Source of the DNA: Rhodanobacter sp. DHB23
GTDB taxonomy: Bacteria; Pseudomonadota; Gammaproteobacteria; Xanthomonadales; Rhodanobacteraceae
Direction of reading: 5' to 3'
Length of the DNA: 64,000 nucleotides
Assembly: GCF_014842975.1 (NCBI RefSeq)
Contig: NZ_JACYXK010000016.1
Location: 1-64,000 of the forward strand
Shown here: positions 1 through 64,000 of the stretch, piece by piece
How positions within the stretch are numbered: position 1 is the first letter of the stretch
Layout: every line of letters starts with the position of its first letter
The notes under the pieces: generated by a model
What the model saw: only the letters and a program-made list of their open reading frames with translations
Told to the model about the DNA's origin: nothing
The model's database searches: none
Program-made: the position numbers and the translations under genes

Positions 1-38
1 TGGTTGTTGCGCACCACCACTTCCTTGCTGTCGATCAG
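1..38. other. Inverted copy of an internal motD segment (possible assembly edge artefact)
   Basis: Bases 1-38 are the exact reverse complement of positions 6937-6974 inside motD. Identity stops abruptly at base 39. The flhF reading frame happens to stay open through the segment, but the residues it would encode do not look like FlhF. A terminal inverted fragment at the very edge of a sequence is typical of a fold-back read or contig-end artefact. A real small inverted duplication is possible but less likely. Confidence 0.8.
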
Positions 39-1057
39 TCGCCGCGCCGCCCGCCGCCAGGCCAGGCGTCGCGCCAGCCGCGGTGGCGCCGCCGCCGGTG
101 CCGGCGCATCCGTTGATGGAACGCGCCGCCCGCGACACCGCGCAGCTGCGCAGCGACTTCAACGAGCTGCGCTCGATGCTGGAAGTGCAGCTGTCCAGCC
201 TCGCCTGGAACGACATGGAGCGGCGCCAGCCGCTGCGCGCGCGCATCCTGCGCGAACTGACCCGGCTCGGCATCGAGGCCGGCGTCGCGCGCACCCTGGT
301 GGACGAACTGCCCGAACAGATCAGCGCCGACCAGGCCCGCTACCTGCCGCTGGGCATGCTCAGCCGCAGCCTGGCAGTGAGCGGCCGCCAGCTATGCGCC
401 GACGAACGCAGCGTCACCGCGCTGGTCGGCCCCACCGGCGTGGGCAAGACCACGACCATCGCGAAACTCGCCGCGAGGGCGGTGATGCGCCATGGCGCCC
501 CCCAGGTGGCGCTGGTCAGCACCGACCACTACCGCATCGGCGCGGCCGCGCAGCTGGAGCATTACGGGCGCCTGCTGGGCGTGCAGGTCTACCCGGCCTA
601 CGATGCGCGCAGCCTGGGCAAGGTGCTGGAGATGCTGCAGGGCCGCCACACCGTGCTGATCGACACCGCCGGCATGGCCGGCTGCGACCCGCGGCTGGCG
701 CAGCAACTGGAGATCCTCGCCGGCGCCGGCGAACTGCGTTCCTGCCTGGTGCTGGCCGCCAATGCGCAGGTGGCCTCGCTGGAAGAGGCGGTGGACGCTT
801 ATCATGCGCTGAAGCCGCATGCCTGCATCCTCACCAAGCTGGACGAGGCGCCGCGGCTGGGCGGCGCGCTGTCGGTGCTGATCCACCACCGGCTGCCGCT
901 GGACTATGTGACCGACGGGCAGCGCGTGCCCGAGGACATCGCCACGGCCGACGCGCGCGAACTGGTGTGCCGCGCCGCGCGCTCGGCCAAGGCGAGCGCG
1001 AACCCTGACGACGATACGATGGCCGAACGCTTCGGCCTTGCCATGGCTGAAGCATGA
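2..1057 (+). CDS. flhF: Flagellar biosynthesis GTPase FlhF (5' end missing)
   Basis: This is the C-terminal part of FlhF, an SRP-type GTPase that selects the cell pole for assembly of a polar flagellum. The NG domain is intact. The P-loop GPTGVGKTTT is encoded near 429-458, the DTAGM G3 motif near 662, and the TKLD specificity motif near 833. Upstream there is a proline/alanine-rich linker and a helical stretch (FNELRSMLEVQLSSL) typical of the FlhF N region. The frame is open to the window edge, so the true N-terminus lies outside; the first 38 bases are probably foreign (see separate entry). The stop overlaps the ATG at 1054, in the usual flhF-flhG-fliA arrangement of polar flagellates. Confidence 0.93.
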   Translation, partial: GCCAPPLPCCRSVAAPPAARPGVAPAAVAPPPVPAHPLMERAARDTAQLRSDFNELRSMLEVQLSSLAWNDMERRQPLRARILRELTRLGIEAGVARTLVDELPEQISADQARYLPLGMLSRSLAVSGRQLCADERSVTALVGPTGVGKTTTIAKLAARAVMRHGAPQVALVSTDHYRIGAAAQLEHYGRLLGVQVYPAYDARSLGKVLEMLQGRHTVLIDTAGMAGCDPRLAQQLEILAGAGELRSCLVLAANAQVASLEEAVDAYHALKPHACILTKLDEAPRLGGALSVLIHHRLPLDYVTDGQRVPEDIATADARELVCRAARSAKASANPDDDTMAERFGLAMAEA

Positions 1058-1071
1058 ATGGAGTGTCCGCG

Positions 1072-2013
1072 ATGAACCAGGCTTGGGGGCTGCAACAGTT
1101 GTTGACCGCGATGGTCGTGCCGCCATCGCCGGCGACGGCGGCTGCATCCGGCCACCAGGCCGATGGCTTGCTGGCGGCAGTTCCGCCGACGCGGAGGTCG
1201 TGCCGCACGATCGCGGTGGCCGGCGGCAAGGGCGGCGTGGGCAAGAGCACCGTGGCGGTGAACCTGGGCGTGGCGCTGGCCGGTGCCGGCCACGAGACGA
1301 TCCTGCTGGACGCCGACACCGGCCTGGCGAACGTGGACGTGCTGCTCGGCCTTTCGCCCCCGCAGCACATCGGCCACATGCTAGACGGCGAATGCACGTT
1401 GGAGTCGCTGCTGACGCCCGCGCCGGGCGGCCTGCAGATCGTGCCTTCCGGTTCCGGTGCGCGCCGGCTGGCGCAACTGGACAACAACCAGCTGGCGGCT
1501 ATCATCCGCGCCTTCGACGACTTGCCGCAGCCGCCCGAATACCTGCTGGTGGACACCGCCGCGGGCCTGTCAGACAGTGTGACGATGTTCGCCGCTGCGG
1601 CGGCCGAGGTGATCCTGGTGGTGTGCGACGAACCCGCTTCCCTGACGGACGCCTACGGATTGGCCAAGGTACTCAGCCGCGACTTCGGCGTGCGCCGCCT
1701 GCGCATGGTCGCCAACATGGTGCGCAACGAGGGCGATGCGCGGCTGCTGCACCAGAAGCTGGCCCGGGTCAGCGACCGCTTCCTCGACGTGGCCATGGAG
1801 TTCAGCGGCTGGATCCCCCACGACGAACGTCTACGCCAGGCGATCAAGCGCCAGGCTGCCGTGGTAGAAATGTGGCCGTCGAGTCCGTCGGCCAGGGCAT
1901 TCAAGAAACTGGCCGAGTCGGTCGATAAATGGATCGAGCCCGGTCGCGCGGGTCTCGATCGCATCTCCTTCTTCGGTGGCCGGGATGGTCCGGCCGGGGG
2001 AAAACCGGGATGA
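1072..2013 (+). CDS. flhG: Flagellar number regulator FlhG (FleN, MinD-like ATPase)
   Basis: MinD/ParA-type ATPase that limits the number of polar flagella by antagonising FlhF and the flagellar master regulator. The deviant Walker A motif GGKGGVGKST begins around residue 51, LLDADTGLANVD follows, and LLVDTAAGLSDSV is the Walker B/switch region. The start at 1072 has GGAG eight bases upstream and gives MNQAWGLQQL, resembling FlhG N-termini. An ATG at 1054 overlapping the flhF stop is the alternative and would add six residues. The C-terminus overlaps the fliA start by ATGA, so translation is probably coupled. It is about 40 residues longer than Pseudomonas FleN because of an N-terminal Ala/Pro-rich segment. 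Confidence 0.93.
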   Translation: MNQAWGLQQLLTAMVVPPSPATAAASGHQADGLLAAVPPTRRSCRTIAVAGGKGGVGKSTVAVNLGVALAGAGHETILLDADTGLANVDVLLGLSPPQHIGHMLDGECTLESLLTPAPGGLQIVPSGSGARRLAQLDNNQLAAIIRAFDDLPQPPEYLLVDTAAGLSDSVTMFAAAAAEVILVVCDEPASLTDAYGLAKVLSRDFGVRRLRMVANMVRNEGDARLLHQKLARVSDRFLDVAMEFSGWIPHDERLRQAIKRQAAVVEMWPSSPSARAFKKLAESVDKWIEPGRAGLDRISFFGGRDGPAGGKPG

Positions 2014-2738
2014 GCGCGACTTCGGAATATCTACAACTCTCCCGCGAAAGTGCCGACGAGCTCGTTCGTCGGCACGCGCCGTTGGTACGGCGGATCGCCT
2101 ATCACCTGATGGGGCGGTTGCCGGCCAGCGTCGACGTGGGCGACCTGATCCAGGCGGGGATGATCGGTTTGCTCGAGGCAGCGCGCCATTTTGCCAACGA
2201 CAAGGGAGCCAGCTTCGAGACGTTTGCGGGCATCCGCATCCGTGGTGCGATGCTGGACGAGCTGCGGCGCGCCGACTGGACGCCGCGCTCGGTGCACCGC
2301 AAGACCCGCGAAGTGGCCGAGACCATCCGCCAGATCGAGGCCGAGACCGGCGCCGAGGCGGATGGCGCCGAGGTGATCCGCCGGCTCGGCATCAGCGCGG
2401 AGGAGTACCACCAGGTGCTCGCCGATGCGCTTTCCTCGCGCCTGCTCAGCCTCACCTCGTCGGACGACGGCGAGGAAACCGGCGTGCTCGACGTGGCGGA
2501 CGAGAACAGCCTGGCCCCCGACGAGGGCATCGAGCACAGCGGCATGCGCGAGGCGCTGATCGAGGCCATCGTCGACCTGCCCGAGCGTGAGCAGCTGGTG
2601 ATGTCGCTGTACTACGAGCAGGAATTGAACCTCAAGGAAATCGGCGCCGTGCTCGGCGTGAGCGAGTCGCGCGTGTGCCAGATCCACGGCCAGGCCGTGA
2701 TCCGGCTGCGCGGCAAGCTCTCCGGCTGGCGCACCTGA
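2010..2738 (+). CDS. fliA: RNA polymerase sigma-28 factor FliA
   Basis: Sigma factor for late flagellar and chemotaxis genes, 242 residues, the normal FliA size. Region 2 is seen in DLIQAGMIGLLEAARHF and the following GIRIRGAMLDELR. Region 3 contains RSVHRKTREV. The region 4 helix-turn-helix is LKEIGAVLGVSESRVCQIHGQA near the C-terminus. The ATG at 2010 overlaps the flhG stop (ATGA) and follows a GGGGGA Shine-Dalgarno; an in-frame upstream extension exists but lies inside flhG. Its likely targets are visible in the same window: near-consensus FliA promoters at 10249-10275 and 10357-10383. Confidence 0.96.
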   Translation: MSATSEYLQLSRESADELVRRHAPLVRRIAYHLMGRLPASVDVGDLIQAGMIGLLEAARHFANDKGASFETFAGIRIRGAMLDELRRADWTPRSVHRKTREVAETIRQIEAETGAEADGAEVIRRLGISAEEYHQVLADALSSRLLSLTSSDDGEETGVLDVADENSLAPDEGIEHSGMREALIEAIVDLPEREQLVMSLYYEQELNLKEIGAVLGVSESRVCQIHGQAVIRLRGKLSGWRT

Positions 2739-2792
2739 GCGCCGTCACCCCGCATAACCCCAGGCACAACGCAAAGCACGCGGAGCATTCGT

Positions 2793-3200
2793 TTGGACAA
2801 GAACATGAAAATCCTGGTGGTGGACGATTTCTCCACCATGCGGCGCATCGTCAGGAACCTGCTGGTGGAGCTGGGCTTCACCAACACCCTGATCCAGGAA
2901 GCCGACGACGGCAACAACGCGCTCACCATGCTGCGCGGCCAGCCGTTCGACCTGGTGGTGACCGACTGGAACATGCCCAACATGACCGGCATCGACCTGC
3001 TGCGCGCGATCCGCGCCGAGCCCGCGCTGAAGGGCCTGCCGGTGCTGATGGTGACGGCCGAGAACAACCGCGACCAGATCATCGCCGCCGCCCAGGCCGG
3101 CGTGAACGGCTACGTGGTCAAACCCTTCACTGCGGCCACCTTGCAGGAGAAGCTCACCAAGATCTTCGAGCGGATCGCCGCCAGCGGAGCGAAAGCATGA
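2793..3200 (+). CDS. cheY: Chemotaxis response regulator CheY
   Basis: Single receiver domain of 135 residues that binds the flagellar switch when phosphorylated. It resembles E. coli CheY closely in the [16 protein letters not shown] stretch. The acidic pair is D11/D12, the phosphoacceptor D58 (TDWNMP), the switch threonine T88, Y107 and K110 (VKPF). The TTG start at 2793 has GGAG seven bases upstream; the internal ATG at 2805 has poorer spacing. The stop overlaps the cheZ start (ATGA), a pairing that suggests the phosphatase is co-made with its substrate. This is the CheY of the flagellar core array, distinct from the paralogue at 10765. Confidence 0.95.
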
Positions 3201-3838
3201 GCACCTTGATCCCACTGGCCGCCGACGAGAACCTGCCGTCCGAGCTGCGCGACCTGCTGAACAGCCCGGAAGGCCCGGCCTTCGAGCATGCCCTGGACAG
3301 CATGGTGCGCCAGCGCGAGCAGCACCTGTTCCGCGCGCTGGGCCACCTGGCCCGCGAACTGCACGATGCCGTGCGCCGCCTCGGCGGCGAACTGGCGCAG
3401 GAAGGCGTGCCCGGCATCGTCGCCGACGCACGCCAGCACCTGCAGGACGTGCTGGAAATGAGCGCCAACGCCGCCAACCGCAGCATCGACTTCGCCGAGC
3501 GCCTGCGGCCGCAGGCCGATTCGCTGGCGCAGCGCGCCGACGACGTGCTCAAGCGCGCGGCGAACGACGAGCTGGCCGCCGGGCTGGCGCGCGAGGCGGC
3601 CGGCTTCGCCGAGAGCTGCCGCGCCGGCCTCGCCGACATGGTGGTGGCGCAGTCCTGGCAGGACCTCACCGGCCAGCGCGTCAAGAAGGTGTCCGCCTTC
3701 ATCGGCACGGTCGAGACCTCGCTGCTGGAACTGGTGCGCCTCACCGGCGCGCTGGCCGGCGCCGAGGCGCCGGTCGACGTGGCCAAGGTGACCAGCCAGG
3801 AGGACGCCGACCGGCTGCTCAGCGAATTCGGCTTCTAA
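3197..3838 (+). CDS. cheZ: CheY-phosphate phosphatase CheZ
   Basis: Dephosphorylates CheY-P to end the motor-switching signal. The 213-residue protein is almost entirely helical. The catalytic stretch [14 protein letters not shown] holds the conserved glutamine that E. coli CheZ inserts into the CheY active site. The C-terminal helix [11 protein letters not shown] matches the CheY-binding peptide of the family. It starts with an ATG overlapping the cheY stop. CheZ is present only in this first chemotaxis set; the second operon (10.4-23.4 kb) has none, so signals from both kinases may be terminated here (inference). Confidence 0.94.
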
Positions 3839-3851
3839 GGGACTTGGCGCA

Positions 3852-5774
3852 GTGAACGCGGATTTCGACAACGAGCTGCGCCAGGACTTCCTCGTCGAAG
3901 CGGGCGAACTCGTCGAGCGTCTCGGCGAGCAACTGGTGGGGCTGGAAGCGGCGCCGGGCGACGGCGACCTGCTGAACGCCGTGTTCCGCGCCTTCCACAC
4001 CGTGAAGGGCGGCGCCGGCTTCCTCGCGCTGGAACCGATGGTGCAGCTGTGCCACAACGCCGAGGACCTGCTCAACCAGGCGCGCAACGGCAACCTGACG
4101 CTGGACGCCAGCTACATGGACGCCCTGCTGCAGACGCTGGACCGGCTGGTCGAGATGATGGCCGCGCTGGGCGCGGGCACGCCGCTGGCCATGCCGCCGC
4201 CGGAACTGCTCAAGGCGCTGCTGCCGCGCGGCGTCGCCGCACCCGTTCCCGCGCCTGCGCCGGCTCCCGTGCCGGCACCGGCCCCTGCGCCTGCCGGCGG
4301 CGCCATCGACGACAGCGAGTTCGAGGCGCTGCTCGACAGCCTGTACGGCACGGCGGCGCCCGGCACCATCGAGCCGGCTGCGATGCCGTCGGCGGCCGCG
4401 CCTGCGCCGGTCGCTGCAGGCACCATCGACGATGATGAATTCGAGGCGCTGCTGGATGCGCTGCACGGCACCGCCGGGCAACCCGGCGTGGCGGCACCCG
4501 CGCCTGCGGCCACGGAGCCAGCGCCGGCGCCGGCTCCGGTCGCAGTGGCGCCCGTGCAGGCCGCCGCGCCTGCTGCGCGCCAGGCCGCGCCGCCGACGGC
4601 CGAAACCACCGTACGCGTGGATACCGCGCGGCTGGACGTGCTGGTCAACCATGCCGGCGAACTGGTGCTGGCGCGCAACCGCCTGCTCAGCCTCGCCGCG
4701 CGCCATGGCAGCGAGGCGCTGGCCGCGGCGGCCGGCGAACTGGATCGCATCACCGACGAGCTGCAAGGCGCGGTGATGGGCATGCGCATGCAGCCGGTGG
4801 GGCGCCTGTTCCAGCGCTTCCCGCGCATCGTGCGCGACCTCGCCCGCCAGCTCGGCAAGGAGGTGGAGCTGGTGCTGGAAGGCGAGGGCACCGACCTCGA
4901 CCGCAGCCTGGTCGAGGCCCTGGCCGATCCGTTGATCCACTTGCTGCGCAACGCACTGGACCATGGCGTGGAGATGCCCGCCGACCGCGAGCGCGCCGGC
5001 AAGGCACGCAAGGGGCGCGTGGTGCTGGCGGCCAGCCAGCGCGGCGAGCGCATCGTCATCACCGTGTCCGACGACGGCCGCGGCATGGATGCGGAGATCC
5101 TCAAGCGCAAGGCGGTGGAGAAGGGCGTGATCGACGCGGCGCAGGCCGCGCGGCTGTCCGAGGCCGAGTGCTACGAGCTGATCTTCCGCCCCGGCTTTTC
5201 CACCGCCGCCACGGTCTCGGACATCTCCGGCCGCGGCGTCGGCATGGACGTGGTGAAGACCCGCATCACCGAACTGGGCGGCACGCTGGCGGTGCATTCG
5301 CGCCTCGGCCATGGCAGCGAGCTCGAGCTCGCGGTGCCGCTCACGCTGGCGGTGGTGCGCGTGCTGATGGTGCGCGTGGGCAGCCGCCTGCTCTCCCTGC
5401 CGCTGGGCAACGTGGAGGAGGTGTTCGAACTGGCCGCCGGCCAGGACTGCCTGCTCGACGGGCGCCTGGTGGCCCGCCACCGCGGCCGCGCGCTGCCGCT
5501 GGTCGACATGGTCGACTGGGCCGGCGTGGCAGGCGAGCCCGTGCGCCACGTGGCGGTGCTGCACATCGGCCACCAGCGGCTGGGCTGCCTGGTGCACGAG
5601 GTGCTCGGCCGCGAGGACGTCATCGTCAAGCCGCTGGGCCACCTGTTCGCCGGCGTGCCCGGCGTGGCCGGCGCCACCGTCACCGGCGACGGCCGGCTGG
5701 CGCTGGTGATGGACCTGGCCGGCCTGGCCGACAGCGCCGCGCAGCCTTCCGTTCCCCTGGCGCAGGCCGGCTGA
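3852..5774 (+). CDS. cheA: Chemotaxis histidine kinase CheA (flagellar core array)
   Basis: Receptor-coupled kinase for CheY/CheB, 640 residues from a GTG start. Domains in order: Hpt with phosphorylated H49 (FHTVKGGAGF); an Ala/Pro linker of about 150 residues carrying two near-copies of an acidic motif (IDDSEFEALLDSLYG and IDDDEFEALLDALHG); a dimerisation helix pair (LVNHAGELVLARNRL); an ATPase domain with the N box LLRNALDHG, G1 DDGRGMD and G2 GRGVGMD; and a C-terminal CheW-like domain. No typical P2 CheY-binding domain is seen, so the duplicated motif may replace it (inference). It sits between cheZ and motC; the Pseudomonas counterpart operon has cheB at this point, which is missing here. 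Confidence 0.95.
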   Translation: MNADFDNELRQDFLVEAGELVERLGEQLVGLEAAPGDGDLLNAVFRAFHTVKGGAGFLALEPMVQLCHNAEDLLNQARNGNLTLDASYMDALLQTLDRLVEMMAALGAGTPLAMPPPELLKALLPRGVAAPVPAPAPAPVPAPAPAPAGGAIDDSEFEALLDSLYGTAAPGTIEPAAMPSAAAPAPVAAGTIDDDEFEALLDALHGTAGQPGVAAPAPAATEPAPAPAPVAVAPVQAAAPAARQAAPPTAETTVRVDTARLDVLVNHAGELVLARNRLLSLAARHGSEALAAAAGELDRITDELQGAVMGMRMQPVGRLFQRFPRIVRDLARQLGKEVELVLEGEGTDLDRSLVEALADPLIHLLRNALDHGVEMPADRERAGKARKGRVVLAASQRGERIVITVSDDGRGMDAEILKRKAVEKGVIDAAQAARLSEAECYELIFRPGFSTAATVSDISGRGVGMDVVKTRITELGGTLAVHSRLGHGSELELAVPLTLAVVRVLMVRVGSRLLSLPLGNVEEVFELAAGQDCLLDGRLVARHRGRALPLVDMVDWAGVAGEPVRHVAVLHIGHQRLGCLVHEVLGREDVIVKPLGHLFAGVPGVAGATVTGDGRLALVMDLAGLADSAAQPSVPLAQAG

Positions 5775-5779
5775 ACCGC

Positions 5780-6520
5780 ATGGACCTGATCAGCATCATC
5801 GGCACGCTGCTGGCCTTCCTGGTCATCATCGTCGGCACCATCCTCAAGGGTTCCACCGTCGATGCGCTGTGGAACCCCGCGGCCTGCGTGATCGTGTTCG
5901 CCGGCACCGCCGCCGCGCTGATGGTGCAGAACCAGGGCAAGGTGCTCAAGCACGCGCTGAAGATGATGTCGATGATCTTCAAGCCGCCGATGCACCGGCC
6001 GGAGGACCTCATCAGCCGCGTGGTGGGCTGGAGCGAAATCTCGCGCCGGCAGGGCCTGCTGGGGCTGGAGCCGCAGATCGAAGCCGAGCCCGACCCGTTC
6101 ATCAGGAAGGGCCTGCAGATGCTGGTCGACGGCAGCGAGCCCGAGGCGATCCGCAGCGTGCTGGAGGTGGACATGGACACCCGCGAGGCCACCGACCTGG
6201 CCGCCTCCAAGGTGTACGAAAGCGCCGGCATCTTCTCGCCCACCCTGGGCATCATCGGCGCGGTGATGGGCCTGATGGCGGTGATGCAGAACCTGACCGA
6301 TCCCAGCAAGCTCGGCCACGGCATCGCCGCCGCCTTCGTGGCGACGATCTACGGCGTGGCGCTGGCCAACCTGTTCATGCTGCCGATGGCTGCGCGGTTG
6401 AAGGGCCTGATCGGCAAGCAGAGCAGGATGCGCGAGATCCTGATCGAGGGACTGGTGTCGATCGCGCAGGGCGACAACCCGCGCCAGATCGAGGCGCGCC
6501 TGCAGGGTTACGTGTCGTGA
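5780..6520 (+). CDS. motC: Flagellar motor stator protein MotC (MotA family)
   Basis: Inner-membrane proton-channel subunit of the stator, 246 residues. Transmembrane segments are visible at the N-terminus (IIGTLLAFLVIIVGTIL), at AACVIVFAGTAAALMV, and as a C-terminal pair around GIFSPTLGIIGAVMGLMAV and GIAAAFVATIYGVALANLF. The latter contains the conserved Pro/Gly-rich MotA motif. The cytoplasmic loop carries the charged residues that contact the rotor. It pairs with MotD, whose GTG start overlaps this stop. The position after cheA matches the MotCD pair of Pseudomonas, a second stator used for swarming or movement in viscous media; whether a motAB pair exists elsewhere cannot be seen. Confidence 0.93.
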   Translation: MDLISIIGTLLAFLVIIVGTILKGSTVDALWNPAACVIVFAGTAAALMVQNQGKVLKHALKMMSMIFKPPMHRPEDLISRVVGWSEISRRQGLLGLEPQIEAEPDPFIRKGLQMLVDGSEPEAIRSVLEVDMDTREATDLAASKVYESAGIFSPTLGIIGAVMGLMAVMQNLTDPSKLGHGIAAAFVATIYGVALANLFMLPMAARLKGLIGKQSRMREILIEGLVSIAQGDNPRQIEARLQGYVS

Positions 6521-7617
6521 GCCGACGGCACAAGCACGAGGATCACGTCAACCACGAGGCCTGGGCGATTCCCTATGCCGACCTGATGACCCTGCTGCTG
6601 GCCTTCTTCGTGGTGATGTACGCCGTCTCGGTGGTCAACGAGGGCAAGTTCCGCGTGATGTCCGAGTCGCTGATCGAGGCGTTCAACGGCTCCAGCCATG
6701 CGATCGCGCCGCTGCCGCCGACCAAGGTGCGTCCGCACAACGTCGACCCGTCCATCGCCACCCCGGAAGGGCAGGCGGGCGCGATGGTGCCGATTGCCGT
6801 GCCGATCCCGCCGCATCCGGTGGCGGTGCAGGGCGGCGACGGGCACAACATCGGCAAGGGCGTCGACGCCGGCAAGGGAGCCGGGGCGGCGACCCTCGGG
6901 CTGATCGAGTCCAGGGTGCGCAAGGCGCTGCAGCCGCTGATCGACAGCAAGGAAGTGGTGGTGCGCAACAACCAGCACTGGCTGGAGATCGAGATCCGCA
7001 CCGACATCCTGTTCCCCAGCGGCGTGGCGCAGCTGTCCGTGCCGGCACAGGGCGTGCTGAACAACCTGGCGGCGGTGCTGGCCGGCTTCACCAATTCGCT
7101 GCGCATCGAGGGCTTCACCGACAACGTGCCGATCAGCACCGCGCTGTTCCCCTCGAACTGGGAGCTTTCGGCGGCGCGCGCCGGCAGCGTGGCGCGGCTG
7201 TTCGTGGACGCCGGCATCGCCCCGGACAGGCTGGGCATCGTCGGCTGGGGCGAGACGCATTCGGTGGGCGACAACGGCACCGCGGACGGCCGCAACGCCA
7301 ACCGCCGCGTGCTGGTGGTGGTGATGGGCGAAAACTCGGCCCCGCAACGCGAACAGAGCGCCCTCGGCACGCTCGACCGACAGCCCGGCGTCGCTGCGGC
7401 GTCATCGGTGGGCAGCCTGCCCACCGTGCAGGTCGTCGAGCCCATGCCTGCGCCGGCGGGCGCGGCATTGCCGCAGGGTGCGGCCAAGGGTGCTGTGCAG
7501 CCGCAGGGCGTGCCCGCCAGGGATGCCACCGTTCCGGCGGACGGCCCGGCCACCCATGCCGGGCCGCGCGCAGGTGGTGCATCCACGCCGGCGCCGCCGG
7601 CCGGAGCCGTGCCATGA
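6517..7617 (+). CDS. motD: Flagellar motor stator protein MotD (MotB family)
   Basis: Peptidoglycan-anchored stator subunit, 366 residues. The plug and single TM helix is WAIPYADLMTLLLAFFVVMY, with the essential proton-binding aspartate in YADLM. The OmpA-like peptidoglycan-binding domain spans roughly residues 140-275, with the GFTDNVPIS motif and NRRVLVVV. The last ~90 residues are Ala/Pro-rich and probably disordered. The GTG start overlaps the motC stop (GTGA). Positions 6937-6974 inside this gene are duplicated in inverse orientation at bases 1-38 of the window. Confidence 0.93.
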   Translation: MSRRHKHEDHVNHEAWAIPYADLMTLLLAFFVVMYAVSVVNEGKFRVMSESLIEAFNGSSHAIAPLPPTKVRPHNVDPSIATPEGQAGAMVPIAVPIPPHPVAVQGGDGHNIGKGVDAGKGAGAATLGLIESRVRKALQPLIDSKEVVVRNNQHWLEIEIRTDILFPSGVAQLSVPAQGVLNNLAAVLAGFTNSLRIEGFTDNVPISTALFPSNWELSAARAGSVARLFVDAGIAPDRLGIVGWGETHSVGDNGTADGRNANRRVLVVVMGENSAPQREQSALGTLDRQPGVAAASSVGSLPTVQVVEPMPAPAGAALPQGAAKGAVQPQGVPARDATVPADGPATHAGPRAGGASTPAPPAGAVP

Positions 7618-7645
7618 TCCGGTGCCCAGCCCATGGAGACAACGC

Positions 7646-8125
7646 ATGAATGCCCCGGTCGCAGGCCTGCTGTCGGAAGACCGCCAATGGCTGTCCTTCC
7701 GCATCGGCGCGCAGGTCTATGCCGCGCGGCTGGCGGACGTCAGCGAGGTGATCCGCGACGACGAGCTGACGCCGGTGCCGGGTTCCGCCACCGACCTGCT
7801 CGGCGTGCGCCACCTGCGCGGGCACATCGTGCCGGTGATGGACGGGCGCCGCCGGCTCGGCTTGCCGGAGCAGCCTGCCGCCGACCCGCATGCGGTGCGC
7901 ATCGTGATGCTGTCGCATGCCGGGCAGTTGCTGGGCCTCAAGGTCGATGCGGTGGGCGAGCTGCTGAGCAGCGAAGGGTTGGACATCGCGCCGCCGCCGC
8001 CCGGGCGGGCCTGCCGCGACGATGATCCGGTCTGCGGCGTGATGTCGTGGCGGGACGGCTTCGTGGCCCTGCTCGACGCACGCCGCCTGTACCGGCTGGA
8101 TGGGGGCGACGGCGATGTGGCTTGA
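7646..8125 (+). CDS. cheW: CheW-like adaptor protein
   Basis: Couples receptors to CheA, 159 residues. A CheW fold is seen in WLSFRIGAQVYAARLADVSEVI, then LLGVRHLRGHIVPVMDGRRRLG and the hydrophobic strands LLGLKVDAVGELL. A GGAGA Shine-Dalgarno lies seven bases before the ATG at 7646. Two CheW-like genes occur at this point in Pseudomonas (CheW and the ParP array-polarity protein). Only one is present here, and its divergence from the canonical CheW at 16794 leaves open whether it acts as CheW or in a ParP-like role. The next gene (DUF2802) starts before this one ends. Confidence 0.88.
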   Translation: MNAPVAGLLSEDRQWLSFRIGAQVYAARLADVSEVIRDDELTPVPGSATDLLGVRHLRGHIVPVMDGRRRLGLPEQPAADPHAVRIVMLSHAGQLLGLKVDAVGELLSSEGLDIAPPPPGRACRDDDPVCGVMSWRDGFVALLDARRLYRLDGGDGDVA

Positions 8126-8465
8126 GCTGGGCGTGCCCGCGTTGCTGCTGCTGGCGACAGGCCAGACGATCCTGCTGGTGAAGCTGTGGCGGCAGTCGCG
8201 CAGCCTGCAGCAGCGCGTCGACGCGCTGTGGCAGAACGCGGCCGGCGCCAGCACCGACGTGCCGACCTCGATGCTGGTGACGGTGCTGGGCCGGGTCGAA
8301 CGCAAGCTCGGCCAGGTGGAGCGCCCGGTCTTGCCCGAGCGTTCCTGGGAGCTGGCCAAGCAGCTCGCGCGCGAAGGTGCCGACGTGGAACAGCTGGTGG
8401 CGTGCTGCGGGCTGTCGCGTGACGAAGCGCAGCTGATCCTCGCCATGCGCGCCTCGCTGGTGTGA
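8115..8465 (+). CDS. DUF2802 family membrane-anchored protein
   Basis: Small protein of 116 residues with one N-terminal TM helix (LELGVPALLLLATGQTILLV), a helical middle and a C-terminal helix-turn-helix-like segment (ELAKQLAREGADVEQLVACCGLSRDEAQLILAMRA). This is the DUF2802 pattern, whose members regularly follow cheW at the end of polar flagellar/chemotaxis operons. Function is unknown. The ATG at 8115 overlaps the end of cheW; an in-frame ATG at 8100 is the alternative. It ends the plus-strand operon, and the following minus-strand genes converge on it across about 246 bases with no further feature seen. Confidence 0.8.
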   Translation: MWLELGVPALLLLATGQTILLVKLWRQSRSLQQRVDALWQNAAGASTDVPTSMLVTVLGRVERKLGQVERPVLPERSWELAKQLAREGADVEQLVACCGLSRDEAQLILAMRASLV

Positions 8466-8711
8466 GGCGGGCAAGCCGCGTGGTCCTGTCGCGGATTTCC
8501 TGAGCGCCTGTTCGAAACTCCTGCCCGCCCATGCCGGGAGCTGCACCGTCGCTCCCACGGGTGTTCCGCGCGCCTCGTCTTGTCCGCCCGGTGCCGGAAC
8601 GACGGGCATGCAAGCCCGCGGTTCCAGATGCGGCCGTTCTGGAGGAGGCGTCGGCGGGAAGTCGATGCAAGCAGGCGGGCGCGGCCAGCCAGGCTTCGGG
8701 AGGATCCTCAC

Positions 8712-8984
8712 TCAGCCCTGCGGTTCTTCCACCGCGTCGTAGACCGCGGCCAGCACCGAGGCCGCCGCGGCGTAGAGCAGCACCGGCACGTCGTCGCGCA
8801 GGCGCAGGCCGGCCAGCAGGGCGGCGATCTGCGGGTCGGGATGCAGCGGCAGGCCGAGGGCCTGTGCGCGTGCGCGCATGGCCTCCAGCGATTCGGGCGG
8901 TATCGCGCGGGACTCGCTGCTGCCGCCGCCGGACAGGCGCAGGGTCACCTTGCGGGCGGGTGGGAGGGCCGGCGGCGTGTTCAT
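8712..8984 (-). CDS. FlhB C-terminal-domain homologue (FhlB-like)
   Basis: Protein of 90 residues resembling the cytoplasmic tail of FlhB, the export-gate substrate-specificity switch, without its membrane part. The body IPPESLEAMRARAQALGLPLHPDPQIAALLAGLRL, with DVPVLLYAAAASVLAAVYDA, matches the FlhB tail after the NPTH site (P-h-h-P-D-x-x-h-x-x-x-L). No NPTH autocleavage motif is present. Its start overlaps the stop of the upstream FliK-like gene (ATGA), so hook-length ruler and switch-tail protein are co-translated. Such stand-alone FlhB tails (FlhX/YlqH) are known from other bacteria and can partly substitute for the FlhB tail; the role here is inferred. Confidence 0.82.
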   Translation of the reverse strand: MNTPPALPPARKVTLRLSGGGSSESRAIPPESLEAMRARAQALGLPLHPDPQIAALLAGLRLRDDVPVLLYAAAASVLAAVYDAVEEPQG

Positions 8985-10198
8985 GCGGTGGCCTGCAGCA
9001 GCACGGCGCTGTAGCGGTTCGGCGGATCGGGCAGGCCGAGCTGGCAGCTCAGCTGGTCGAGCAGCAGGCCGCAGGCGGCCAGCCGGTGGCGCAGGGCGGT
9101 GAACTGGCTTTCCAGCCGCTGCACGGTGGCGGGCAGTGAGGCCCACAGGCGCACCGACAGGCGCGGTTCGCGCAATTGCAGCTCGCCCTGCACGGCGCCC
9201 AGCGTGGGCAGGTCGAGCGCGAAGCCCAGGTTCCAGCCGCGACTGCCGTCGCTGGCGTCATTGGCGTATTCCAGCTGCAGCTGCAGCACGTCGCGACCGT
9301 GCTCGCCCTGCAGCGGAATCTCGATCATCCACGCCGGCACCGGCCCGTTGCCCGATTCCAGCTGCGCCACCTCGATCCGCGCCAATGCGGCGCGCACGTC
9401 GCCCTGCAGGCGGTCCAGCAGGGGCTGCACGTTGTCGTCCAGCAGCGCCGGCGGCAGCTCGGCGCGTGGCTGCGCCTGCAGGCCGCGCTGCAGCAGCGGC
9501 GGCGGGGTGTCGCTGCGGCTGCTGTTCGGCACCGCCGGTGCGCGCGGGGCGGCGGCGTAGGCGCCCTCGTATTCGAGCGGGGCGTCGCCAGGATTGTTCG
9601 GAGCCGTATCGACACGGTCGAGCAGCACGCCGGCCAGGCGCAGCAAGGCTGCCTTCCAGTCGTCCTGCATCGGCGACGAGGTGAAGCTGTGCGGATCGGC
9701 GAGCAGGGATTCGAGGAACAGCCCGCTGCGTTCGATCGCCATGCGCAGGCCTTCGCCGCTGGCGATCTCAGCCGGGCTGTGCATGGCCTGCTCCAGCATG
9801 GCGAGCGCGCCGCGCAGGTCGGGCGGCAGCAGGCGCAGCACCGGCCGCTCCGCCAGCGCATCGAGCGTGGCCAGCAGGGGGGCGTAGCCATTCTGCTGCG
9901 GCAGGCTTTCGCGCAGGGCGCGCTGCATGGTGGCATCGATGGATTGCTGACCGACCATTTCCAGCTGCGGCAGGGAGCCCAGGCTCAGTATGCGTACCTG
10001 GAACTGCGAAGGCAGTTGCCCGCCCGCCACGTCCGTTTCCACCGTGATGTTGCCGATCTGCACCACCTGCATGCCCTGCGGGCTCACGCCCAGCGGCCGC
10101 GCCAGCAGCACGCTGCCGATGCGCCAACTCTGCGCCGCGCTGCCTGCGGCAGCACCGGCCCAGGTCAGGGCGGCAAGACTGGTCGGCTGGATGTTCAA
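8981..10198 (-). CDS. fliK: Flagellar hook-length control protein FliK-like
   Basis: Secreted molecular ruler that sets hook length and triggers the export switch. The C-terminal domain (about residues 300-395) shows the FliK_C pattern: WMIEIPLQ, LQLQLEYAND, LGFALDLPTLGAVQGELQLRE and RLSVRLWASLPATVQRLES. The middle is Gln/Leu-rich with an Ala/Pro linker. I chose the TTG at 10198 (MNIQPTSLAAL) because AGGAA lies just upstream and because a near-consensus FliA promoter at 10249-10275 excludes the longer reading beginning at 10267. It is read away from the chemotaxis operon. Confidence 0.83.
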   Translation of the reverse strand: MNIQPTSLAALTWAGAAAGSAAQSWRIGSVLLARPLGVSPQGMQVVQIGNITVETDVAGGQLPSQFQVRILSLGSLPQLEMVGQQSIDATMQRALRESLPQQNGYAPLLATLDALAERPVLRLLPPDLRGALAMLEQAMHSPAEIASGEGLRMAIERSGLFLESLLADPHSFTSSPMQDDWKAALLRLAGVLLDRVDTAPNNPGDAPLEYEGAYAAAPRAPAVPNSSRSDTPPPLLQRGLQAQPRAELPPALLDDNVQPLLDRLQGDVRAALARIEVAQLESGNGPVPAWMIEIPLQGEHGRDVLQLQLEYANDASDGSRGWNLGFALDLPTLGAVQGELQLREPRLSVRLWASLPATVQRLESQFTALRHRLAACGLLLDQLSCQLGLPDPPNRYSAVLLQATA

Positions 10199-10248
10199 GG
10201 CGGTTCCTACGGCTGGGATTGCAGGCGCGGTAAGGGTTGTCCCGTTGG

Positions 10249-10275
10249 GAATCGGCTGTCTGCGCAAAAACTTGA
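10249..10275 (-). promoter_or_regulatory. FliA (sigma-28) promoter for the fliK-like/fhlB-like unit
   Basis: Read on the minus strand: TCAAGTTT at 10275-10268, 11 bases, then GCCGATTC at 10256-10249. The sigma-28 consensus is TAAAGTTT-N11-GCCGATAA, so 13 of 16 positions match and the spacing is exact. Transcription would begin about 45 bases upstream of the TTG at 10198. Confidence 0.75.
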
Positions 10276-10356
10276 AGCCAGGCTTTTGTGATCCTGTTCA
10301 CAAAACAAAGGGGCGCCTCGCGCCACCCCGGATGATCGCGAACGGGCTTTTGCCCC

Positions 10357-10383
10357 TAAAGCATGCCTGCTGGCGGTCGATAA
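10357..10383 (+). promoter_or_regulatory. FliA (sigma-28) promoter of the second chemotaxis operon
   Basis: TAAA at 10357-10360, a 15-base spacer, then GTCGATAA at 10376-10383. This differs from the core consensus TAAA-N15-GCCGATAA by one base. It is about 40 bases upstream of the first gene of the operon (10426) and divergent from the promoter at 10249-10275. Confidence 0.82.
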
Positions 10384-10425
10384 GCCCACTTGTCAGCGCC
10401 ATCAGGCGCGAGCGGAGCGAAAGGC

Positions 10426-10752
10426 ATGGCCGGCAAGCGGGCTGCGAAGCGGGATGGGGCACCGGGCGACATGGTCACGGTGGTATTGCCGGTGGACTGC
10501 CGCATAGGCGCCCAGGCCGCATTGCAGGCCGAATTGTCGGAGGCGCTGCAAGGCTGCGCGGTGGAGCTCGACGGCAGCCAGGTGGAGCGCGTGGACACGG
10601 CCGCGCTGCAATTGCTGATGCTGTTCCGGCGCGCGTCCGACGCGCGTGGCGGCACGCTGTCCTGGCGCGCCGGCAGCACGGTTTTGAACGACGCGGCCAG
10701 CCTGCTTGGGTTGTCGCGGATTCTGGAACTGCCGGCCGTCGGGCCGGCTTAA
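10426..10752 (+). CDS. STAS-domain protein (anti-sigma-factor-antagonist fold)
   Basis: Protein of 108 residues with a STAS fold: VTVVLPVDCRIGAQAALQAELSEAL, then VELDGSQVERVDTAALQLLMLFRR, ending ASLLGLSRILELP. The segment VERVDTAALQLL aligns with the phosphorylatable Ser/Thr region of SpoIIAA/MlaB-like proteins, with Thr in the acceptor position. It is the first gene behind the FliA promoter and directly precedes cheY and cheA. STAS genes of this kind are common at the head of chemosensory operons, but the partner kinase or target is not known. The ATG at 10426 has GGAG eight bases upstream. Confidence 0.8.
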   Translation: MAGKRAAKRDGAPGDMVTVVLPVDCRIGAQAALQAELSEALQGCAVELDGSQVERVDTAALQLLMLFRRASDARGGTLSWRAGSTVLNDAASLLGLSRILELPAVGPA

Positions 10753-10764
10753 CGAGGTGGGAGC

Positions 10765-11127
10765 ATGGCAAAGATCCTGGCGGTAGACGATTCGGCTTCG
10801 ATGCGCGGCATGGTGGCCTTCACCCTGCGTGGCGCGGGCCACGAGGTGACCGAGGCCGAGAACGGCCAGCTGGCGCTGGACGCGGCCGCTGCGGGTGCGT
10901 TCGACCTGGTGCTGGCCGACGTCAACATGCCGGTGATGGACGGCATCAGCATGGTGCGCGCACTGCGCGCGAAGCCCGAGTACAAGGGCGTGCCGATCCT
11001 GATGCTCACCACCGAGTCGAACACCGAGAAGAAGATGGAAGGCAAGGCCGCCGGCGCCACCGGCTGGCTGGTCAAGCCGTTCGACCCCGAACAGCTGCTG
11101 GCGACCGTCAAGCGCGTGCTGGGCTGA
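10765..11127 (+). CDS. cheY: CheY-family response regulator (second chemosensory operon)
   Basis: Single receiver domain of 120 residues. Acidic pair D8/D9 (AVDDSASMRGMV), phosphoacceptor D52 (LADVNMPVMDG), TTESNTEKKMEGKAAGATGWLVKPF with the conserved threonine and lysine. It is closer to the CheY proteins of MCP-rich accessory clusters than to the motor-binding CheY at 2793. It lacks that protein's Tyr/Phe switch positions (Trp in GWLVKPF), so it may serve as a phosphate sink rather than a motor effector (inference). It lies immediately upstream of its likely kinase. Confidence 0.9.
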   Translation: MAKILAVDDSASMRGMVAFTLRGAGHEVTEAENGQLALDAAAAGAFDLVLADVNMPVMDGISMVRALRAKPEYKGVPILMLTTESNTEKKMEGKAAGATGWLVKPFDPEQLLATVKRVLG

Positions 11128-11138
11128 GGAAAAGACAC

Positions 11139-13151
11139 ATGGGCGCGGTCGACCTGTCTCAGTTCCACAAGACCTTCTTCGAGGAAAGCCTGGAAGGCCT
11201 CGACGCGATGGAAGCGGCATTGCTGGCACTGGACTCGGGCTCGACCGACCACGAGCTGGTGCACACCATCTTCCGTGCGGCGCATTCCATCAAGGGTGGT
11301 GCGGCGACGTTCGGCTTCGCCGACGTGGCCGCGTTCACCCACGTGGCCGAATCGCTGCTGGAGGAAGTGCGCAGCGAGCGTCGCGCGGTGGACGCCGGCC
11401 TGACCGACCTGTTGCTGCGTTCGGTCGATTGCCTGCGCGCCATGCTCGACCGCACCGCCAAGGGCCAGCCCGCGGCCGACGCGGGCAGCGAGGCCCTGCG
11501 CGCCGAGTTGACGGCGTTGGTCGAAGGCGAGGCGGCGGCAACGCCCGCGGCCGCGAAGGACAGTGCCGCGCCGGTCGCCGGCTGGGAGATCCGTTTCGTC
11601 GCGCTGCCGCACCTGCTGCAGACCGGCAACGATCCGTTGCGCCTGTTCCGCGAGCTGCAGCAACTCGGCACGCTGGAAGTGGTGCGCGCCTTCGTCACCG
11701 ACGCCGCACCCGCGGATTTCGCCGCGCTCGATCCCGGCCAGTGCTACATGGGCTGGGAGCTTCGCCTGCACGGCGCGGTGGCGCGCGGCGACCTCGACGC
11801 CGTGTTCGAGTGGCTGGATGGCGACTGCGAGCTGTCGATCGCCCCGCTGGCCGCGGCGCCAGTGGCGCAGGCCGCGCCGGCAGCCGCGCCTGCACCCATC
11901 GCCGCTGCGGCGACTCCCGCGACTCCCGCAGCGGTGCCCGTGCGCGAAGCCACCGCTTCCAGTGGTGGCGGCGAGGGTGGCTCGATCCGCGTGGGCATCG
12001 ACAAGGTCGATGCGCTGATCGACATGATGGGCGAACTGGTCATCACCCAGTCCATGCTCAACAGCATCGGCGAGAACTTCGACCTGTCGCAGCTCGAACG
12101 GCTGCGCGAGGGCCTGGCCCAGCTCGAGCGCAACACGCGCGAGCTGCAGGACAGCGTGATGCGCATCCGCATGCTGCCGATCGGTTCCGTGTTCAACCGC
12201 TTCCCGCGGCTGGTGCGCGACCTCGAGCGCAAGCTGGGCAAGCAGGTGAAGCTGGAGCTGCAGGGCGAGCAGACCGAGCTGGACAAGACGGTGCTGGAGA
12301 AGATCGGCGACCCGCTGGTGCACCTGGTGCGCAACGCCATCGACCACGGCCTGGAGATGCCCGAGCAGCGCCGCGCCGCGGGCAAGTCCGAGGCCGGCAC
12401 GCTCACGCTGGACGCACACCACGAAGGCGGCAACATCGTGGTGCGCATCAGCGACGACGGCGCCGGGCTCAACCGCGAGCGCATCCTGGCCAAGGGCATC
12501 GAACGCGGCCTGGTCAAGCCCGGCCAGTCGCTCAGCGACGACGAAGTGGCCGAGCTGATCTTCCAGCCCGGCTTCTCCACCGCGGCGCAGGCCACCGACC
12601 TGTCCGGCCGCGGCGTGGGCATGGACGTCGTGCGCCGCAACGTGCGCGACCTCGGCGGCAGCGTGGGCGTGAAGAGCGTGGCCGGCAAGGGCAGCACCTT
12701 CACCATCGCCCTGCCGTTGACGCTGGCCATCATCGACGGCCTGGTCACCGCAGTGGGCGAGGAACGCTACATCGTGCCGCTGATCTCCATCGTCGAATCG
12801 CTGCGCCTGCCGGCCGACGCCGTGCGCAGGATCGCCGGCGGCGGCGAGGTGTTCCAGTTCCGCGGCGAATACCTGCCGGTCATCCGCCTGCATCGTGCCT
12901 TCGGCTGCGCCGACGCCATCGCCGAGGTGGAGCGCGGCATCGTGGTGGTGGTGGAGGACGAAGGCCAGCGCGTCGGCCTGCTGGTCGACGAACTGGTGGG
13001 CCAGCAGCAGGCCGTCATCAAGTCGCTGGAAAAGCATTACGAGCGGGTGCAGGGCGTGTCCGGCGCCACCATCGTCAGCGACGGCTCGGTGGCTTTGATC
13101 GTCGACGTGGGTGGGGTGGTGCGCCTGGGCCGGCGCAGCAAGGCGGCCTGA
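11139..13151 (+). CDS. cheA: Chemotaxis histidine kinase CheA (second chemosensory operon)
   Basis: Kinase of 670 residues, paralogous to that at 3852. Hpt with H49 (RAAHSIKGGAATFGF); a P2-like domain (WEIRFVALPHLLQTGNDPLRLFRELQQLG...), which the other CheA appears to lack; an Ala/Pro linker; dimerisation helices (DALIDMMGELVITQSML); ATPase motifs LVRNAIDHG, DDGAGLNRERI and GRGVGMDVVRR; and a C-terminal CheW-like domain (DGLVTAVGEERYIVPL). The ATG at 11139 is 11 bases after cheY; a much longer in-frame extension upstream runs through cheY and is not real. The kinase probably serves the MCPs encoded downstream. Confidence 0.95.
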   Translation: MGAVDLSQFHKTFFEESLEGLDAMEAALLALDSGSTDHELVHTIFRAAHSIKGGAATFGFADVAAFTHVAESLLEEVRSERRAVDAGLTDLLLRSVDCLRAMLDRTAKGQPAADAGSEALRAELTALVEGEAAATPAAAKDSAAPVAGWEIRFVALPHLLQTGNDPLRLFRELQQLGTLEVVRAFVTDAAPADFAALDPGQCYMGWELRLHGAVARGDLDAVFEWLDGDCELSIAPLAAAPVAQAAPAAAPAPIAAAATPATPAAVPVREATASSGGGEGGSIRVGIDKVDALIDMMGELVITQSMLNSIGENFDLSQLERLREGLAQLERNTRELQDSVMRIRMLPIGSVFNRFPRLVRDLERKLGKQVKLELQGEQTELDKTVLEKIGDPLVHLVRNAIDHGLEMPEQRRAAGKSEAGTLTLDAHHEGGNIVVRISDDGAGLNRERILAKGIERGLVKPGQSLSDDEVAELIFQPGFSTAAQATDLSGRGVGMDVVRRNVRDLGGSVGVKSVAGKGSTFTIALPLTLAIIDGLVTAVGEERYIVPLISIVESLRLPADAVRRIAGGGEVFQFRGEYLPVIRLHRAFGCADAIAEVERGIVVVVEDEGQRVGLLVDELVGQQQAVIKSLEKHYERVQGVSGATIVSDGSVALIVDVGGVVRLGRRSKAA

Positions 13152-13190
13152 TCGCCGGCCGGTGGCCGGCATGCGGAAGGGGGAAGCCGA

Positions 13191-14909
13191 ATGTTGTCCA
13201 CGAAGTGGTCGTTCCACCGCCTGAGCGTCAACGCACGGACGGTGCTGGTGGTCGTGGTGGTGGTGGCCGGCCTGCTCGGCCTCACCGTGATGAACGCGTG
13301 GCATAGCCGCAGCAACCAGATGGCCGGCCTGCAGAACCTGTTGCGCAGCCAGATCGAGTCTGCGGTGTCGGTGGCGCAGGGCTTCCACGAACGCGCGCAG
13401 AAGGGAGAGTTCAGCGAGGCCGAGGCCGAGAAACGCGCGCTGGCGCAGATCCACGACATGCGCTGGAGCGGCGGCACCGGCTACATCTTCGTGTTCGCCG
13501 ACGACTACACCCTGCTGATGCATCCGGTGCTGGCGGACCAGGTGGGCAAGAACGTGCACGACACGGCCGACAAGAACGGCGTGTTCATCTACCAGGCCAT
13601 CCACGACATCGACGAGCGCGATGGCGGCGGCGTCACCTACTACGACTGGCCGAAACCGCCAGGCATGAAGGTGGTGGGCAAGATGGCCTACTCGCAGCCG
13701 TTCAAGCCGTGGAGCATGCATATCGGCGCGGGCGCCTACTTCGACGACATCGACGCGCAGTTCCACCGCGAGCTGCTGCTGGACCTGCTGTGGGCGGGCC
13801 TGGTGGGCGCGCTGGTGATCGCGCTGGTGTGGTTGTCGATGAACAGCATCCGGCGGAGCATCGGCGGCGAGCCGTCGTTCGCGGTGCGGATGACCGGGCG
13901 GATGGCGGACGGCGACCTGTCGCTGGACGGCGCGGAGAAGCTGGAGCTGGCGCCGGGCAGCATGATGCACGCGATGCAGCGTCTGCACGTGAAGCTGGTG
14001 GAGGTGATCGGCCAGGTGCAGCAGGGCTCGCAGGTGGTGAGCGGGGCGGCGCAGGAGATCGCGAAGGGCAACGACGACCTGAGCCAGCGCACGCAGGAGC
14101 AGGCGTCGAGCCTGGAGGAGACCGCGGCGTCGATGGAGGAGATGACGGCGACGGTGAAGCAGAACGCGGAGAACGCGAGCCACGCGAACCAGCTGGCGAG
14201 CGGGGCGCGGGAGCAGGCGGAGCGCGGCGGCAAGGTGGCGTCGGAGGCGGTGTCGGCGATGGCGGAGATCACGGCGTCGAGCCGGAAGATCGCGGACATC
14301 GTGGGGCTGATCGACGAGATCGCGTTCCAGACCAACCTGCTGTCGCTGAACGCGGCGGTGGAGGCGGCGCGTGCGGGCGAGCAGGGCCGCGGCTTCGCGG
14401 TGGTGGCGAGCGAGGTGCGCAGCCTGTCGCAGCGCAGCGCGGCGGCGGCGAAGGAAATCAAGGCGTTGATCGGCGAGAGCGTGGAGCGGGTGGAGGCGGG
14501 CGGGGCGCTGGTGGAGCAGACCGGGACGGCGCTGTCGGAAATCGTGGAGAGCGTGCGCAAGGTGACCGACATCGTGGCGGAGATCGCGGCGGCGAGCCAG
14601 GAGCAGTCGTCGGGGATCGACCAGGTGAACCGGGCGGTGATGCAGATGGACGAGGTGACGCAGCAGAACGCGGCGCTGGTGGAGCAGGCGGCGGCGGCGG
14701 CGCAGGCGATGCAGGAGCAGGCGGCGTCGCTGCGGCGGCAGACGGCGTTCTTCCGGCTGGACGGGAGCCCGGCCGTGGCGGCGGTGGAGACGCAGGCGGT
14801 CCGGCCGGTGCCGGTGGCGCGCAAGGCGTCGGCCTCGCGCGAGCTGGCGCGCCCGGCCCGACCGGCCCCGACGGCCGCACCCGCCGACGGCGGCTGGACC
14901 GAGTTCTGA
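13191..14909 (+). CDS. Methyl-accepting chemotaxis protein, single-Cache type (copy 1)
   Basis: Transmembrane receptor of 572 residues. TM1 is at about residues 15-35 ([17 protein letters not shown]). The periplasmic part is a single Cache (sCache_2-like) domain with [16 protein letters not shown] and a second FDDIDAQF motif. TM2 lies around [19 protein letters not shown], then a HAMP-like linker and the signalling helical hairpin with the [28 protein letters not shown] tip region. It ends GGWTEF, resembling the Trp-x-x-Phe tether that recruits CheR/CheB. From about position 13863 to the stop it is almost identical to the next gene; only the sensing part differs. Confidence 0.93.
13863..14909 (+). 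repeat. Direct repeat A1: MCP linker/signalling cassette
   Basis: About 1.05 kb repeated nearly base for base at 15649-16695, offset 1786. In the protein only Gln/Arg (IGQVQQGS versus IGQVQRGS) and Ser/Thr (KASASREL versus KASTSREL) differences are seen. Alanine is written almost only as GCG here, while neighbouring genes use much GCC. Confidence 0.93.
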
Positions 14910-14979
14910 AACGGTTGCCGGCGCGCCCGATGCCGGGGCGGCGCGGTCGGCAGTCATGCGATGACGTGAGGTTGCAGCG

Positions 14980-16695
14980 GTGGATAGCAAGAAGTGGTCG
15001 TTCGGTCGCCTGAGCCTGCGTGCCCGCGTGGTCGTCGTGATCGTGGTGGTGCTGGCCGGCCTGACCGCGCTTACCGTGATGAACGCCTGGCAGAGCCGGT
15101 CGATGCAGATGGCGGACCTGGAGCATCGGCTGCAGGGCCAGATCGAGTCCGCGGCGGAAATAGCGCAGGCCTACCACGCACGCGCGGGCAAGGGCGAGTT
15201 CGACGAGGCCGAAGCCCGGAAGCGGGCGCTGGCGCAGATCGGCAACATGCGCTGGGACAAGGGTAGCGGCTACGTCTTCGTGTTCGGTACGGACCTGGTG
15301 ATGCGCATGCACCCGTTGCGCCCGGACTGGACCGGCAAGGACATCAGCGCCGAGACCGACGCCAAGGGCATGCCGCACTACCGGATGATGTCGGAGGCCG
15401 ACGTCAGGGACGGCCACGACCTGCTCCGCTACACGCAGAAAATGCCCGATGGCGGCAGCAAGGACAAGATCACCTATTCGCAGTTGTTCAAGCCGTGGGG
15501 CCTGAACCTGGCGGCCGGCGCCTATTTCGACGACATCGACGCGAAGTTCCGCCACGACCTGCTGGTGAACCTGGCCTGGGCGGGCCTGCTCGGCGCGCTG
15601 GTGATCGCGCTGGTGTGGCTGTCGATGAGCAGCATCCGGCGCAGCATCGGCGGCGAGCCGTCGTTCGCGGTGCGGATGACCGGGCGGATGGCGGACGGCG
15701 ACCTGTCGCTGGACGGCGCGGAGAAGCTGGAGCTGGCGCCGGGCAGCATGATGCACGCGATGCAGCGGCTGCACGTGAAGCTGGTGGAGGTGATCGGGCA
15801 GGTGCAGCGGGGCTCGCAGGTGGTGAGCGGGGCGGCGCAGGAGATCGCGAAGGGCAACGACGACCTGAGCCAGCGCACGCAGGAGCAGGCGTCGAGCCTG
15901 GAGGAGACCGCGGCGTCGATGGAGGAGATGACGGCGACGGTGAAGCAGAACGCGGAGAACGCGAGCCACGCGAACCAGCTGGCGAGCGGGGCGCGGGAGC
16001 AGGCGGAGCGCGGCGGCAAGGTGGCGTCGGAGGCGGTGTCGGCGATGGCGGAGATCACGGCGTCGAGCCGGAAGATCGCGGACATCGTGGGGCTGATCGA
16101 CGAGATCGCGTTCCAGACCAACCTGCTGTCGCTGAACGCGGCGGTGGAGGCGGCGCGTGCGGGCGAGCAGGGCCGCGGCTTCGCGGTGGTGGCGAGCGAG
16201 GTGCGCAGCCTGTCGCAGCGCAGCGCGGCGGCGGCGAAGGAAATCAAGGCGTTGATCGGCGAGAGCGTGGAGCGGGTGGAGGCGGGCGGGGCGCTGGTGG
16301 AGCAGACCGGGACGGCGCTGTCGGAAATCGTGGAGAGCGTGCGCAAGGTGACCGACATCGTGGCGGAGATCGCGGCGGCGAGCCAGGAGCAGTCGTCGGG
16401 GATCGACCAGGTGAACCGGGCGGTGATGCAGATGGACGAGGTGACGCAGCAGAACGCGGCGCTGGTGGAACAGGCGGCGGCGGCGGCGCAGGCGATGCAG
16501 GAGCAGGCGGCGTCGTTGCGGCGGCAGACGGCGTTCTTCCGGCTGGACGGGAGCCCGGCCGTGGCGGCGGTGGAGACGCAGGCGGTCCGGCCGGTGCCGG
16601 TGGCGCGCAAGGCATCGACCTCGCGCGAGCTGGCGCGCCCGGCCCGACCGGCCCCGACGGCCGCACCCGCCGACGGCGGCTGGACCGAGTTCTGA
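14980..16695 (+). CDS. Methyl-accepting chemotaxis protein, single-Cache type (copy 2)
   Basis: Receptor of 571 residues from a GTG start ([19 protein letters not shown]), organised like the preceding gene. TM1 at the N-terminus, a single Cache domain ([22 protein letters not shown]), TM2 near [21 protein letters not shown], signalling hairpin, and a C-terminal GGWTEF tether. The Cache domain is clearly diverged from copy 1, with a different loop where copy 1 has [10 protein letters not shown], so the two probably recognise different small ligands such as organic acids (inference from the family). The signalling part is near-identical to copy 1, which indicates recent duplication or gene conversion. 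Confidence 0.93.
15649..16695 (+). repeat. Direct repeat A2: MCP linker/signalling cassette
   Basis: Second copy of the ~1.05 kb cassette at 13863-14909, near-identical at the nucleotide level including third positions. A repeat this long and close could support recombination that deletes or swaps the intervening sensing domain. Confidence 0.93.
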
Positions 16696-16793
16696 CCCGG
16701 AGCGCGCGCCTGCGCGCTCAAGAGTTCCCCGGATCGGCCGATACCTTCCTCGCGTCCGGTGTCTCGGGACGACCATCACGAGGTAGACGATCC

Positions 16794-17300
16794 ATGTACG
16801 AAGACAAGGCGGACACGGCGCCGACCGTGCAGCAGCTCACCTTCAGCCTGGCCGGCGAGGAGTACGGCGTCGAGATCCTGTCGGTGCGCGAGATCCGCGG
16901 CTGGTCGCGCGTCACCCGCATCCCGCAGGCTCCCGATTACCTGCTCGGCGTGCTGAACCTGCGCGGCGCGGTGGTGCCGGTGATGGACCTGCGCCTGCGC
17001 TTCGGGCTCGAGCGCGAAAGCTACGGCGACAGCACGGTGATGATCGTGGTGGCCGTGGCCGAGCGCCTGTTCGGCATCGTGGTCGATGCGGTGTCCGACG
17101 TGGTGGACGTCGACCCGGCCTCGATCAAGCCGGTGCCCGACATGGGCTCCATCGTCGATACCCGCTACCTGAAGGGCCTCGCCACCCATGCGGAGCGCAT
17201 GGTGATGCTGCTGGACGTGGAGAAGCTCATGCGTCCCGAGGATGTTGAAACGCTGGACGCCGCGCTGCCGGAAGTCCGCGACGTCGAAGTTGCCGCCTGA
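16794..17300 (+). CDS. cheW: Chemotaxis coupling protein CheW
   Basis: Canonical CheW of 168 residues linking receptors to CheA. Visible: [73 protein letters not shown] and [11 protein letters not shown]. It lies between two MCP genes in the second chemosensory operon. The ATG at 16794 is preceded by an AGGT Shine-Dalgarno. Its regular length and motifs contrast with the more diverged CheW-like gene at 7646. Confidence 0.95.
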
Positions 17301-17313
17301 CACTGGAATGCTG

Positions 17314-19041
17314 ATGAACATCAAGAAATTCGTTGCGGGTATCCGTTTCTCGAAGCTGAAGGACCTTTCCGTCAAGGGCCGCCTGGTCGGCATGGTCGGC
17401 CTGCTGTCGGCCATGCTGGTGGTGGGCGCAGGAGTGGGCCTGAGCGTCATGGCCTGGCAGAAGGAAGGCATGCGCATGAGCTACGAGAACGGCATGGTGC
17501 CCGTGAGCCTGATGGCGGAGCTGCGCGTCAGGTCATTGATGAACTTCATCGTGCTGGGCGAGGCGGCCACCGTGATCGGCAAGCCCGACCAGGTGAAGCA
17601 GAAGCTCGCCGAGTTCGACGCCAACGAGAAGGTCTTCCCGGAGCTGGCCAAGAAGCTGGCCGCCGTGCAGATGAGCGCGGACGTCGCCAAGCAGTACAAG
17701 GCCTTGAACGCCACCGAGGCGGACTACGCGAGCAGCCTGAACGACGTCCGCAGCGCCCTGGCGCAGGGCGACGACGGCGCGCACGACCTGCTGGAAATGG
17801 AGGTGCGCCCGGCCATGATGATGCGCATGGACCAGCTCAACAAGCTGATCAAGGCCCAGGTCGACGAGGTGAAGCAGGCGTACGACAACCAGTCGGCCCG
17901 CTACAGCAAGGTGCGCGCGCTGGTGCTGGCCGGCATGATCGCCGGCCTGCTCATCGCGGCCCTGGTGGCGGTCCTGCTGATCCGTTCGATCACCGGCGCG
18001 CTGAAGCGGCTGATGGAGGTGGCCAGCGCCATCGCCGAGGGCCGGCTGGGCCATGACATCAAGGTGCAGCGGCACGACGAACTGGGCAACCTGCTCGAAG
18101 CCTTCCGGGCGATGGACGAACGCCTCAGCGCCATCGTGGGCGAGGTGCGCCAGGGCTCCGATGCGGTCAACAGCGCGGCGCAGGAGATCGCGCGCGGCAA
18201 CGACGACCTCAGCCAGCGCACGCAGGAACAGGCCTCCAGCCTCGAGGAAACCGCTTCGTCGATGGAGGAGATGACCTCCACCGTGAAGCAGAACGCGGAG
18301 AATGCCAGCCATGCCAACCAGCTGGCGCGCGGCGCGCGCGAGCAGGCCGAGCAGGGCGGCGAAGTCGCCGGCAAGGCGATCGCCGCGATGCGCGAGATCG
18401 ACGCCTCCAGCCGCAAGATCGGCGAGATCGTGGGGCTGATCCAGGACATCGCCTTCCAGACCAACCTGCTGGCGCTGAACGCCGCGGTGGAAGCCGCACG
18501 CGCCGGCGAACAGGGTCGCGGCTTCGCGGTGGTGGCCAGCGAGGTGCGCAACCTGGCGCAGCGCAGCGCCAGCGCGGCGAAGGAGATCAAGGGCCTGATC
18601 GCCGAGAGCGCGGAGAAGGTGCGCGGCGGCTCGGAACTGGTCGACCAGTCCGGCAAGGCGCTGGCCGAGATCGTCGAAAGCGTGAAGAAGGTCACCGACA
18701 TCGTGGCCGAGATCGCCGCGGCCAGCAACGAACAGTCCGCCGGCATCGACCAGGTCAACAACGCCGTGATGCAGATGGACGAGATGACCCAGCAGAACGC
18801 GGCCCTGGTCGAGCAGGCCTCGGCCGCCGCCCGCGCGATGCAGGAGCAGGCCGAGGACCTCACGGCGCAGGTGGGCTTCTTCCAGTTGCGGGGCCGCTCC
18901 GCGGCGGCGCACGCGAAGCCGGCGCAGGCGAAGGCGGAAGTGGCCAAGGCCACCGAGGCGGTGTTCGCCGCCGTGCGCAAGGCCCCGCCGCCGCGCGCCA
19001 TCGCCGCCGAATCCGACTCGGGCGCCTGGAAGGAGTTCTGA
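17314..19041 (+). CDS. Methyl-accepting chemotaxis protein, four-helix-bundle (4HB) sensor
   Basis: Receptor of 575 residues. TM1 at about residues 25-47 ([22 protein letters not shown]), a helical periplasmic domain of the 4HB_MCP type rich in Glu/Lys/Ala, TM2 [24 protein letters not shown] ([20 protein letters not shown]), the signalling hairpin with [20 protein letters not shown], and a C-terminal GAWKEF tether. The signalling domain is homologous to the two upstream receptors but has ordinary codon use and many substitutions, so it did not take part in their recent homogenisation. The ATG at 17314 has GGA six bases upstream; an ATG at 17308 adds two residues. Confidence 0.93.
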
Positions 19042-19043
19042 GT

Positions 19044-19925
19044 ATGGCCGCCGTCGCCAGCGCGTCCGGCAACAAGGCGCCGTCCGGCGACGACGCGGTC
19101 CTGCTGGGCGACGCCGAGTTCCGCTTTCTGCGCGACTTCGTGTACGAGCACCTGGGCATCTCGCTGGGCGAGCACAAGCGCCAGCTGGTGCAGGGGCGAC
19201 TGGCGCGGCGCCTGCGCGCGCTGCGCCTGCCCGACTACGCCGCGTATTGCGAGCTGTTGCGCCACGACCCGACCGGCGAGCTGGGCGAGCTGGCCAGCGT
19301 CATCAGCACCAACGTCACCTCGTTCTTCCGCGAGCCGCACCACTACGAGCTGCTGGAAAAGCAGCTGCTGCCGCAGTGGATCAAGAAGAAGCGCGCCGAG
19401 GGCGGCCGCCTGCGGATCTGGTCGGCCGGCTGCTCCACCGGCGAAGAGCCCTACGCCATGGCGATGGTGCTGGCCGAGGCGCTGGAGCAGAACGGCGCCT
19501 CCAGCATGGATGCCAGGATCCTCGCCACCGACCTGTCGCCGCAGGCGCTGGAGCAGGCGCGCAACGGCGTGTACGCGCTGGACAAGCTCGGCGGCATCAG
19601 CGAAGAGCGCCGCCGCCGCTGGATGATGCGCGGCGCCGGCGAGTACGAGGGCTATGCCTGCGTGCACCCGCGCCTGCGCGAGATGGTGACGGTGCAGCCG
19701 CTGAACCTGCTGCACGACTGGCCGATGCGCGGGCCGTTCGACGCGATCTTCTGCCGCAACGTGGTGATCTACTTCGACCAGCCCACCAAGCAGAAGCTGT
19801 TCAGCCGCTATGCCGCGCTGTTGCCGGCGGGCGGCTACCTGTTTCTTGGCCACTCCGAGTCGCTGCACGGCATCAACGAGGACTTCGAACTGGTTGGCCG
19901 CACGGCCTACAGGAAGCGCGGCTGA
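19044..19925 (+). CDS. cheR: Chemotaxis protein methyltransferase CheR
   Basis: S-adenosylmethionine-dependent methyltransferase for glutamates of MCP signalling domains, 293 residues. The N-terminal helical domain is followed by NVTSFFREPHHYELL, the SAM-binding motif IWSAGCSTGEEPY, ATDLSPQALEQARNGVY, and FDAIFCRNVVIYFDQ. It begins two bases after the preceding MCP gene and overlaps cheD by one base (TGATG), so the adaptation enzymes are translated together. The Trp-x-x-Phe tails of the neighbouring MCPs are the likely docking peptides for its beta subdomain. Confidence 0.96.
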   Translation: MAAVASASGNKAPSGDDAVLLGDAEFRFLRDFVYEHLGISLGEHKRQLVQGRLARRLRALRLPDYAAYCELLRHDPTGELGELASVISTNVTSFFREPHHYELLEKQLLPQWIKKKRAEGGRLRIWSAGCSTGEEPYAMAMVLAEALEQNGASSMDARILATDLSPQALEQARNGVYALDKLGGISEERRRRWMMRGAGEYEGYACVHPRLREMVTVQPLNLLHDWPMRGPFDAIFCRNVVIYFDQPTKQKLFSRYAALLPAGGYLFLGHSESLHGINEDFELVGRTAYRKRG

Positions 19926-20605
19926 TGAGCACGCACCACCACCATCACCACTCTTCCATCCAGCGTCGGATCGAACGCCGCGTCGCGCCGGTGGAGACCA
20001 AGGCCCCGCCCGGCTACGAACACCTGAAGCGGTTCTGGGACCCGGTGCAGGGCTGCATGACCGTCAAGGTGCTGCCGGGCGAGTTCTACGTGAGCGCGCA
20101 GGAAGAGATGGTGAGCACCGTGCTCGGCTCCTGCGTGTCGGCCTGCATCCACGACCCGGTGCGCGGCATCGGCGGCATGAACCACTTCATGCTGCCCGAG
20201 TCCAAGGGCGGCAGCGACAGCTGGGCCTCCACCGTGGGCCGCGCGGCGCGCTACGGCTCGGACGCGATGGAGCACCTCATCAACGACCTGCTGAAGGCGG
20301 GCGCGCAGCGCGCCGACCTCACCGTCAAGCTGTTCGGCGGCGGGCGCGTGCTGGCGCAGATGAGCGACGTGGGCCAGCGCAACATCGAGTTCGTGCGCCG
20401 CTACATCACCACCGAGAAGCTCAAGGTGGTGGCCGAGGACCTGGGCGACATCTATCCGCGCCAGGTGCAGTTTTTCCCGCAGAGCGGCAAGGCGCGCGTG
20501 CGCCAGCTGCGCCGCACCGACGACGTGAAGCTGGTGGCCGGCGAGCGCACCTACCTCAAGCAGTTGGCGAACGATCCGATAAAGGGCGAGGTCGAGCTGT
20601 TCTGA
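19925..20605 (+). CDS. cheD: Chemoreceptor glutamine deamidase CheD
   Basis: Deamidates receptor glutamines to glutamates before methylation, 226 residues. The catalytic cysteine is in VLGSCVSACIHDP and the histidine in GGMNHFMLPE; GGGRVLAQMSDVGQRN follows. The N-terminus begins MSTHHHHHHSS, a natural run of six histidines written CAC/CAT and lying within the operon context, overlapping cheR by one base. The ~35-residue N-terminal extension before LKRFWDP is common in proteobacterial CheD. The C-terminus GEVELF resembles the last residues of the MCP-like protein at 21755. Confidence 0.95.
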   Translation: MSTHHHHHHSSIQRRIERRVAPVETKAPPGYEHLKRFWDPVQGCMTVKVLPGEFYVSAQEEMVSTVLGSCVSACIHDPVRGIGGMNHFMLPESKGGSDSWASTVGRAARYGSDAMEHLINDLLKAGAQRADLTVKLFGGGRVLAQMSDVGQRNIEFVRRYITTEKLKVVAEDLGDIYPRQVQFFPQSGKARVRQLRRTDDVKLVAGERTYLKQLANDPIKGEVELF

Positions 20606-20647
20606 CGCCGGTGTCCGGTGCGGGGGTTCGCATAGCCAGGGTGAGCA

Positions 20648-21739
20648 ATGGAAAGAGTGCGCGTACTTGTAGTCGACGATTCCGCATTGGTGCGCAAGCT
20701 GATGTCGACCATGCTTACCTGCGATCCGGAGATCGAGGTGGTGGGCACGGCGCCCGACCCTTACATCGCCCGCGAGAAGATCAAGCAGCTGAATCCCGAC
20801 GTGCTCACGCTGGACGTCGAGATGCCGCGCATGGACGGGCTCACCTTCCTGGAAAACCTGATGCGGCTGCGGCCGATGCCGGTGGTGATGGTGTCCACCC
20901 TCACCACCGCCGGCGCCGACGTCACCCTGCGCGCGCTGGAGCTGGGCGCGGTGGACTTCTACGCCAAGCCGAACACCGACCTCGCCGCCAGCTTCGGCGA
21001 CAGCGCGCAGGAGCTGTGCGCCAAGGTCAAGCACGCGGCGCTGGCCAGGCCCAGGGCGCGCACCGCGGTGCGCCCGCTGGAAGTGGCGCCGCGCCTGTCG
21101 GCCGACGCGGTGCTGCCGCGCTCGCAGGTGCCGGGCAGCCGCGGCGGCAGCCCGATCATCGCCATCGGCGCCTCCACCGGCGGCACCGAGGCGGTGCGCG
21201 TGGTGCTGGAAATGATGCCGCCTGACGCGCCGCCGATCCTGGTGACCCAGCACATCCCGGCCGCCTTCAGCGGACCGTTCGCCGCGCGCATGGACCGCTG
21301 CTCGGCGATGCGCGTATGCGAGGCGCAGGACGGGCAGCCGATCCAGCAGGGCACGGCCTACATCGCGCCGGGCAGCCACCACCTGCTGGCGATGTGGGAC
21401 GGCGCCAGGTTCGTGTGCCGCCTGCACGACGGCCCGCCGGTGAACCGGCACCGTCCCAGCGTCGACGTGCTGTTCCGCTCGCTGGCGGCCACCGCCGGCG
21501 CCTCCACCATCGCCGCCCTGCTCACCGGCATGGGCGACGACGGCGCGCGCGGCCTGCTCGAACTGCGCCAGGCCGGCGCCGCCACCCTGGTGCAGGACGA
21601 ACCCAGTTCGGTGGTGTGGGGCATGCCCGGCGCCGCCTGGAAGCTCGGCGCCGCGCCGGAAATGCTGCCGCTCGACCACATCGCGGGCCGCCTGCTCGCG
21701 CTGGCGCACCACACCCACCACGGCGCCAAGGGCGCCTGA
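20648..21739 (+). CDS. cheB: Protein-glutamate methylesterase CheB
   Basis: Response-regulator methylesterase that removes methyl groups from receptors, 363 residues. Receiver domain: D10/D11, phosphoacceptor D56 ([12 protein letters not shown]), KPNTD. Linker of about 50 residues. Catalytic domain: serine S176 in [12 protein letters not shown], histidine in [17 protein letters not shown], aspartate in [13 protein letters not shown]. It is the only CheB in the window, although two CheA kinases are present. Confidence 0.96.
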
Positions 21740-21754
21740 GCCGGACCACGGACC

Positions 21755-22954
21755 ATGCCATTCACTCCCGCCCAATTTTTCCGACGCCCGCTGGCCGGCT
21801 GGATCGCCAGCGCCGTCGCCCTGTTGCTGACCCTGCTGTGGCACCCCGCCTGGCTGGCGCCGCTGCTGGTGCTGGCCGTCACCGCGGCATGGTTCGCGGC
21901 GACGCGCGGCGAGGAACCGTCGGCGGCCATGCCGGCCGCCGCCCCTGCCGTGGCTGCGCCCGGCGCGAGCGCGGAGCCGGTGCGCGCGGCGATGGAGGAC
22001 GTGCGCAGCGCGCTGGTCGACGAGCTCGGCCACGCCACCCGCGAGCTGCACCAGGGCCTGGACCTGCTGCGCGACGCGGTGTCCGAACTGGGCGGCGGCT
22101 TCGACGGCCTGTCCAGCAAGACCGCGCTGCAGCAGTCGCTGCTCAAGCAGATCATCGACGTGCAGGACGGCGGCGTGTCGGTGCAGGACTTCGCCGCCCG
22201 CACCGGCGACCTGCTGGAGCACTTCGTGGGCATGATCGTGCAGATGTCGCGCGAGAGCCTGCGCATCGTCTACCGCATCGACGGCATGGCGAAGGAAATG
22301 GACGCGGTGTTCGGCCTGCTGAAGAACGTCAACACCATCGCCGAGGAAACCAACCTGCTGGCGCTGAACGCCGCGATCGAGGCGGCGCGCGCGGGCGAAT
22401 CCGGCCGCGGCTTCGCGGTGGTGGCTGGCGAGATCCGCAACCTGGCCAGCAACTCCAACCAGCTCAACGAGCGCATCGGCGGCCACGTCGAGCGCGCCCG
22501 CGCCGCGATGGAGCAGCTGCGCGGCCTGATCGGCGCGATGGCCTCGCAGGACCTCAACGTGGCGCTGTCGGCCAAGGGCGGCATCGACGCGATGACGGCG
22601 CACGTCACCGAGAGCGACGCGCGCACCAGCAAGGTGGCCGACCAGGTGGTCGAGATCAGCCGCGGCCTGACCAGCGACGTCTCCACCACGGTGCGCTCGT
22701 TGCAGTTCGAGGACATCCTGCGCCAGCTGATCGGCCAGACCCGCGAGCGCCTGGTGGACCTGCAGGAAATCACCAGCGAATGCACGCGCGACATCGAGGA
22801 GCTGGCCTGCACCCCGCTCGAGGCGGAGGCGCTGGAAGAACGTGCCCAGCGCGTGCGCAGCCGCCTGGCGATCCAGCGCGAGAAGGCGCGCCTGCGCTCG
22901 CGCGGCCCGGCGCTGCAGAACTCGATGGACGCCGGCGAGATCGAACTTTTCTGA
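21755..22954 (+). CDS. MCP-like signalling protein with N-terminal membrane hairpin and no sensory domain
   Basis: Protein of 399 residues with two closely spaced TM helices ([14 protein letters not shown] and [16 protein letters not shown]), no periplasmic domain, an Ala/Pro linker, and an MCP signalling domain in which [34 protein letters not shown] is clear. The hairpin is atypical: after the tip the helix reads [18 protein letters not shown] and then [18 protein letters not shown]. This QFEDI-x-RQ segment is seen in a subfamily of chemotaxis proteins linked to CheZ/CheX-like partners. It ends GEIELF rather than the Trp-x-x-Phe tether. It may sense membrane or internal state (inference). 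It follows cheB by 15 bases. Confidence 0.85.
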
Positions 22955-22962
22955 CCTTATGC

Positions 22963-23080
22963 GCCGGGAAAGTGCTCCTGCACTTTCCCGGCTCGCCCAA
23001 GTCCGGTACGTGCCCGGACTTGGCTCCGACAAATCAGGCACGTTGTGCCTGATTTGCGTGCGATCCATCCATGGATCGCA
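22963..23080. repeat. Array of four consecutive perfect hairpins
   Basis: Between the MCP-like gene and the STAS gene four unrelated perfect palindromes follow one another. H1: 13-bp stem, loop TCCT (22963-22992). H2: 10-bp stem, loop TACGTGC (22997-23023). H3: 12-bp stem, loop GTT (23030-23056). H4: 10-bp stem, loop CC within CCATCCATGG (23059-23080). No T-run follows any of them, so they are not classical terminators. H4 ends 10 bases before the Shine-Dalgarno of the next gene. Confidence 0.92.
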
Positions 23081-23104
23081 TTCCTGACCCGGAGAACATT
23101 TCAA

Positions 23105-23410
23105 ATGAGCCTGATGGTCCACCATGACGCCGAGCTCGACTGCCTCACCCTGCAGCTGGGCGAGCGCTTCGACTTCAGCATCCATCGCGACTTCCACGAC
23201 GCCTGCCTCGGCGACGGCAAGCGCGCGCGCAGCTACGTGATCGACCTGGGCGAGGTCACCGGCATGGACAGCTCCGCGCTCGGCATGCTGCTGCTGCTGC
23301 GCGAGCACGCCGGCGCCGACCGCGCCGACATCCGCATCGTCAATGCCTCGGGCGAGCTGCGCAGCACCCTGCGCGTCGCCGGCTTCGACAAGTTGTTCGT
23401 GCTGCACTGA
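23105..23410 (+). CDS. STAS-domain anti-sigma-factor-antagonist-like protein
   Basis: Protein of 101 residues with a STAS fold: LTLQLGERFDFSIHRDFHDACL, then SYVIDLGEVTGMDSSALGMLLLLREH, IRIVNASGELRSTLRVAGFDKLFVLH. The GMDSSALGMLL segment is the classical phosphoacceptor loop of SpoIIAA-like proteins, with two serines available. The ATG at 23105 follows GGAGA by nine bases; the frame is open further upstream through the hairpin array but without a good start. It closes the chemotaxis operon, as the STAS gene at 10426 opens it. Such proteins work in partner-switching with a serine kinase and phosphatase, neither of which is in the window. Confidence 0.86.
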   Translation: MSLMVHHDAELDCLTLQLGERFDFSIHRDFHDACLGDGKRARSYVIDLGEVTGMDSSALGMLLLLREHAGADRADIRIVNASGELRSTLRVAGFDKLFVLH

Positions 23411-23456
23411 ACGCAGGCGCGCCTGCACGCGGGTGCGCCCGCTGATGCGGTCGTTA

Positions 23457-23482
23457 AAGTTTTCCAGGGGCGGCCGATACAG
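23457..23482 (+). promoter_or_regulatory. Sigma-28-like promoter upstream of the secreted protein gene
   Basis: TAAAGTTT at 23457-23464 (perfect -35 consensus), 10 bases, then GCCGATAC at 23475-23482 (7 of 8). The spacer is one base shorter than the optimum. The next gene starts 39 bases downstream at 23522, a normal leader length. It suggests the small secreted protein belongs to the flagellar regulon. Confidence 0.6.
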
Positions 23483-23521
23483 GGGCATAGCGTTTTCCCC
23501 TCAGTCCCCCTGGAGTTTTTC

Positions 23522-23872
23522 ATGAAAGCTTTTGTCGTCGCCGCTGCCCTGCTGCTGGCCCCGTTGGCTGCCCATGCCGCTTGCTCGGCCACCGACTTCG
23601 CGATCAAGGACTTCAAGCCGGTGCCCGCGGGCTCCCGCATGAGCCTGCGCGGCACGCTGGTCAACAACTGCGCCACGGCCGCTGCCGCGCAGATCCGCAT
23701 CGACGGCAAGGATGAGACGGGCAAGGTGCTGCAGACCAAGCAGGCGTGGCCGGCGGGCACCTCCAACATCGCTCCCGGCGATTCGGTGAACTTCGACCTG
23801 GGCCGCATGTTCCGCCCCGATCCCCTGATGACCACGTTCACCGTCACCGTGGCGGACGTGCGCGCCTGGTAA
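23522..23872 (+). CDS. Small secreted/periplasmic protein of unknown function
   Basis: Protein of 116 residues with a clear Sec signal peptide (MKAFVVAAALLLAPLAAHA, cleavage before ACSATDF). The mature ~97 residues look like a beta-sandwich: alternating strands MSLRGTLVNNC, AAQIRIDGKDETGKVL, GDSVNFDLGRMF, TTFTVTVADVRAW. Two cysteines (CSATDF and NNCATA) could form a disulfide. The layout recalls FxLYD-type or other Ig-like extracytoplasmic domains, but I cannot assign a family. A good Shine-Dalgarno (TGGAG) precedes the ATG. It is monocistronic, with a sigma-28-like promoter before it and a terminator after it. Confidence 0.75.
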   Translation: MKAFVVAAALLLAPLAAHAACSATDFAIKDFKPVPAGSRMSLRGTLVNNCATAAAAQIRIDGKDETGKVLQTKQAWPAGTSNIAPGDSVNFDLGRMFRPDPLMTTFTVTVADVRAW

Positions 23873-23896
23873 GTCGCGGAACTTCCGCGGCGAAGG

Positions 23897-23931
23897 ACGG
23901 CGGCGCGGCGGAAACGCCACGCCGCCGTTTT
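23897..23931 (+). terminator. Rho-independent terminator after the secreted protein gene
   Basis: Nine-base GC stem ACGGCGGCG (23897-23905) pairs with CGCCGCCGT (23920-23928). The loop can extend the stem further, and a short T-run follows (TTTTGTTGT). Confidence 0.75.
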
Positions 23932-24046
23932 GTTGTCGGCGGCGGGCAGGCCGCAAGAGCCTGTTCATAGCCCCCCCGGCGCGGACCATGCGGGGACCTT
24001 GGGCAGGTTCTAAGCTTCGTGCGGCTTCCCGTGCATGAGGTGCCCC

Positions 24047-25542
<1,496 letters not shown>

Positions 25543-25546
<4 letters not shown>

Positions 25547-25622
25547 GAGCGCCCCCTGTGCGCGATGGCCTTGTGCGCCGATCGAAGCGTCAGAGCTTTC
25601 GCGCACATGGTGCGCTCCTTAC
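25543..25622. repeat. Palindromic intergenic repeat (GTAGGAGCGC family), copy 1
   Basis: Imperfect inverted repeat of about 80 bases beginning GTAGGAGCGCCCC and ending GGTGCGCTCCTTAC, with TGTGCGCGA inner arms and GATCGAAGC in the centre. A second copy lies at 41209-41285. It overlaps the glpK stop codon (TAG at 25544-25546) and separates two convergent genes, where its hairpin could act as a bidirectional terminator (inference). Confidence 0.85.
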
Positions 25623-25634
25623 GGAAGGTCCTGG

Positions 25635-26570
25635 TCAGTCCAGCGAATAGCCGAACTGTTCCTTGAACTCGGCGGCGAACTGCGCGTAGTCGAAGTGCTG
25701 GTTCTGCGTGCCGGGATGCTCCACCTTCAGCGCGCCCATCAGCGAGGCCATGCGGCCCACGGTGGGCCAGTCCTTGCCGCGCATGATGCCGAAGATCAGG
25801 CCGGCGCGGTACGCGTCGCCGCAGCCGGTGGGGTCGACGACCTGGCGCTCGTGCGCCGGCGGGATCTCGTGCGTGGTGTCGCCAGCGTGGATCAGCGAGC
25901 CGCGCGGCCCCAGCGTGACGATGTAGGCCTTCACCCGGCTGGCGATCTCGCCGGCGCTCCAGCCGGTGCGCGTCTGCAGCAGCTGCGACTCGTAGTCGTT
26001 GACGATCACGTAGGTCGCCTTCCCGATCATCGCGCGGAACTCGTCGCCGCTGAACAGCGGCATCGCCTGGCCCGGGTCGAAGATGAAGGGCACGCCGCGC
26101 GCGGCGAACTCGTCGACGTGCTGCAGCATCGCCTCGCGGCCGTCGGGCGCCACGATGCCGAAGTCGATGTCGGGGATCTCGCGCACGTGGTTGTCGTGCG
26201 CGCTGGACATCGCGCCGGGGTGGAAGGCGGTGATCTGGTTGTTGTCCAGGTCGGTGGTGATGAAGCACTGCGGGGTGAACTGGTCGTCGAACACGCGCAC
26301 GCAATCCAGCGGGATGCCGCACTTCTCCATGTGCGCGCGGTACGGCGCGAAATCCTGGCCCACCGCCGCCACCGGCAGCGGGTCGCCGCCCAGCAGCTTG
26401 AGGTTGTAGGCGATGTTGCCTGCGCAGCCGCCGAACTCGCGGCGCATCCGCGGCACCAGGAAGGACACATTCAGGATGTGCATCTGGTCGGGCAGGATGT
26501 GGTTCTTGAATTGATCCTGGAACACCATGATGGTGTCGTAGGCCAGCGATCCGCAGATGACGGCAGACAT
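25635..26570 (-). CDS. PfkB-family carbohydrate/nucleoside kinase (adenosine-kinase-like)
   Basis: Ribokinase-fold kinase of 311 residues. The N-terminal glycine motif is VPRMRREFGGCAGNIAYNL, and the C-terminal signature VVDPTGCGDAYRAGLIFG carries the catalytic aspartate in GCGD. The opening MSAVICGSLAYDTIMVFQDQF and the sequence as a whole resemble bacterial adenosine-kinase-like PfkB proteins, common in xanthomonads, but the substrate cannot be fixed from sequence. I start at 26570, since upstream codons (to 26657) encode no family-like residues. It is divergent from mreB. Confidence 0.88.
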   Translation of the reverse strand: MSAVICGSLAYDTIMVFQDQFKNHILPDQMHILNVSFLVPRMRREFGGCAGNIAYNLKLLGGDPLPVAAVGQDFAPYRAHMEKCGIPLDCVRVFDDQFTPQCFITTDLDNNQITAFHPGAMSSAHDNHVREIPDIDFGIVAPDGREAMLQHVDEFAARGVPFIFDPGQAMPLFSGDEFRAMIGKATYVIVNDYESQLLQTRTGWSAGEIASRVKAYIVTLGPRGSLIHAGDTTHEIPPAHERQVVDPTGCGDAYRAGLIFGIMRGKDWPTVGRMASLMGALKVEHPGTQNQHFDYAQFAAEFKEQFGYSLD

Positions 26571-26760
26571 GGTTGCGTGATTGCCCCAAGCGTGGTGGAG
26601 GCTGCGCGAGGCGCGGCCGACGAACCCGGATCCGTGGATCCGGCCAAAGGTCCGCATCGTATCGTGAACGGGCGTTCATGGCGACTGCGCAAACCTGACG
26701 CGAAATCTCCGGAATGTGCGGAAAACGGCGATGTGGAAGGCTTTTTTAACGTCTTTCCGG

Positions 26761-27878
<1,118 letters not shown>

Positions 27879-27890
27879 GGTTGACTCGTC

Positions 27891-28931
27891 GTGGCGCGTC
27901 CGCGCGATGAGTCCTCGCCCCTGTTCGCCGGCAACGCCGCAGGCACCCTGCGGCTGATCGTCTACCTGGCCCTGGCCCTGGTGCTGATGGTGCTCGACCA
28001 CCGCAACGGCTGGCTGTGGCGTGTGCGCAGCATGGCCTCGATGGTGGTGGAGCCGATGTACCGCCTGGCCGACCTGCCCAGCGCCGGCATGCGCACGCTC
28101 AGCGTGGCGTTCGCCGACCGCAAACGGCTCACCGAGCAGAACCAGCGCCTGCGCGAGGACCTGCTGCTGGCCAACGCGCGGCTCAACCGCATGGCCGGCG
28201 TGGCCGAGCAGAACCAGCACCTCAAGGAACTGCTGGACACCCAGCGCAGCCTCGACATCAACGTGCAGCTGGCGCGCGTGGTCGGCGTGGACCTGGGCGC
28301 CTGGCAGCAGCGGCTGGTGCTGAACCTCGGGGCGCGCGACGGCGTGAAGCCGGGCCAGCCGGTGATCGACGCGCACGGCGTGATGGGGCAGGTGGTCGAG
28401 GTGCTGCCGCGGACCTCGGTGGTGATGCTGGTGACCGATCCGGCGCACGCGATCCCGGTGGTGGTGGACCGTTCCGGCCTGCGCACCGTGGCCTATGGCG
28501 CCCGCGACGGCAGCGGCCTGGTGCTGCCCAACATCCCGCTGGCCGCCGACGTGCAGCCGGGCGACCGGTTGCTCACCTCCGGCCTGGGCGGGCGCTTCCC
28601 GCCGGGCTTCCCGGTGGGCAAGGTGGTGGCGGTGGCGCCGGGCGTTTCCGGCATGTTCCGGGTGGCACAGGTGCAGCCGGCGGCCGACATCGACCGCAGC
28701 GAGGACGTGCTGCTGCTGCACGACCAGGCCGAACCCGACGGCCCGCCCGTGCCGGTGGTTCCGGCCGGTCCGCCCGCCACGCTGGCGCCCGCGCCGGGTG
28801 CGGCGAACGGCGGCGCGCCCACGGCGGCGGCCTCCGCGAGCGCCGTGCGGCCGACCCTGCCGCGCGCCACTGCCAACCTGCCGGCCGCGGCCTCCGCCAC
28901 CGCGCCTGCCGCGGCCGGGAGCACGCGATGA
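27891..28931 (+). CDS. mreC: Rod-shape-determining protein MreC
   Basis: Bitopic inner-membrane protein whose periplasmic beta domains activate PBP2/RodA. It is 346 residues from a GTG at 27891. The TM helix is LRLIVYLALALVLMVLDHR; a coiled coil follows around residues 70-110 (LTEQNQRLREDLLLANARLNRMAGVAEQNQHLKELL). The MreC core includes DGVKPGQPVIDAHGVMGQVVEV and GDRLLTSGLGGRFPPGFPVGKV. A C-terminal Ala/Pro tail of about 60 residues is probably disordered. The stop overlaps the mreD start (ATGA). Confidence 0.95.
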   Translation: MARPRDESSPLFAGNAAGTLRLIVYLALALVLMVLDHRNGWLWRVRSMASMVVEPMYRLADLPSAGMRTLSVAFADRKRLTEQNQRLREDLLLANARLNRMAGVAEQNQHLKELLDTQRSLDINVQLARVVGVDLGAWQQRLVLNLGARDGVKPGQPVIDAHGVMGQVVEVLPRTSVVMLVTDPAHAIPVVVDRSGLRTVAYGARDGSGLVLPNIPLAADVQPGDRLLTSGLGGRFPPGFPVGKVVAVAPGVSGMFRVAQVQPAADIDRSEDVLLLHDQAEPDGPPVPVVPAGPPATLAPAPGAANGGAPTAAASASAVRPTLPRATANLPAAASATAPAAAGSTR

Positions 28932-29413
28932 ACCGCCAGCGCCTGTCCGCCTGGTGGTTCGCCGGCACGTTGCTGTTCGCGCTGCTCTCGATGCTGGTGC
29001 CGCTGCCGGCGCCGCTGGAGCCGTTCAAGCCGTACTGGCCCGCGTTGGTGCTGCTGTACTGGACGCTGGAGTCGGAGGACCGGGTCAGCCTGGGCCTGGC
29101 CTTCGTGCTCGGCCTGGGCGCCGACCTGTTCGATGGCGTGCTGCTGGGCGAGCAGGCGCTGCGCCTGTGCGCGCTGGTGTTCATCGTGCTGCGCTTCCGC
29201 TCGCGGCTGCGCTTCTTCCCGATGTGGCAGCAGGCGCTGGCGGTGCTGGCGCTGCTGGTGAACGACCGCATCCTGCTGCTGGTGGTGCGCCTGCTGTCCG
29301 GTGCGACGATGCCGCCGGCCAGCTGGTGGATCGCCCCGTTCGTGGGCGCCGCGCTGTGGCCGTTCCTGTTCCTGCTGCTGGACGACCTGCGCATGCGCTT
29401 GCGCCTGCAGTGA
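28928..29413 (+). CDS. mreD: Rod-shape-determining protein MreD
   Basis: Polytopic inner-membrane component of the elongasome, 161 residues with five or six hydrophobic helices (FAGTLLFALLSMLVPLPAPL, YWPALVLLYWTLES, LGLAFVLGLGADLFDGVLLG, ALAVLALLVNDRILLLVV, WWIAPFVGAALWPFLFLLL). The GLGADLFDGVLLGEQAL stretch is the MreD signature region. It starts with an ATG overlapping the mreC stop and is followed seven bases later by mrdA. Confidence 0.93.
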   Translation: MNRQRLSAWWFAGTLLFALLSMLVPLPAPLEPFKPYWPALVLLYWTLESEDRVSLGLAFVLGLGADLFDGVLLGEQALRLCALVFIVLRFRSRLRFFPMWQQALAVLALLVNDRILLLVVRLLSGATMPPASWWIAPFVGAALWPFLFLLLDDLRMRLRLQ

Positions 29414-29420
29414 GCATGCG

Positions 29421-31448
29421 ATGAAGCTGCGGCGCGCGATCAAGGATTCACGCAGCGAACTCGAGCTGTTCCGCCGCCGTGCGCTGGCGGGCTTCGCGCT
29501 GATCCTGCTGGGCCTCGCCGGCCTGGTGGTCCGTTACGCGACCCTGCAGGTGTCGCGCTACGACGAATTCGCCGCGCGTTCGGAGAACAATCGCGTCAAG
29601 CCCATCGCGATCCCGCCCGCGCGCGGCCTGATCTTCGACCGCAACGGCGTGCTGCTGGCCAACAACGTGCCCGCGTTCCGGCTCGAGGTGGTGCCCGAGC
29701 AGGTGACCGACATGCAGGCCATGCTGGAACGGCTCGGCCAGGTCATCCCGCTCGGCCAGGACGACCTCGACGCCTTCCGCAAGCAGCTCAAACAGAGCCG
29801 CCGCTTCGAGAGCGTGCCGCTGAAGATGCGCCTCAGCGAGGACGAGATCGACCGCTTCGCGGTGAACCGCTGGCGCTTCCCCGGCGTGGACGTGGTGCCT
29901 TACCAGAACCGCCGCTATCCGCTGGGCGAACTGTTCGCGCACGTGATCGGCTACGTCGCGCGCATCGACGCGGACGACCTCGACCGGCTCGACCCGGCGA
30001 GCTACAAGGGCACCACCCATGTGGGCCGCATCGGCGTCGAGCGCTCCTACGAGGACATGCTGCACGGCACGCCGGGTTACGAACTGGTGGAAGTGAACGC
30101 GGACGGCCGCACCCAGCGCGTGTTGCAGACGCATCCGGCCATCGCCGGCAAGAACATCTACCTCAGCATCGACGCGCGCATCCAGAAGGCCGCCGAGCAG
30201 GCGCTGGCTGGCCAGGTCGGTTCGGCGGTGGCGATCGATCCGCGCAACGGACAGGTGCTGGCGATGGTCAGCGTGCCGAGCTTCGATCCCAACCTGTTCG
30301 TCGATGGCATCAGCCAAGTCGATTACCGCAGCTTGAACACCGCGCCGGACAAGCCGCTGCTCAACCGCGCCCTGCGCGGCGTGTACCCGCCCGGCTCCAC
30401 GGTGAAACCCTTCCTGGCGCTGGGCGGCCTGGAACTGGGCCTGCGCACGCCGGCGGACAGCGTGCTTTCCACCGGCACGTTCTGCGTCCCCGGCACCACG
30501 TTCTGCCGGCGCGACGACCGCCGCGGCGGCTTCGGCACGGTGAACCTGCGCATGGCCATCATGTGGTCGGTGAACACCTACTTCTACAAGCTCGCGCTGG
30601 ACATGGGCATCGACCGCTACGACGACTGGATGAGCCGCTTCGGCTTCGGCCAGCCCAGCGGCATCGACCTCAACGGCGAATCCAGCGGCATCCTGCCTTC
30701 GCGCGCATGGAAGACCAGGCGTTACAAGACGCCGTGGTTCCCCGGCGAAACCATCATCGCGGGCATCGGGCAGGGCTACTGGACGGTGACGCCGATGCAG
30801 CTGGCGCACGCCTTGTCCATCCTCGCCGGGCACGGCGTGCCGTACGCGCCGCGGCTGGTGATGGCCACGCAGACCGACGTGGATGCGCCGAAGCAGCCGC
30901 TGCCCAATCCGCCCAGCGGCCCCTCCGTCATCAAGAGTCCCGCCGACTGGCAGGCCGTGGTGGACGGCATGCAGATGGTGGTGAACGACCCGCGCGGCAC
31001 CGGCTACGGGCTGGGCAAGGGCTTCCCGTACACCATCGCCGGCAAGAGCGGCACCGCCGAGATCTACTCGCGCCACACCGACGCGTACAACGAGAACACC
31101 AACCTCGCCTACCTCGCCAGCCGCCATCGCGCGTGGTTCGAGATGTTCGCGCCGGCGGAGGAGCCGCGCATCGCGGTGGTGGTGTCGCTGGAGAATGGCG
31201 CCTGGGGCGCCTCGTCGGCCGGCCCCATCGCGCGCAAGATCCTCGACGCGTGGCTGGCCACCCAGCCGGACGCGCCGCCGGACACGCCGCTGCAGCCGGG
31301 CAGCCTGTCCTCCCCCGATGTGGTGTCGAGGGCGCCGCCGAACGCGCCGGCATCAGGCGCGTCGGCGCCCGACGCGGCGACGGATGCAACGCCGGACGCG
31401 CCGCAGGACGAACCCGCGAACGCGTCGTCGCAGGAGAACCCGCCATGA
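29421..31448 (+). CDS. mrdA: Penicillin-binding protein 2 (peptidoglycan transpeptidase)
   Basis: Class B PBP that cross-links peptidoglycan during elongation, 675 residues. N-terminal cytoplasmic tail and TM anchor (LAGFALILLGLAGLVVRYATLQV), pedestal domain (PPARGLIFDRNGVLLANNVPAFRLEVVPEQ; GRIGVERSYEDMLHGTPG), and transpeptidase domain with catalytic S326 in GSTVKPF, SVN in the SxN position (SVNTYFYK), and KSGTAE as the KTG box. The last ~70 residues are Ala/Pro/Asp-rich and dispensable-looking. It overlaps rodA by ATGA, keeping the glycosyltransferase/transpeptidase pair coupled. Confidence 0.96.
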   Translation: MKLRRAIKDSRSELELFRRRALAGFALILLGLAGLVVRYATLQVSRYDEFAARSENNRVKPIAIPPARGLIFDRNGVLLANNVPAFRLEVVPEQVTDMQAMLERLGQVIPLGQDDLDAFRKQLKQSRRFESVPLKMRLSEDEIDRFAVNRWRFPGVDVVPYQNRRYPLGELFAHVIGYVARIDADDLDRLDPASYKGTTHVGRIGVERSYEDMLHGTPGYELVEVNADGRTQRVLQTHPAIAGKNIYLSIDARIQKAAEQALAGQVGSAVAIDPRNGQVLAMVSVPSFDPNLFVDGISQVDYRSLNTAPDKPLLNRALRGVYPPGSTVKPFLALGGLELGLRTPADSVLSTGTFCVPGTTFCRRDDRRGGFGTVNLRMAIMWSVNTYFYKLALDMGIDRYDDWMSRFGFGQPSGIDLNGESSGILPSRAWKTRRYKTPWFPGETIIAGIGQGYWTVTPMQLAHALSILAGHGVPYAPRLVMATQTDVDAPKQPLPNPPSGPSVIKSPADWQAVVDGMQMVVNDPRGTGYGLGKGFPYTIAGKSGTAEIYSRHTDAYNENTNLAYLASRHRAWFEMFAPAEEPRIAVVVSLENGAWGASSAGPIARKILDAWLATQPDAPPDTPLQPGSLSSPDVVSRAPPNAPASGASAPDAATDATPDAPQDEPANASSQENPP

Positions 31449-32572
31449 TCGAGATGCTGCATGTGCGGATGAAGCGCCTGCTGCGCCGCGTGCTGACGCG
31501 GCCGCGCATCGACCTGCCGCTGGCGGCGGGCCTGCTGCTGCTGGCGGTGGCGGGACTCTGCACGCTCTACAGCGCGGCCGCCGGCGATGGCGGCACGACC
31601 AGCGGTCAGGTGGTCGGGCAGGCCATGCGCTTCGTGCTGGGTTTCGTGCTGATGCTGCTGATCTCGCGCATCCCGCCCTCGGTCCTGCGCAACTGGACGC
31701 CGTGGCTCTACGCCGGCAGCACCCTGCTGCTGGTGGTGGTGTCGGTGCTGGGCGAGGGCCGCGGCGCCGACCGCTGGCTGAACCTCGGCGTGATGCGCTT
31801 CCAGCCGTCCGAACTGGCCAAGCTCACCATGCCGATGATGGTGGCGTGGTACCTGCACCCGCGCCAGTTGCCGCCGCGCTGGAAGGACATCGCGATGGTC
31901 GGCGTGCTGATCGCGGTTCCCGCCTACCTGATCGGCAAGCAGCCGGACCTGGGGACGGCCCTGCTGGTGGCGGCGGCCGGCAGCTTCGCGCTGTTCCTCT
32001 CGGGCATGGCGTGGTGGCGCATCGGCCTGCTGCTGGCGGCCGCGGCCGGCATGGCGCCGGTCGCCTGGCACTTCATGCACGGGTACCAGCGCGGCCGCAT
32101 CCTCACCATGCTCAACCCGGAATCCGACCCGCTCGGCAACGGCTGGCACATCATCCAGTCGCAGATCGCGGTGGGTTCCGGCGGCGCGTTCGGCAAGGGC
32201 TGGATGCACAGCTCGCAGGCGCAGCTGGATTTCCTGCCCGAGCACACCACCGACTTCATCTTCGCGGTGTTCTCCGAGGAGTTCGGCCTGCTCGGCGTGT
32301 GCCTGATGATGGTGCTGTACGCCTTCATCATCGGCCGCTGCCTGTGGATCGCGATGGAGGCGCGCGAGACCTACTCGCGCCTGCTCGCCGGCGCGATCGG
32401 CATGAGCCTGTTCGTCTACGTGTTCGTCAATGGCGGCATGGTCTCCGGCATGCTGCCGGTGGTCGGCGTGCCGATGCCGATGGTGAGCTACGGCGGCACC
32501 TCGGCGGTAACCCTGCTGGTGGGCTTCGGCATGCTGATGTCGATCCATGCGCACCGCAAAAGGCACGACTGA
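31445..32572 (+). CDS. rodA: Peptidoglycan glycosyltransferase RodA
   Basis: SEDS-family polymerase that extends glycan strands together with PBP2, 375 residues, about ten TM helices. Family motifs: GADRWLNLGVMRFQPSELAKL, the catalytic-loop region GYQRGRILTMLNPESDPLGNGWHIIQSQIAVGSGG, HTTDFIFAVFSEEFG, and GVPMPMVSYGGTSAV near the C-terminus. It starts with an ATG overlapping the mrdA stop. The next gene, mltB, is about 180 bases away. Confidence 0.96.
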   Translation: MIEMLHVRMKRLLRRVLTRPRIDLPLAAGLLLLAVAGLCTLYSAAAGDGGTTSGQVVGQAMRFVLGFVLMLLISRIPPSVLRNWTPWLYAGSTLLLVVVSVLGEGRGADRWLNLGVMRFQPSELAKLTMPMMVAWYLHPRQLPPRWKDIAMVGVLIAVPAYLIGKQPDLGTALLVAAAGSFALFLSGMAWWRIGLLLAAAAGMAPVAWHFMHGYQRGRILTMLNPESDPLGNGWHIIQSQIAVGSGGAFGKGWMHSSQAQLDFLPEHTTDFIFAVFSEEFGLLGVCLMMVLYAFIIGRCLWIAMEARETYSRLLAGAIGMSLFVYVFVNGGMVSGMLPVVGVPMPMVSYGGTSAVTLLVGFGMLMSIHAHRKRHD

Positions 32573-32749
32573 ATCGCCGCCCACGCGTTTTCGCTTTTCC
32601 GTAAGATCGGGCTCGATCGTGAGCCGTTCGGCGGTGAATCATTGAGCCGGGTGAATCGCCCTTCACCGTTGTGCCATGCCGTGCCCGGGCTGGGCGCAGG
32701 TGCATGCTAGGCTTGCGGCGACTGCATACCTTGTGAGCCTTGCCGCTTC

Positions 32750-33772
32750 ATGATCCCTGTTTTCGCATCGCGCTCGATTCGCCCCATCATCGCGGCGCTG
32801 GGCTTGTTCCTGTTGATGGCGGCCGTGCCGGTATTCGCCGAAACGCATCCCGGCCAGTCCGCGCTGGTGCAGGAGGTGGTGCGCGACACCGGCAAGGATC
32901 CGGCCATGCTCAACGCGCTGCTCGACCAGGCGCAGATGCAGCAGAGCATCCTCGACGCGATGAACCGGCCGGCGGAGTCCAAGCCGTGGAGCGCGTACCG
33001 GCCGATCTTCCTCACCCAGAAGCGCATCGACGACGGTGTGGCGTTCTATCGCGCGAACCGCGCCTTGCTGGAGCGCATCGGCCGGCAGTACGGCGTGGAG
33101 CCGCAGTACCTCGTGGCGATCATCGGCGTGGAGACGTTCTACGGGCGCATCACCGGCAAGTACAAGGTGCTCGATGCGCTGGTGACGCTGGGTTTCTACT
33201 ACCCGAAGCGCGCGCCCTATTTCCGTCAGCAGCTGAAGACCTTGCTGGAGCTGCCGGACAACCACCTCGCCGGCCCGCTGGACACGCTCACCGGCTCCTA
33301 TGCCGGCGCGCAGGGCTGGGGCCAATTCATGCCCGACAGCATCCGCGACTTCGCGGTGGACGAGGACGGCGACGGCCGCATCGACCTGCAGAATTCGCTG
33401 CCCGACATCCTCGCCAGCGTGGCGAACTACTTCGCCAGGCACGGCTGGATCGCCGGCGGCCCGGTGGCGGCGCGCGCGCAGCCGGATGGCGCGGCCAGGC
33501 CGCTGGGCGACTGGCAGGCGAAGCCGCAGTGGCCGCTGGAGCAATTGGAAGCCTGGGGCTATGCGCCGCTCCAGCACCTGGACCCGGGCGAGCCGACCAG
33601 CCTGCTGACGCTGGCCGGCGCGGGCGGGCCGGAGACGTGGTTCACCTTCAACAATTTCCAGGTGATCACCACCTACAACCGCAGCCCGATGTACGCGATG
33701 GCGGTGGACCAGCTGGCGCAGGCGATCATGGATGGCGTGCACGACGCGGACAACGCGGGCAGCGCGCAATGA
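32750..33772 (+). CDS. mltB: Lytic murein transglycosylase B
   Basis: Cleaves the MurNAc-GlcNAc bond to form 1,6-anhydro ends, 340 residues. A signal peptide (IAALGLFLLMAAVPVFAETH) without a lipobox suggests a soluble periplasmic form rather than the E. coli lipoprotein. The catalytic glutamate is in AIIGVETFYGRITGKYKVLDAL; YAGAQGWGQFMPDSIRDFAVDEDGDGRIDL and WFTFNNFQVITTYNRSPMYAMAV are family motifs. It overlaps rlpA by ATGA, placing cell-wall hydrolases next to the elongasome. Confidence 0.94.
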   Translation: MIPVFASRSIRPIIAALGLFLLMAAVPVFAETHPGQSALVQEVVRDTGKDPAMLNALLDQAQMQQSILDAMNRPAESKPWSAYRPIFLTQKRIDDGVAFYRANRALLERIGRQYGVEPQYLVAIIGVETFYGRITGKYKVLDALVTLGFYYPKRAPYFRQQLKTLLELPDNHLAGPLDTLTGSYAGAQGWGQFMPDSIRDFAVDEDGDGRIDLQNSLPDILASVANYFARHGWIAGGPVAARAQPDGAARPLGDWQAKPQWPLEQLEAWGYAPLQHLDPGEPTSLLTLAGAGGPETWFTFNNFQVITTYNRSPMYAMAVDQLAQAIMDGVHDADNAGSAQ

Positions 33773-34716
33773 GGTTGTGGCACGGCCTGTCGTTGCCGGC
33801 GGCGGTGCTGATCCTGACGGCTTGCGGCGGCCGGCCGGCCACGCGGCCGGTGACGTCGCCGACAGCGACATCAACATCGACGACTGGCGGCACGGCGTCG
33901 TCGTCCGGCACCGCCGCGCATCGCGGCTGGTTCCATCGCGGCGACGACACCAGCCTGCCGCAGGACCAGCGCTACGGCGACAGCAACGACAGTTCGCCCA
34001 CCGGGGCGCCGCCGGCCTTCATCTACAGCCTGCCCGAGCCGGTGCCGCAGGCGGAACCGCGCTCGCGGTACGGCAACATCTCGCCCTACACCGTGCTGGG
34101 GCAGAGCTACAGCGTGCTGTCCAGCGCGCGCGGCTACGACGAGCGCGGCATCGCCTCGTTCTACGGCAACAAGTTCCACGGCTACAAGACCTCCAGCCTG
34201 GAGGACTACGACATGTACAAGTTCACCGCCGCCAGCAAGGTGCTGCCGCTGCCGAGCTACGCGCGGGTGACCAACCTCGCCAACGGCAAGAGCGTGGTCG
34301 TGCGCATCAACGACCGCGGGCCGTTCCACGAGAACCGCATCATCGACCTGTCCTATGCCGCCGCGGTGCGCATCGGAGTCTGGCCCAAGGGGACGGGGCT
34401 GGTCGAGGTGCAGGGCATCGATCCGGCCGCGCCGGGGCAGGAACCACCGCCGCCCGCGCCGGTCACAAGCCAGGGCGGGTCGCCGGGCATCTACCTGCAG
34501 GTGGGCGCGTTCTCCGATCCGGCCAACGCCGAGCGGGTGGCCGCGCAACTACGCCAGGCCAATTTTGCGCCGGTACAGCTTGAACAGGTTCAGATCAACG
34601 ACCGCACCATCCATCGCGTGCGCGTGGGGCCGCTGGACAGCGTGGATCGCGCTGACGACGTGACCAACCGCATCGAGGGCATGGGGCTGCCGCGGCCGAA
34701 GGTCGCGGTAAACTGA
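33769..34716 (+). CDS. rlpA: Septal-ring lytic transglycosylase RlpA (lipoprotein)
   Basis: Outer-membrane lipoprotein that cleaves denuded glycan strands, 315 residues. Lipobox LTAC is at about residues 16-19, followed by a Thr/Ser-rich linker. The double-psi beta-barrel domain shows GIASFYGNKFHGYKTSSLEDYDMYKFTAA and VVVRINDRGPFHENRIIDLSYAAA. The C-terminal SPOR domain (IYLQVGAFSDPANAERVAAQLRQANF ... HRVRVGPLDS) binds septal peptidoglycan. It is translationally coupled to mltB. Confidence 0.95.
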   Translation: MRLWHGLSLPAAVLILTACGGRPATRPVTSPTATSTSTTGGTASSSGTAAHRGWFHRGDDTSLPQDQRYGDSNDSSPTGAPPAFIYSLPEPVPQAEPRSRYGNISPYTVLGQSYSVLSSARGYDERGIASFYGNKFHGYKTSSLEDYDMYKFTAASKVLPLPSYARVTNLANGKSVVVRINDRGPFHENRIIDLSYAAAVRIGVWPKGTGLVEVQGIDPAAPGQEPPPPAPVTSQGGSPGIYLQVGAFSDPANAERVAAQLRQANFAPVQLEQVQINDRTIHRVRVGPLDSVDRADDVTNRIEGMGLPRPKVAVN

Positions 34717-34776
34717 CGCACTTTCCATCGACGGTGCCCGCGGGCGCCGTCCAGCAACCTCCGGAACACGATCACG

Positions 34777-36054
34777 ATGAGTTTCCTCCGCCGCATCCTG
34801 ACCCCGCTGGCCGCCACCGCGCTGGTGGCTGGCGTCGCCGTCGCCCAGACGCCGCCGCACCCGACGACCCCGCCGCATCCCAGCGGCGTGCCCAGTCCCG
34901 TGGTGGCGCCGATGCCGGTGCCGCCGCCGCCGGACGTGGATGCGCAGAGCTGGGTGCTGATGGACTACGCCACCGGCCAGATCCTCGCCTCGAAGAACCC
35001 CGACGACCGCCGCGCGCCGGCCTCGCTGACCAAGGTGATGACCGATTACGTGGTCTCCGCCGAGATCGCCAACGGGCGCGTGCACCCGAACGACACCGTG
35101 ACCATCAGCGAGCACGCCTGGCGTTCCGGCGGCGCCGGCACCGACGGCTCCACCAGCTTCCTGAAGCTCAACAGCCAGGTGCCGCTGGAGGACCTGCTCA
35201 AGGGCATGATCGTGCAGTCCGGCAACGACGCGGCGATCGCGCTGGCCGAGCACACCGCCGGTTCCGAGGACGCGTTCGCCAACCTGATGAACGCCTACGC
35301 CAGGCAGCTCGGCATGGTGAACACGCATTACGCGAATGCGTCGGGCTACCCGGTGGACGACCACTATTCCACCGCGCACGACATCGCGACCCTTTCGCGC
35401 GCGCTGATCCATGATTTCCCCACCGACTACGCGATCTCCGCGATCAAGGAGTACGAGTGGAACGGCATCAAGCAGCAGAACCGCAACGAACTGCTGTGGC
35501 GCGACGCCACCGTGGACGGCATCAAGACCGGCCACACCGCCGCCGCCGGCTTCTGCCTCGATGCCTCGGCCAAGCGCGGCGACGAGCGCATGATCGCGGT
35601 GGTGCTCGGTTCCAGCACCAACAAGGGCCGCGCCGACGCGGCGATGGCGCTGCTCAACTACGGCTTCCGTTTCTACGAGACGCACAAGCTGTACGACGCC
35701 GGCAAGCCGCTGGTCAGCCCGCGCCTGTGGAAGGGACAGGCCAACACGCTGCCGCTGGGCGTGGCCGACGACGTGCTGGTGACGGTGAAGACCGGCCAGT
35801 ACGACCAGCTCAAGGCCGCGATGGACATCCCCGCCATCCTGGTCGCGCCGTTCAAGAAGGGGCAGCAGGTGGGCACGCTGCGCATCACCATGGACGGCCA
35901 GCCGGTCCAGAACGTGCCGCTGGTCGCGCTGGACGATGCGCCGCAGGGCGGCTTCTTCTCGCGCCTGTGGGATTCGATCCTGCTGTGGTTCCACGGCAGC
36001 AAGAAGACCGACGCGGCCGCACCCGCGCCGGCCGCCGCAGCGAGCGCGAAGTGA
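34777..36054 (+). CDS. dacA: D-alanyl-D-alanine carboxypeptidase (PBP5/6 family)
   Basis: Trims pentapeptide side chains, 425 residues. Signal peptide (PLAATALVAGVAVA), a Pro-rich mature start, catalytic S83 and K86 in PASLTKVM, SGN in VQSGNDAAIALAE, and KTG in GIKTGHTAAAGFCL. A C-terminal beta domain is followed by LFSRLWDSILLWFHGSKK, an amphipathic anchor typical of PBP5/6, and an unusual Ala-rich tail. The stop and the ybeD start share a base (TGATG). Confidence 0.94.
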   Translation: MSFLRRILTPLAATALVAGVAVAQTPPHPTTPPHPSGVPSPVVAPMPVPPPPDVDAQSWVLMDYATGQILASKNPDDRRAPASLTKVMTDYVVSAEIANGRVHPNDTVTISEHAWRSGGAGTDGSTSFLKLNSQVPLEDLLKGMIVQSGNDAAIALAEHTAGSEDAFANLMNAYARQLGMVNTHYANASGYPVDDHYSTAHDIATLSRALIHDFPTDYAISAIKEYEWNGIKQQNRNELLWRDATVDGIKTGHTAAAGFCLDASAKRGDERMIAVVLGSSTNKGRADAAMALLNYGFRFYETHKLYDAGKPLVSPRLWKGQANTLPLGVADDVLVTVKTGQYDQLKAAMDIPAILVAPFKKGQQVGTLRITMDGQPVQNVPLVALDDAPQGGFFSRLWDSILLWFHGSKKTDAAAPAPAAAASAK

Positions 36055-36344
36055 TGCACGAGATCGATTTCAGCCAGGCGAAGAAGGAAGGCAAGGGCTT
36101 CCATTTCCCCGGTGAGTTCGAGATCACCGCGGTGGGCAACGCCAGTGCCGGCCTGCCCACCCACGTGCCGCTGCTGCTCGAGCGGGCGGGCCTGCAGGTG
36201 CTGCACGAGACGGTGAAGCACCGCCATTCCGGCAGCGGCAACTACGTCTCGGTCACGGTGAGCTTCCGCTGCGACAACCGCGAGCAGTACGACAGCGCGC
36301 ATGCCGTGCTGCGTGCGGATCCGGATATCCGTTACACGCTGTGA
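36054..36344 (+). CDS. ybeD: DUF493/YbeD family regulatory protein
   Basis: Small ACT-like protein of 96 residues with the family pattern FHFPGEFEITAVGNA ... YVSVTVSFRCDNREQYDSAHAVLRADPDIRYTL. In E. coli ybeD also lies between dacA and lipB, and the same synteny is kept here. Function is uncertain; proposed to modulate lipoate biosynthesis because of that location. Confidence 0.92.
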   Translation: MHEIDFSQAKKEGKGFHFPGEFEITAVGNASAGLPTHVPLLLERAGLQVLHETVKHRHSGSGNYVSVTVSFRCDNREQYDSAHAVLRADPDIRYTL

Positions 36345-36347
36345 GAG

Positions 36348-36498
36348 CCGGGATTCGAGATACGGGATTCGGGATTCGCAAGAGCCGCGCCCCGGATCTC
36401 GTGGCAAATACGAATAACACGGCTCCCGTTCGAGAAAAACGCAAGGTAGCAAGCTGGCAGTGACCCCCGAATCCCGTATCCCGTATCCCGAATCCCGG
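36348..36498. repeat. Inverted intergenic repeat of GGGATTCG/GGGATAC units
   Basis: Left arm 36348-36378 and right arm 36468-36498 are 31 bases each and differ at three positions when one is reverse-complemented. Each arm is built from tandem GGGATTCG or GGGATACG units, a repeat style frequent between genes in xanthomonads. The right arm extends into the 5' end of lipB. Confidence 0.88.
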
Positions 36499-37158
36499 CC
36501 CCTGGCCATCCGCCGCCTCGGCCGCCAGCCCTACGCGGCGACCTGGAAGGCGATGAGTGCGTTCACCGACAACCGCACCGCCGACACGGTGGACGAGTTC
36601 TGGCTGCTGGAGCACGACCCGGTGTTCACCCTGGGCCAGGCCGGCAAGATGGAGCACGTGCTGGCGCCCGGCGACATTCCGGTGGTCCCGGTGGACCGCG
36701 GCGGCCAGGTGACCTACCACGGCCCCGGCCAGATCGTGGGCTATCCGCTGATCGACCTGCGCCGCGCCGGGCTGGGGGTGCGCGAGCTGGTCAACAGGAT
36801 CGAGCAGGCCATCATCGATACGCTGGCGCACTGGAACATCGTCGCCGAACGCCGCGAGGGCGCGCCGGGCGTCTACGTGGCCGAGGCCAAGGTGGCCGCG
36901 CTGGGCCTGCGCGTGCGCCGCGGCTGCAGCTTCCATGGGCTGGCCTTCAACGTGAACATGAACCTGGAACCGTTCCATCGCATCAACCCTTGCGGCTACA
37001 AGGGTTTGGCAGTGACGCAGGTGCTAGACTTGGGCGGCCCGTCGCGTTTGGCGGACGTGGAAGATGCGCTGGTGGAAGAGTTCTGCCGCCAGTTCGGTTT
37101 CCGCGCCGAACCGGCCGCTCCCGTCATCCCCGAACTCCCCGCACGCGAATCCGCATGA
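36460..37158 (+). CDS. lipB: Octanoyl-ACP:protein N-octanoyltransferase LipB
   Basis: Transfers octanoyl groups to lipoyl domains, the first step of lipoate synthesis, 232 residues from the GTG at 36460. Motifs: [21 protein letters not shown], with the catalytic lysine in AEAKVAALG and the catalytic cysteine in [14 protein letters not shown]. Family similarity begins only at [19 protein letters not shown]. The ~14 residues before it ([13 protein letters not shown]) are encoded by the right arm of the intergenic repeat, so the repeat has supplied the start codon and N-terminus. No later start is plausible before the conserved core. The stop overlaps lipA (ATGA). Confidence 0.93.
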
Positions 37159-38162
37159 GCGACGCCTCCGCTTCACCCGTCAAGTCCATCCCGATCAGCG
37201 TCGTCAGCGGCGCGCCCGCGGGCGAAAAGCAACTCGGCAACGACAAGATCGCGCTGAACCGCGCCGGCTTCGACACCGGCACGCCGGTGCTGCGCAAGCC
37301 CAGCTGGATCCGCGTGCGCCTGCCGCAGGGCAACGCCGTGCAGCAGCTGAAGTCGCGCCTGCGCGAGAACTCGCTGGTGACGGTGTGCGAGGAAGCCTCG
37401 TGCCCGAACATCCACGAGTGCTTCAGCAAGGGCACCGCCACCTTCATGATCCTGGGCGAGGTGTGCACCCGCCGCTGCTCGTTCTGCGACGTGGCGCATG
37501 GCCGCCCGGCCGCGCCCGATCCGCTGGAGCCGGCGCGCCTGGCCGAGACCATCGCCGACATGCGCCTGAAGTACGTGGTGATCACCTCGGTGGACCGCGA
37601 CGACCTGCGCGACGGCGGCGCCGAGCATTTCGCCGCCTGCATCCGCGCCACGCGCCACGCCAGCCCGAACATCAAGATCGAGATCCTCACGCCCGACTTC
37701 CGCGGCAAGGGCCGCATGGAGCGCGCGCTGGAAGTGCTCAAGGACTTCCCGCCGGACGTGTTCAACCACAACCTGGAAACCGTGCCGCACCTGTATCGCG
37801 AGGTGCGTCCGGGCGCCGACTACCAGTGGTCGCTGGACCTGCTCAAGCGCTTCAAGGCGCAGCATCCGGACGTGCCGACCAAGTCCGGCATCATGCTGGG
37901 CCTGGGCGAGACCATGGAGCAGGTGCTGGAGACCATGCGCGACCTGCGCGCGCACGACGTGGAAATGATCACCATCGGCCAGTACCTGCAGCCCACGCCG
38001 CACCACCACCCGGTGATGCGCTACTGGACACCCGAGGAATTCGAGGACCTGCGCAAGGAGGGCGAGGCGATGGGCTTCCATCACGTCGCCTCCGGTCCGC
38101 TGGTGCGTTCGTCCTACCACGCCGACCTGCAGGCCCACGCGGCCGGCGTCACCGAACTTTGA
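37155..38162 (+). CDS. lipA: Lipoyl synthase LipA
   Basis: Radical-SAM enzyme that inserts two sulfurs into protein-bound octanoate, 335 residues. Auxiliary cluster cysteines are in [12 protein letters not shown]; the radical-SAM CxxxCxxC is CTRRCSFC; the conserved serine is near the C-terminus in [11 protein letters not shown]. Substrate and SAM motifs include [18 protein letters not shown] and [11 protein letters not shown]. It is translationally coupled to lipB. Confidence 0.97.
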
Positions 38163-38170
38163 GAACCCCC

Positions 38171-40453
38171 ATGACCTTTCGTCCCGCGCTGGCCCTGCTG
38201 CTGGGCTTGACCGTCGTCACCTGCGCGTCCGCGCAATCCGCCGCCGACCTCGGCGCCGGCAGCCATCGCAAGGCGGCCACGTGGCCGCTCAAGCCCGATG
38301 CGACGCAGGCGCAGGCGGCGCAGCTGTCCGCGCGCTTCCTCACCCGCTTCCACTACGACGCGCAGCCGCTGGACGACGCGATGTCGCAGAAGATCTACAA
38401 GGCGTACATCAAGCTGCTGGACCCGGACAAGGTGTTCTTCACCAAGCAGGACATGGACCAGCTCGCGCCGGACCAGACCAAGCTGGACGACGCGATCTGG
38501 AACCAGGACCTCTCGGTCCCGTTCGACATCTACAACAAGTTCCTGCAGCGCGCCGTGCAGCGCATGAGCTACGCGCGCGACCTGCTCAAGGGCAGCTTCG
38601 ATTTCAACGGCGACGAGAGCTACCAGTACGACCGCAAGGACGCCGGCTGGGCGAAGGACGACGCGGCGCTGGACGACCTGTGGCGCAAGCGCACCATGAA
38701 CGACTGGCTGCGCCTCAAGCTCGCCGGCAAGGGTGACGACGACATCCGCAAGACGCTGACGAAGCGCTACAACAACTACATCGAGCGCGTGAAGCAGCTG
38801 GACAGCGAAGACGCCTTCCAGGCCTTCATGACCGCCTACGCCAACACCACCGATCCGCACACCGACTACCTCAGCCCGCGCGCGGCCGAGGACTTCGCGA
38901 TCCAGATGAAGCTGTCGCTGGAAGGCATCGGCGCGCAGCTGCAGTCGCGCGACGATTACACCATCGTCTTCACCCTGATACCCGGCGGCCCGGCGGAGAA
39001 GTCCGGCAAGCTCAAGCCCGGCGACCGCATCCTCGGCGTGGGCCAGGGCGACAGCGGGCCGTTCACCGACGTGATCGGCTGGCGCATCGACGACGTGGTC
39101 AACCTGATCCGCGGCAAGAAGGACACCACGGTGCGGCTGGAGATCCTGCCCGCCGACGCCGGTCCCGACGGCAAGCACGAGGTGATCAGCCTGGTGCGCA
39201 AGAAGGTCAACATCGAGGAGAGCGCGGCCAAGAAGAAGATCATCGACGTCAAGGACGGCGACGTCGTGCGCAAGATCGGCGTGATCGACCTGCCGAGCTT
39301 CTACTCCGACTTCGGCGCGCGCAGCGAAGGCGACAAGGACTTCCGCAGCGCCACCCGCGACGTGGCCAAGCTGGTCGGCGAACTGAAGACGGCCGGCGTG
39401 CAGGGCATCATCGTGGACCTGCGCAGCAACGGCGGCGGCTCGCTGGCCGAGGCCGATTCGATGACCGGCCTGTTCACCGGCAAGGGCCCGGTGGTGCAGG
39501 TGCGCGACGCGCGCGGCCAGGTGGACGTGCAGGGCGCGGACAACGCCACGCCGCTGTGGGACGGCCCGCTGGCGGTGATGGTGAACCGCGGCACGGCCTC
39601 GGCCTCGGAGATCTTCTCCGCGGCGATCCAGGACTACGGCCGCGGCCTGATCATCGGCACGCCCAGCTTCGGCAAGGGCACCGTGCAGACCCTGATCGAC
39701 CTCGACCGCTTCAGCCAGAACCCCGACGGCAAGCCGCAGTACGGCGAGCTGAAGATGACCGTGCAGGAGTTCTTCCGCATCAACGGCGGCTCCACCCAGA
39801 TCAAGGGCGTGACGCCGGACATCAGCTTCCCGGGCAACGGCGACGCCAAGGACTTCGGCGAGTCCACCTACGACAACGCGCTGCCGTGGACGCACATCGC
39901 GCCGGCCGACTACAAGACCGAGGGCGACGTGAAGGCCTACGTGCAGCAGCTGGACAGCCTGCACGACGCACGCGTGGCGACGTCGCCGGCGTGGAAGCTG
40001 ATGCTGGACCAGCTGGCGCAGTACAAGACCATGCGCGACCAGACCTCGGTGTCGCTGAACTTCGCCAAGCGCGAGGCCGAGCGCAAGCAGCAGGATGCGA
40101 TGCAGGCCAGCTTCCGCGAGCGCCAGAAGGCGATCGACGGCAGCGACGCCTACCTCAAGGACGAGGACAGCGCGCTGGACGACGGCCTCGACCCCAGCGA
40201 GCGCAGCCTGAAGACCGAGCTGCAGCAGCAGAAGGACGCCAAGGACGCGCCCGATGCCCAACTGCGCGAGGCCGCGCACATCGTGTCCGACGAAGTCGAC
40301 CTGCTGAAGGCCGATCCCAAGGCGGCCGCCGTGATCCTGCCTCCCGGCAGTGATTACCTGGCCCAGCTGGCTGCGACGTCCGCGCAGAAGCCGGCCGCCG
40401 CAGCCGCCTCGGCCAAGCCCGCTGCAGCGGCATCCGCCACCGCGGCGCATTGA
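38171..40453 (+). CDS. prc: Tail-specific periplasmic protease Prc (Tsp)
   Basis: S41-family carboxy-terminal processing protease, 760 residues. Signal peptide (ALALLLGLTVVTCASAQS), an N-terminal helical domain, a PDZ domain (LEGIGAQLQSRDDYTIVFTLIPGGPAEKSGKLKPGDRI), and a catalytic core with the serine in RGTASASEIFSAA and lysine in TPSFGKGTVQ. The C-terminal helical DUF3340-like region is Glu/Lys/Gln-rich. In other bacteria Prc degrades the lytic enzyme MepS and so limits cell-wall hydrolysis, which suits the neighbouring wall genes. It starts eight bases after lipA. Confidence 0.95.
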   Translation: MTFRPALALLLGLTVVTCASAQSAADLGAGSHRKAATWPLKPDATQAQAAQLSARFLTRFHYDAQPLDDAMSQKIYKAYIKLLDPDKVFFTKQDMDQLAPDQTKLDDAIWNQDLSVPFDIYNKFLQRAVQRMSYARDLLKGSFDFNGDESYQYDRKDAGWAKDDAALDDLWRKRTMNDWLRLKLAGKGDDDIRKTLTKRYNNYIERVKQLDSEDAFQAFMTAYANTTDPHTDYLSPRAAEDFAIQMKLSLEGIGAQLQSRDDYTIVFTLIPGGPAEKSGKLKPGDRILGVGQGDSGPFTDVIGWRIDDVVNLIRGKKDTTVRLEILPADAGPDGKHEVISLVRKKVNIEESAAKKKIIDVKDGDVVRKIGVIDLPSFYSDFGARSEGDKDFRSATRDVAKLVGELKTAGVQGIIVDLRSNGGGSLAEADSMTGLFTGKGPVVQVRDARGQVDVQGADNATPLWDGPLAVMVNRGTASASEIFSAAIQDYGRGLIIGTPSFGKGTVQTLIDLDRFSQNPDGKPQYGELKMTVQEFFRINGGSTQIKGVTPDISFPGNGDAKDFGESTYDNALPWTHIAPADYKTEGDVKAYVQQLDSLHDARVATSPAWKLMLDQLAQYKTMRDQTSVSLNFAKREAERKQQDAMQASFRERQKAIDGSDAYLKDEDSALDDGLDPSERSLKTELQQQKDAKDAPDAQLREAAHIVSDEVDLLKADPKAAAVILPPGSDYLAQLAATSAQKPAAAAASAKPAAAASATAAH

Positions 40454-40466
40454 GGCCACCTGCAAC

Positions 40467-40510
40467 ACGGAAACGACCAGGGGCGCTGCGGCGCCCCTGG
40501 TCGTTTCCGT
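40467..40510 (+). terminator. Perfect 20-bp hairpin after prc
   Basis: Bases 40467-40486 are exactly complementary to 40491-40510 with a TGCG loop. The outer stem is A/T-containing (ACGGAAACGACC) and the inner stem GC-rich. The 3' arm contains TCGTTTCC but no pure T-run follows. It probably terminates lipB-lipA-prc transcription. Confidence 0.7.
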
Positions 40511-40574
40511 GCCGGCGACTTGACCTTGCGGCGGTGCTGCGCGAGCGTGTCGCCGTCCCGCCGGGAGGATTGCC

Positions 40575-41183
40575 ATGGATCCACTGTCGAACGTCGCGCT
40601 GGCTGGTGGCCTGGCATGGGCCAGCGGGTTTCGCCTCTATGCCACGGTGTTCGTCGCCGGCATGCTGGGGCGGCTGGGCTGGGTGCACCTGCCGCCGGGG
40701 CTGGCGATGCTCACCGACACCTGGGTGCTGGCGGTGTCGGGCGTGCTGGCGCTGGGCGAGTTCCTGGCCGACAAGGTTCCCGCCTTCGACAGCGCCTGGG
40801 ACGCTATCCACACCTTCATCCGCATCCCGGTGGGCATGCTGCTGGCATGGGGCGTGTTCAGGGATTCGGGCGCCGGCGCGCAGGTGGCGGCGGCCCTGCT
40901 GGGCGGCGCGCTCACCGCCGGCACGCACCTGGCCAAGACCGGCGCGCGCGCGCTGATCAACACCTCGCCCGAGCCGCTGAGCAACTGGACGGCCAGCGCC
41001 GGCGAAGACCTCACCTGGGTGGGCGGGCTCTACCTGATGTGGCACCACCCGCTGGCCTTGCTGGTGCTGCTGGCGCTGTTCGTGCTGCTGCTGTGCTGGT
41101 TGCTGCCCAGGCTGCTGCGCGGCCTGCGCACGCTGGGACAACGGCTGCGCCGGATCGGCGGTTTCCTCTCCGGCGCGGGTTGA
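40575..41183 (+). CDS. DUF4126 family membrane protein
   Basis: Integral membrane protein of 202 residues: ALAGGLAWASGFRLYATVFVAGMLGRLG, LAVSGVLALGEFLADKVPAFDSAWDAIHTFIR, AAALLGGALTAGTHLAKTGARALINTSPEPLSNW, and a C-terminal hydrophobic helix LLVLLALFVLLLCWLLPRLL. This matches DUF4126, whose function is unknown. A strong Shine-Dalgarno (GGGAGGA) precedes the ATG. It is a single gene between the prc hairpin and a palindromic repeat, convergent with the M1 peptidase. Confidence 0.85.
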   Translation: MDPLSNVALAGGLAWASGFRLYATVFVAGMLGRLGWVHLPPGLAMLTDTWVLAVSGVLALGEFLADKVPAFDSAWDAIHTFIRIPVGMLLAWGVFRDSGAGAQVAAALLGGALTAGTHLAKTGARALINTSPEPLSNWTASAGEDLTWVGGLYLMWHHPLALLVLLALFVLLLCWLLPRLLRGLRTLGQRLRRIGGFLSGAG

Positions 41184-41208
41184 CCGCCCGCCGGCAGCGA
41201 TCATTTCC

Positions 41209-41285
41209 GTAGGGGCACACCTTGTGCGCGATGGCTCCGGTGCCTGATCGAAGCAAGAGCCATCGCGCACAGGGTGCGCTCCTGC
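41209..41285. repeat. Palindromic intergenic repeat (GTAGGAGCGC family), copy 2
   Basis: Inverted repeat with arms 41209-41236 and 41258-41285 (about 24 of 28 bases paired) and GATCGAAGC in the central part, as in the copy at 25543-25622. Again it lies between two convergent genes. Confidence 0.85.
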
Positions 41286-41295
41286 AGGCGCGGCC

Positions 41296-43026
41296 TCAGG
41301 GTTTCGCCGCCTTGCGCTGCTGCTTCAGCCACTGCCGGAACTCGGTGAAGCGCGGCTCGTCGCGCAGCAGCTTCGAATGCGGGTCTATCGTCACCAGCGC
41401 ACCGGCGGGTACCGTGAGGCTGCCGTGGTTGCCGGTCATCGCCACGGTGTGCACGGCGTCGTCCACCTGCACGTCGACGGGCATCGGGAAGGGCAGGTTG
41501 CCAGGCGCCTGCCAGGCGAGGTCCAGCGTGTCGCCGCGGCGCTGCACGTCCAGCCTGGGCAGCGCGGCCTGGTAGAGGTACACCTTGAAGAACCAGTCGT
41601 AGTCCTTGCCGGTGACCTGGTTCACGATGCGCATGAAGTCGGCGCTGGTGCGGTATTGCGGCTGGAAGTTGCCCGGCTTCGGGTCGGGCCGGCCATACAC
41701 CAGTTCGCGGATGCTGTCGTAGAACGCCTGCTCGCCGATCAGGCGATGCAGCGATTCGAGCATCAGCGCGCCCTTGTTGTAGATGTCCTGGCCGGGGCCG
41801 CCGCGCGCGTCCTCGTACACGGCTTCCTCGGTGCGCGGCGTGCCGGACACCACCGGGTGCCGGTCCGCGACCATCGTGCGCAGCTTGTCGAGCCAGCCGT
41901 AGTACGTGGCGTCGCCGTCGAGGTACTGCGCGTACAGCGGCTGCATCAGGGTGGCGAAGCCCTCGTGCAGCCACATGTCGTCCCAGTTCGCGTTGGTCAT
42001 CTGGTTGCCGAACCACTCGTGCGCGAATTCGTGCTGCAGCAGGTCGTCGAAGCCGCCGCCGCTTTTCGCGTACTGGTTGCCGTAGGCGTTGATGGTCTGG
42101 TGCTCCATGCCCTTGTACGGGGTTTCCACCACGCCCATCTTCTCGTCGCCCCAGGGATAGGGGCCGATCTTCGCCTCGAAGAAATCCAGCATGCGCGGGA
42201 ACTCGGCGAACAGCGCCTGCGCCTGCGCGTCCTCGCCGGCGAGGTACCAGTACTGCAGCGGGATCGTGTTGCCGTAGCGGCTCCTGTATTCGCCGGTGAG
42301 CTCCTTGTACGGGCCCACGTTGATCGAGATGGCGTAGGTGGTGGGATGCCTGGCGCGCCAGTGGTACGTGCGCGTGTCGCCGTCGTCGCTGACGCCGACC
42401 AGCACGCCGTTGCCCGGCGCCACCAGCGGCTTGGGCACGTTCACGTAGAGGTCGACGAGGTCGGGCTTGCCGTCGGGCTGGTCGATGCAGGGCCAGAACA
42501 GGTCGCAGCCTTCGCCTTCCACCGCGCTGCCCACCCAGGGCTGGCCATCCTTGGTGTGGCTCCATACGAAGCCGCCGTCCCAGGGCGCCATCTTCGCCAC
42601 GTGCGGCTTGCCGCCGTAGGCGATGGTGGCGCTGACCTTGCCGCCCTTGGCCACGGCCTGCGGCAGTTGAATGCGCAAGCGGCCTTCGGGATTGCTCCAC
42701 GCGCTGGCGGGGAGCGGCTTGCCGTCCACGCTGATCGCGCTCACCGGCAGGTTGCGGTCCAGGTCCACCATCAACACATCGGTGGCTTCCAGCGCGCTGA
42801 AGGTGAGCGTGGCGCTGGCGGCTATGCTCTGCGTGGCCGGTTTCACCGCGATGTGCAGTTCGGCATGGTCGAAATGCACGCGCTTCTGTTCGGCCGGCAT
42901 CGGCGTGCCGGAATCCTTGGTCAACGCGGTGAGCGGCGGCTGGCCTGGTGCGGCATCCCGGGCCGGTGCCGGACCGGCGATGCCAAGGCCGAGGACGAGG
43001 CCAAGGGCGAGCAGGCTGTGGCGCAT
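41296..43026 (-). CDS. M1-family zinc metallopeptidase (aminopeptidase), exported
   Basis: Gluzincin peptidase of 576 residues. Signal peptide (LLALGLVLGLGIAGPAPARDAA); N-terminal beta domain; GVVETPYKGMEHQTINAYG carries a glutamate-bearing substrate motif in the GAMEN position; the zinc site HEFAHEWFGNQ with the downstream glutamate in DDMWLHEGFATLMQ forms HExxH-x18-E. It lacks the large C-terminal helical domain of PepN, as in the shorter leukotriene-A4-hydrolase-like or cold-active M1 enzymes. Likely acts on peptides in the periplasm. It starts at 43026; the 293 bases upstream of it show no further feature. Confidence 0.92.
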   Translation of the reverse strand: MRHSLLALGLVLGLGIAGPAPARDAAPGQPPLTALTKDSGTPMPAEQKRVHFDHAELHIAVKPATQSIAASATLTFSALEATDVLMVDLDRNLPVSAISVDGKPLPASAWSNPEGRLRIQLPQAVAKGGKVSATIAYGGKPHVAKMAPWDGGFVWSHTKDGQPWVGSAVEGEGCDLFWPCIDQPDGKPDLVDLYVNVPKPLVAPGNGVLVGVSDDGDTRTYHWRARHPTTYAISINVGPYKELTGEYRSRYGNTIPLQYWYLAGEDAQAQALFAEFPRMLDFFEAKIGPYPWGDEKMGVVETPYKGMEHQTINAYGNQYAKSGGGFDDLLQHEFAHEWFGNQMTNANWDDMWLHEGFATLMQPLYAQYLDGDATYYGWLDKLRTMVADRHPVVSGTPRTEEAVYEDARGGPGQDIYNKGALMLESLHRLIGEQAFYDSIRELVYGRPDPKPGNFQPQYRTSADFMRIVNQVTGKDYDWFFKVYLYQAALPRLDVQRRGDTLDLAWQAPGNLPFPMPVDVQVDDAVHTVAMTGNHGSLTVPAGALVTIDPHSKLLRDEPRFTEFRQWLKQQRKAAKP

Positions 43027-43319
43027 GGGCGATTCCTGTGCGGAAGTTCGATCCCGCACCATGCCACTTTGCGCGTCGGCACGACATCGCCGGAAGTCAT
43101 GTGCCGGATGCTGTCTTGCGCGCGTGGGTCCCGGGGCCGCACGAACAACTGCGCCGTTCGCCAATGCCGCCGTGGGGCAAGGGCCGGCAAGGCGGAGTGA
43201 CCCGGGTGCCGACAGGCGGCGGAAGCCGCGCAGGAATCCGCGGAGGCACCGGATGGACATGCCCCATCTTTCCGGCCCGTCACGGCAGTGTGGCCAAGGC
43301 CCCGTCGCACCGCGCGGAG

Positions 43320-43886
43320 TCAACCGGTGGCGCAGTGCTCCAGCAGCCACAGCCCCGCGAACAACTTGGGATCGATCGAATACCCTTCGGCAGCGCGCGC
43401 GAACAGCCATGCCCCCGCCTCGTGGCGCGGCACCTCGTGCACCACGATGTCCTCGCTGGCGTCGCCGCCGCCCGCGCCCACCTTCACCAGGTCGAAGGCG
43501 CGCACGTAGGCGATCATCTCGGTGCTCATGCCCGCGGAAGACGGCCCCTGGTGCAGCAAGGCCGCCCGCGAACAGCGCCAGCCGGTTTCCTCTTCCAGTT
43601 CGCGTTGCGCGGCCAGCAGGATGCCTTCGTCCTCCTGCCCGGCGAGGTCGCCGACCAGGCCCGCCGGCATCTCGATGGTGCGCGACTGGATCGCCACGCG
43701 GTACTGCTCGACGAACAGCACGCGGTCGCCGGGCGTCACCGCGATCACGATCGCCGCGCCGCCGGGGTTGTTGCGTTCGACGTACTCCCAGCGGCCGCGC
43801 CTGCGCAGGCTCAGCCAGCGGCCCTGGTACAGGGTTTCCACCGGCGCGTCGGCATCCGCGGGCAGGGAGTGGCCATGCGGGTCCAT
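43320..43886 (-). CDS. Nudix hydrolase (ADP-ribose pyrophosphatase-like)
   Basis: Pyrophosphohydrolase of 188 residues. The Nudix box is EGILLAAQRELEEETGW, preceded by SRTIEMPAGLVGDLAGQEDE; this PAG-L spacing and the dimer-type N-terminus (ETLYQGRWLSLRRRGRWEYVER) fit the NudF/NudK ADP-sugar group. The substrate (ADP-ribose, GDP-mannose or similar) is not determinable from sequence. Its start overlaps the stop of the upstream prenyl synthase gene by one base. Confidence 0.9.
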   Translation of the reverse strand: MDPHGHSLPADADAPVETLYQGRWLSLRRRGRWEYVERNNPGGAAIVIAVTPGDRVLFVEQYRVAIQSRTIEMPAGLVGDLAGQEDEGILLAAQRELEEETGWRCSRAALLHQGPSSAGMSTEMIAYVRAFDLVKVGAGGGDASEDIVVHEVPRHEAGAWLFARAAEGYSIDPKLFAGLWLLEHCATG

Positions 43887-44887
43887 CAGAACGTGCGCTG
43901 CACCGAGTAGTCGGCCAGCGTGGCCAGCGCATCGCGGTAGGGCGAGGCGGGCAGCATGGACAGGGCGTCGTGCGCGGCGTTGGCGTGCGCCTCGGCGCGT
44001 GCGCGGGTGCGCTCCAGCGCGCCGGAGTCGTGGATCGCGGCGATGATGCGGTCCAGCGAATCCAGCCCGCCATGTTCGATGGCGTGGCGCAGCGAGGCCG
44101 CCTGTTCCGGCGTGGCGTTCTGCAGCGCATAGATCAGCGGCAGGGTGGGCTTGCCTTCGGCGAGGTCGTCGCCGATGTTCTTGCCCAGCGTGTCGGCGTC
44201 GCTGGTGTAGTCCAGCAGGTCGTCGGCGATCTGGAACGCGTAGCCCAGCTCCATGCCGTAGCGGCGCAGCGCGGCCACCTGTTCCGCGGGCAGCCCGCCG
44301 AGCAGTCCGCCCAGCTCGGTGGCGGCGGCGAACAGCACGGCGGTCTTGCGCTCGATCACCGCGAGGTAGGCGGCCTCGTCCACGTCGGCGTTGCCGATGT
44401 TGAGCAGCTGCAGTACCTCGCCCTCGGCGATGGTGTTGGTGGTGTCGGCGAGGATGCGCATGATGCGCATGTCGTCCAGCTCGACCATCAGCTGGAACGA
44501 GCGCGAGTAGAGGAAGTCGCCCACCAGCACGCTGGCGGCATTGCCCCACAGCGCGTTCGCGGTCTGCCGGCCGCGGCGCAGGCCGGATTCGTCCACCACG
44601 TCGTCGTGCAGCAGGGTGGAGGTGTGGATGAACTCGATCACCGCGGCCAGCTTCACGTGCTGCTCGCCGCGGTAGCCCGCCGCGCGCGCGGCCAGCGCGT
44701 GCAGCATCGGCCGCAGCCGCTTGCCGCCGCCGGCGATGATGTGTTCGGCGATCTGGTTGATCAGCACCACGTCGGAAGCCAGCCGCGCGCGGATCAGCGC
44801 GTCGATGCGGCGCATGTCGGCGTCGGCGAGTGCGCGCACGGTGGCGAAGTCGGCGGGGCGTGGAGCGTCGGCTGGGATCGAGTTCAT
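43886..44887 (-). CDS. ispB: Polyprenyl (octaprenyl) diphosphate synthase
   Basis: Trans-isoprenyl diphosphate synthase of 333 residues that builds the ubiquinone side chain. The first aspartate-rich motif is LLHDDVVDESGLRRG and the second is FQIADDLLDYTSD; GGGKRLRPML binds pyrophosphate and GKNIGDDLAEGKPTLPLIYAL follows. Length and motifs match E. coli IspB; the C8 chain length is assumed from the group, not read. It is divergent from the DedA-rhodanese gene. Confidence 0.93.
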   Translation of the reverse strand: MNSIPADAPRPADFATVRALADADMRRIDALIRARLASDVVLINQIAEHIIAGGGKRLRPMLHALAARAAGYRGEQHVKLAAVIEFIHTSTLLHDDVVDESGLRRGRQTANALWGNAASVLVGDFLYSRSFQLMVELDDMRIMRILADTTNTIAEGEVLQLLNIGNADVDEAAYLAVIERKTAVLFAAATELGGLLGGLPAEQVAALRRYGMELGYAFQIADDLLDYTSDADTLGKNIGDDLAEGKPTLPLIYALQNATPEQAASLRHAIEHGGLDSLDRIIAAIHDSGALERTRARAEAHANAAHDALSMLPASPYRDALATLADYSVQRTF

Positions 44888-45024
44888 GGGTGGTCGCGGT
44901 CTGGTTCGCCCGATTATAGAGGCTGGTCGCCGCGAACCCGCATCTGGGGGGAGATTGCAAGCCGCACTGGCCGGCCCAATGATGGTGCGGCGGCCCGTCG
45001 TTGCCGCCACGGGGTCCCGGTCCG

Positions 45025-46011
45025 ATGGCACACGAAATCATTGCGTTGATCGCCCAGTACGGCCTGCTGCTGGTGTTCCTCAACGTGCTGGCGGCGCAGG
45101 CGGGCGTGCCGGTGCCGGCGGTGCCCACCCTGGTCGTGGCCGGCGCGCTGGCAGCAGGCGGCCGCCTGTCGCTGGCCGGCATCGTGGCGGCGGCCCTGGC
45201 TGGCAGCCTGATCGGCGACCTGGCCTGGTACCTGGCGGGGCGGCGCTATGGGGCGGGGGTGATGCGCACGCTCTGCCGCATCTCGCTGTCGCCGGATTCC
45301 TGCGTGAAGCAGTCGGAGCTGCGTTTCCAGCGCTGGCGCGGCCAGGTGCTGCTGGTCGCCAAGTTCGTGCCGGGGCTGTCGCTGCTGGCGCCGCCGCTGG
45401 TCGGCGCGATGGGCCTGCCGCCGCGGAACTTCGTGCTGCTCGACGGCCTGGGCGCACTGCTCTGGGCGGGTGTGTCGCTCGCGCTTGGCTACGCTTTCGC
45501 GGGCGAAGTCGATCGCGTGCTGGACGCCGTCGCCCATGCGGGCACGGCGACGGTCGAGGTGGGGGCGGCGCTGCTCGTGGCCTATGTGCTGGTCCGATGG
45601 TGGCGGCGCGAACGCCTGCTGCGGTCGCTGCGGATGGCCCGCATCGGTGTCGAGGAACTGGCTCGCGCGATCGCGGCAGGCCACGCGCCCGTGGTGATCG
45701 ACGTGCGTTCGACGGTGGCGCGGCAACTGGACGACCGGGTCATTCCCGATGCGCTGCTTGCCGAGATCGATGGCGTCGTGCAGGTGGTCGAGGCGATACC
45801 GATCGACCGCGAGCTGGTGGTGTATTGCAACTGCCCGAACGAGGTCTCCGCCGCCTACGCAGCGCAGGCGCTGATGGCGCGCGGCTATCGCCGCGTGCGA
45901 CCGCTGCGGGGTGGACTGGACGCCTGGGATGCTGCCGGCTACACGGTGCATCGATTGGCTGAGGCTGGTGCGGGGCAGGGCGTGGACGATTCCGCGCCGA
46001 CGGCGGCCTGA
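45025..46011 (+). CDS. DedA-family membrane protein fused to a C-terminal rhodanese domain
   Basis: Fusion of 328 residues. The N-terminal ~200 residues are a DedA/SNARE-associated (VTT) domain: YGLLLVFLNVLAAQAGVPVPAVPTLVVAGALA, IVAAALAGSLIGDLAWYLAGRRYG, FVPGLSLLAPPLVGAMG, DGLGALLWAGVSLALGYAF. The C-terminal ~110 residues are a rhodanese domain (APVVIDVRSTVARQLDD ... IPIDRELVVYCNCPNEVSAAYAAQALMARGYRRVRPLRGGLDAWDAAGY) with an active-site cysteine in the CNCPN loop. DedA proteins act in undecaprenyl-phosphate/lipid flipping and membrane homeostasis; the role of an attached sulfurtransferase is unknown. Confidence 0.9.
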   Translation: MAHEIIALIAQYGLLLVFLNVLAAQAGVPVPAVPTLVVAGALAAGGRLSLAGIVAAALAGSLIGDLAWYLAGRRYGAGVMRTLCRISLSPDSCVKQSELRFQRWRGQVLLVAKFVPGLSLLAPPLVGAMGLPPRNFVLLDGLGALLWAGVSLALGYAFAGEVDRVLDAVAHAGTATVEVGAALLVAYVLVRWWRRERLLRSLRMARIGVEELARAIAAGHAPVVIDVRSTVARQLDDRVIPDALLAEIDGVVQVVEAIPIDRELVVYCNCPNEVSAAYAAQALMARGYRRVRPLRGGLDAWDAAGYTVHRLAEAGAGQGVDDSAPTAA

Positions 46012-46163
46012 GGTCGCAAACAAGTTCCAGCCGTGCGGCTCCCCGGCAGAAATCTTTACGAGAAATATATGCGGCAGCGGTTTTCCGCTATCCGCCCGTT
46101 ATGCCCGCAAGCCTAGATTGCGCACCTTGCCGCGCCGCCTTCCCGGCGCGGTTCCACGGAGGC
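46012..46163 (+). promoter_or_regulatory. Probable kdp promoter/operator region
   Basis: The 150 bases before kdpF contain a short AT-rich island (AATCTTTACGAGAAATATAT at about 46051-46070) in otherwise GC-rich DNA and a TAGATT at 46114-46119 that could be a -10, with no good -35. Activator-dependent kdp promoters bound by KdpE look like this, but no KdpE site can be proven by eye. Confidence 0.35.
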
Positions 46164-46168
46164 ATGCA

Positions 46169-46258
46169 ATGGGCTGGGCAATGGTGTTGGGCGGCGTGAT
46201 GGCCGCGGGTTTGTTCGTCTACCTGTTCTACGCGCTGTTCCGTCCGGAACGGTTCTGA
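46169..46258 (+). CDS. kdpF: Potassium-transporting ATPase small subunit KdpF
   Basis: Peptide of 29 residues, one TM helix (MVLGGVMAAGLFVYLFYALF) ending RPERF, the pattern of proteobacterial KdpF (LxYLLYALxRPExF). GGAGG lies six bases before the ATG. KdpF stabilises the KdpABC complex in the inner membrane. Confidence 0.88.
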   Translation: MGWAMVLGGVMAAGLFVYLFYALFRPERF

Positions 46259-46268
46259 GGGCGGCACG

Positions 46269-46352
46269 ATGAGCGATTTCATTTTCGTGGGACTGGTGGC
46301 GGTGTTCTTCATCGGCCTGGTGCTGTACATCGCCGCGCTGGAGAAGATCTGA
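46269..46352 (+). CDS. Kdp-associated membrane micropeptide
   Basis: Reading frame of 27 residues (MSDFIFVGLVAVFFIGLVLY... EKI) consisting of a single hydrophobic helix followed by a short charged end. It lies between kdpF and kdpA and its stop directly abuts the kdpA ATG. The start at 46269 is nine bases after the kdpF stop, with GGGCGG as a weak Shine-Dalgarno. It is not KdpF-like at its C-terminus. Short single-helix ORFs with an E-[KR]-[LI] ending beside kdpF are known in other phyla, but their function is not established. Confidence 0.65.
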   Translation: MSDFIFVGLVAVFFIGLVLYIAALEKI

Positions 46353-48056
46353 ATGAGTACGGACCTTCTCTACTTCGTGCTGATGCTGGCGTGCATGACC
46401 GCATTGGCGATACCGATGGGCAAGTATCTGGCGGGGGTGTTCACCGACGCCGGGCACGCGTTGCCCGAGCGCGTGACCTATCGCCTGCTGGGCGTGGATC
46501 CGGACCACGGCATGCGCTGGTCGCAGTACGGCCTGGCGCTGGTGCTGGCGAACGCGGCGATGCTGCTGCTGGGCTACCTGCTGCTGCGCGTGCAGGCGTG
46601 GCTGCCGTGGAACCCCCTGCACCTGCCGGGGATGTCGCCGGACCTGGCGTTCAACACCGCGGCCTCCTTCATCACCAACACCAACTGGCAGTCGTACTCG
46701 GGCGAGAACACCTTGTCCAACTTCAGCCAGATGGCGGCGCTGACCTTCTTGATGACAGTGAGCGCGGCCACCGGCCTGGCGGCGGGCGCGGCTTTCATCC
46801 GTGCGCTGGGCCACGCCGAGAAGCCGGAGATCGGCAATTTCTGGGTGGACCTGACGCGCATCGTCTGGCGCGTGCTGCTGCCGGTCTGCTTCGTGGTGGC
46901 GCTGGTCTGCGTGTGGCAGGGCGTGCCGCAGACGCTGGCCTCGGATGCCGTGGCGACCACGCTGGAAGGCGCGAAGCAGCACATCATCCTCGGCGCGGTT
47001 GCGAGCCTCGAGGCGATCAAGAACATCGGCACCAACGGCGGCGGCTTCTTCGGCGCGAACGCGGCGCATCCGTTCGAGAATCCCACGCCGTTCACCAACT
47101 CGCTGGAAATCCTGTCGATGCTGCTGATCCCCTCGGCGCTGACGGTGACGTTCGGTTGCATGCTGACGCGCAAGCGCCAGGGCTGGGTGTTCTTCGGCGC
47201 GTTCCTGGTGATGTTCGTCGGCTTCCTCGCCATTGCGTATCCGGCGGAGCGGGCGGGCAATCCGCAGTTCACCACGCTGGGCGTGGCGCAGCAGCACACG
47301 GTCACCCAGCCGGGCGGCAACATGGAAGGCAAGGAGATGCGCTTCGGCATCGCCGGCAGCAGCCTGTTCGTCACCTCAACCACCGCCGCGACCACCGGTG
47401 CGGTGGATGCGATGCACGATTCGCTGACCCCGCTGGGCGGCCTGGTGCCGCTGGGCGAGATGATGTTGAACTGCGTGTTCGGCGGCAAGGGCGTGGGCCT
47501 GATCAACCTGCTGCAGTACGCGATCCTCGCGGTGTTCCTGATCGGCATGATGATCGGCCGCACGCCGGAGTTCCTCGGCAAGAAGATCGAGGCGCGCGAG
47601 ATCAAGCTGGTGATGCTGGCGGTGCTGGCGCATCCGATCTGCATCCTCGGCTTCACCGCGCTGGCGGTGCTGTGGCCGCACATCGCCGATTCGCTGGGCA
47701 ACACCGGCCCGCACGGCTTCAGCGAGATCCTCTACGCCTACACCTCGGCCACCGCGAACAACGGTTCGGCGTTCGGCGGGCTCAGCGTGAACACGCCCTT
47801 CTACAACACCACCATCGGCCTCGCGATCCTGATCGGCCGCTACGGCACCTTGCTGCCGATGCTGGCGGTGGCGGGCCTGCTGGCCGGCAAGAAGACGCTG
47901 CCGGAAACCGCCGGCACCTTCCCCACGGCCACGCCGCTGTTCATGGCGCTGACCGTGCTGGTGACCCTGGTGGTGGGTGGCCTCACCTTCCTGCCGGCGC
48001 TGGCGCTGGGACCGCTGGTCGAGCACATCGCCATGCTGCACGACCAATTGTTCTGA
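46353..48056 (+). CDS. kdpA: Potassium-transporting ATPase subunit A (K+ channel subunit)
   Basis: K+-selective channel-like subunit of the high-affinity KdpFABC pump, 567 residues, ten or so TM helices. Selectivity-filter regions are recognisable: [59 protein letters not shown] and [15 protein letters not shown]. It follows the micropeptide without a gap. It is followed by kdpC, not kdpB. Confidence 0.96.
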
Positions 48057-48065
48057 GAGAAACCC

Positions 48066-48718
48066 ATGAACGATACGAACACTTCCATCCGCAGCCTGCT
48101 GCGGCCGGCGATCGCGTCTGCCGTGCTGTTCATGCTGCTCACCGGGCTGGCCTATCCGCTGGTCACCACCGCGGCGGCGAACCTGCTGTTGCCGTGGCGC
48201 GCGCAGGGCAGCCTGGTGCAGCACGACGGCCGGGTGATCGGCTCGGCCCTGCTGGGCCAGGCCTTCACCGCGCCGCGTTATTTCCACCCGCGCCCCAGCG
48301 TCACGCAGGCCGCGGATCCGAAGGACCCGAGCAAGACCGTGGACGCGCCCTACAACGCGGAGCTGAGCGCCGCGAGCAACGACGGCTCGACCAATCGCAA
48401 GCTGATCGATGCTGTGGCCGGACGTGCACGCGCCTATCGCAGCGAGAACGGCCTGGCCGCGAACGCACCGGTTCCGGTCGATGCGGTCACCGCCTCCGGC
48501 TCGGGGCTGGATCCCGAGATCTCGCTGGCCAACGCAGAGCTGCAGCTGCCCCGCGTGGCGGCGCAGCGCGGCCTGCCGCAGGCCGAGGTGGAGCGCCTGT
48601 TGAACGAGCACACCGCAGCGCGCGTGTTCGGCCTGTTCGGCGTGCCGCGGGTGAACGTGCTGGAACTGAACCTCGCCCTCGATACGCTCGCGCGTGAGGG
48701 TCAACACGGAACGAAGTC

Positions 48719-48722
<4 letters not shown>
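48066..48722 (+). CDS. kdpC: Potassium-transporting ATPase subunit C
   Basis: Single-TM subunit that raises ATP affinity of the pump, 218 residues. [29 protein letters not shown]; motifs [46 protein letters not shown], and [13 protein letters not shown]. The extra loop with Asp/Lys ([19 protein letters not shown]) falls in a variable region. Its stop overlaps the kdpB start (ATGA). The A-C-B gene order differs from the usual A-B-C. Confidence 0.95.
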
Positions 48723-50785
<2,063 letters not shown>

Positions 50786-50795
50786 GGATTGATCC

Positions 50796-50990
50796 ATGAA
50801 CGCACAACTGAAACTCTCCGTGAACCTTCCCGACGACCAGCACGAACAGATCGAGGTGGTCGTTTCCACCGGCGAAGGCCACGACGTGGTGATCGCGCTA
50901 CCGGTGCGGCAGAACGCCCCGGCGCACGTGGCCACCGCGGCCGAGCGCGAGCAGGACGACTACGTGCTTGGCGGCTATGCCGGCATCTGA
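50796..50990 (+). CDS. Small protein of unknown function downstream of kdpB
   Basis: Protein of 64 residues, acidic and without TM helix or signal peptide (LKLSVNLPDDQHEQIEVVVSTGEGHDVVIALPV ... EQDDYVLGGYAGI). A GAGG Shine-Dalgarno precedes the ATG and the gap from kdpB is ten bases, which argue that it is a real member of the kdp operon. I recognise no family. The even hydrophobic alternation suggests a small beta structure. Confidence 0.6.
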   Translation: MNAQLKLSVNLPDDQHEQIEVVVSTGEGHDVVIALPVRQNAPAHVATAAEREQDDYVLGGYAGI

Positions 50991-51006
50991 CGAGCCTGCG
51001 CTCTTG

Positions 51007-51066
51007 CTCGTCATTCCGGCGAAAGCCGGACAAGCGCAGCGCGCAGAATGCCCGAAGGGCGGCCCC
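51007..51066. repeat. Dispersed intergenic repeat (CTCGTCATTCCGGCGAAAG type)
   Basis: About 60 bases beginning CTCGTCATTCCGGCGAAAGC and running through CGCAGAATGCCCGAAGGGCG. It matches the reverse complement of 53240-53300 closely, so inverted copies flank the bbp2 gene. Further low-complexity palindromic sequence (GGATCCCAGCTTGCGCTGGGATGCC) follows to about 51160. Confidence 0.8.
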
Positions 51067-51209
51067 ATAGGAGTGAGCGCAGCGAATCATCCAGCGACTT
51101 TGCGCTTGATGGCTTTCAATCACTGGATCCCAGCTTGCGCTGGGATGCCGAGCGACAAGTTCATCGCTTCACGAAAGCGGCCGTTGCGGGCCGTGAAACA
51201 AGGACAGAC

Positions 51210-52697
51210 ATGACACACAAGAAACTGGTTCCGCTGGCGCTGCTGCTGGCGATCCTGCCGGTTGGGCGCGCGCTGGCCGACACCACCGCGGCCGCGCCGC
51301 TGGCCGATCCGCAAAGCGCCATCTCGACGCCGGCACCCGCGATGGAGGTGCAAAGCTCCGACTGCTCGCACGGCTTCCTCTCGCGCTTCGCCGCGGCGTA
51401 CCGCGAAGACGCGCAGCCGGCCGACCCGAACGCACCGGCGACCAAGCGCCGCGCGATGGACGCACCGCTGGACTCGCCGCCGTTCCCCTCGTCGGAATGG
51501 CAGCTCGGCGGCGTGCCGGCGCCGATCGGCGTGCCGGACACCAACTCCACCTATCCGCTGGAAAAAGCTCTGGTCTGCACCGCGCTGGGCCAGTGGATGC
51601 AGCGCAACCGCATCGAGATGTTCGGCTGGGTCACGCCGTCGGGGAACCTCAGCACCTCCAGCAAGAGCAACGCGCCGCTGTCGTACAACACGCGCGCCAA
51701 CCGCCTGGAGTTCGACCAGTTCGTGTTCAACCTCACGCGGGTGGAAGACACGGTGCAGACCGACCACCTGGACTGGGGCTTCGACATCTCCAACCTGTAC
51801 GGCTACGACTACCACTACACGGTGATGAAGGGCGTCTTCAGCAGCCAGCTGCTGAACAACCCGTCCAGCAACGAGCCGCAGAACGGCAAGGTCTACGGCG
51901 ACGACCCGATGCTGTTCTACGCCGACCTCTACATCCCGTGGGTGGCCGAGGGCATGGTCGTGCGCGTCGGCCGCTATCTTTCGCTGCCGGACATCGAAGC
52001 GCAGTTCTCGCCGCAGAACTATCTGATGACCCACTCGATCCTCTACACCGAGGACCCGTACACGCAGATGGGCGTCATGACCACCACGCGCCTGAACCAG
52101 CAGTGGACGTTGCAGCTCGGCGTGAACGCCAGCAACGACACCGCGCCGTGGAACCGCTCCGCGCGCCCCACGTTGCAGGCCTGCGTGCGCTGGGTGTCGG
52201 CCGACAACAACGACATGCTGTACCCCTGCATCAACAGCCTCAACCACTCCGACTACAACTACAACAACGTGCAGATGTACGTGATGACCTGGGGCCACCG
52301 CTTCAGTGAGCGCGTGCACATCCTCACCGAGGCCTACCGCATGTTCGGCCGCGACGTCCCCGGCTTCGGTCCGGGCGGCATCCCGGGCGAGCCGGGCACC
52401 TCGGCGCTGCCGGGCAATGCGGGCGCGTTCGGCGCGGTCAACTACCTCAACATCGAGCTGGACGCGAAGAACATGCTGTCCATCCGCAACGAGTTCTACG
52501 ACGACGAAAGGGGGCAGCGCACCGGCTATGCCACGCGCTACAGCAGCCATACCGTCGGCATCACGCACTGGGTGTCGCAGGATCTGGAGATCCAGCCGGA
52601 GTTGCGTTACGAGAAATCGTATGACGTCGATGCTTATGACGGCGGGCGCAAGGACTATCAGGCGGTGGCGTTGCTGGATGCGATCATCCACTTCTGA
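51210..52697 (+). CDS. Outer-membrane beta-barrel protein (BBP2/OmpL-like porin)
   Basis: Protein of 495 residues. Signal peptide (LVPLALLLAILPVGRALADTT), then a ~110-residue periplasmic lead and a barrel region with alternating aromatic strands (RIEMFGWVTPSGNLS, YNTRANRLEFDQFVFNLTR, LDWGFDISNLYGYDYHYT, VVRVGRYLSLPDIEAQFSP, NIELDAKNMLSIRNEFYDDERGQRTGY, YSSHTVGITHWVSQDLEIQPELRYEKS), ending in a phenylalanine (AIIHF) as expected for BAM substrates. The layout matches the OmpL-like BBP2 porin family. Its place between kdpB and kdpDE suggests a role in ion entry across the outer membrane (inference). The ATG at 51210 follows AAGGA. Confidence 0.82.
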   Translation: MTHKKLVPLALLLAILPVGRALADTTAAAPLADPQSAISTPAPAMEVQSSDCSHGFLSRFAAAYREDAQPADPNAPATKRRAMDAPLDSPPFPSSEWQLGGVPAPIGVPDTNSTYPLEKALVCTALGQWMQRNRIEMFGWVTPSGNLSTSSKSNAPLSYNTRANRLEFDQFVFNLTRVEDTVQTDHLDWGFDISNLYGYDYHYTVMKGVFSSQLLNNPSSNEPQNGKVYGDDPMLFYADLYIPWVAEGMVVRVGRYLSLPDIEAQFSPQNYLMTHSILYTEDPYTQMGVMTTTRLNQQWTLQLGVNASNDTAPWNRSARPTLQACVRWVSADNNDMLYPCINSLNHSDYNYNNVQMYVMTWGHRFSERVHILTEAYRMFGRDVPGFGPGGIPGEPGTSALPGNAGAFGAVNYLNIELDAKNMLSIRNEFYDDERGQRTGYATRYSSHTVGITHWVSQDLEIQPELRYEKSYDVDAYDGGRKDYQAVALLDAIIHF

Positions 52698-52738
52698 TGT
52701 TTGCTTTCCTTTCGCTATTGCTGCGATGGCCTGCATTT

Positions 52739-52826
52739 CCCCTCTCCCGCTTGCGGACGCGGGGAAGGGCCATGGATGGCCCTGCTTTGAGGAGCGAGGA
52801 AGAGGGGTAGGGGAGAGGGGCTTTTG
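52739..52826 (+). terminator. Possible terminator/long hairpin after bbp2
   Basis: CCCCTCTCCC at 52739-52748 is exactly complementary to GGGAGAGGGG at 52811-52820, followed by CTTTTGCTT. The enclosed ~60 bases include the short palindrome GCCATGGATGGC. The long loop makes terminator function uncertain; the arms also look like a dispersed repeat. Confidence 0.45.
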
Positions 52827-52880
52827 CTTGTGTGTTTGCCGCAAGTTTCAAAGCGGGTTCGTGCGCCTGTCGGCGCCCGA

Positions 52881-53044
52881 GTTACTTCTCTTTTGCGTGC
52901 CCAAAAGAGAAGTAACCAAGAGAAAAGGGCACCCCGCGGCGACGCTTTTCGCCCATCCATGGGCGAAAAGTCCGTGAGGCGTGGCCGGGCTTTTCGGCCG
53001 GACTCCTGTCCGGTCGAAAAGGCGAGTCCATCCATGGACTCGCC
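52881..53044. repeat. Second cluster of tandem hairpins
   Basis: Four hairpins in 164 bases. First: 14-bp perfect stem, loop GCGTGCCC (52881-52916). Second: 12-bp perfect stem around CCATCCATGG (52945-52970). Third: 14-bp stem with one G-T pair, loop TCCT (52990-53021). Fourth: 11-bp perfect stem around CCATCCATGG (53021-53044). The TCCT and CCATCCATGG centres also occur in the array at 22963-23080, on different stems. Confidence 0.92.
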
Positions 53045-53167
53045 CGCTGCGCGGCCTTGTCGTCCACACCTCACCGTCGCCGAGGGGCCCCGAAGAGCAG
53101 CGCGCTCCTGCGCGCAGAAGCAACAACCAAAGCAAAGAAAAAAACGTGAGCGGTATTCGTGCTTCTG

Positions 53168-53300
53168 CTCGTCATCCCGGCGAAGGCCGGACAAAAGCGA
53201 GCTACGCGAGCGTTGAACAGCCGAAGGCTCGCCCCTTCGGGGCCGCCCTGCGGGCGTTCTGCGCGCTTCGCGCTTGTCCGGCCTTCGCCGGGATGACGAG
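53168..53300. repeat. Inverted repeat with 27-bp perfect arms
   Basis: Arms 53168-53194 and 53274-53300 are exactly complementary, separated by 79 bases that hold further small GC palindromes (GCCCCTTCGGGGC; GCCCTGCGGGC). The right arm plus its inner flank matches the repeat at 51007-51066 in reverse orientation. Confidence 0.9.
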
Positions 53301-53660
53301 TGTGTGGGTGCTCGCGTGCCTCGGCTTCCAGATACGGCGCGGCATGGCGGCGGCGGAGGTCGTGTCGCGGGATATAGTTCCAACATCCTCGAAACAGCCG
53401 GCTTGTAATCCCGGCGGATTAAGCAAGGCCATTTCTCTTGGTTACTTCTCTTGACTCCGGGCATCCTGCCCTCCGCCCTGCGGGCCGGCTTCGCCGTTCG
53501 CCACCGCTCCCGGCGGTGGCGTGGGCCAGCAAAGGGAAGTGACTCGAGCGCCGGCAGGCGATCGAAAGCCCGCCGCAGGCGAGCCAAGCTGCGGGAGCAA
53601 ACGGTTGTCGCGAACACTCAAACCAAGAGCAGCATCATCCAAGACCTCCGGCGCATGTCC

Positions 53661-56333
53661 ATGAACTCCCCCTCCCGCGAAGCCCGCGCCAACGCCCTCC
53701 TCGACGTCGCCAACGGCGAGCGCAAGCGGCTGAAGATCTTCCTCGGCGCCGCCCCCGGCGTGGGCAAGACCTGGGCCATGCTGTCCGCCGCGCGCGAGTT
53801 GAAGAAGCAGGGCGTGGACGTGGTGGTGGGTCTGGTGGAGACGCACGGCCGCGCCGAGACGGCGGCCCTGCTGGAAGGGTTGGAGGTGCTGCCGCGCCGC
53901 CGCGTGGGCTACCACGGCCGTGACTTCGAGGAGTTCGACCTCGACGCCGCGCTGGCGCGCAGGCCGCAACTGCTGCTGGTGGACGAGCTGGCGCACACCA
54001 ATCTCCCCGGCGGCCGCCACGAGCGCCGCTGGCAGGACATCGCCGAGCTGCTCGATGCCGGCATCGAGGTCTATACCGCGCTCAACGTGCAGCACCTGGA
54101 AAGCCTCAACGACCAGGTCCAGCGCATCACCGGCGTGGCGGTGCGCGAGCGCGTGCCGGACGCCTTCCTCGACCGTGCGCGCGACATCGTGCTGATCGAC
54201 CTGCCGCCGCGCGAGCTGATCCAGCGCCTGAAGGACGGCAAGGTCTACGTGCCGGAAACCGCGTCGGCGGCGCTGGATTCGTTCTTCTCGCCGACCAACC
54301 TCGCCGCCTTGCGCGAGCTGTCGGTGGACACCGTGGCCGGCCACGTGGAGAGCGACCTGCGCGGCGCGATGCTGGCGCGCGGCGGCGCGATGCCGGTGCG
54401 CCGCCGCGTACTGGCGGCCATCGACGGCCAGGCGCAGAGCGAATACCTGGTGCGCGTGGCGCGGCGCATCGCCGAGCGGCGCGGCGTGCCGTGGGGCGTG
54501 GCCTTCGTGGACACCGGCGCAGGCATGGACGCGGCGCGGCACGAGCGGCTGGATGCGGCAATGCGTTTGGCGCGCCGCCTCGGCGGCGACGCCGTGGTGC
54601 TGCGCGGCCACGCCATTGCCGACGAGCTGCTGGCGCATGCCGACCGCGAGGGCGTGGGCCAGATCCTGCTGGCGCGCACGCGCGAGCGCCTGTTCGCGCG
54701 GATGTTCGGCCGCTCGCTGACGCAGCAGCTGCTGAGCCGCGGCGCGCACCTCGAACTCACCATCGTCGCCACGCCGACCGAGCGCGCGGCCTCGCGCCGC
54801 CGCCAGCGCCTGCCCAGCGTGCCGGGAGGCATGGGGCGCGGCGGCGAATACGTCTACGCCACCTCGGCCACGCTGGTGGCGCTGGCGCTGGCCTTCCTCG
54901 GCCAGCGTTACCTCGCGGTGGCCAACCTGTCGCTGATCTTCCTCACCGCGGTGCTGGTGGTGGCGGTGCGCACGCGCATGGCGGTGGCCGTCTACACGGC
55001 CACCCTGTGCTTCCTGTCCTACAACTTCTTCTTTGCGCCGCCGATCTACTCGCTGACGATCTCCAGTCCCGACGACGTGCTGGCGGTCTGCCTGTTCCTG
55101 GTCGCGGCGCTGGTGTGCAGTCGCCTGGCCACGCGGCTGACGCAACAGGTGGAGTCGTTGCGCGCGACGCACGTGCACGCGCGGGCCTTGCTCACCCTGG
55201 GGCAGCGGCTGACCGCCAGCGCCGACGCGGCCGGCGCGCGCGCGGTGGGGGCCGCGGCCCTGGCCAAGGCGCTTTCCTGCGAAGCCGTGCTGCTGGCGCG
55301 CGACGTCGCCGGTGCGCTGCAGGCGGTGGCGAGCGAGCCGCCATCGCTGCAGTTGCAACCGCAGGACATCGCCGCCGCCGATTGGTGCGAGCGCCACGCC
55401 GCGCCGGCGGGCCGCTACACGGACACCTTGAACGCCGCGCCGTGCTGGCTGCTGCCGCTGGGCAGCGAGGAGCAGCGGCTGGGCGTCGCCGCGCTGCGCT
55501 TTCCCTCCGGCGACGGCGACCTCGATCCGGACCGCCGCAGCCTCACGCTGGCGATGGTGCAGGACATCGGCCAGGCGTTGGCGCGCGCGCGGCTGGCCGA
55601 GGAGCTGGAAGGCGCGCGCGTGCAGGGCGAGACGGAACGCCTGCGCAGCGCGCTGCTGTCCTCGGTGTCGCACGACCTGCGCTCGCCGCTGTCCTCGATG
55701 ATCGGCGCCGCCGGCACCCTGGTCGATTACGAGGACCGCCTGCCGCCCGCCGAACGCCGCGAACTGCTGGAAGCCATCCTCGGCGAAGGCCAGCGGCTGG
55801 ACCGCTACATCCAGAACCTGCTCGACATGACCCGGCTCGGCCACGGCACGCTCAAGCTCAACCGCGACTGGGTGGACGTGGCCGAAATCGTGGGCGCCGC
55901 GGTGGCGCGCCTGCGCAAGCTGTTCCCCGCGCTGCGCGTGGATATCGCGTTGCCGCCCGACACCGTGCTGCTGCACGCGCATCCCGCGCTGATCGAGCAG
56001 GCGTTGTTCAACATCCTCGAAAACGCCGCGCGCTTCTCGCCGCCGGACCAGCCGGTGACGGTGGGGGCGCACACCGAAGGCGGGCGCCTGCTGCTCGACG
56101 TGGGCGACCGCGGCCCCGGCATCCCCGAGGAGGAGCGCGCGCGCATCTTCGACATGTTCTATTCGGTGTCGCGCGGCGACCGTGCCACGCAGGGCACCGG
56201 GCTGGGCCTGGCGATCTGCCGCGGCATGATCGGCGCGCACGGCGGCAGCGTGGAGGCCTTGCCGCGCGAAGGCGGCGGCACCACCATCCGCATCAACCTG
56301 CCGCTGCCCGAGCCACCCGCCGCCACCGCATGA
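53661..56333 (+). CDS. kdpD: Osmosensitive K+ channel sensor histidine kinase KdpD
   Basis: Sensor kinase controlling kdp transcription, 890 residues, close to the 894 of E. coli. KdpD domain with Walker A GAAPGVGKTWAM and Walker B LLLVDELAHTNLPGG; a Usp-like domain (VRRRVLAAIDGQAQSEYLV); four clustered TM helices of the DUF4118 type (YATSATLVALALAFLG ... FLVAALVCSRLA); a GAF-like segment; HisKA with the histidine in SSVSHDLRSPLSSM; HATPase with NILENAARFSPPDQ and GTGLGLAICRG. The start is 53661 or 53655; neither has a clear Shine-Dalgarno. An in-frame extension reaches into the upstream repeat island. It overlaps kdpE (ATGA). Confidence 0.94.
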   Translation: MNSPSREARANALLDVANGERKRLKIFLGAAPGVGKTWAMLSAARELKKQGVDVVVGLVETHGRAETAALLEGLEVLPRRRVGYHGRDFEEFDLDAALARRPQLLLVDELAHTNLPGGRHERRWQDIAELLDAGIEVYTALNVQHLESLNDQVQRITGVAVRERVPDAFLDRARDIVLIDLPPRELIQRLKDGKVYVPETASAALDSFFSPTNLAALRELSVDTVAGHVESDLRGAMLARGGAMPVRRRVLAAIDGQAQSEYLVRVARRIAERRGVPWGVAFVDTGAGMDAARHERLDAAMRLARRLGGDAVVLRGHAIADELLAHADREGVGQILLARTRERLFARMFGRSLTQQLLSRGAHLELTIVATPTERAASRRRQRLPSVPGGMGRGGEYVYATSATLVALALAFLGQRYLAVANLSLIFLTAVLVVAVRTRMAVAVYTATLCFLSYNFFFAPPIYSLTISSPDDVLAVCLFLVAALVCSRLATRLTQQVESLRATHVHARALLTLGQRLTASADAAGARAVGAAALAKALSCEAVLLARDVAGALQAVASEPPSLQLQPQDIAAADWCERHAAPAGRYTDTLNAAPCWLLPLGSEEQRLGVAALRFPSGDGDLDPDRRSLTLAMVQDIGQALARARLAEELEGARVQGETERLRSALLSSVSHDLRSPLSSMIGAAGTLVDYEDRLPPAERRELLEAILGEGQRLDRYIQNLLDMTRLGHGTLKLNRDWVDVAEIVGAAVARLRKLFPALRVDIALPPDTVLLHAHPALIEQALFNILENAARFSPPDQPVTVGAHTEGGRLLLDVGDRGPGIPEEERARIFDMFYSVSRGDRATQGTGLGLAICRGMIGAHGGSVEALPREGGGTTIRINLPLPEPPAATA

Positions 56334-57022
56334 ATGCCGCATCGCCCCGCATCCTGGTGATCGACGACGAGGCGCAGATCCGTCGCTTCCTCGACATCGG
56401 CCTGCGCGCCGAGGGCTACCAGGTGCTGCTCGCCGCCAACGCGGCCGAGGGCCTGGCGCAGGCCGCCACAGGCAGCCCGGACCTGGTGATCCTCGACCTC
56501 GGCCTGCCCGACCGCGACGGCCACGAGGTGCTGGCCGAGCTGCGCCAGTGGAGCCGCGTGCCCGTGCTGATGCTGTCGGTGCGCGACACCGAAACCGAGA
56601 AGGTGCGCGCGCTGGACGCCGGCGCCAACGACTACGTCACCAAGCCCTTCGGCATTCAGGAGCTGATGGCGCGCCTGCGTGCGCTGCTGCGCCAGCGCCC
56701 GGCCGGCGAGCCGGAGGCGCCGCCGCGCTGGGACGACGGCCGCCTCAGCGTGGATTTCCTGCGCCGCGAAGTACAGCTGGACGGCGCCGATCTGGCATTG
56801 ACGCGCAAGGAATACGCCGTGCTCAGCCTGCTGCTGCGCCATGCCGGTCGCGTGGTCACGCAGCCCCAGTTGCTGCGCGAGGTGTGGGGCCCCAGCCACG
56901 TCGCGGACAGCCAGTACCTGCGCATCGTCATCGGCAAGCTGCGCCAGAAGCTGGGCGACGACCCGGCCAGCCCGCGCTGGCTGAAGACCGAGCCGGGCGT
57001 GGGCTATCGCTTCCTGGGCTGA
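56330..57022 (+). CDS. kdpE: Response regulator KdpE (OmpR/PhoB family)
   Basis: Transcriptional activator of the kdp operon, 230 residues. Receiver domain with D12/D13 and phosphoacceptor D56 (LVILDLGLPDRDGHEV), KPFGIQELMARLRALLR; C-terminal winged helix: LALTRKEYAVLSLLLRHAGRVVTQPQLLREVWGP ... YLRIVIGKLRQKLGDDP, ending EPGVGYRFLG. It is translationally coupled to kdpD and convergent with the MocR-type gene, with only 31 bases between. Confidence 0.95.
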   Translation: MNAASPRILVIDDEAQIRRFLDIGLRAEGYQVLLAANAAEGLAQAATGSPDLVILDLGLPDRDGHEVLAELRQWSRVPVLMLSVRDTETEKVRALDAGANDYVTKPFGIQELMARLRALLRQRPAGEPEAPPRWDDGRLSVDFLRREVQLDGADLALTRKEYAVLSLLLRHAGRVVTQPQLLREVWGPSHVADSQYLRIVIGKLRQKLGDDPASPRWLKTEPGVGYRFLG

Positions 57023-57053
57023 TCGCGGCGCAACGCGGGCCTGGTGAGGCGGC

Positions 57054-58529
57054 TCATGCCCGCTGGCGTCGCATCGGCATTGATTCGCGCGCCGCGGCAT
57101 CGACTGCATCCAGGCATTCGCCGAACAGCTGCATCGCTTCGTGCAACTGCGCCCTGGACAGGCTGCAGTAGCCAAGGATGAGGCCAGGCACGGCCGGCGG
57201 CTCCCGGTAGTGCGGCGCGATGGGATAAAGGCCCAGTCCGCGCTCATGCGCGTCGGCGATCAAGGCATCGACTTGCGCGTGGTCGTAGCCGGGCAACCAC
57301 GCCGTGACATGCATGCCGGCATGCGTGTCCGCGATCTGCACGCGTCCGCCGGCGTAGCGCCGCAGCCCGGCGATCAGCTCCCGTCGTCGCGCGCCCAGTT
57401 CGCGGGTCATGTAGCGCAGATGGCGATCGAAGCCGCCGTCCTCGATGAAGTGCGCGAGCGCCGCCTGTTCGATCGCCGGGTTGCCACGGTCGGACAGGTA
57501 CTTGGCGTTGACGAAGTCGTCGCGCAGCGCCTCCGGCAGCACCATGTAGCCGAGCCGCAGCGCGCCGGACATCACCTTGGAAAAGGTGCCGACATAGATC
57601 ACCCGGTCGTCGTCGTCGAGCGCGCGCAGGGCGGGCAGGGGCGCCGAGTCGTAGCGCAGTTCGCCGTCGTAGTCGTCCTCCAGGATCCAGCAATTCCTGC
57701 TTTTTGCGTAGCGCAGCAGCTCTTGCCGGCGCGACAGCGAGAGGGCCGGCCCGGCGGGAAACTGGTGGGACGGGGTGACCATCACCAGGCGCGGGGCATG
57801 CGCCGGCAGGGCAGCGCAGACCAGGCCCTCGCGATCGGTCGGGATGGCCTGCAACGATGCGCCGTGGGCGCCGAATTGCTGCCAGGCGCTGAAATAGTGC
57901 GGCTCCTCGAGGGCCACCTCGTCGCCTTCGTCCAGCAGCACGCGCGCCGTCAGGGTGATGGCCTGCTGGGTACCGCTGACGATCAGCACGCGGTCCGGCG
58001 AAGTGCGGATCCCGCGGCGCCGGGCGACGTAGTCGCAAATCTGCTCGCGCAGGGCGGGCAGGCCCTGGTTGTCGGCGTATTCGAGCCTGGTGTGCGTGGC
58101 GGCCCATGCGAGTTCGCGTCCCCAGACCGTGCCCAGTGCCGGGTTGACCTGCGGCCGCCCGTACTGCATCTCCAGGCGCCGGTCGCGATGCCGCGTCGCG
58201 ATCGAGCAGTCGGCGAGTTGCCGCGCACGCTTCGCATAGCGCGTGAGCGGCGCGATGGGCGTGGCCGGCCCCTGTTGCGGCGGCATGGGTTCGACGCGCG
58301 ATGCGCTCACGTAGCTGCCCGAGCCCACGCGGCCGACGATGTAACCCTCGGCCCGCAGCTGCTCGTAGGCGGTCAGCACCGTGATCCGGGAGAGCCCCAG
58401 TTCCTCGGCCAGCACGCGGGTGGGCGGCAGGCGTGCGCCCGCGGCCAGCAGGCCGTCGAGAATGGCCGACTTCATGGCGCGGGTGAGCTGGCTGTAATGC
58501 GGGCCATGCCCATCGAGCTGGAGAAACAT
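57054..58529 (-). CDS. MocR-family (GntR-HTH plus aminotransferase-fold) transcriptional regulator
   Basis: Protein of 491 residues. N-terminal GntR winged helix (YSQLTRAMKSAILDGLLAAGARLPPTRVLAEELGLSRITVLTAYEQLRAEGYIVGRVGSGSYV), a linker, then a fold-type I aminotransferase domain with LIVSGTQQAITLTARVL, the WILEDDYDGELRY aspartate/tyrosine pair, and the PLP-lysine loop GTFSKVMSGALRLGYMV. A strong AGGAGG lies four bases upstream of the ATG at 58529, which settles the start. MocR proteins (PdxR, GabR, TauR) sense PLP-linked amino compounds. The target may be its own promoter region, which carries direct repeats (58558 and 58676), or a neighbouring gene; the ligand is unknown. Confidence 0.9.
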   Translation of the reverse strand: MFLQLDGHGPHYSQLTRAMKSAILDGLLAAGARLPPTRVLAEELGLSRITVLTAYEQLRAEGYIVGRVGSGSYVSASRVEPMPPQQGPATPIAPLTRYAKRARQLADCSIATRHRDRRLEMQYGRPQVNPALGTVWGRELAWAATHTRLEYADNQGLPALREQICDYVARRRGIRTSPDRVLIVSGTQQAITLTARVLLDEGDEVALEEPHYFSAWQQFGAHGASLQAIPTDREGLVCAALPAHAPRLVMVTPSHQFPAGPALSLSRRQELLRYAKSRNCWILEDDYDGELRYDSAPLPALRALDDDDRVIYVGTFSKVMSGALRLGYMVLPEALRDDFVNAKYLSDRGNPAIEQAALAHFIEDGGFDRHLRYMTRELGARRRELIAGLRRYAGGRVQIADTHAGMHVTAWLPGYDHAQVDALIADAHERGLGLYPIAPHYREPPAVPGLILGYCSLSRAQLHEAMQLFGECLDAVDAAARESMPMRRQRA

Positions 58530-58951
58530 GTCGCCTCCTGATTGGTTATGTGAATTCCATTTGAATTGGTCATGCACCAGGCATTACTGCACCCAGGCAA
58601 GACGTTTGACGACGCCAAAATTGAAATGGCGAAAATCTCCAGATAGAGGATTCGATGGAATTCATTTCATCTCATCCATTTGAATTACGGGTCATGTGCC
58701 AAAAGGCATGTCGCGATTTTTTTCGAAACGCAAATATTTGATGTTAAAAGATGATTTGGTCATGTTCGTTTGTGCTCAATTGGTTCTGTAAAGCATCCAA
58801 ATGTTTATTTAGTGTGGATTTGTGGATGGCTTGAAGGATTGATTTGCTGCGTCGGATCCGGGCCGGATGAAGCCGGTGCCATTCGGGCATGCAAGTCAAC
58901 CAGCCACATGTCGGACAAATCGCACACGGCGATATGACAGGAGCAGGGAAA
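58530..58951. other. AT-rich intergenic region with direct repeats
   Basis: The ~420 bases between the divergent MocR gene and the OrfA-like gene are strikingly AT-rich compared with the rest of the window (for example TTTTTTTCGAAACGCAAATA near 58718). CCATTTGAATT occurs at 58558-58568 and 58676-58686, each followed within a few bases by GGTCATG; a third GGTCATG is near 58759. GAATTCCAT at 58552-58560 is inverted at 58655-58663. Operator function for the MocR-type protein is plausible. No gene is seen. Confidence 0.6.
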
Positions 58952-59209
58952 ATGCGCGTGAGGTTCTATCCGGGCGAGCTGAAGGACGAAGCCATCCGGT
59001 TGGTGGTCGAGCACAGGCTCACCACGAGCGAGGCCGCTCTGAAGCTGGGTTTGCGCAGTGAAGTCGTCCGTGTCTGGGTGCATCGGCATCGCTGCAGGAA
59101 GACCCATCTGAATGACATCGAGCAGCTGCGGGCTTGCGTGAAAAGGCTGGCGGTGGAGCGCGATACGTTTGCCGGTATCGCCGCCAGCCTGCTGGATAAA
59201 ACGAGTTGA
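58952..59209 (+). CDS. Orphan IS3-family OrfA-like helix-turn-helix protein
   Basis: Protein of 85 residues: RVRFYPGELKDEAIRLVVEHRLTTSEAALKLGLRSEVVRVWVHRH followed by a coiled coil (LNDIEQLRACVKRLAVERDTFAGIAASLLDK). This is the layout of IS3/IS911 OrfA (HTH plus leucine zipper), but there is no OrfB, no slippery frameshift site and no terminal inverted repeats nearby. A good Shine-Dalgarno (AGGAGCAGGGAAA) precedes the ATG; an ATG at 58934 is the alternative. It could be a relic or a domesticated DNA-binding protein. Confidence 0.7.
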   Translation: MRVRFYPGELKDEAIRLVVEHRLTTSEAALKLGLRSEVVRVWVHRHRCRKTHLNDIEQLRACVKRLAVERDTFAGIAASLLDKTS

Positions 59210-59378
59210 TCTGCGTGCATTAGGCGTGCAGGTGTCGAGGCATGCGACTGACTTTCTGGTAATGCGGTTTGTCGTTGATTGTGCGGGTATTTTCGAATAG
59301 CGGGGAATGGACTTTTTTGGATCGTCGGCATGATGAGGCCACGACCTTTTTCATTGCATAAGCTTGGGGAGTCGTTTA

Positions 59379-62300
59379 ATGGATATCGCAAAGTTTCGTA
59401 ATTCATCGTTGCACGCTGCACGTCTGCGTCGCACGGCGCTGGCGATAGCCGTCGTCGCCGGTGTCGGCATGACGGGCCAGGCGCTGGCGCAGGCCACCAC
59501 CGGTTCCGTGTTCGGCACCGCACCGGTGTCGTCCGGCGAAACGGTTCGCGTCGTCAACAACCAGACCGGCCTGACCCGTGAAGTGGCGGTCGGCAACGAC
59601 GGCCGCTACAGCGCCAACCAGTTGCCGGTGGGCGATTACACCGTATCGCTGGTGCAAAACGGCAATGTGATTTCCACGCACGATCACGTGCAGGTGAGCG
59701 TGTCGGGCGGCACGCCGGTGGCATTCGCCGCCGCCGGCAACAACGTGCAGAACCTCTCCAGCGTCACGGTCACGGCCAACTCGCTGCCGGCGATCGACGT
59801 GTCCTCCACCCGCCAGAGCTCGGTGATCACCGCGCAGCAGCTGAAGACGCTGCCGATCGCGCATAGCGCCGAAGCCATTGCCTTGCTGGCGCCGGGTGTG
59901 AATCCGGGTGCGTCGGACCTTGGCAATGGTCCCACCGGCACGCCGCTGGTTTCCATGGGCGGCAACAGCGTCGTGGAAAATGCCTACTACCTCAACGGTT
60001 TCAACACCACCGATCCGATCGGCGGCTCGGGCGGCGTCGCGCTGCCGTACTTCGCGATTTCCGAACAGCAGACCATCACCGGCGGCTATGGCCCCGAATA
60101 CGGCCGTTCGACCGGCGGCGTGATCAGCCAGATCGGCCAGCGCGGCAGCAACGACTTCCACGCCGGCGTGTACGTGTCGGTGCGGCCGGCCTTTGCCGAA
60201 AGCAACTACGACAACATCCTGTACAGCAATCCGCAGACGCCGATCGGGGACCCCCAGCTGGCCCCCAGCCAGGGCACCACGAATTATGTCCCGGGTTACG
60301 GCCAGATCCAGCGCGGCAACCGGCAGAACAGCGACTGGAACACGGTGTACGACGCCTATCTCAGCGGCCCACTGATCAAGGACAAACTGTTCTTCTTCGT
60401 GACGGCCGAGTGGGAGCATGACAGCAGCCAGTACGGCCTCGGCAACAACGGCATGGCGCAGGTTCCGCCGACGGGCACCTACGACTGGATGTCCACGTCG
60501 CATTCCGATCCCAAGCTGTACGGCAAGCTGGACTGGAACATCAACGACAACAACGTGCTGGAGTTCACGGGTGTCCGCTCCCAGAACAGCCTGACCTCGG
60601 ACAACGCCTACCAGTACAACTACTCGAACCAGAGCGTCGGTTCGTATTACGGCTCGGGCGTGCTGACCAAGAACACCTTCGACATCGGCATCCTCAAGTA
60701 CACCTCCTACATCACCGACGACCTCACGCTCGAAGTGTTGTACGGCCAGATGAAGGGGCAGTATTACCAGGCTTTGGCGGGTGGCGCGGGCTCGCCGGTG
60801 TTCTTCGGCGAAGGGGTGACCGTGCCGGCTGGTGTCTCCGTCCCGAACACGGTGGGCAGCTCGATGGGCCATCCGGACCACACCAGCAAGGTCGGCAACC
60901 TGCGCATCGACTTCGACTGGAAGATCACGGCCGACCACGATATCAAGTTCGGTATCGACAACATGCAGAACCGTGACGACAACGATGGCAGCCAGTTGCT
61001 TGGCGGCGCCACCTGGAACTACGCCTGCGGCGTCCTGCCGACCGGCGGCAATTTCGTCACCACCCCATCCGCGGGCTGTTACGCGACCGAGAACCTGCAG
61101 GGGCAGGACACCTCGCTGGCCGTCCACCAGATGGCCCAGTACGTGGAAGACCGCTGGCAAGCCACGCCCAACCTGCTGCTCGACCTCGGCCTGCGCAACG
61201 ACCAGTTCACCAACTACGTGCCCGGCGGCGTCGCCTACGTGCGTGAAACCAAGCCGCAGTGGGCGCCGCGCCTGGGCTTCAGCTGGGACGTGTTCGGCGA
61301 CAGCTCGTTCAAGGTCTTCGGCAACGCGGGGCGCTACTACCTGGCGATCCCGACGGGACTGGCGTCGCGCAACTCGGCCCTGGGTTCGTATCTCGGCACC
61401 GTCAACTACACCTATTCGGGTATCGGCCCGACCGGCCTTCCCATCGATCCGGTGCCGGTGCTGACCAACCTGCCTGCGTGTTCGCCGATGCCGGCAGGGT
61501 TCTACTCGCCGGACGGCGAGTACGGTTGCCACGGCAATGCGAAGGACTATGCCGCGACCAACCTCAAGGCGGAGTATCAGGACGAATACGTGCTGGGCTT
61601 CCAGAAGCTGCTGGGCGACACCGGCCTGGTGTTCGGCATGCAGGGAACCTACGAGCGCGTGGGCAACCTCGTGGATGACACCGACTTGAACCAGTATTGC
61701 AATGCTGGCCTGGTCAATCCCGGCAAGACCAATTACATCCCGTGCGCGGCGGCGCCCGGTGGCGTGATCACCTGGAACCCGGCCACGTACTGGGGGCAGG
61801 CCCAGCCTGGCGGTGGCGGCCTCGGCAATATCGGCAGCATCGGCACCACCACGTGGCCGGCGCCGTCGCGCAAGTACTACGCCCTGGATACCTACCTGGA
61901 ACACACCTGGGACGGCAAGTGGTACGGCAAGGTCGACTACGTGTTCTCCAAGTCGTACGGCTCCAGTGAAGGCCCGACCGACACCGCCGTCGGGCAGATC
62001 ACGAACCAGTCGAACGGCGGCATGTCCGGCTCGACCACGGTGCAGTGGGACTACCCGGACATCATGCAGTACGCCAACGGCGAGCTGCCCAACAGCCGTC
62101 GTCATACCCTCAAGGCCTTCGGCGCGTATTCCATCACGCCGGAATGGATGGTTTCCGCGACCTACATCATCCAGTCGGGTGCGCCGAACGTCTGCCTGAG
62201 CGGCTACGGTTTTGCTCCGAACGGCAACGGCGGGTACAACTACGCGGACCTGTACTACGGCTCCAACCAGCACTTCTGCGGTGGCGTGCCGAACGGCGAC

Positions 62301-62618
62301 TCGTCCACGGGCTTCGCCTACGGCGGCGCCGGGTCTCCTCCGGGCGCCAGCGGCCACACGCCGTGGACGCACCAGCTCAACCTGAGCCTGACCTACGTGC
62401 CGGCATGGGCGAACAAGCACCTCACCTTCCAGGCGGAAGTGCACAACGTGTTCAACGAACAGAACACGTTGCTGTACGCAGGGGCCTATACGCAGTACGC
62501 GGTGGGCGCGGGCGGCAACACGCAGTGGATCACCGGTTACTACAACCCGATCTACAAGACCGCCTATTCGACGGAAGCGCCGCGCTACATGGATTTCAGC
62601 GTGAAGTTCGACTGGTAA
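59379..62618 (+). CDS. Oar-like TonB-dependent outer-membrane receptor
   Basis: Protein of 1079 residues. Signal peptide (LRRTALAIAVVAGVGMTGQALAQ), an N-terminal carboxypeptidase-regulatory-like beta domain (GETVRVVNNQTGLTREVAVGNDGRYSANQLPVGDYTVSLVQNG), a plug domain (SLPAIDVSSTRQSSVITAQQLKTLPIA ... MGGNSVVENAYYLNGFNTTDPIGG), and a 22-strand barrel ending YMDFSVKFDW with a terminal aromatic. This is the Oar/TonB receptor type expanded in xanthomonads, usually for complex carbohydrates or peptides; the substrate is unknown. GGGGAG lies seven bases upstream of the ATG. It is monocistronic, with two strong hairpins downstream. Confidence 0.9.
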   Translation: MDIAKFRNSSLHAARLRRTALAIAVVAGVGMTGQALAQATTGSVFGTAPVSSGETVRVVNNQTGLTREVAVGNDGRYSANQLPVGDYTVSLVQNGNVISTHDHVQVSVSGGTPVAFAAAGNNVQNLSSVTVTANSLPAIDVSSTRQSSVITAQQLKTLPIAHSAEAIALLAPGVNPGASDLGNGPTGTPLVSMGGNSVVENAYYLNGFNTTDPIGGSGGVALPYFAISEQQTITGGYGPEYGRSTGGVISQIGQRGSNDFHAGVYVSVRPAFAESNYDNILYSNPQTPIGDPQLAPSQGTTNYVPGYGQIQRGNRQNSDWNTVYDAYLSGPLIKDKLFFFVTAEWEHDSSQYGLGNNGMAQVPPTGTYDWMSTSHSDPKLYGKLDWNINDNNVLEFTGVRSQNSLTSDNAYQYNYSNQSVGSYYGSGVLTKNTFDIGILKYTSYITDDLTLEVLYGQMKGQYYQALAGGAGSPVFFGEGVTVPAGVSVPNTVGSSMGHPDHTSKVGNLRIDFDWKITADHDIKFGIDNMQNRDDNDGSQLLGGATWNYACGVLPTGGNFVTTPSAGCYATENLQGQDTSLAVHQMAQYVEDRWQATPNLLLDLGLRNDQFTNYVPGGVAYVRETKPQWAPRLGFSWDVFGDSSFKVFGNAGRYYLAIPTGLASRNSALGSYLGTVNYTYSGIGPTGLPIDPVPVLTNLPACSPMPAGFYSPDGEYGCHGNAKDYAATNLKAEYQDEYVLGFQKLLGDTGLVFGMQGTYERVGNLVDDTDLNQYCNAGLVNPGKTNYIPCAAAPGGVITWNPATYWGQAQPGGGGLGNIGSIGTTTWPAPSRKYYALDTYLEHTWDGKWYGKVDYVFSKSYGSSEGPTDTAVGQITNQSNGGMSGSTTVQWDYPDIMQYANGELPNSRRHTLKAFGAYSITPEWMVSATYIIQSGAPNVCLSGYGFAPNGNGGYNYADLYYGSNQHFCGGVPNGDSSTGFAYGGAGSPPGASGHTPWTHQLNLSLTYVPAWANKHLTFQAEVHNVFNEQNTLLYAGAYTQYAVGAGGNTQWITGYYNPIYKTAYSTEAPRYMDFSVKFDW

Positions 62619-62631
62619 GCCAACCCTCCAA

Positions 62632-62661
62632 CCTCATGCCGTCCCATGGGACGGCATGAGG
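62632..62661. repeat. Perfect 30-base palindrome after the TonB receptor gene
   Basis: CCTCATGCCGTCCCA (62632-62646) is followed without a loop by its exact reverse complement (62647-62661). It lies 14 bases after the stop codon and directly before the larger hairpin; it may contribute to termination or act as a protein-binding palindrome. Confidence 0.75.
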
Positions 62662-62668
62662 GGAAGAG

Positions 62669-62722
62669 AAGCAGAAACCAACACGGCCGCCGGTAATCCG
62701 GCGGCCGTGTTGGTTTCTGCTT
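62669..62722 (+). terminator. Long perfect hairpin, probable terminator of the TonB receptor gene
   Basis: A 25-bp perfect stem (62669-62693 with 62698-62722) and a TAAT loop. The stem is GC-rich inside and A/T-rich at its base (AAGCAGAAACC / GGTTTCTGCTT), as in many bidirectional terminators; no long T-run follows. The remaining ~314 bases to ssb (62723-63036) hold no feature I can support. Confidence 0.75.
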
Positions 62723-63036
62723 GCACGATGATGGCATGAAGCCCTGTGCCGGTGATTGCCGCCGGCATGGCGATGCCTTCACGTCTTGCTCCGCACGGCG
62801 ACCTCACTACGCGGATGGCCTGTGCCGCGGTGCGGCTGCCTCGAAGAGGCCATCGGCTTTCCGCCTCGTGGGAGGGGCGGCGATGGTGCCGGCCGACGCC
62901 CCGCATCTGCCTGGAATGACACCGCCCTCCGGTTCGCCGGTGGCCGCTTCCAGCCCCCGGCAAGGTAAGATGTCCGAACCCCAACCCCGGCCGCAATCCG
63001 ACTTCACATGCGGCCGGCCAACCAAGGAACGCATCC

Positions 63037-63567
63037 ATGGCACGCGGCATCAACAAAGTCATCATCGTCGGCAACCTCGGCAACGATCCGGAAACCCGCT
63101 ACACCGGCAGCGGCACCGCCATCACCAGCCTGAGCATCGCCACCTCCGAGCAATGGACCGACAAGCAGAGCGGCGAGCGCCAGGAACGCACCGAGTGGCA
63201 CCGCGTGAAGCTGTTCGGCAAGCTGGCCGAGATCGCCGGCGAATACCTGAAGAAGGGCCGGCAGGTCTACATCGAAGGCTCGCTGCGCACCGACAAGTAC
63301 ACCGACAAGAACGGCGTGGAGAAATACTCCACCGACATCATCGCCAGCGACATGCAGATGCTGGGCGGCGGTGGCGAGGGCGGCGGCAGTAGCGGTGGCG
63401 GCTTCCAGCGCGAGCGCCCGCAAGGCGGCCAGCGCCCGCAGGGCGGTGGCAACTACGGCAACAACAGCGGCAACAACTACGGCAGCCAATCCCGTGGCGG
63501 TAGCGCCCCGGCCCCGTCGGCTCCCGCCGGCAACGGTGGCTTCGAGGACGACGACATTCCCTTCTGA
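63037..63567 (+). CDS. ssb: Single-stranded DNA-binding protein SSB
   Basis: Tetrameric ssDNA-binding protein, 176 residues. OB fold: [99 protein letters not shown] Gly/Gln/Asn-rich disordered linker follows, and the acidic tip FEDDDIPF recruits replication and repair partners. A terminator lies 29 bases downstream. Confidence 0.97.
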
Positions 63568-63595
63568 TCCGGATTTCGCGCTTCGCAGTAACAGG

Positions 63596-63624
63596 AAAGC
63601 CCGCCGTGATGGCGGGCTTTTCTT
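63596..63624 (+). terminator. Rho-independent terminator after ssb
   Basis: AAAGCCCGCC (63596-63605), loop GTGAT, GGCGGGCTTT (63611-63620) and TCTT. A textbook intrinsic terminator shared by ssb and, through its A-run, possibly by the convergent reductase gene. Confidence 0.88.
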
Positions 63625-63647
63625 GTTTGGGAAGGTCGGCTTTCCGG

Positions 63648-64000
63648 TCAACGATCTCCGATGGCGTCCAGCTCGGCCAGCACGGCGGCCGACAGTTCCA
63701 GTTCCGCCGCCCCGAGGTTTTCGCGCAGGTGGCCGAGCGACGAGGTGCCGGGGATCAGCAGGATGTTCGGCGAGCGGTGCAGCAGCCAGGCAAGGGCGAC
63801 TTGCATCGGCGTGGCGTCGAGGCGCCTGGCTATGTGGTTGAGGGTCTCCGACTGCAGCGGGCTGAAGCCGCCCAGCGGGAAGAACGGCACGTAGGCGATG
63901 CCCATGCCGGCCAGCGCGTCGAGCAGGGCCTCGTCCTGGCGTTGCACGAGGTTGTACTGGTTCTGCACGCAGACCACCGGCGCGATGGATTGCGCTTCCT
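63648..64000 (-). CDS. Aldo/keto reductase, C-terminal part (cut by window end)
   Basis: The last ~117 residues of an NAD(P)H-dependent aldo/keto reductase. Visible: PVVCVQNQYNLVQRQDEALLDAL (the strand with QNxYN), GIAYVPFFPLGGFSP, LDATPMQVALAWLLHRSPNILLIPGTSSLGHLRENLGAAELELS, the latter containing the cofactor-phosphate-binding region IPGTSS. The frame is open to base 64000, so the catalytic Asp/Tyr/Lys part lies outside the window. It converges on ssb. Confidence 0.9.
   Translation of the reverse strand, partial: EAQSIAPVVCVQNQYNLVQRQDEALLDALAGMGIAYVPFFPLGGFSPLQSETLNHIARRLDATPMQVALAWLLHRSPNILLIPGTSSLGHLRENLGAAELELSAAVLAELDAIGDR

Follow-up and report, generated by a model that had tools for sequence, protein, structure and literature searches.

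Dispersed, covarying hairpin elements with A(N)GGAX loops in Rhodanobacter: putative binding sites for RsmA/CsrA

The closest described systems are the CsrB and RsmX/Y/Z RNAs, in which hairpins stand in a row and carry A(N)GGAX loops closed by a C-G pair (PMC4005645, PMC7652899; these and the other papers cited are drawn on for the available parts of their text). In the stem-loop structures of RsmE with RsmZ, the A(N)GGAX loop caps a stem whose closing pair is C-G; N and X vary, and N can be absent (PMC4005645). For E. coli, the CsrB repeat is given as CAGGA(U/A/C)G and the SELEX consensus as RUACARGGAUGU, and very stable stems are described as possibly unfavourable for CsrA (PMC7652899). RsmU (sRX061) of Xanthomonas campestris, which belongs to the same order as the genome studied here, is a 3'UTR-derived RNA with three to four GGA motifs that binds RsmA; it differs from the elements described below in being a single locus, and its RsmA-sequestering family is, in the available text, reported in Xanthomonas only (PMC7694677). 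On the DNA side, REPs, BIMEs and REPINs are short, high-copy intergenic palindromes that occur as dimers and in clusters and show complementary stem changes, REPs being marked by a GTAG or CGTC tag and by mostly family-specific stems (PMC3733652). The TAACTGA intergenic repeats of Beggiatoaceae are direct repeats without GGA, and in the accessible part of their paper the authors held canonical CsrA to be unlikely.

The elements of Rhodanobacter sp. DHB23 resemble CsrB and RsmX/Y/Z in their rows of hairpins and C-G-closed A(N)GGAX loops, but differ from them in being dispersed, in having many copies per genome, in lacking an Rfam match at the gathering threshold, in the pseudoknotted core of one of their families, and in being known from DNA alone. 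They came to light in a stretch of 64,000 nucleotides (the window), for which an initial annotation had proposed that two distant hairpin arrays carry the same loops on different stems. All eight hairpins that it listed are present, with stems of 10-15 bp, seven of them perfect and one with a single mismatch. Both arrays hold TCCT loops (22976-22979 and 53004-53007) and CCATCCATGG centres (23065, 52953 and 53028). Two hairpins were absent from that list: a TCCT hairpin at 53100-53115, and one at 52766-52783 that carries CATGGATG on the plus strand and is the fourth CCATCCATGG hairpin, on the minus strand. The latter is part of a repeat that resembles a terminator (type D, about 52737-52826), and the same context recurs elsewhere. 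Type D ends in AGGGGAGAGGGGCTTTT, and a similar repeat was found by eye beside 9 of the 13 full copies of family C described below. Just past the second array's element, at about 53168-53300, lies a long inverted repeat (CTCGTCATCCCGGCGAAGGCCGGACAAAAGCG ... CGCTTGTCCGGCCTTCGCCGGGATGACGAG), which is another type of intergenic repeat.

The loop words are far more common than chance allows. The window contains CCATCCATGG four times, where 100 shuffles predict 0.19, and over the whole genome it is found 129 times (63+66), the reversed control word not once. We took a census of hairpins in 2.054 Mb, about half of the genome and including the window, with genes called by a simple codon-hexamer caller. 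Among intergenic hairpins with stems of at least 6 bp, the tetraloops TCCA (58), AGGA (TCCT, 34), CGGA (TCCG, 20) and GGGA (TCCC, 19) compare with 0.4-1.0 expected for each under a first-order Markov model, and the hexaloop ATCCAT was found 54 times against 0.0 expected. Since TCC-type loops lie so far above the expectation for palindromes, the loop-frequency check by which the initial annotation was to be refuted leaves it standing. Some occurrences of CCATCCATGG lack a good hairpin (in 12 of 59 distinct contexts the palindrome extends by at most 1 bp), and some of these weakly palindromic contexts are copies of a third family, A, with one arm changed.

The stems differ and stay complementary around the conserved loops, as had been proposed, and the covariation supports their being structural elements. 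What did not hold is their membership in a single family. No common linker was seen between the two arrays, which belong to two families, B and C, with the loop motif alone in common, and the idea of one family for both was rejected. A supposed third shared loop, CGTGCCC, also dissolved, because this stretch of the second array forms one side of a covarying pseudoknot and in family B the corresponding loop is not conserved. That the phenomenon is real, widespread and structural, with two families where one had been proposed, is strongly supported.

The family B element (22963-23080) consists of hairpins H1 (22963-22992, loop TCCT), H2 (22997-23023), H3 (23030-23056) and H4 (23059-23080, loop CATCCATG), and is named on the minus strand because its loops read A(N)GGAX there. 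It lies between a gene for an MCP signalling domain and one for a STAS domain, as assigned by Pfam; the window's chemotaxis protein has its best relative in Rhodanobacter sp. 7MK24 (95%). Among the best 80 other genomes, the element is present at the same locus in seven (L082, L083, L088, L103, L104, L121 and L143), in some of them decayed, and the remainder mostly have a short gap there, a few with other insertions. A profile search of the fetched sequence returned 33 distinct B-like matches, some of them weak, with stems that differ and linkers that resemble one another (about CTCGCC and GGCTCC); the better copies keep the TCC loops in their first and last hairpins. Tandem B-like units of 127 bp occur in a genome from another family of the order (G003, contig C1, L285-L297). 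An apparent strand polarity of CATCCATG among the matches listed for that genome is no basis for a claim, half of the stretches having been chosen at matches and the others holding few.

Family A is commoner than B or C, with 88 units in the 2.054 Mb, and shares only its loops with them. Its unit of about 65 bp, sometimes in tandem, has two hairpins, both of which were found in 55 of the 88 units at a median loop distance of 27. In the first data set, TCC was found in the first part of 37 of 41 units and in the second part of 35 of 41, where the parts were taken as the first 24 bases of the unit and those after its first 30, and TCC anywhere within them was counted.

The second array (52881-53044) is the middle of a larger element, family C, whose full length is 52863-53127. 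We assigned it to the minus strand, the putative strand of function, because its loops read A(N)GGAX there. It is flanked by a beta-barrel porin gene on one side and a gene for a KdpD-like kinase on the other (Pfam). Its own genome has 13 full copies in 2.054 Mb, and a whole-genome BLAST search returned 35 matches, 22 of which cover at least 200 of the 308 query bases. Matches occur in 84 of the 117 genomes from its taxonomic family, this genome counted. Of 273 other genomes sampled from the class, with the two best candidates scored in each, 11 match, for the most part at the pseudoknot end, and two genomes from another family of the order gave no match. Distant relatives of the pseudoknot end are found in several other gammaproteobacterial families, and one of these elements (L306) also has TCC in its later hairpins; a pattern filter returned no pseudoknot copy from L307-L312. 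Six of the 13 full copies form inverted pairs (C22:10409/10980, C24:22412/23028 and C19:31480/32047), separated by 38-85 bp and arranged with the GGA strands' 5' ends towards each other.

Read along the plus strand, the element begins with P1 (52863-52876, GCGCC TGTC GGCGC; helix 1 of the predicted fold, with changes on both sides in 6 of 8 pairs) and P2 (52881-52916, the first listed hairpin of the array), a 15 bp helix of pyrimidines against purines whose loop holds the pseudoknot strand TGCC(C) at 52898-52902. A purine tract, AAGAGAAAA (52918-52926), and the pseudoknot partner GGGCA (52927-52931) follow. The closing helix P3 (helices 3-5) has its 5' arm (CCCC, GGCGACG) at 52932-52944 and its 3' arm (CGTCGCC, GGGG) at 53075-53087, and the long-range helix P5 (helix 8, 6 of 8 pairs covarying) joins GTGAGGCGTGG at 52974-52984 to CCACACCTCAC at 53064-53074. 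Three hairpins of the array lie within P3: P4 (52945-52970, loop CATCCATG, or CATGGATG on the minus strand), P7/P8 (52990-53021, loop TCCT at 53004-53007, AGGA on the minus strand; helix 10, 9 of 13 pairs covarying) and P9 (53021-53044, loop CATCCATG, C-ATGGAT-G on the minus strand). P11 (53100-53115), with a TCCT loop (AGGA on the minus strand), lies beyond the 3' arm. In P8, TCC/GGA is kept in 53 of 53 aligned copies while the stem varies. In P9, all 53 copies likewise have A(N)GGA, in 48 of them as a hexaloop ANGGAX, and mean column identity is 0.59 for the stem against 0.99 for the TCC columns. P4 and P11 are less constant, with TCC/GGA missing in 11 and 21 of the 53 copies, respectively.

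For the alignment, 61 copies of family C were gathered, one containing N was removed, and seven of the remaining 60 were left out by choice (an insertion in one, incompleteness or poor alignment in several, and no strong reason for L242:1478-1767 and L250), which left 53. Over these, the 71 pairs of the predicted fold are formed in 97.0% of cases, against 82.0% after shuffling and 40.0-48.6% with partners slid by 1-3 columns, although this percentage leans towards the fold because the fold itself was derived from this alignment. In 48 of the 71 pairs both sides have changed, where shuffles give 31.8 and slid partners 14-22; the covariation score reaches 0.397, against 0.130. On one of the five measures, the count of additional pair types, the alignment did no better than the shuffles (86 against 85.5). 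The long-range helices covary as well.

The pseudoknot is borne out by the combinations that occur between the P2 loop and its downstream partner: TGGCC with GGCCA, TGCCC with GGGCA, TGTC with GACA, and TGCTC with GAGCA. Both variable pairs are formed in 55 of the 56 copies counted (out of 61, 58 of them with a readable loop), against a mean of 17.4 and a maximum of 31 in 5000 shuffles, and the sole failure (L266) looks like a misparse of the pattern. The purine tract between P2 and the pseudoknot partner is a mirror of the purine arm of P2. Across the 24 distinct combinations found in 58 of the 61 copies, mean mirror identity is 0.959, with a perfect mirror in 17 of the 24, and none of 5000 shuffles reached as high (0.864 and 7.5 of 24 on average); direct, non-mirror identity is 0.855. 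In the distant L306 copy the mirror relation is not clean. On the opposite strand, the mirror tract is a pyrimidine tract that runs parallel to the purine strand. This is the geometry of U.A-U and C+.G-C triples, and the tract could form a triple helix as RNA or as DNA. Family C combines strong covariation, a pseudoknot and an unusual tract that covaries as a mirror image in one structured element.

Read on the strand opposite to that of the initial annotation, the loops agree with the recognition loop published for CsrA/RsmE, namely A(N)GGAX with a C-G closing pair. Among the 168 intergenic hexaloops of the form NNGGAN on stems of at least 5 bp, the first base is A in 130, and 128 of these 130 are closed by a C-G pair. 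N in the 130 loops is T in 69, G in 26, C in 18 and A in 17, and X is T in 101, C in 18, A in 6 and G in 5. When all ANxyzN hexaloops on stems of at least 6 bp are ranked by their central triplet, GGA comes first, with 121 of 493 intergenic loops in 52 distinct forms of stem and loop, against 20 of 1305 within genes. Counting hexa-, penta- and tetraloops once each, half of the genome has 176 A(N)GGAX hairpins in 94 gaps; CAGGATG is among the loops of family C, as is a single ACAGGGATGT. A single csrA gene (PF02599) is present in the genome, and its protein starts with a sequence close to E. coli CsrA.

Taken together, we consider it somewhat probable that families A, B and C are dispersed RNA elements that bind RsmA/CsrA, a reading under which the GGA strand would be transcribed and RsmA titrated. 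Its strongest point is that three differing families converge, with N and X free and with A, GGA and the C-G closure fixed. Each element, if transcribed on the GGA strand, would present two to four A(N)GGAX hairpins to RsmA dimers, a family A unit presenting two of them about 27 nt apart, and the copies would act together, binding or titrating RsmA or recruiting it to the transcripts in which they lie. Several A(N)GGA sites do lie on one strand (two hairpins in 55 of 88 units of A; P8 and P9 in all 53 copies of C, with P4 in 42 and P11 in 32). Against a CsrA/RsmA reading count the report that RsmU, the nearest characterised RNA, still bound RsmA with all four of its GGA motifs changed (PMC7694677), the possible disadvantage of very stable stems for CsrA, and the copies of family C in which P4 or P11 lacks TCC/GGA. 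At least 25 copies of CCATCCATGG were found in 36 of 122 genomes with csrA and in none of 28 without a csrA match (a hand count, with 8 of the 28 inferred), a comparison that lends weak support at best because the csrA-less genomes are mostly of one lineage. These 28 are out of 150 genomes in the order sample, and most of those listed are from one family (f10, genera g23 and g42), where the absence of csrA looks like loss within a lineage. More tentatively, we suggest that RsmA sequestration in the Lysobacterales could be a genome-wide load of repeats from at least three families, and not the work of one sRNA gene, with the scattered transcripts setting how much RsmA is free and family C being a new, pseudoknotted and possibly triple-helical class of RNA.

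Of the alternatives, the one that survives best, unlikely as we hold it to be, is that these are selfish or domesticated DNA repeats of REP or MITE type, whose hairpins form in single-stranded DNA or as cruciforms, whose loop is contacted by a mobilising enzyme or nucleoid protein, and for which RNA is irrelevant. The elements are indeed dispersed, intergenic and numerous, family A and the G003 units occur in tandem, family C forms inverted pairs, and family B is patchy at its one locus (7 of the best 80 genomes). There is also no orientation preference relative to genes, and mismatches show no strand preference. However, nothing in the analysis backs the roles suggested by the initial annotation (nucleoid, transcription or transposase recognition); as to the last, the genome has two Y1_Tnp (REP-type) matches, neither with such hairpins within its flanks of about 1.5 kb, a result that concerns the Y1_Tnp type only. 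The covarying, multi-branched fold with its pseudoknot exceeds what is described for REPs (PMC3733652, in its available text), and in the copies of A, B and C that we inspected the orientation of the loops is constant within an element, as expected if one strand is read.

The genome has a separate REP-like repeat, with the fixed stem GCGCAC-CCT-GTGCGC, shared by 53 of 56 intergenic CCT triloops. Some of its copies are inverted pairs about 50 bp apart, and 32 of 55 have GTAG within 10 bp upstream. In REPs it is mostly the stem that is specific to the family, whereas in our elements the loops are fixed and the stems vary: 112 RTCCNT hairpins have 27 distinct 6-bp stems, against 4 in the 56 CCT-loop repeats, and so do not share the single stem of a REP. 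Of the 168 hairpins, 10 have a GTAG and 7 a CTAC no more than about 40 bp away, whereas 32 of the 55 fixed-stem copies have a GTAG next to them. For CGTC and GACG the raw counts near the 168 hairpins are 36 and 81. With many stems, and with no Y1_Tnp (RAYT) transposase next to such hairpins, REP was rejected as their main identity. The proposal that the elements fall outside the usual repeat classes is borne out both by this difference from the genome's own REP-like repeat and by Rfam, which gave no family at the gathering threshold over the whole window and weak matches only below it. With E values up to 10 allowed, no Rsm-type Rfam model matched B or C, and the sole Rsm-type match in the window below threshold, to rsmX, scored 15 bits against a cut-off of 56 and lies over the D repeat.

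If RNA is involved, the TCC strand may be the one that is read, with UCC loops that serve small RNAs or 3' UTRs as C-rich or anti-Shine-Dalgarno loops, as reportedly in the Xanthomonas small RNA sX13. We regard this as improbable, on evidence about the strand that is mixed. Counted per hairpin, the TCC strand is sense slightly more often (56 against 35), and counted per gap there is no preference, the GGA strand being sense in 30 co-directional gaps and antisense in 30, with both orientations in 7 of 93 gaps. Family A folds better on the TCC strand (54 of 77 units), and on that strand the purine-rich loop 3 of the family C pseudoknot presumably has the usual H-type layout. In family C, by contrast, the consensus energy is -101.1 for the GGA strand against -92.0 for the TCC strand, and the GGA strand is more stable in 43 of 53 copies. 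Over the 66 pairs common to the predictions for both strands, wobbles occupy 22 columns (55 cells) if the GGA strand is read and 11 columns (31 cells) if the TCC strand is, whereas over the union of both predictions columns favour GGA by 27 to 16 and cells favour TCC by 105 to 81. The predicted energies and the wobbles at common pairs point to the GGA strand, in family C only. The last T of the loop, A on the GGA strand, also looks fixed by sequence and not by pairing; an A in first place in 130 of 168 loops, with an X of any base, fits A(N)GGAX but does not fit a UCCN tetraloop on an arbitrary closing pair. Against the GGA strand, no promoter fits the 5' end that the minus strand of the window's C element would have, the one sigma-70-like site being more than 500 bp away.

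Still less probable, in our view, is that the hairpins are ordinary terminators or stabilisers of mRNA 3' ends whose loops agree through the ancestry of the copies alone. Divergent gaps are avoided, as this would predict (6 of 93 gaps with elements, against 240 of 1032 gaps of at least 60 bp), although neutral insertions would do likewise. The region of the C element, however, has one terminator-like site where 1.6 are expected by chance, and a scan for promoters and terminators around it gave nothing specific. The same loops recur across families with different linkers while the stems change, and other common loops here, such as GCAA and GAAA, are a separate class. Finally, the idea that template switching within palindromes corrects the arms without selection, with the loops conserved through recent spread, fits the near-equal single non-Watson-Crick pairs of the RTCCNT hairpins (14 G-U and 11 A-C, without strand preference), as expected if RNA pairing is not under selection, but is hardly credible given that P3, P5, the pseudoknot and the mirror tract covary too, which local palindrome correction does not explain, and that linkers and loops, and not stems, are similar across genera.

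In the literature searched, to the extent of its available text and with most subscription journals outside its reach, we found no description of such an architecture. In Xanthomonas, RsmA controls virulence and motility, and the classical RsmA-sequestering RNAs are, in the available text of the reports, described as not found there (PMC3937308, PMC7694677), rsmB homologues among them (PMC3937308). If the repeats described here bind RsmA, part of the missing antagonist would be spread over the genome as repeats, and the elements may help to explain how CsrA/RsmA, a global RNA-binding regulator, is held in check in this order. Even with a partner other than RsmA, family C is a covarying element that recurs across its taxonomic family (84 of 117 genomes) and that matched no Rfam model in the window.
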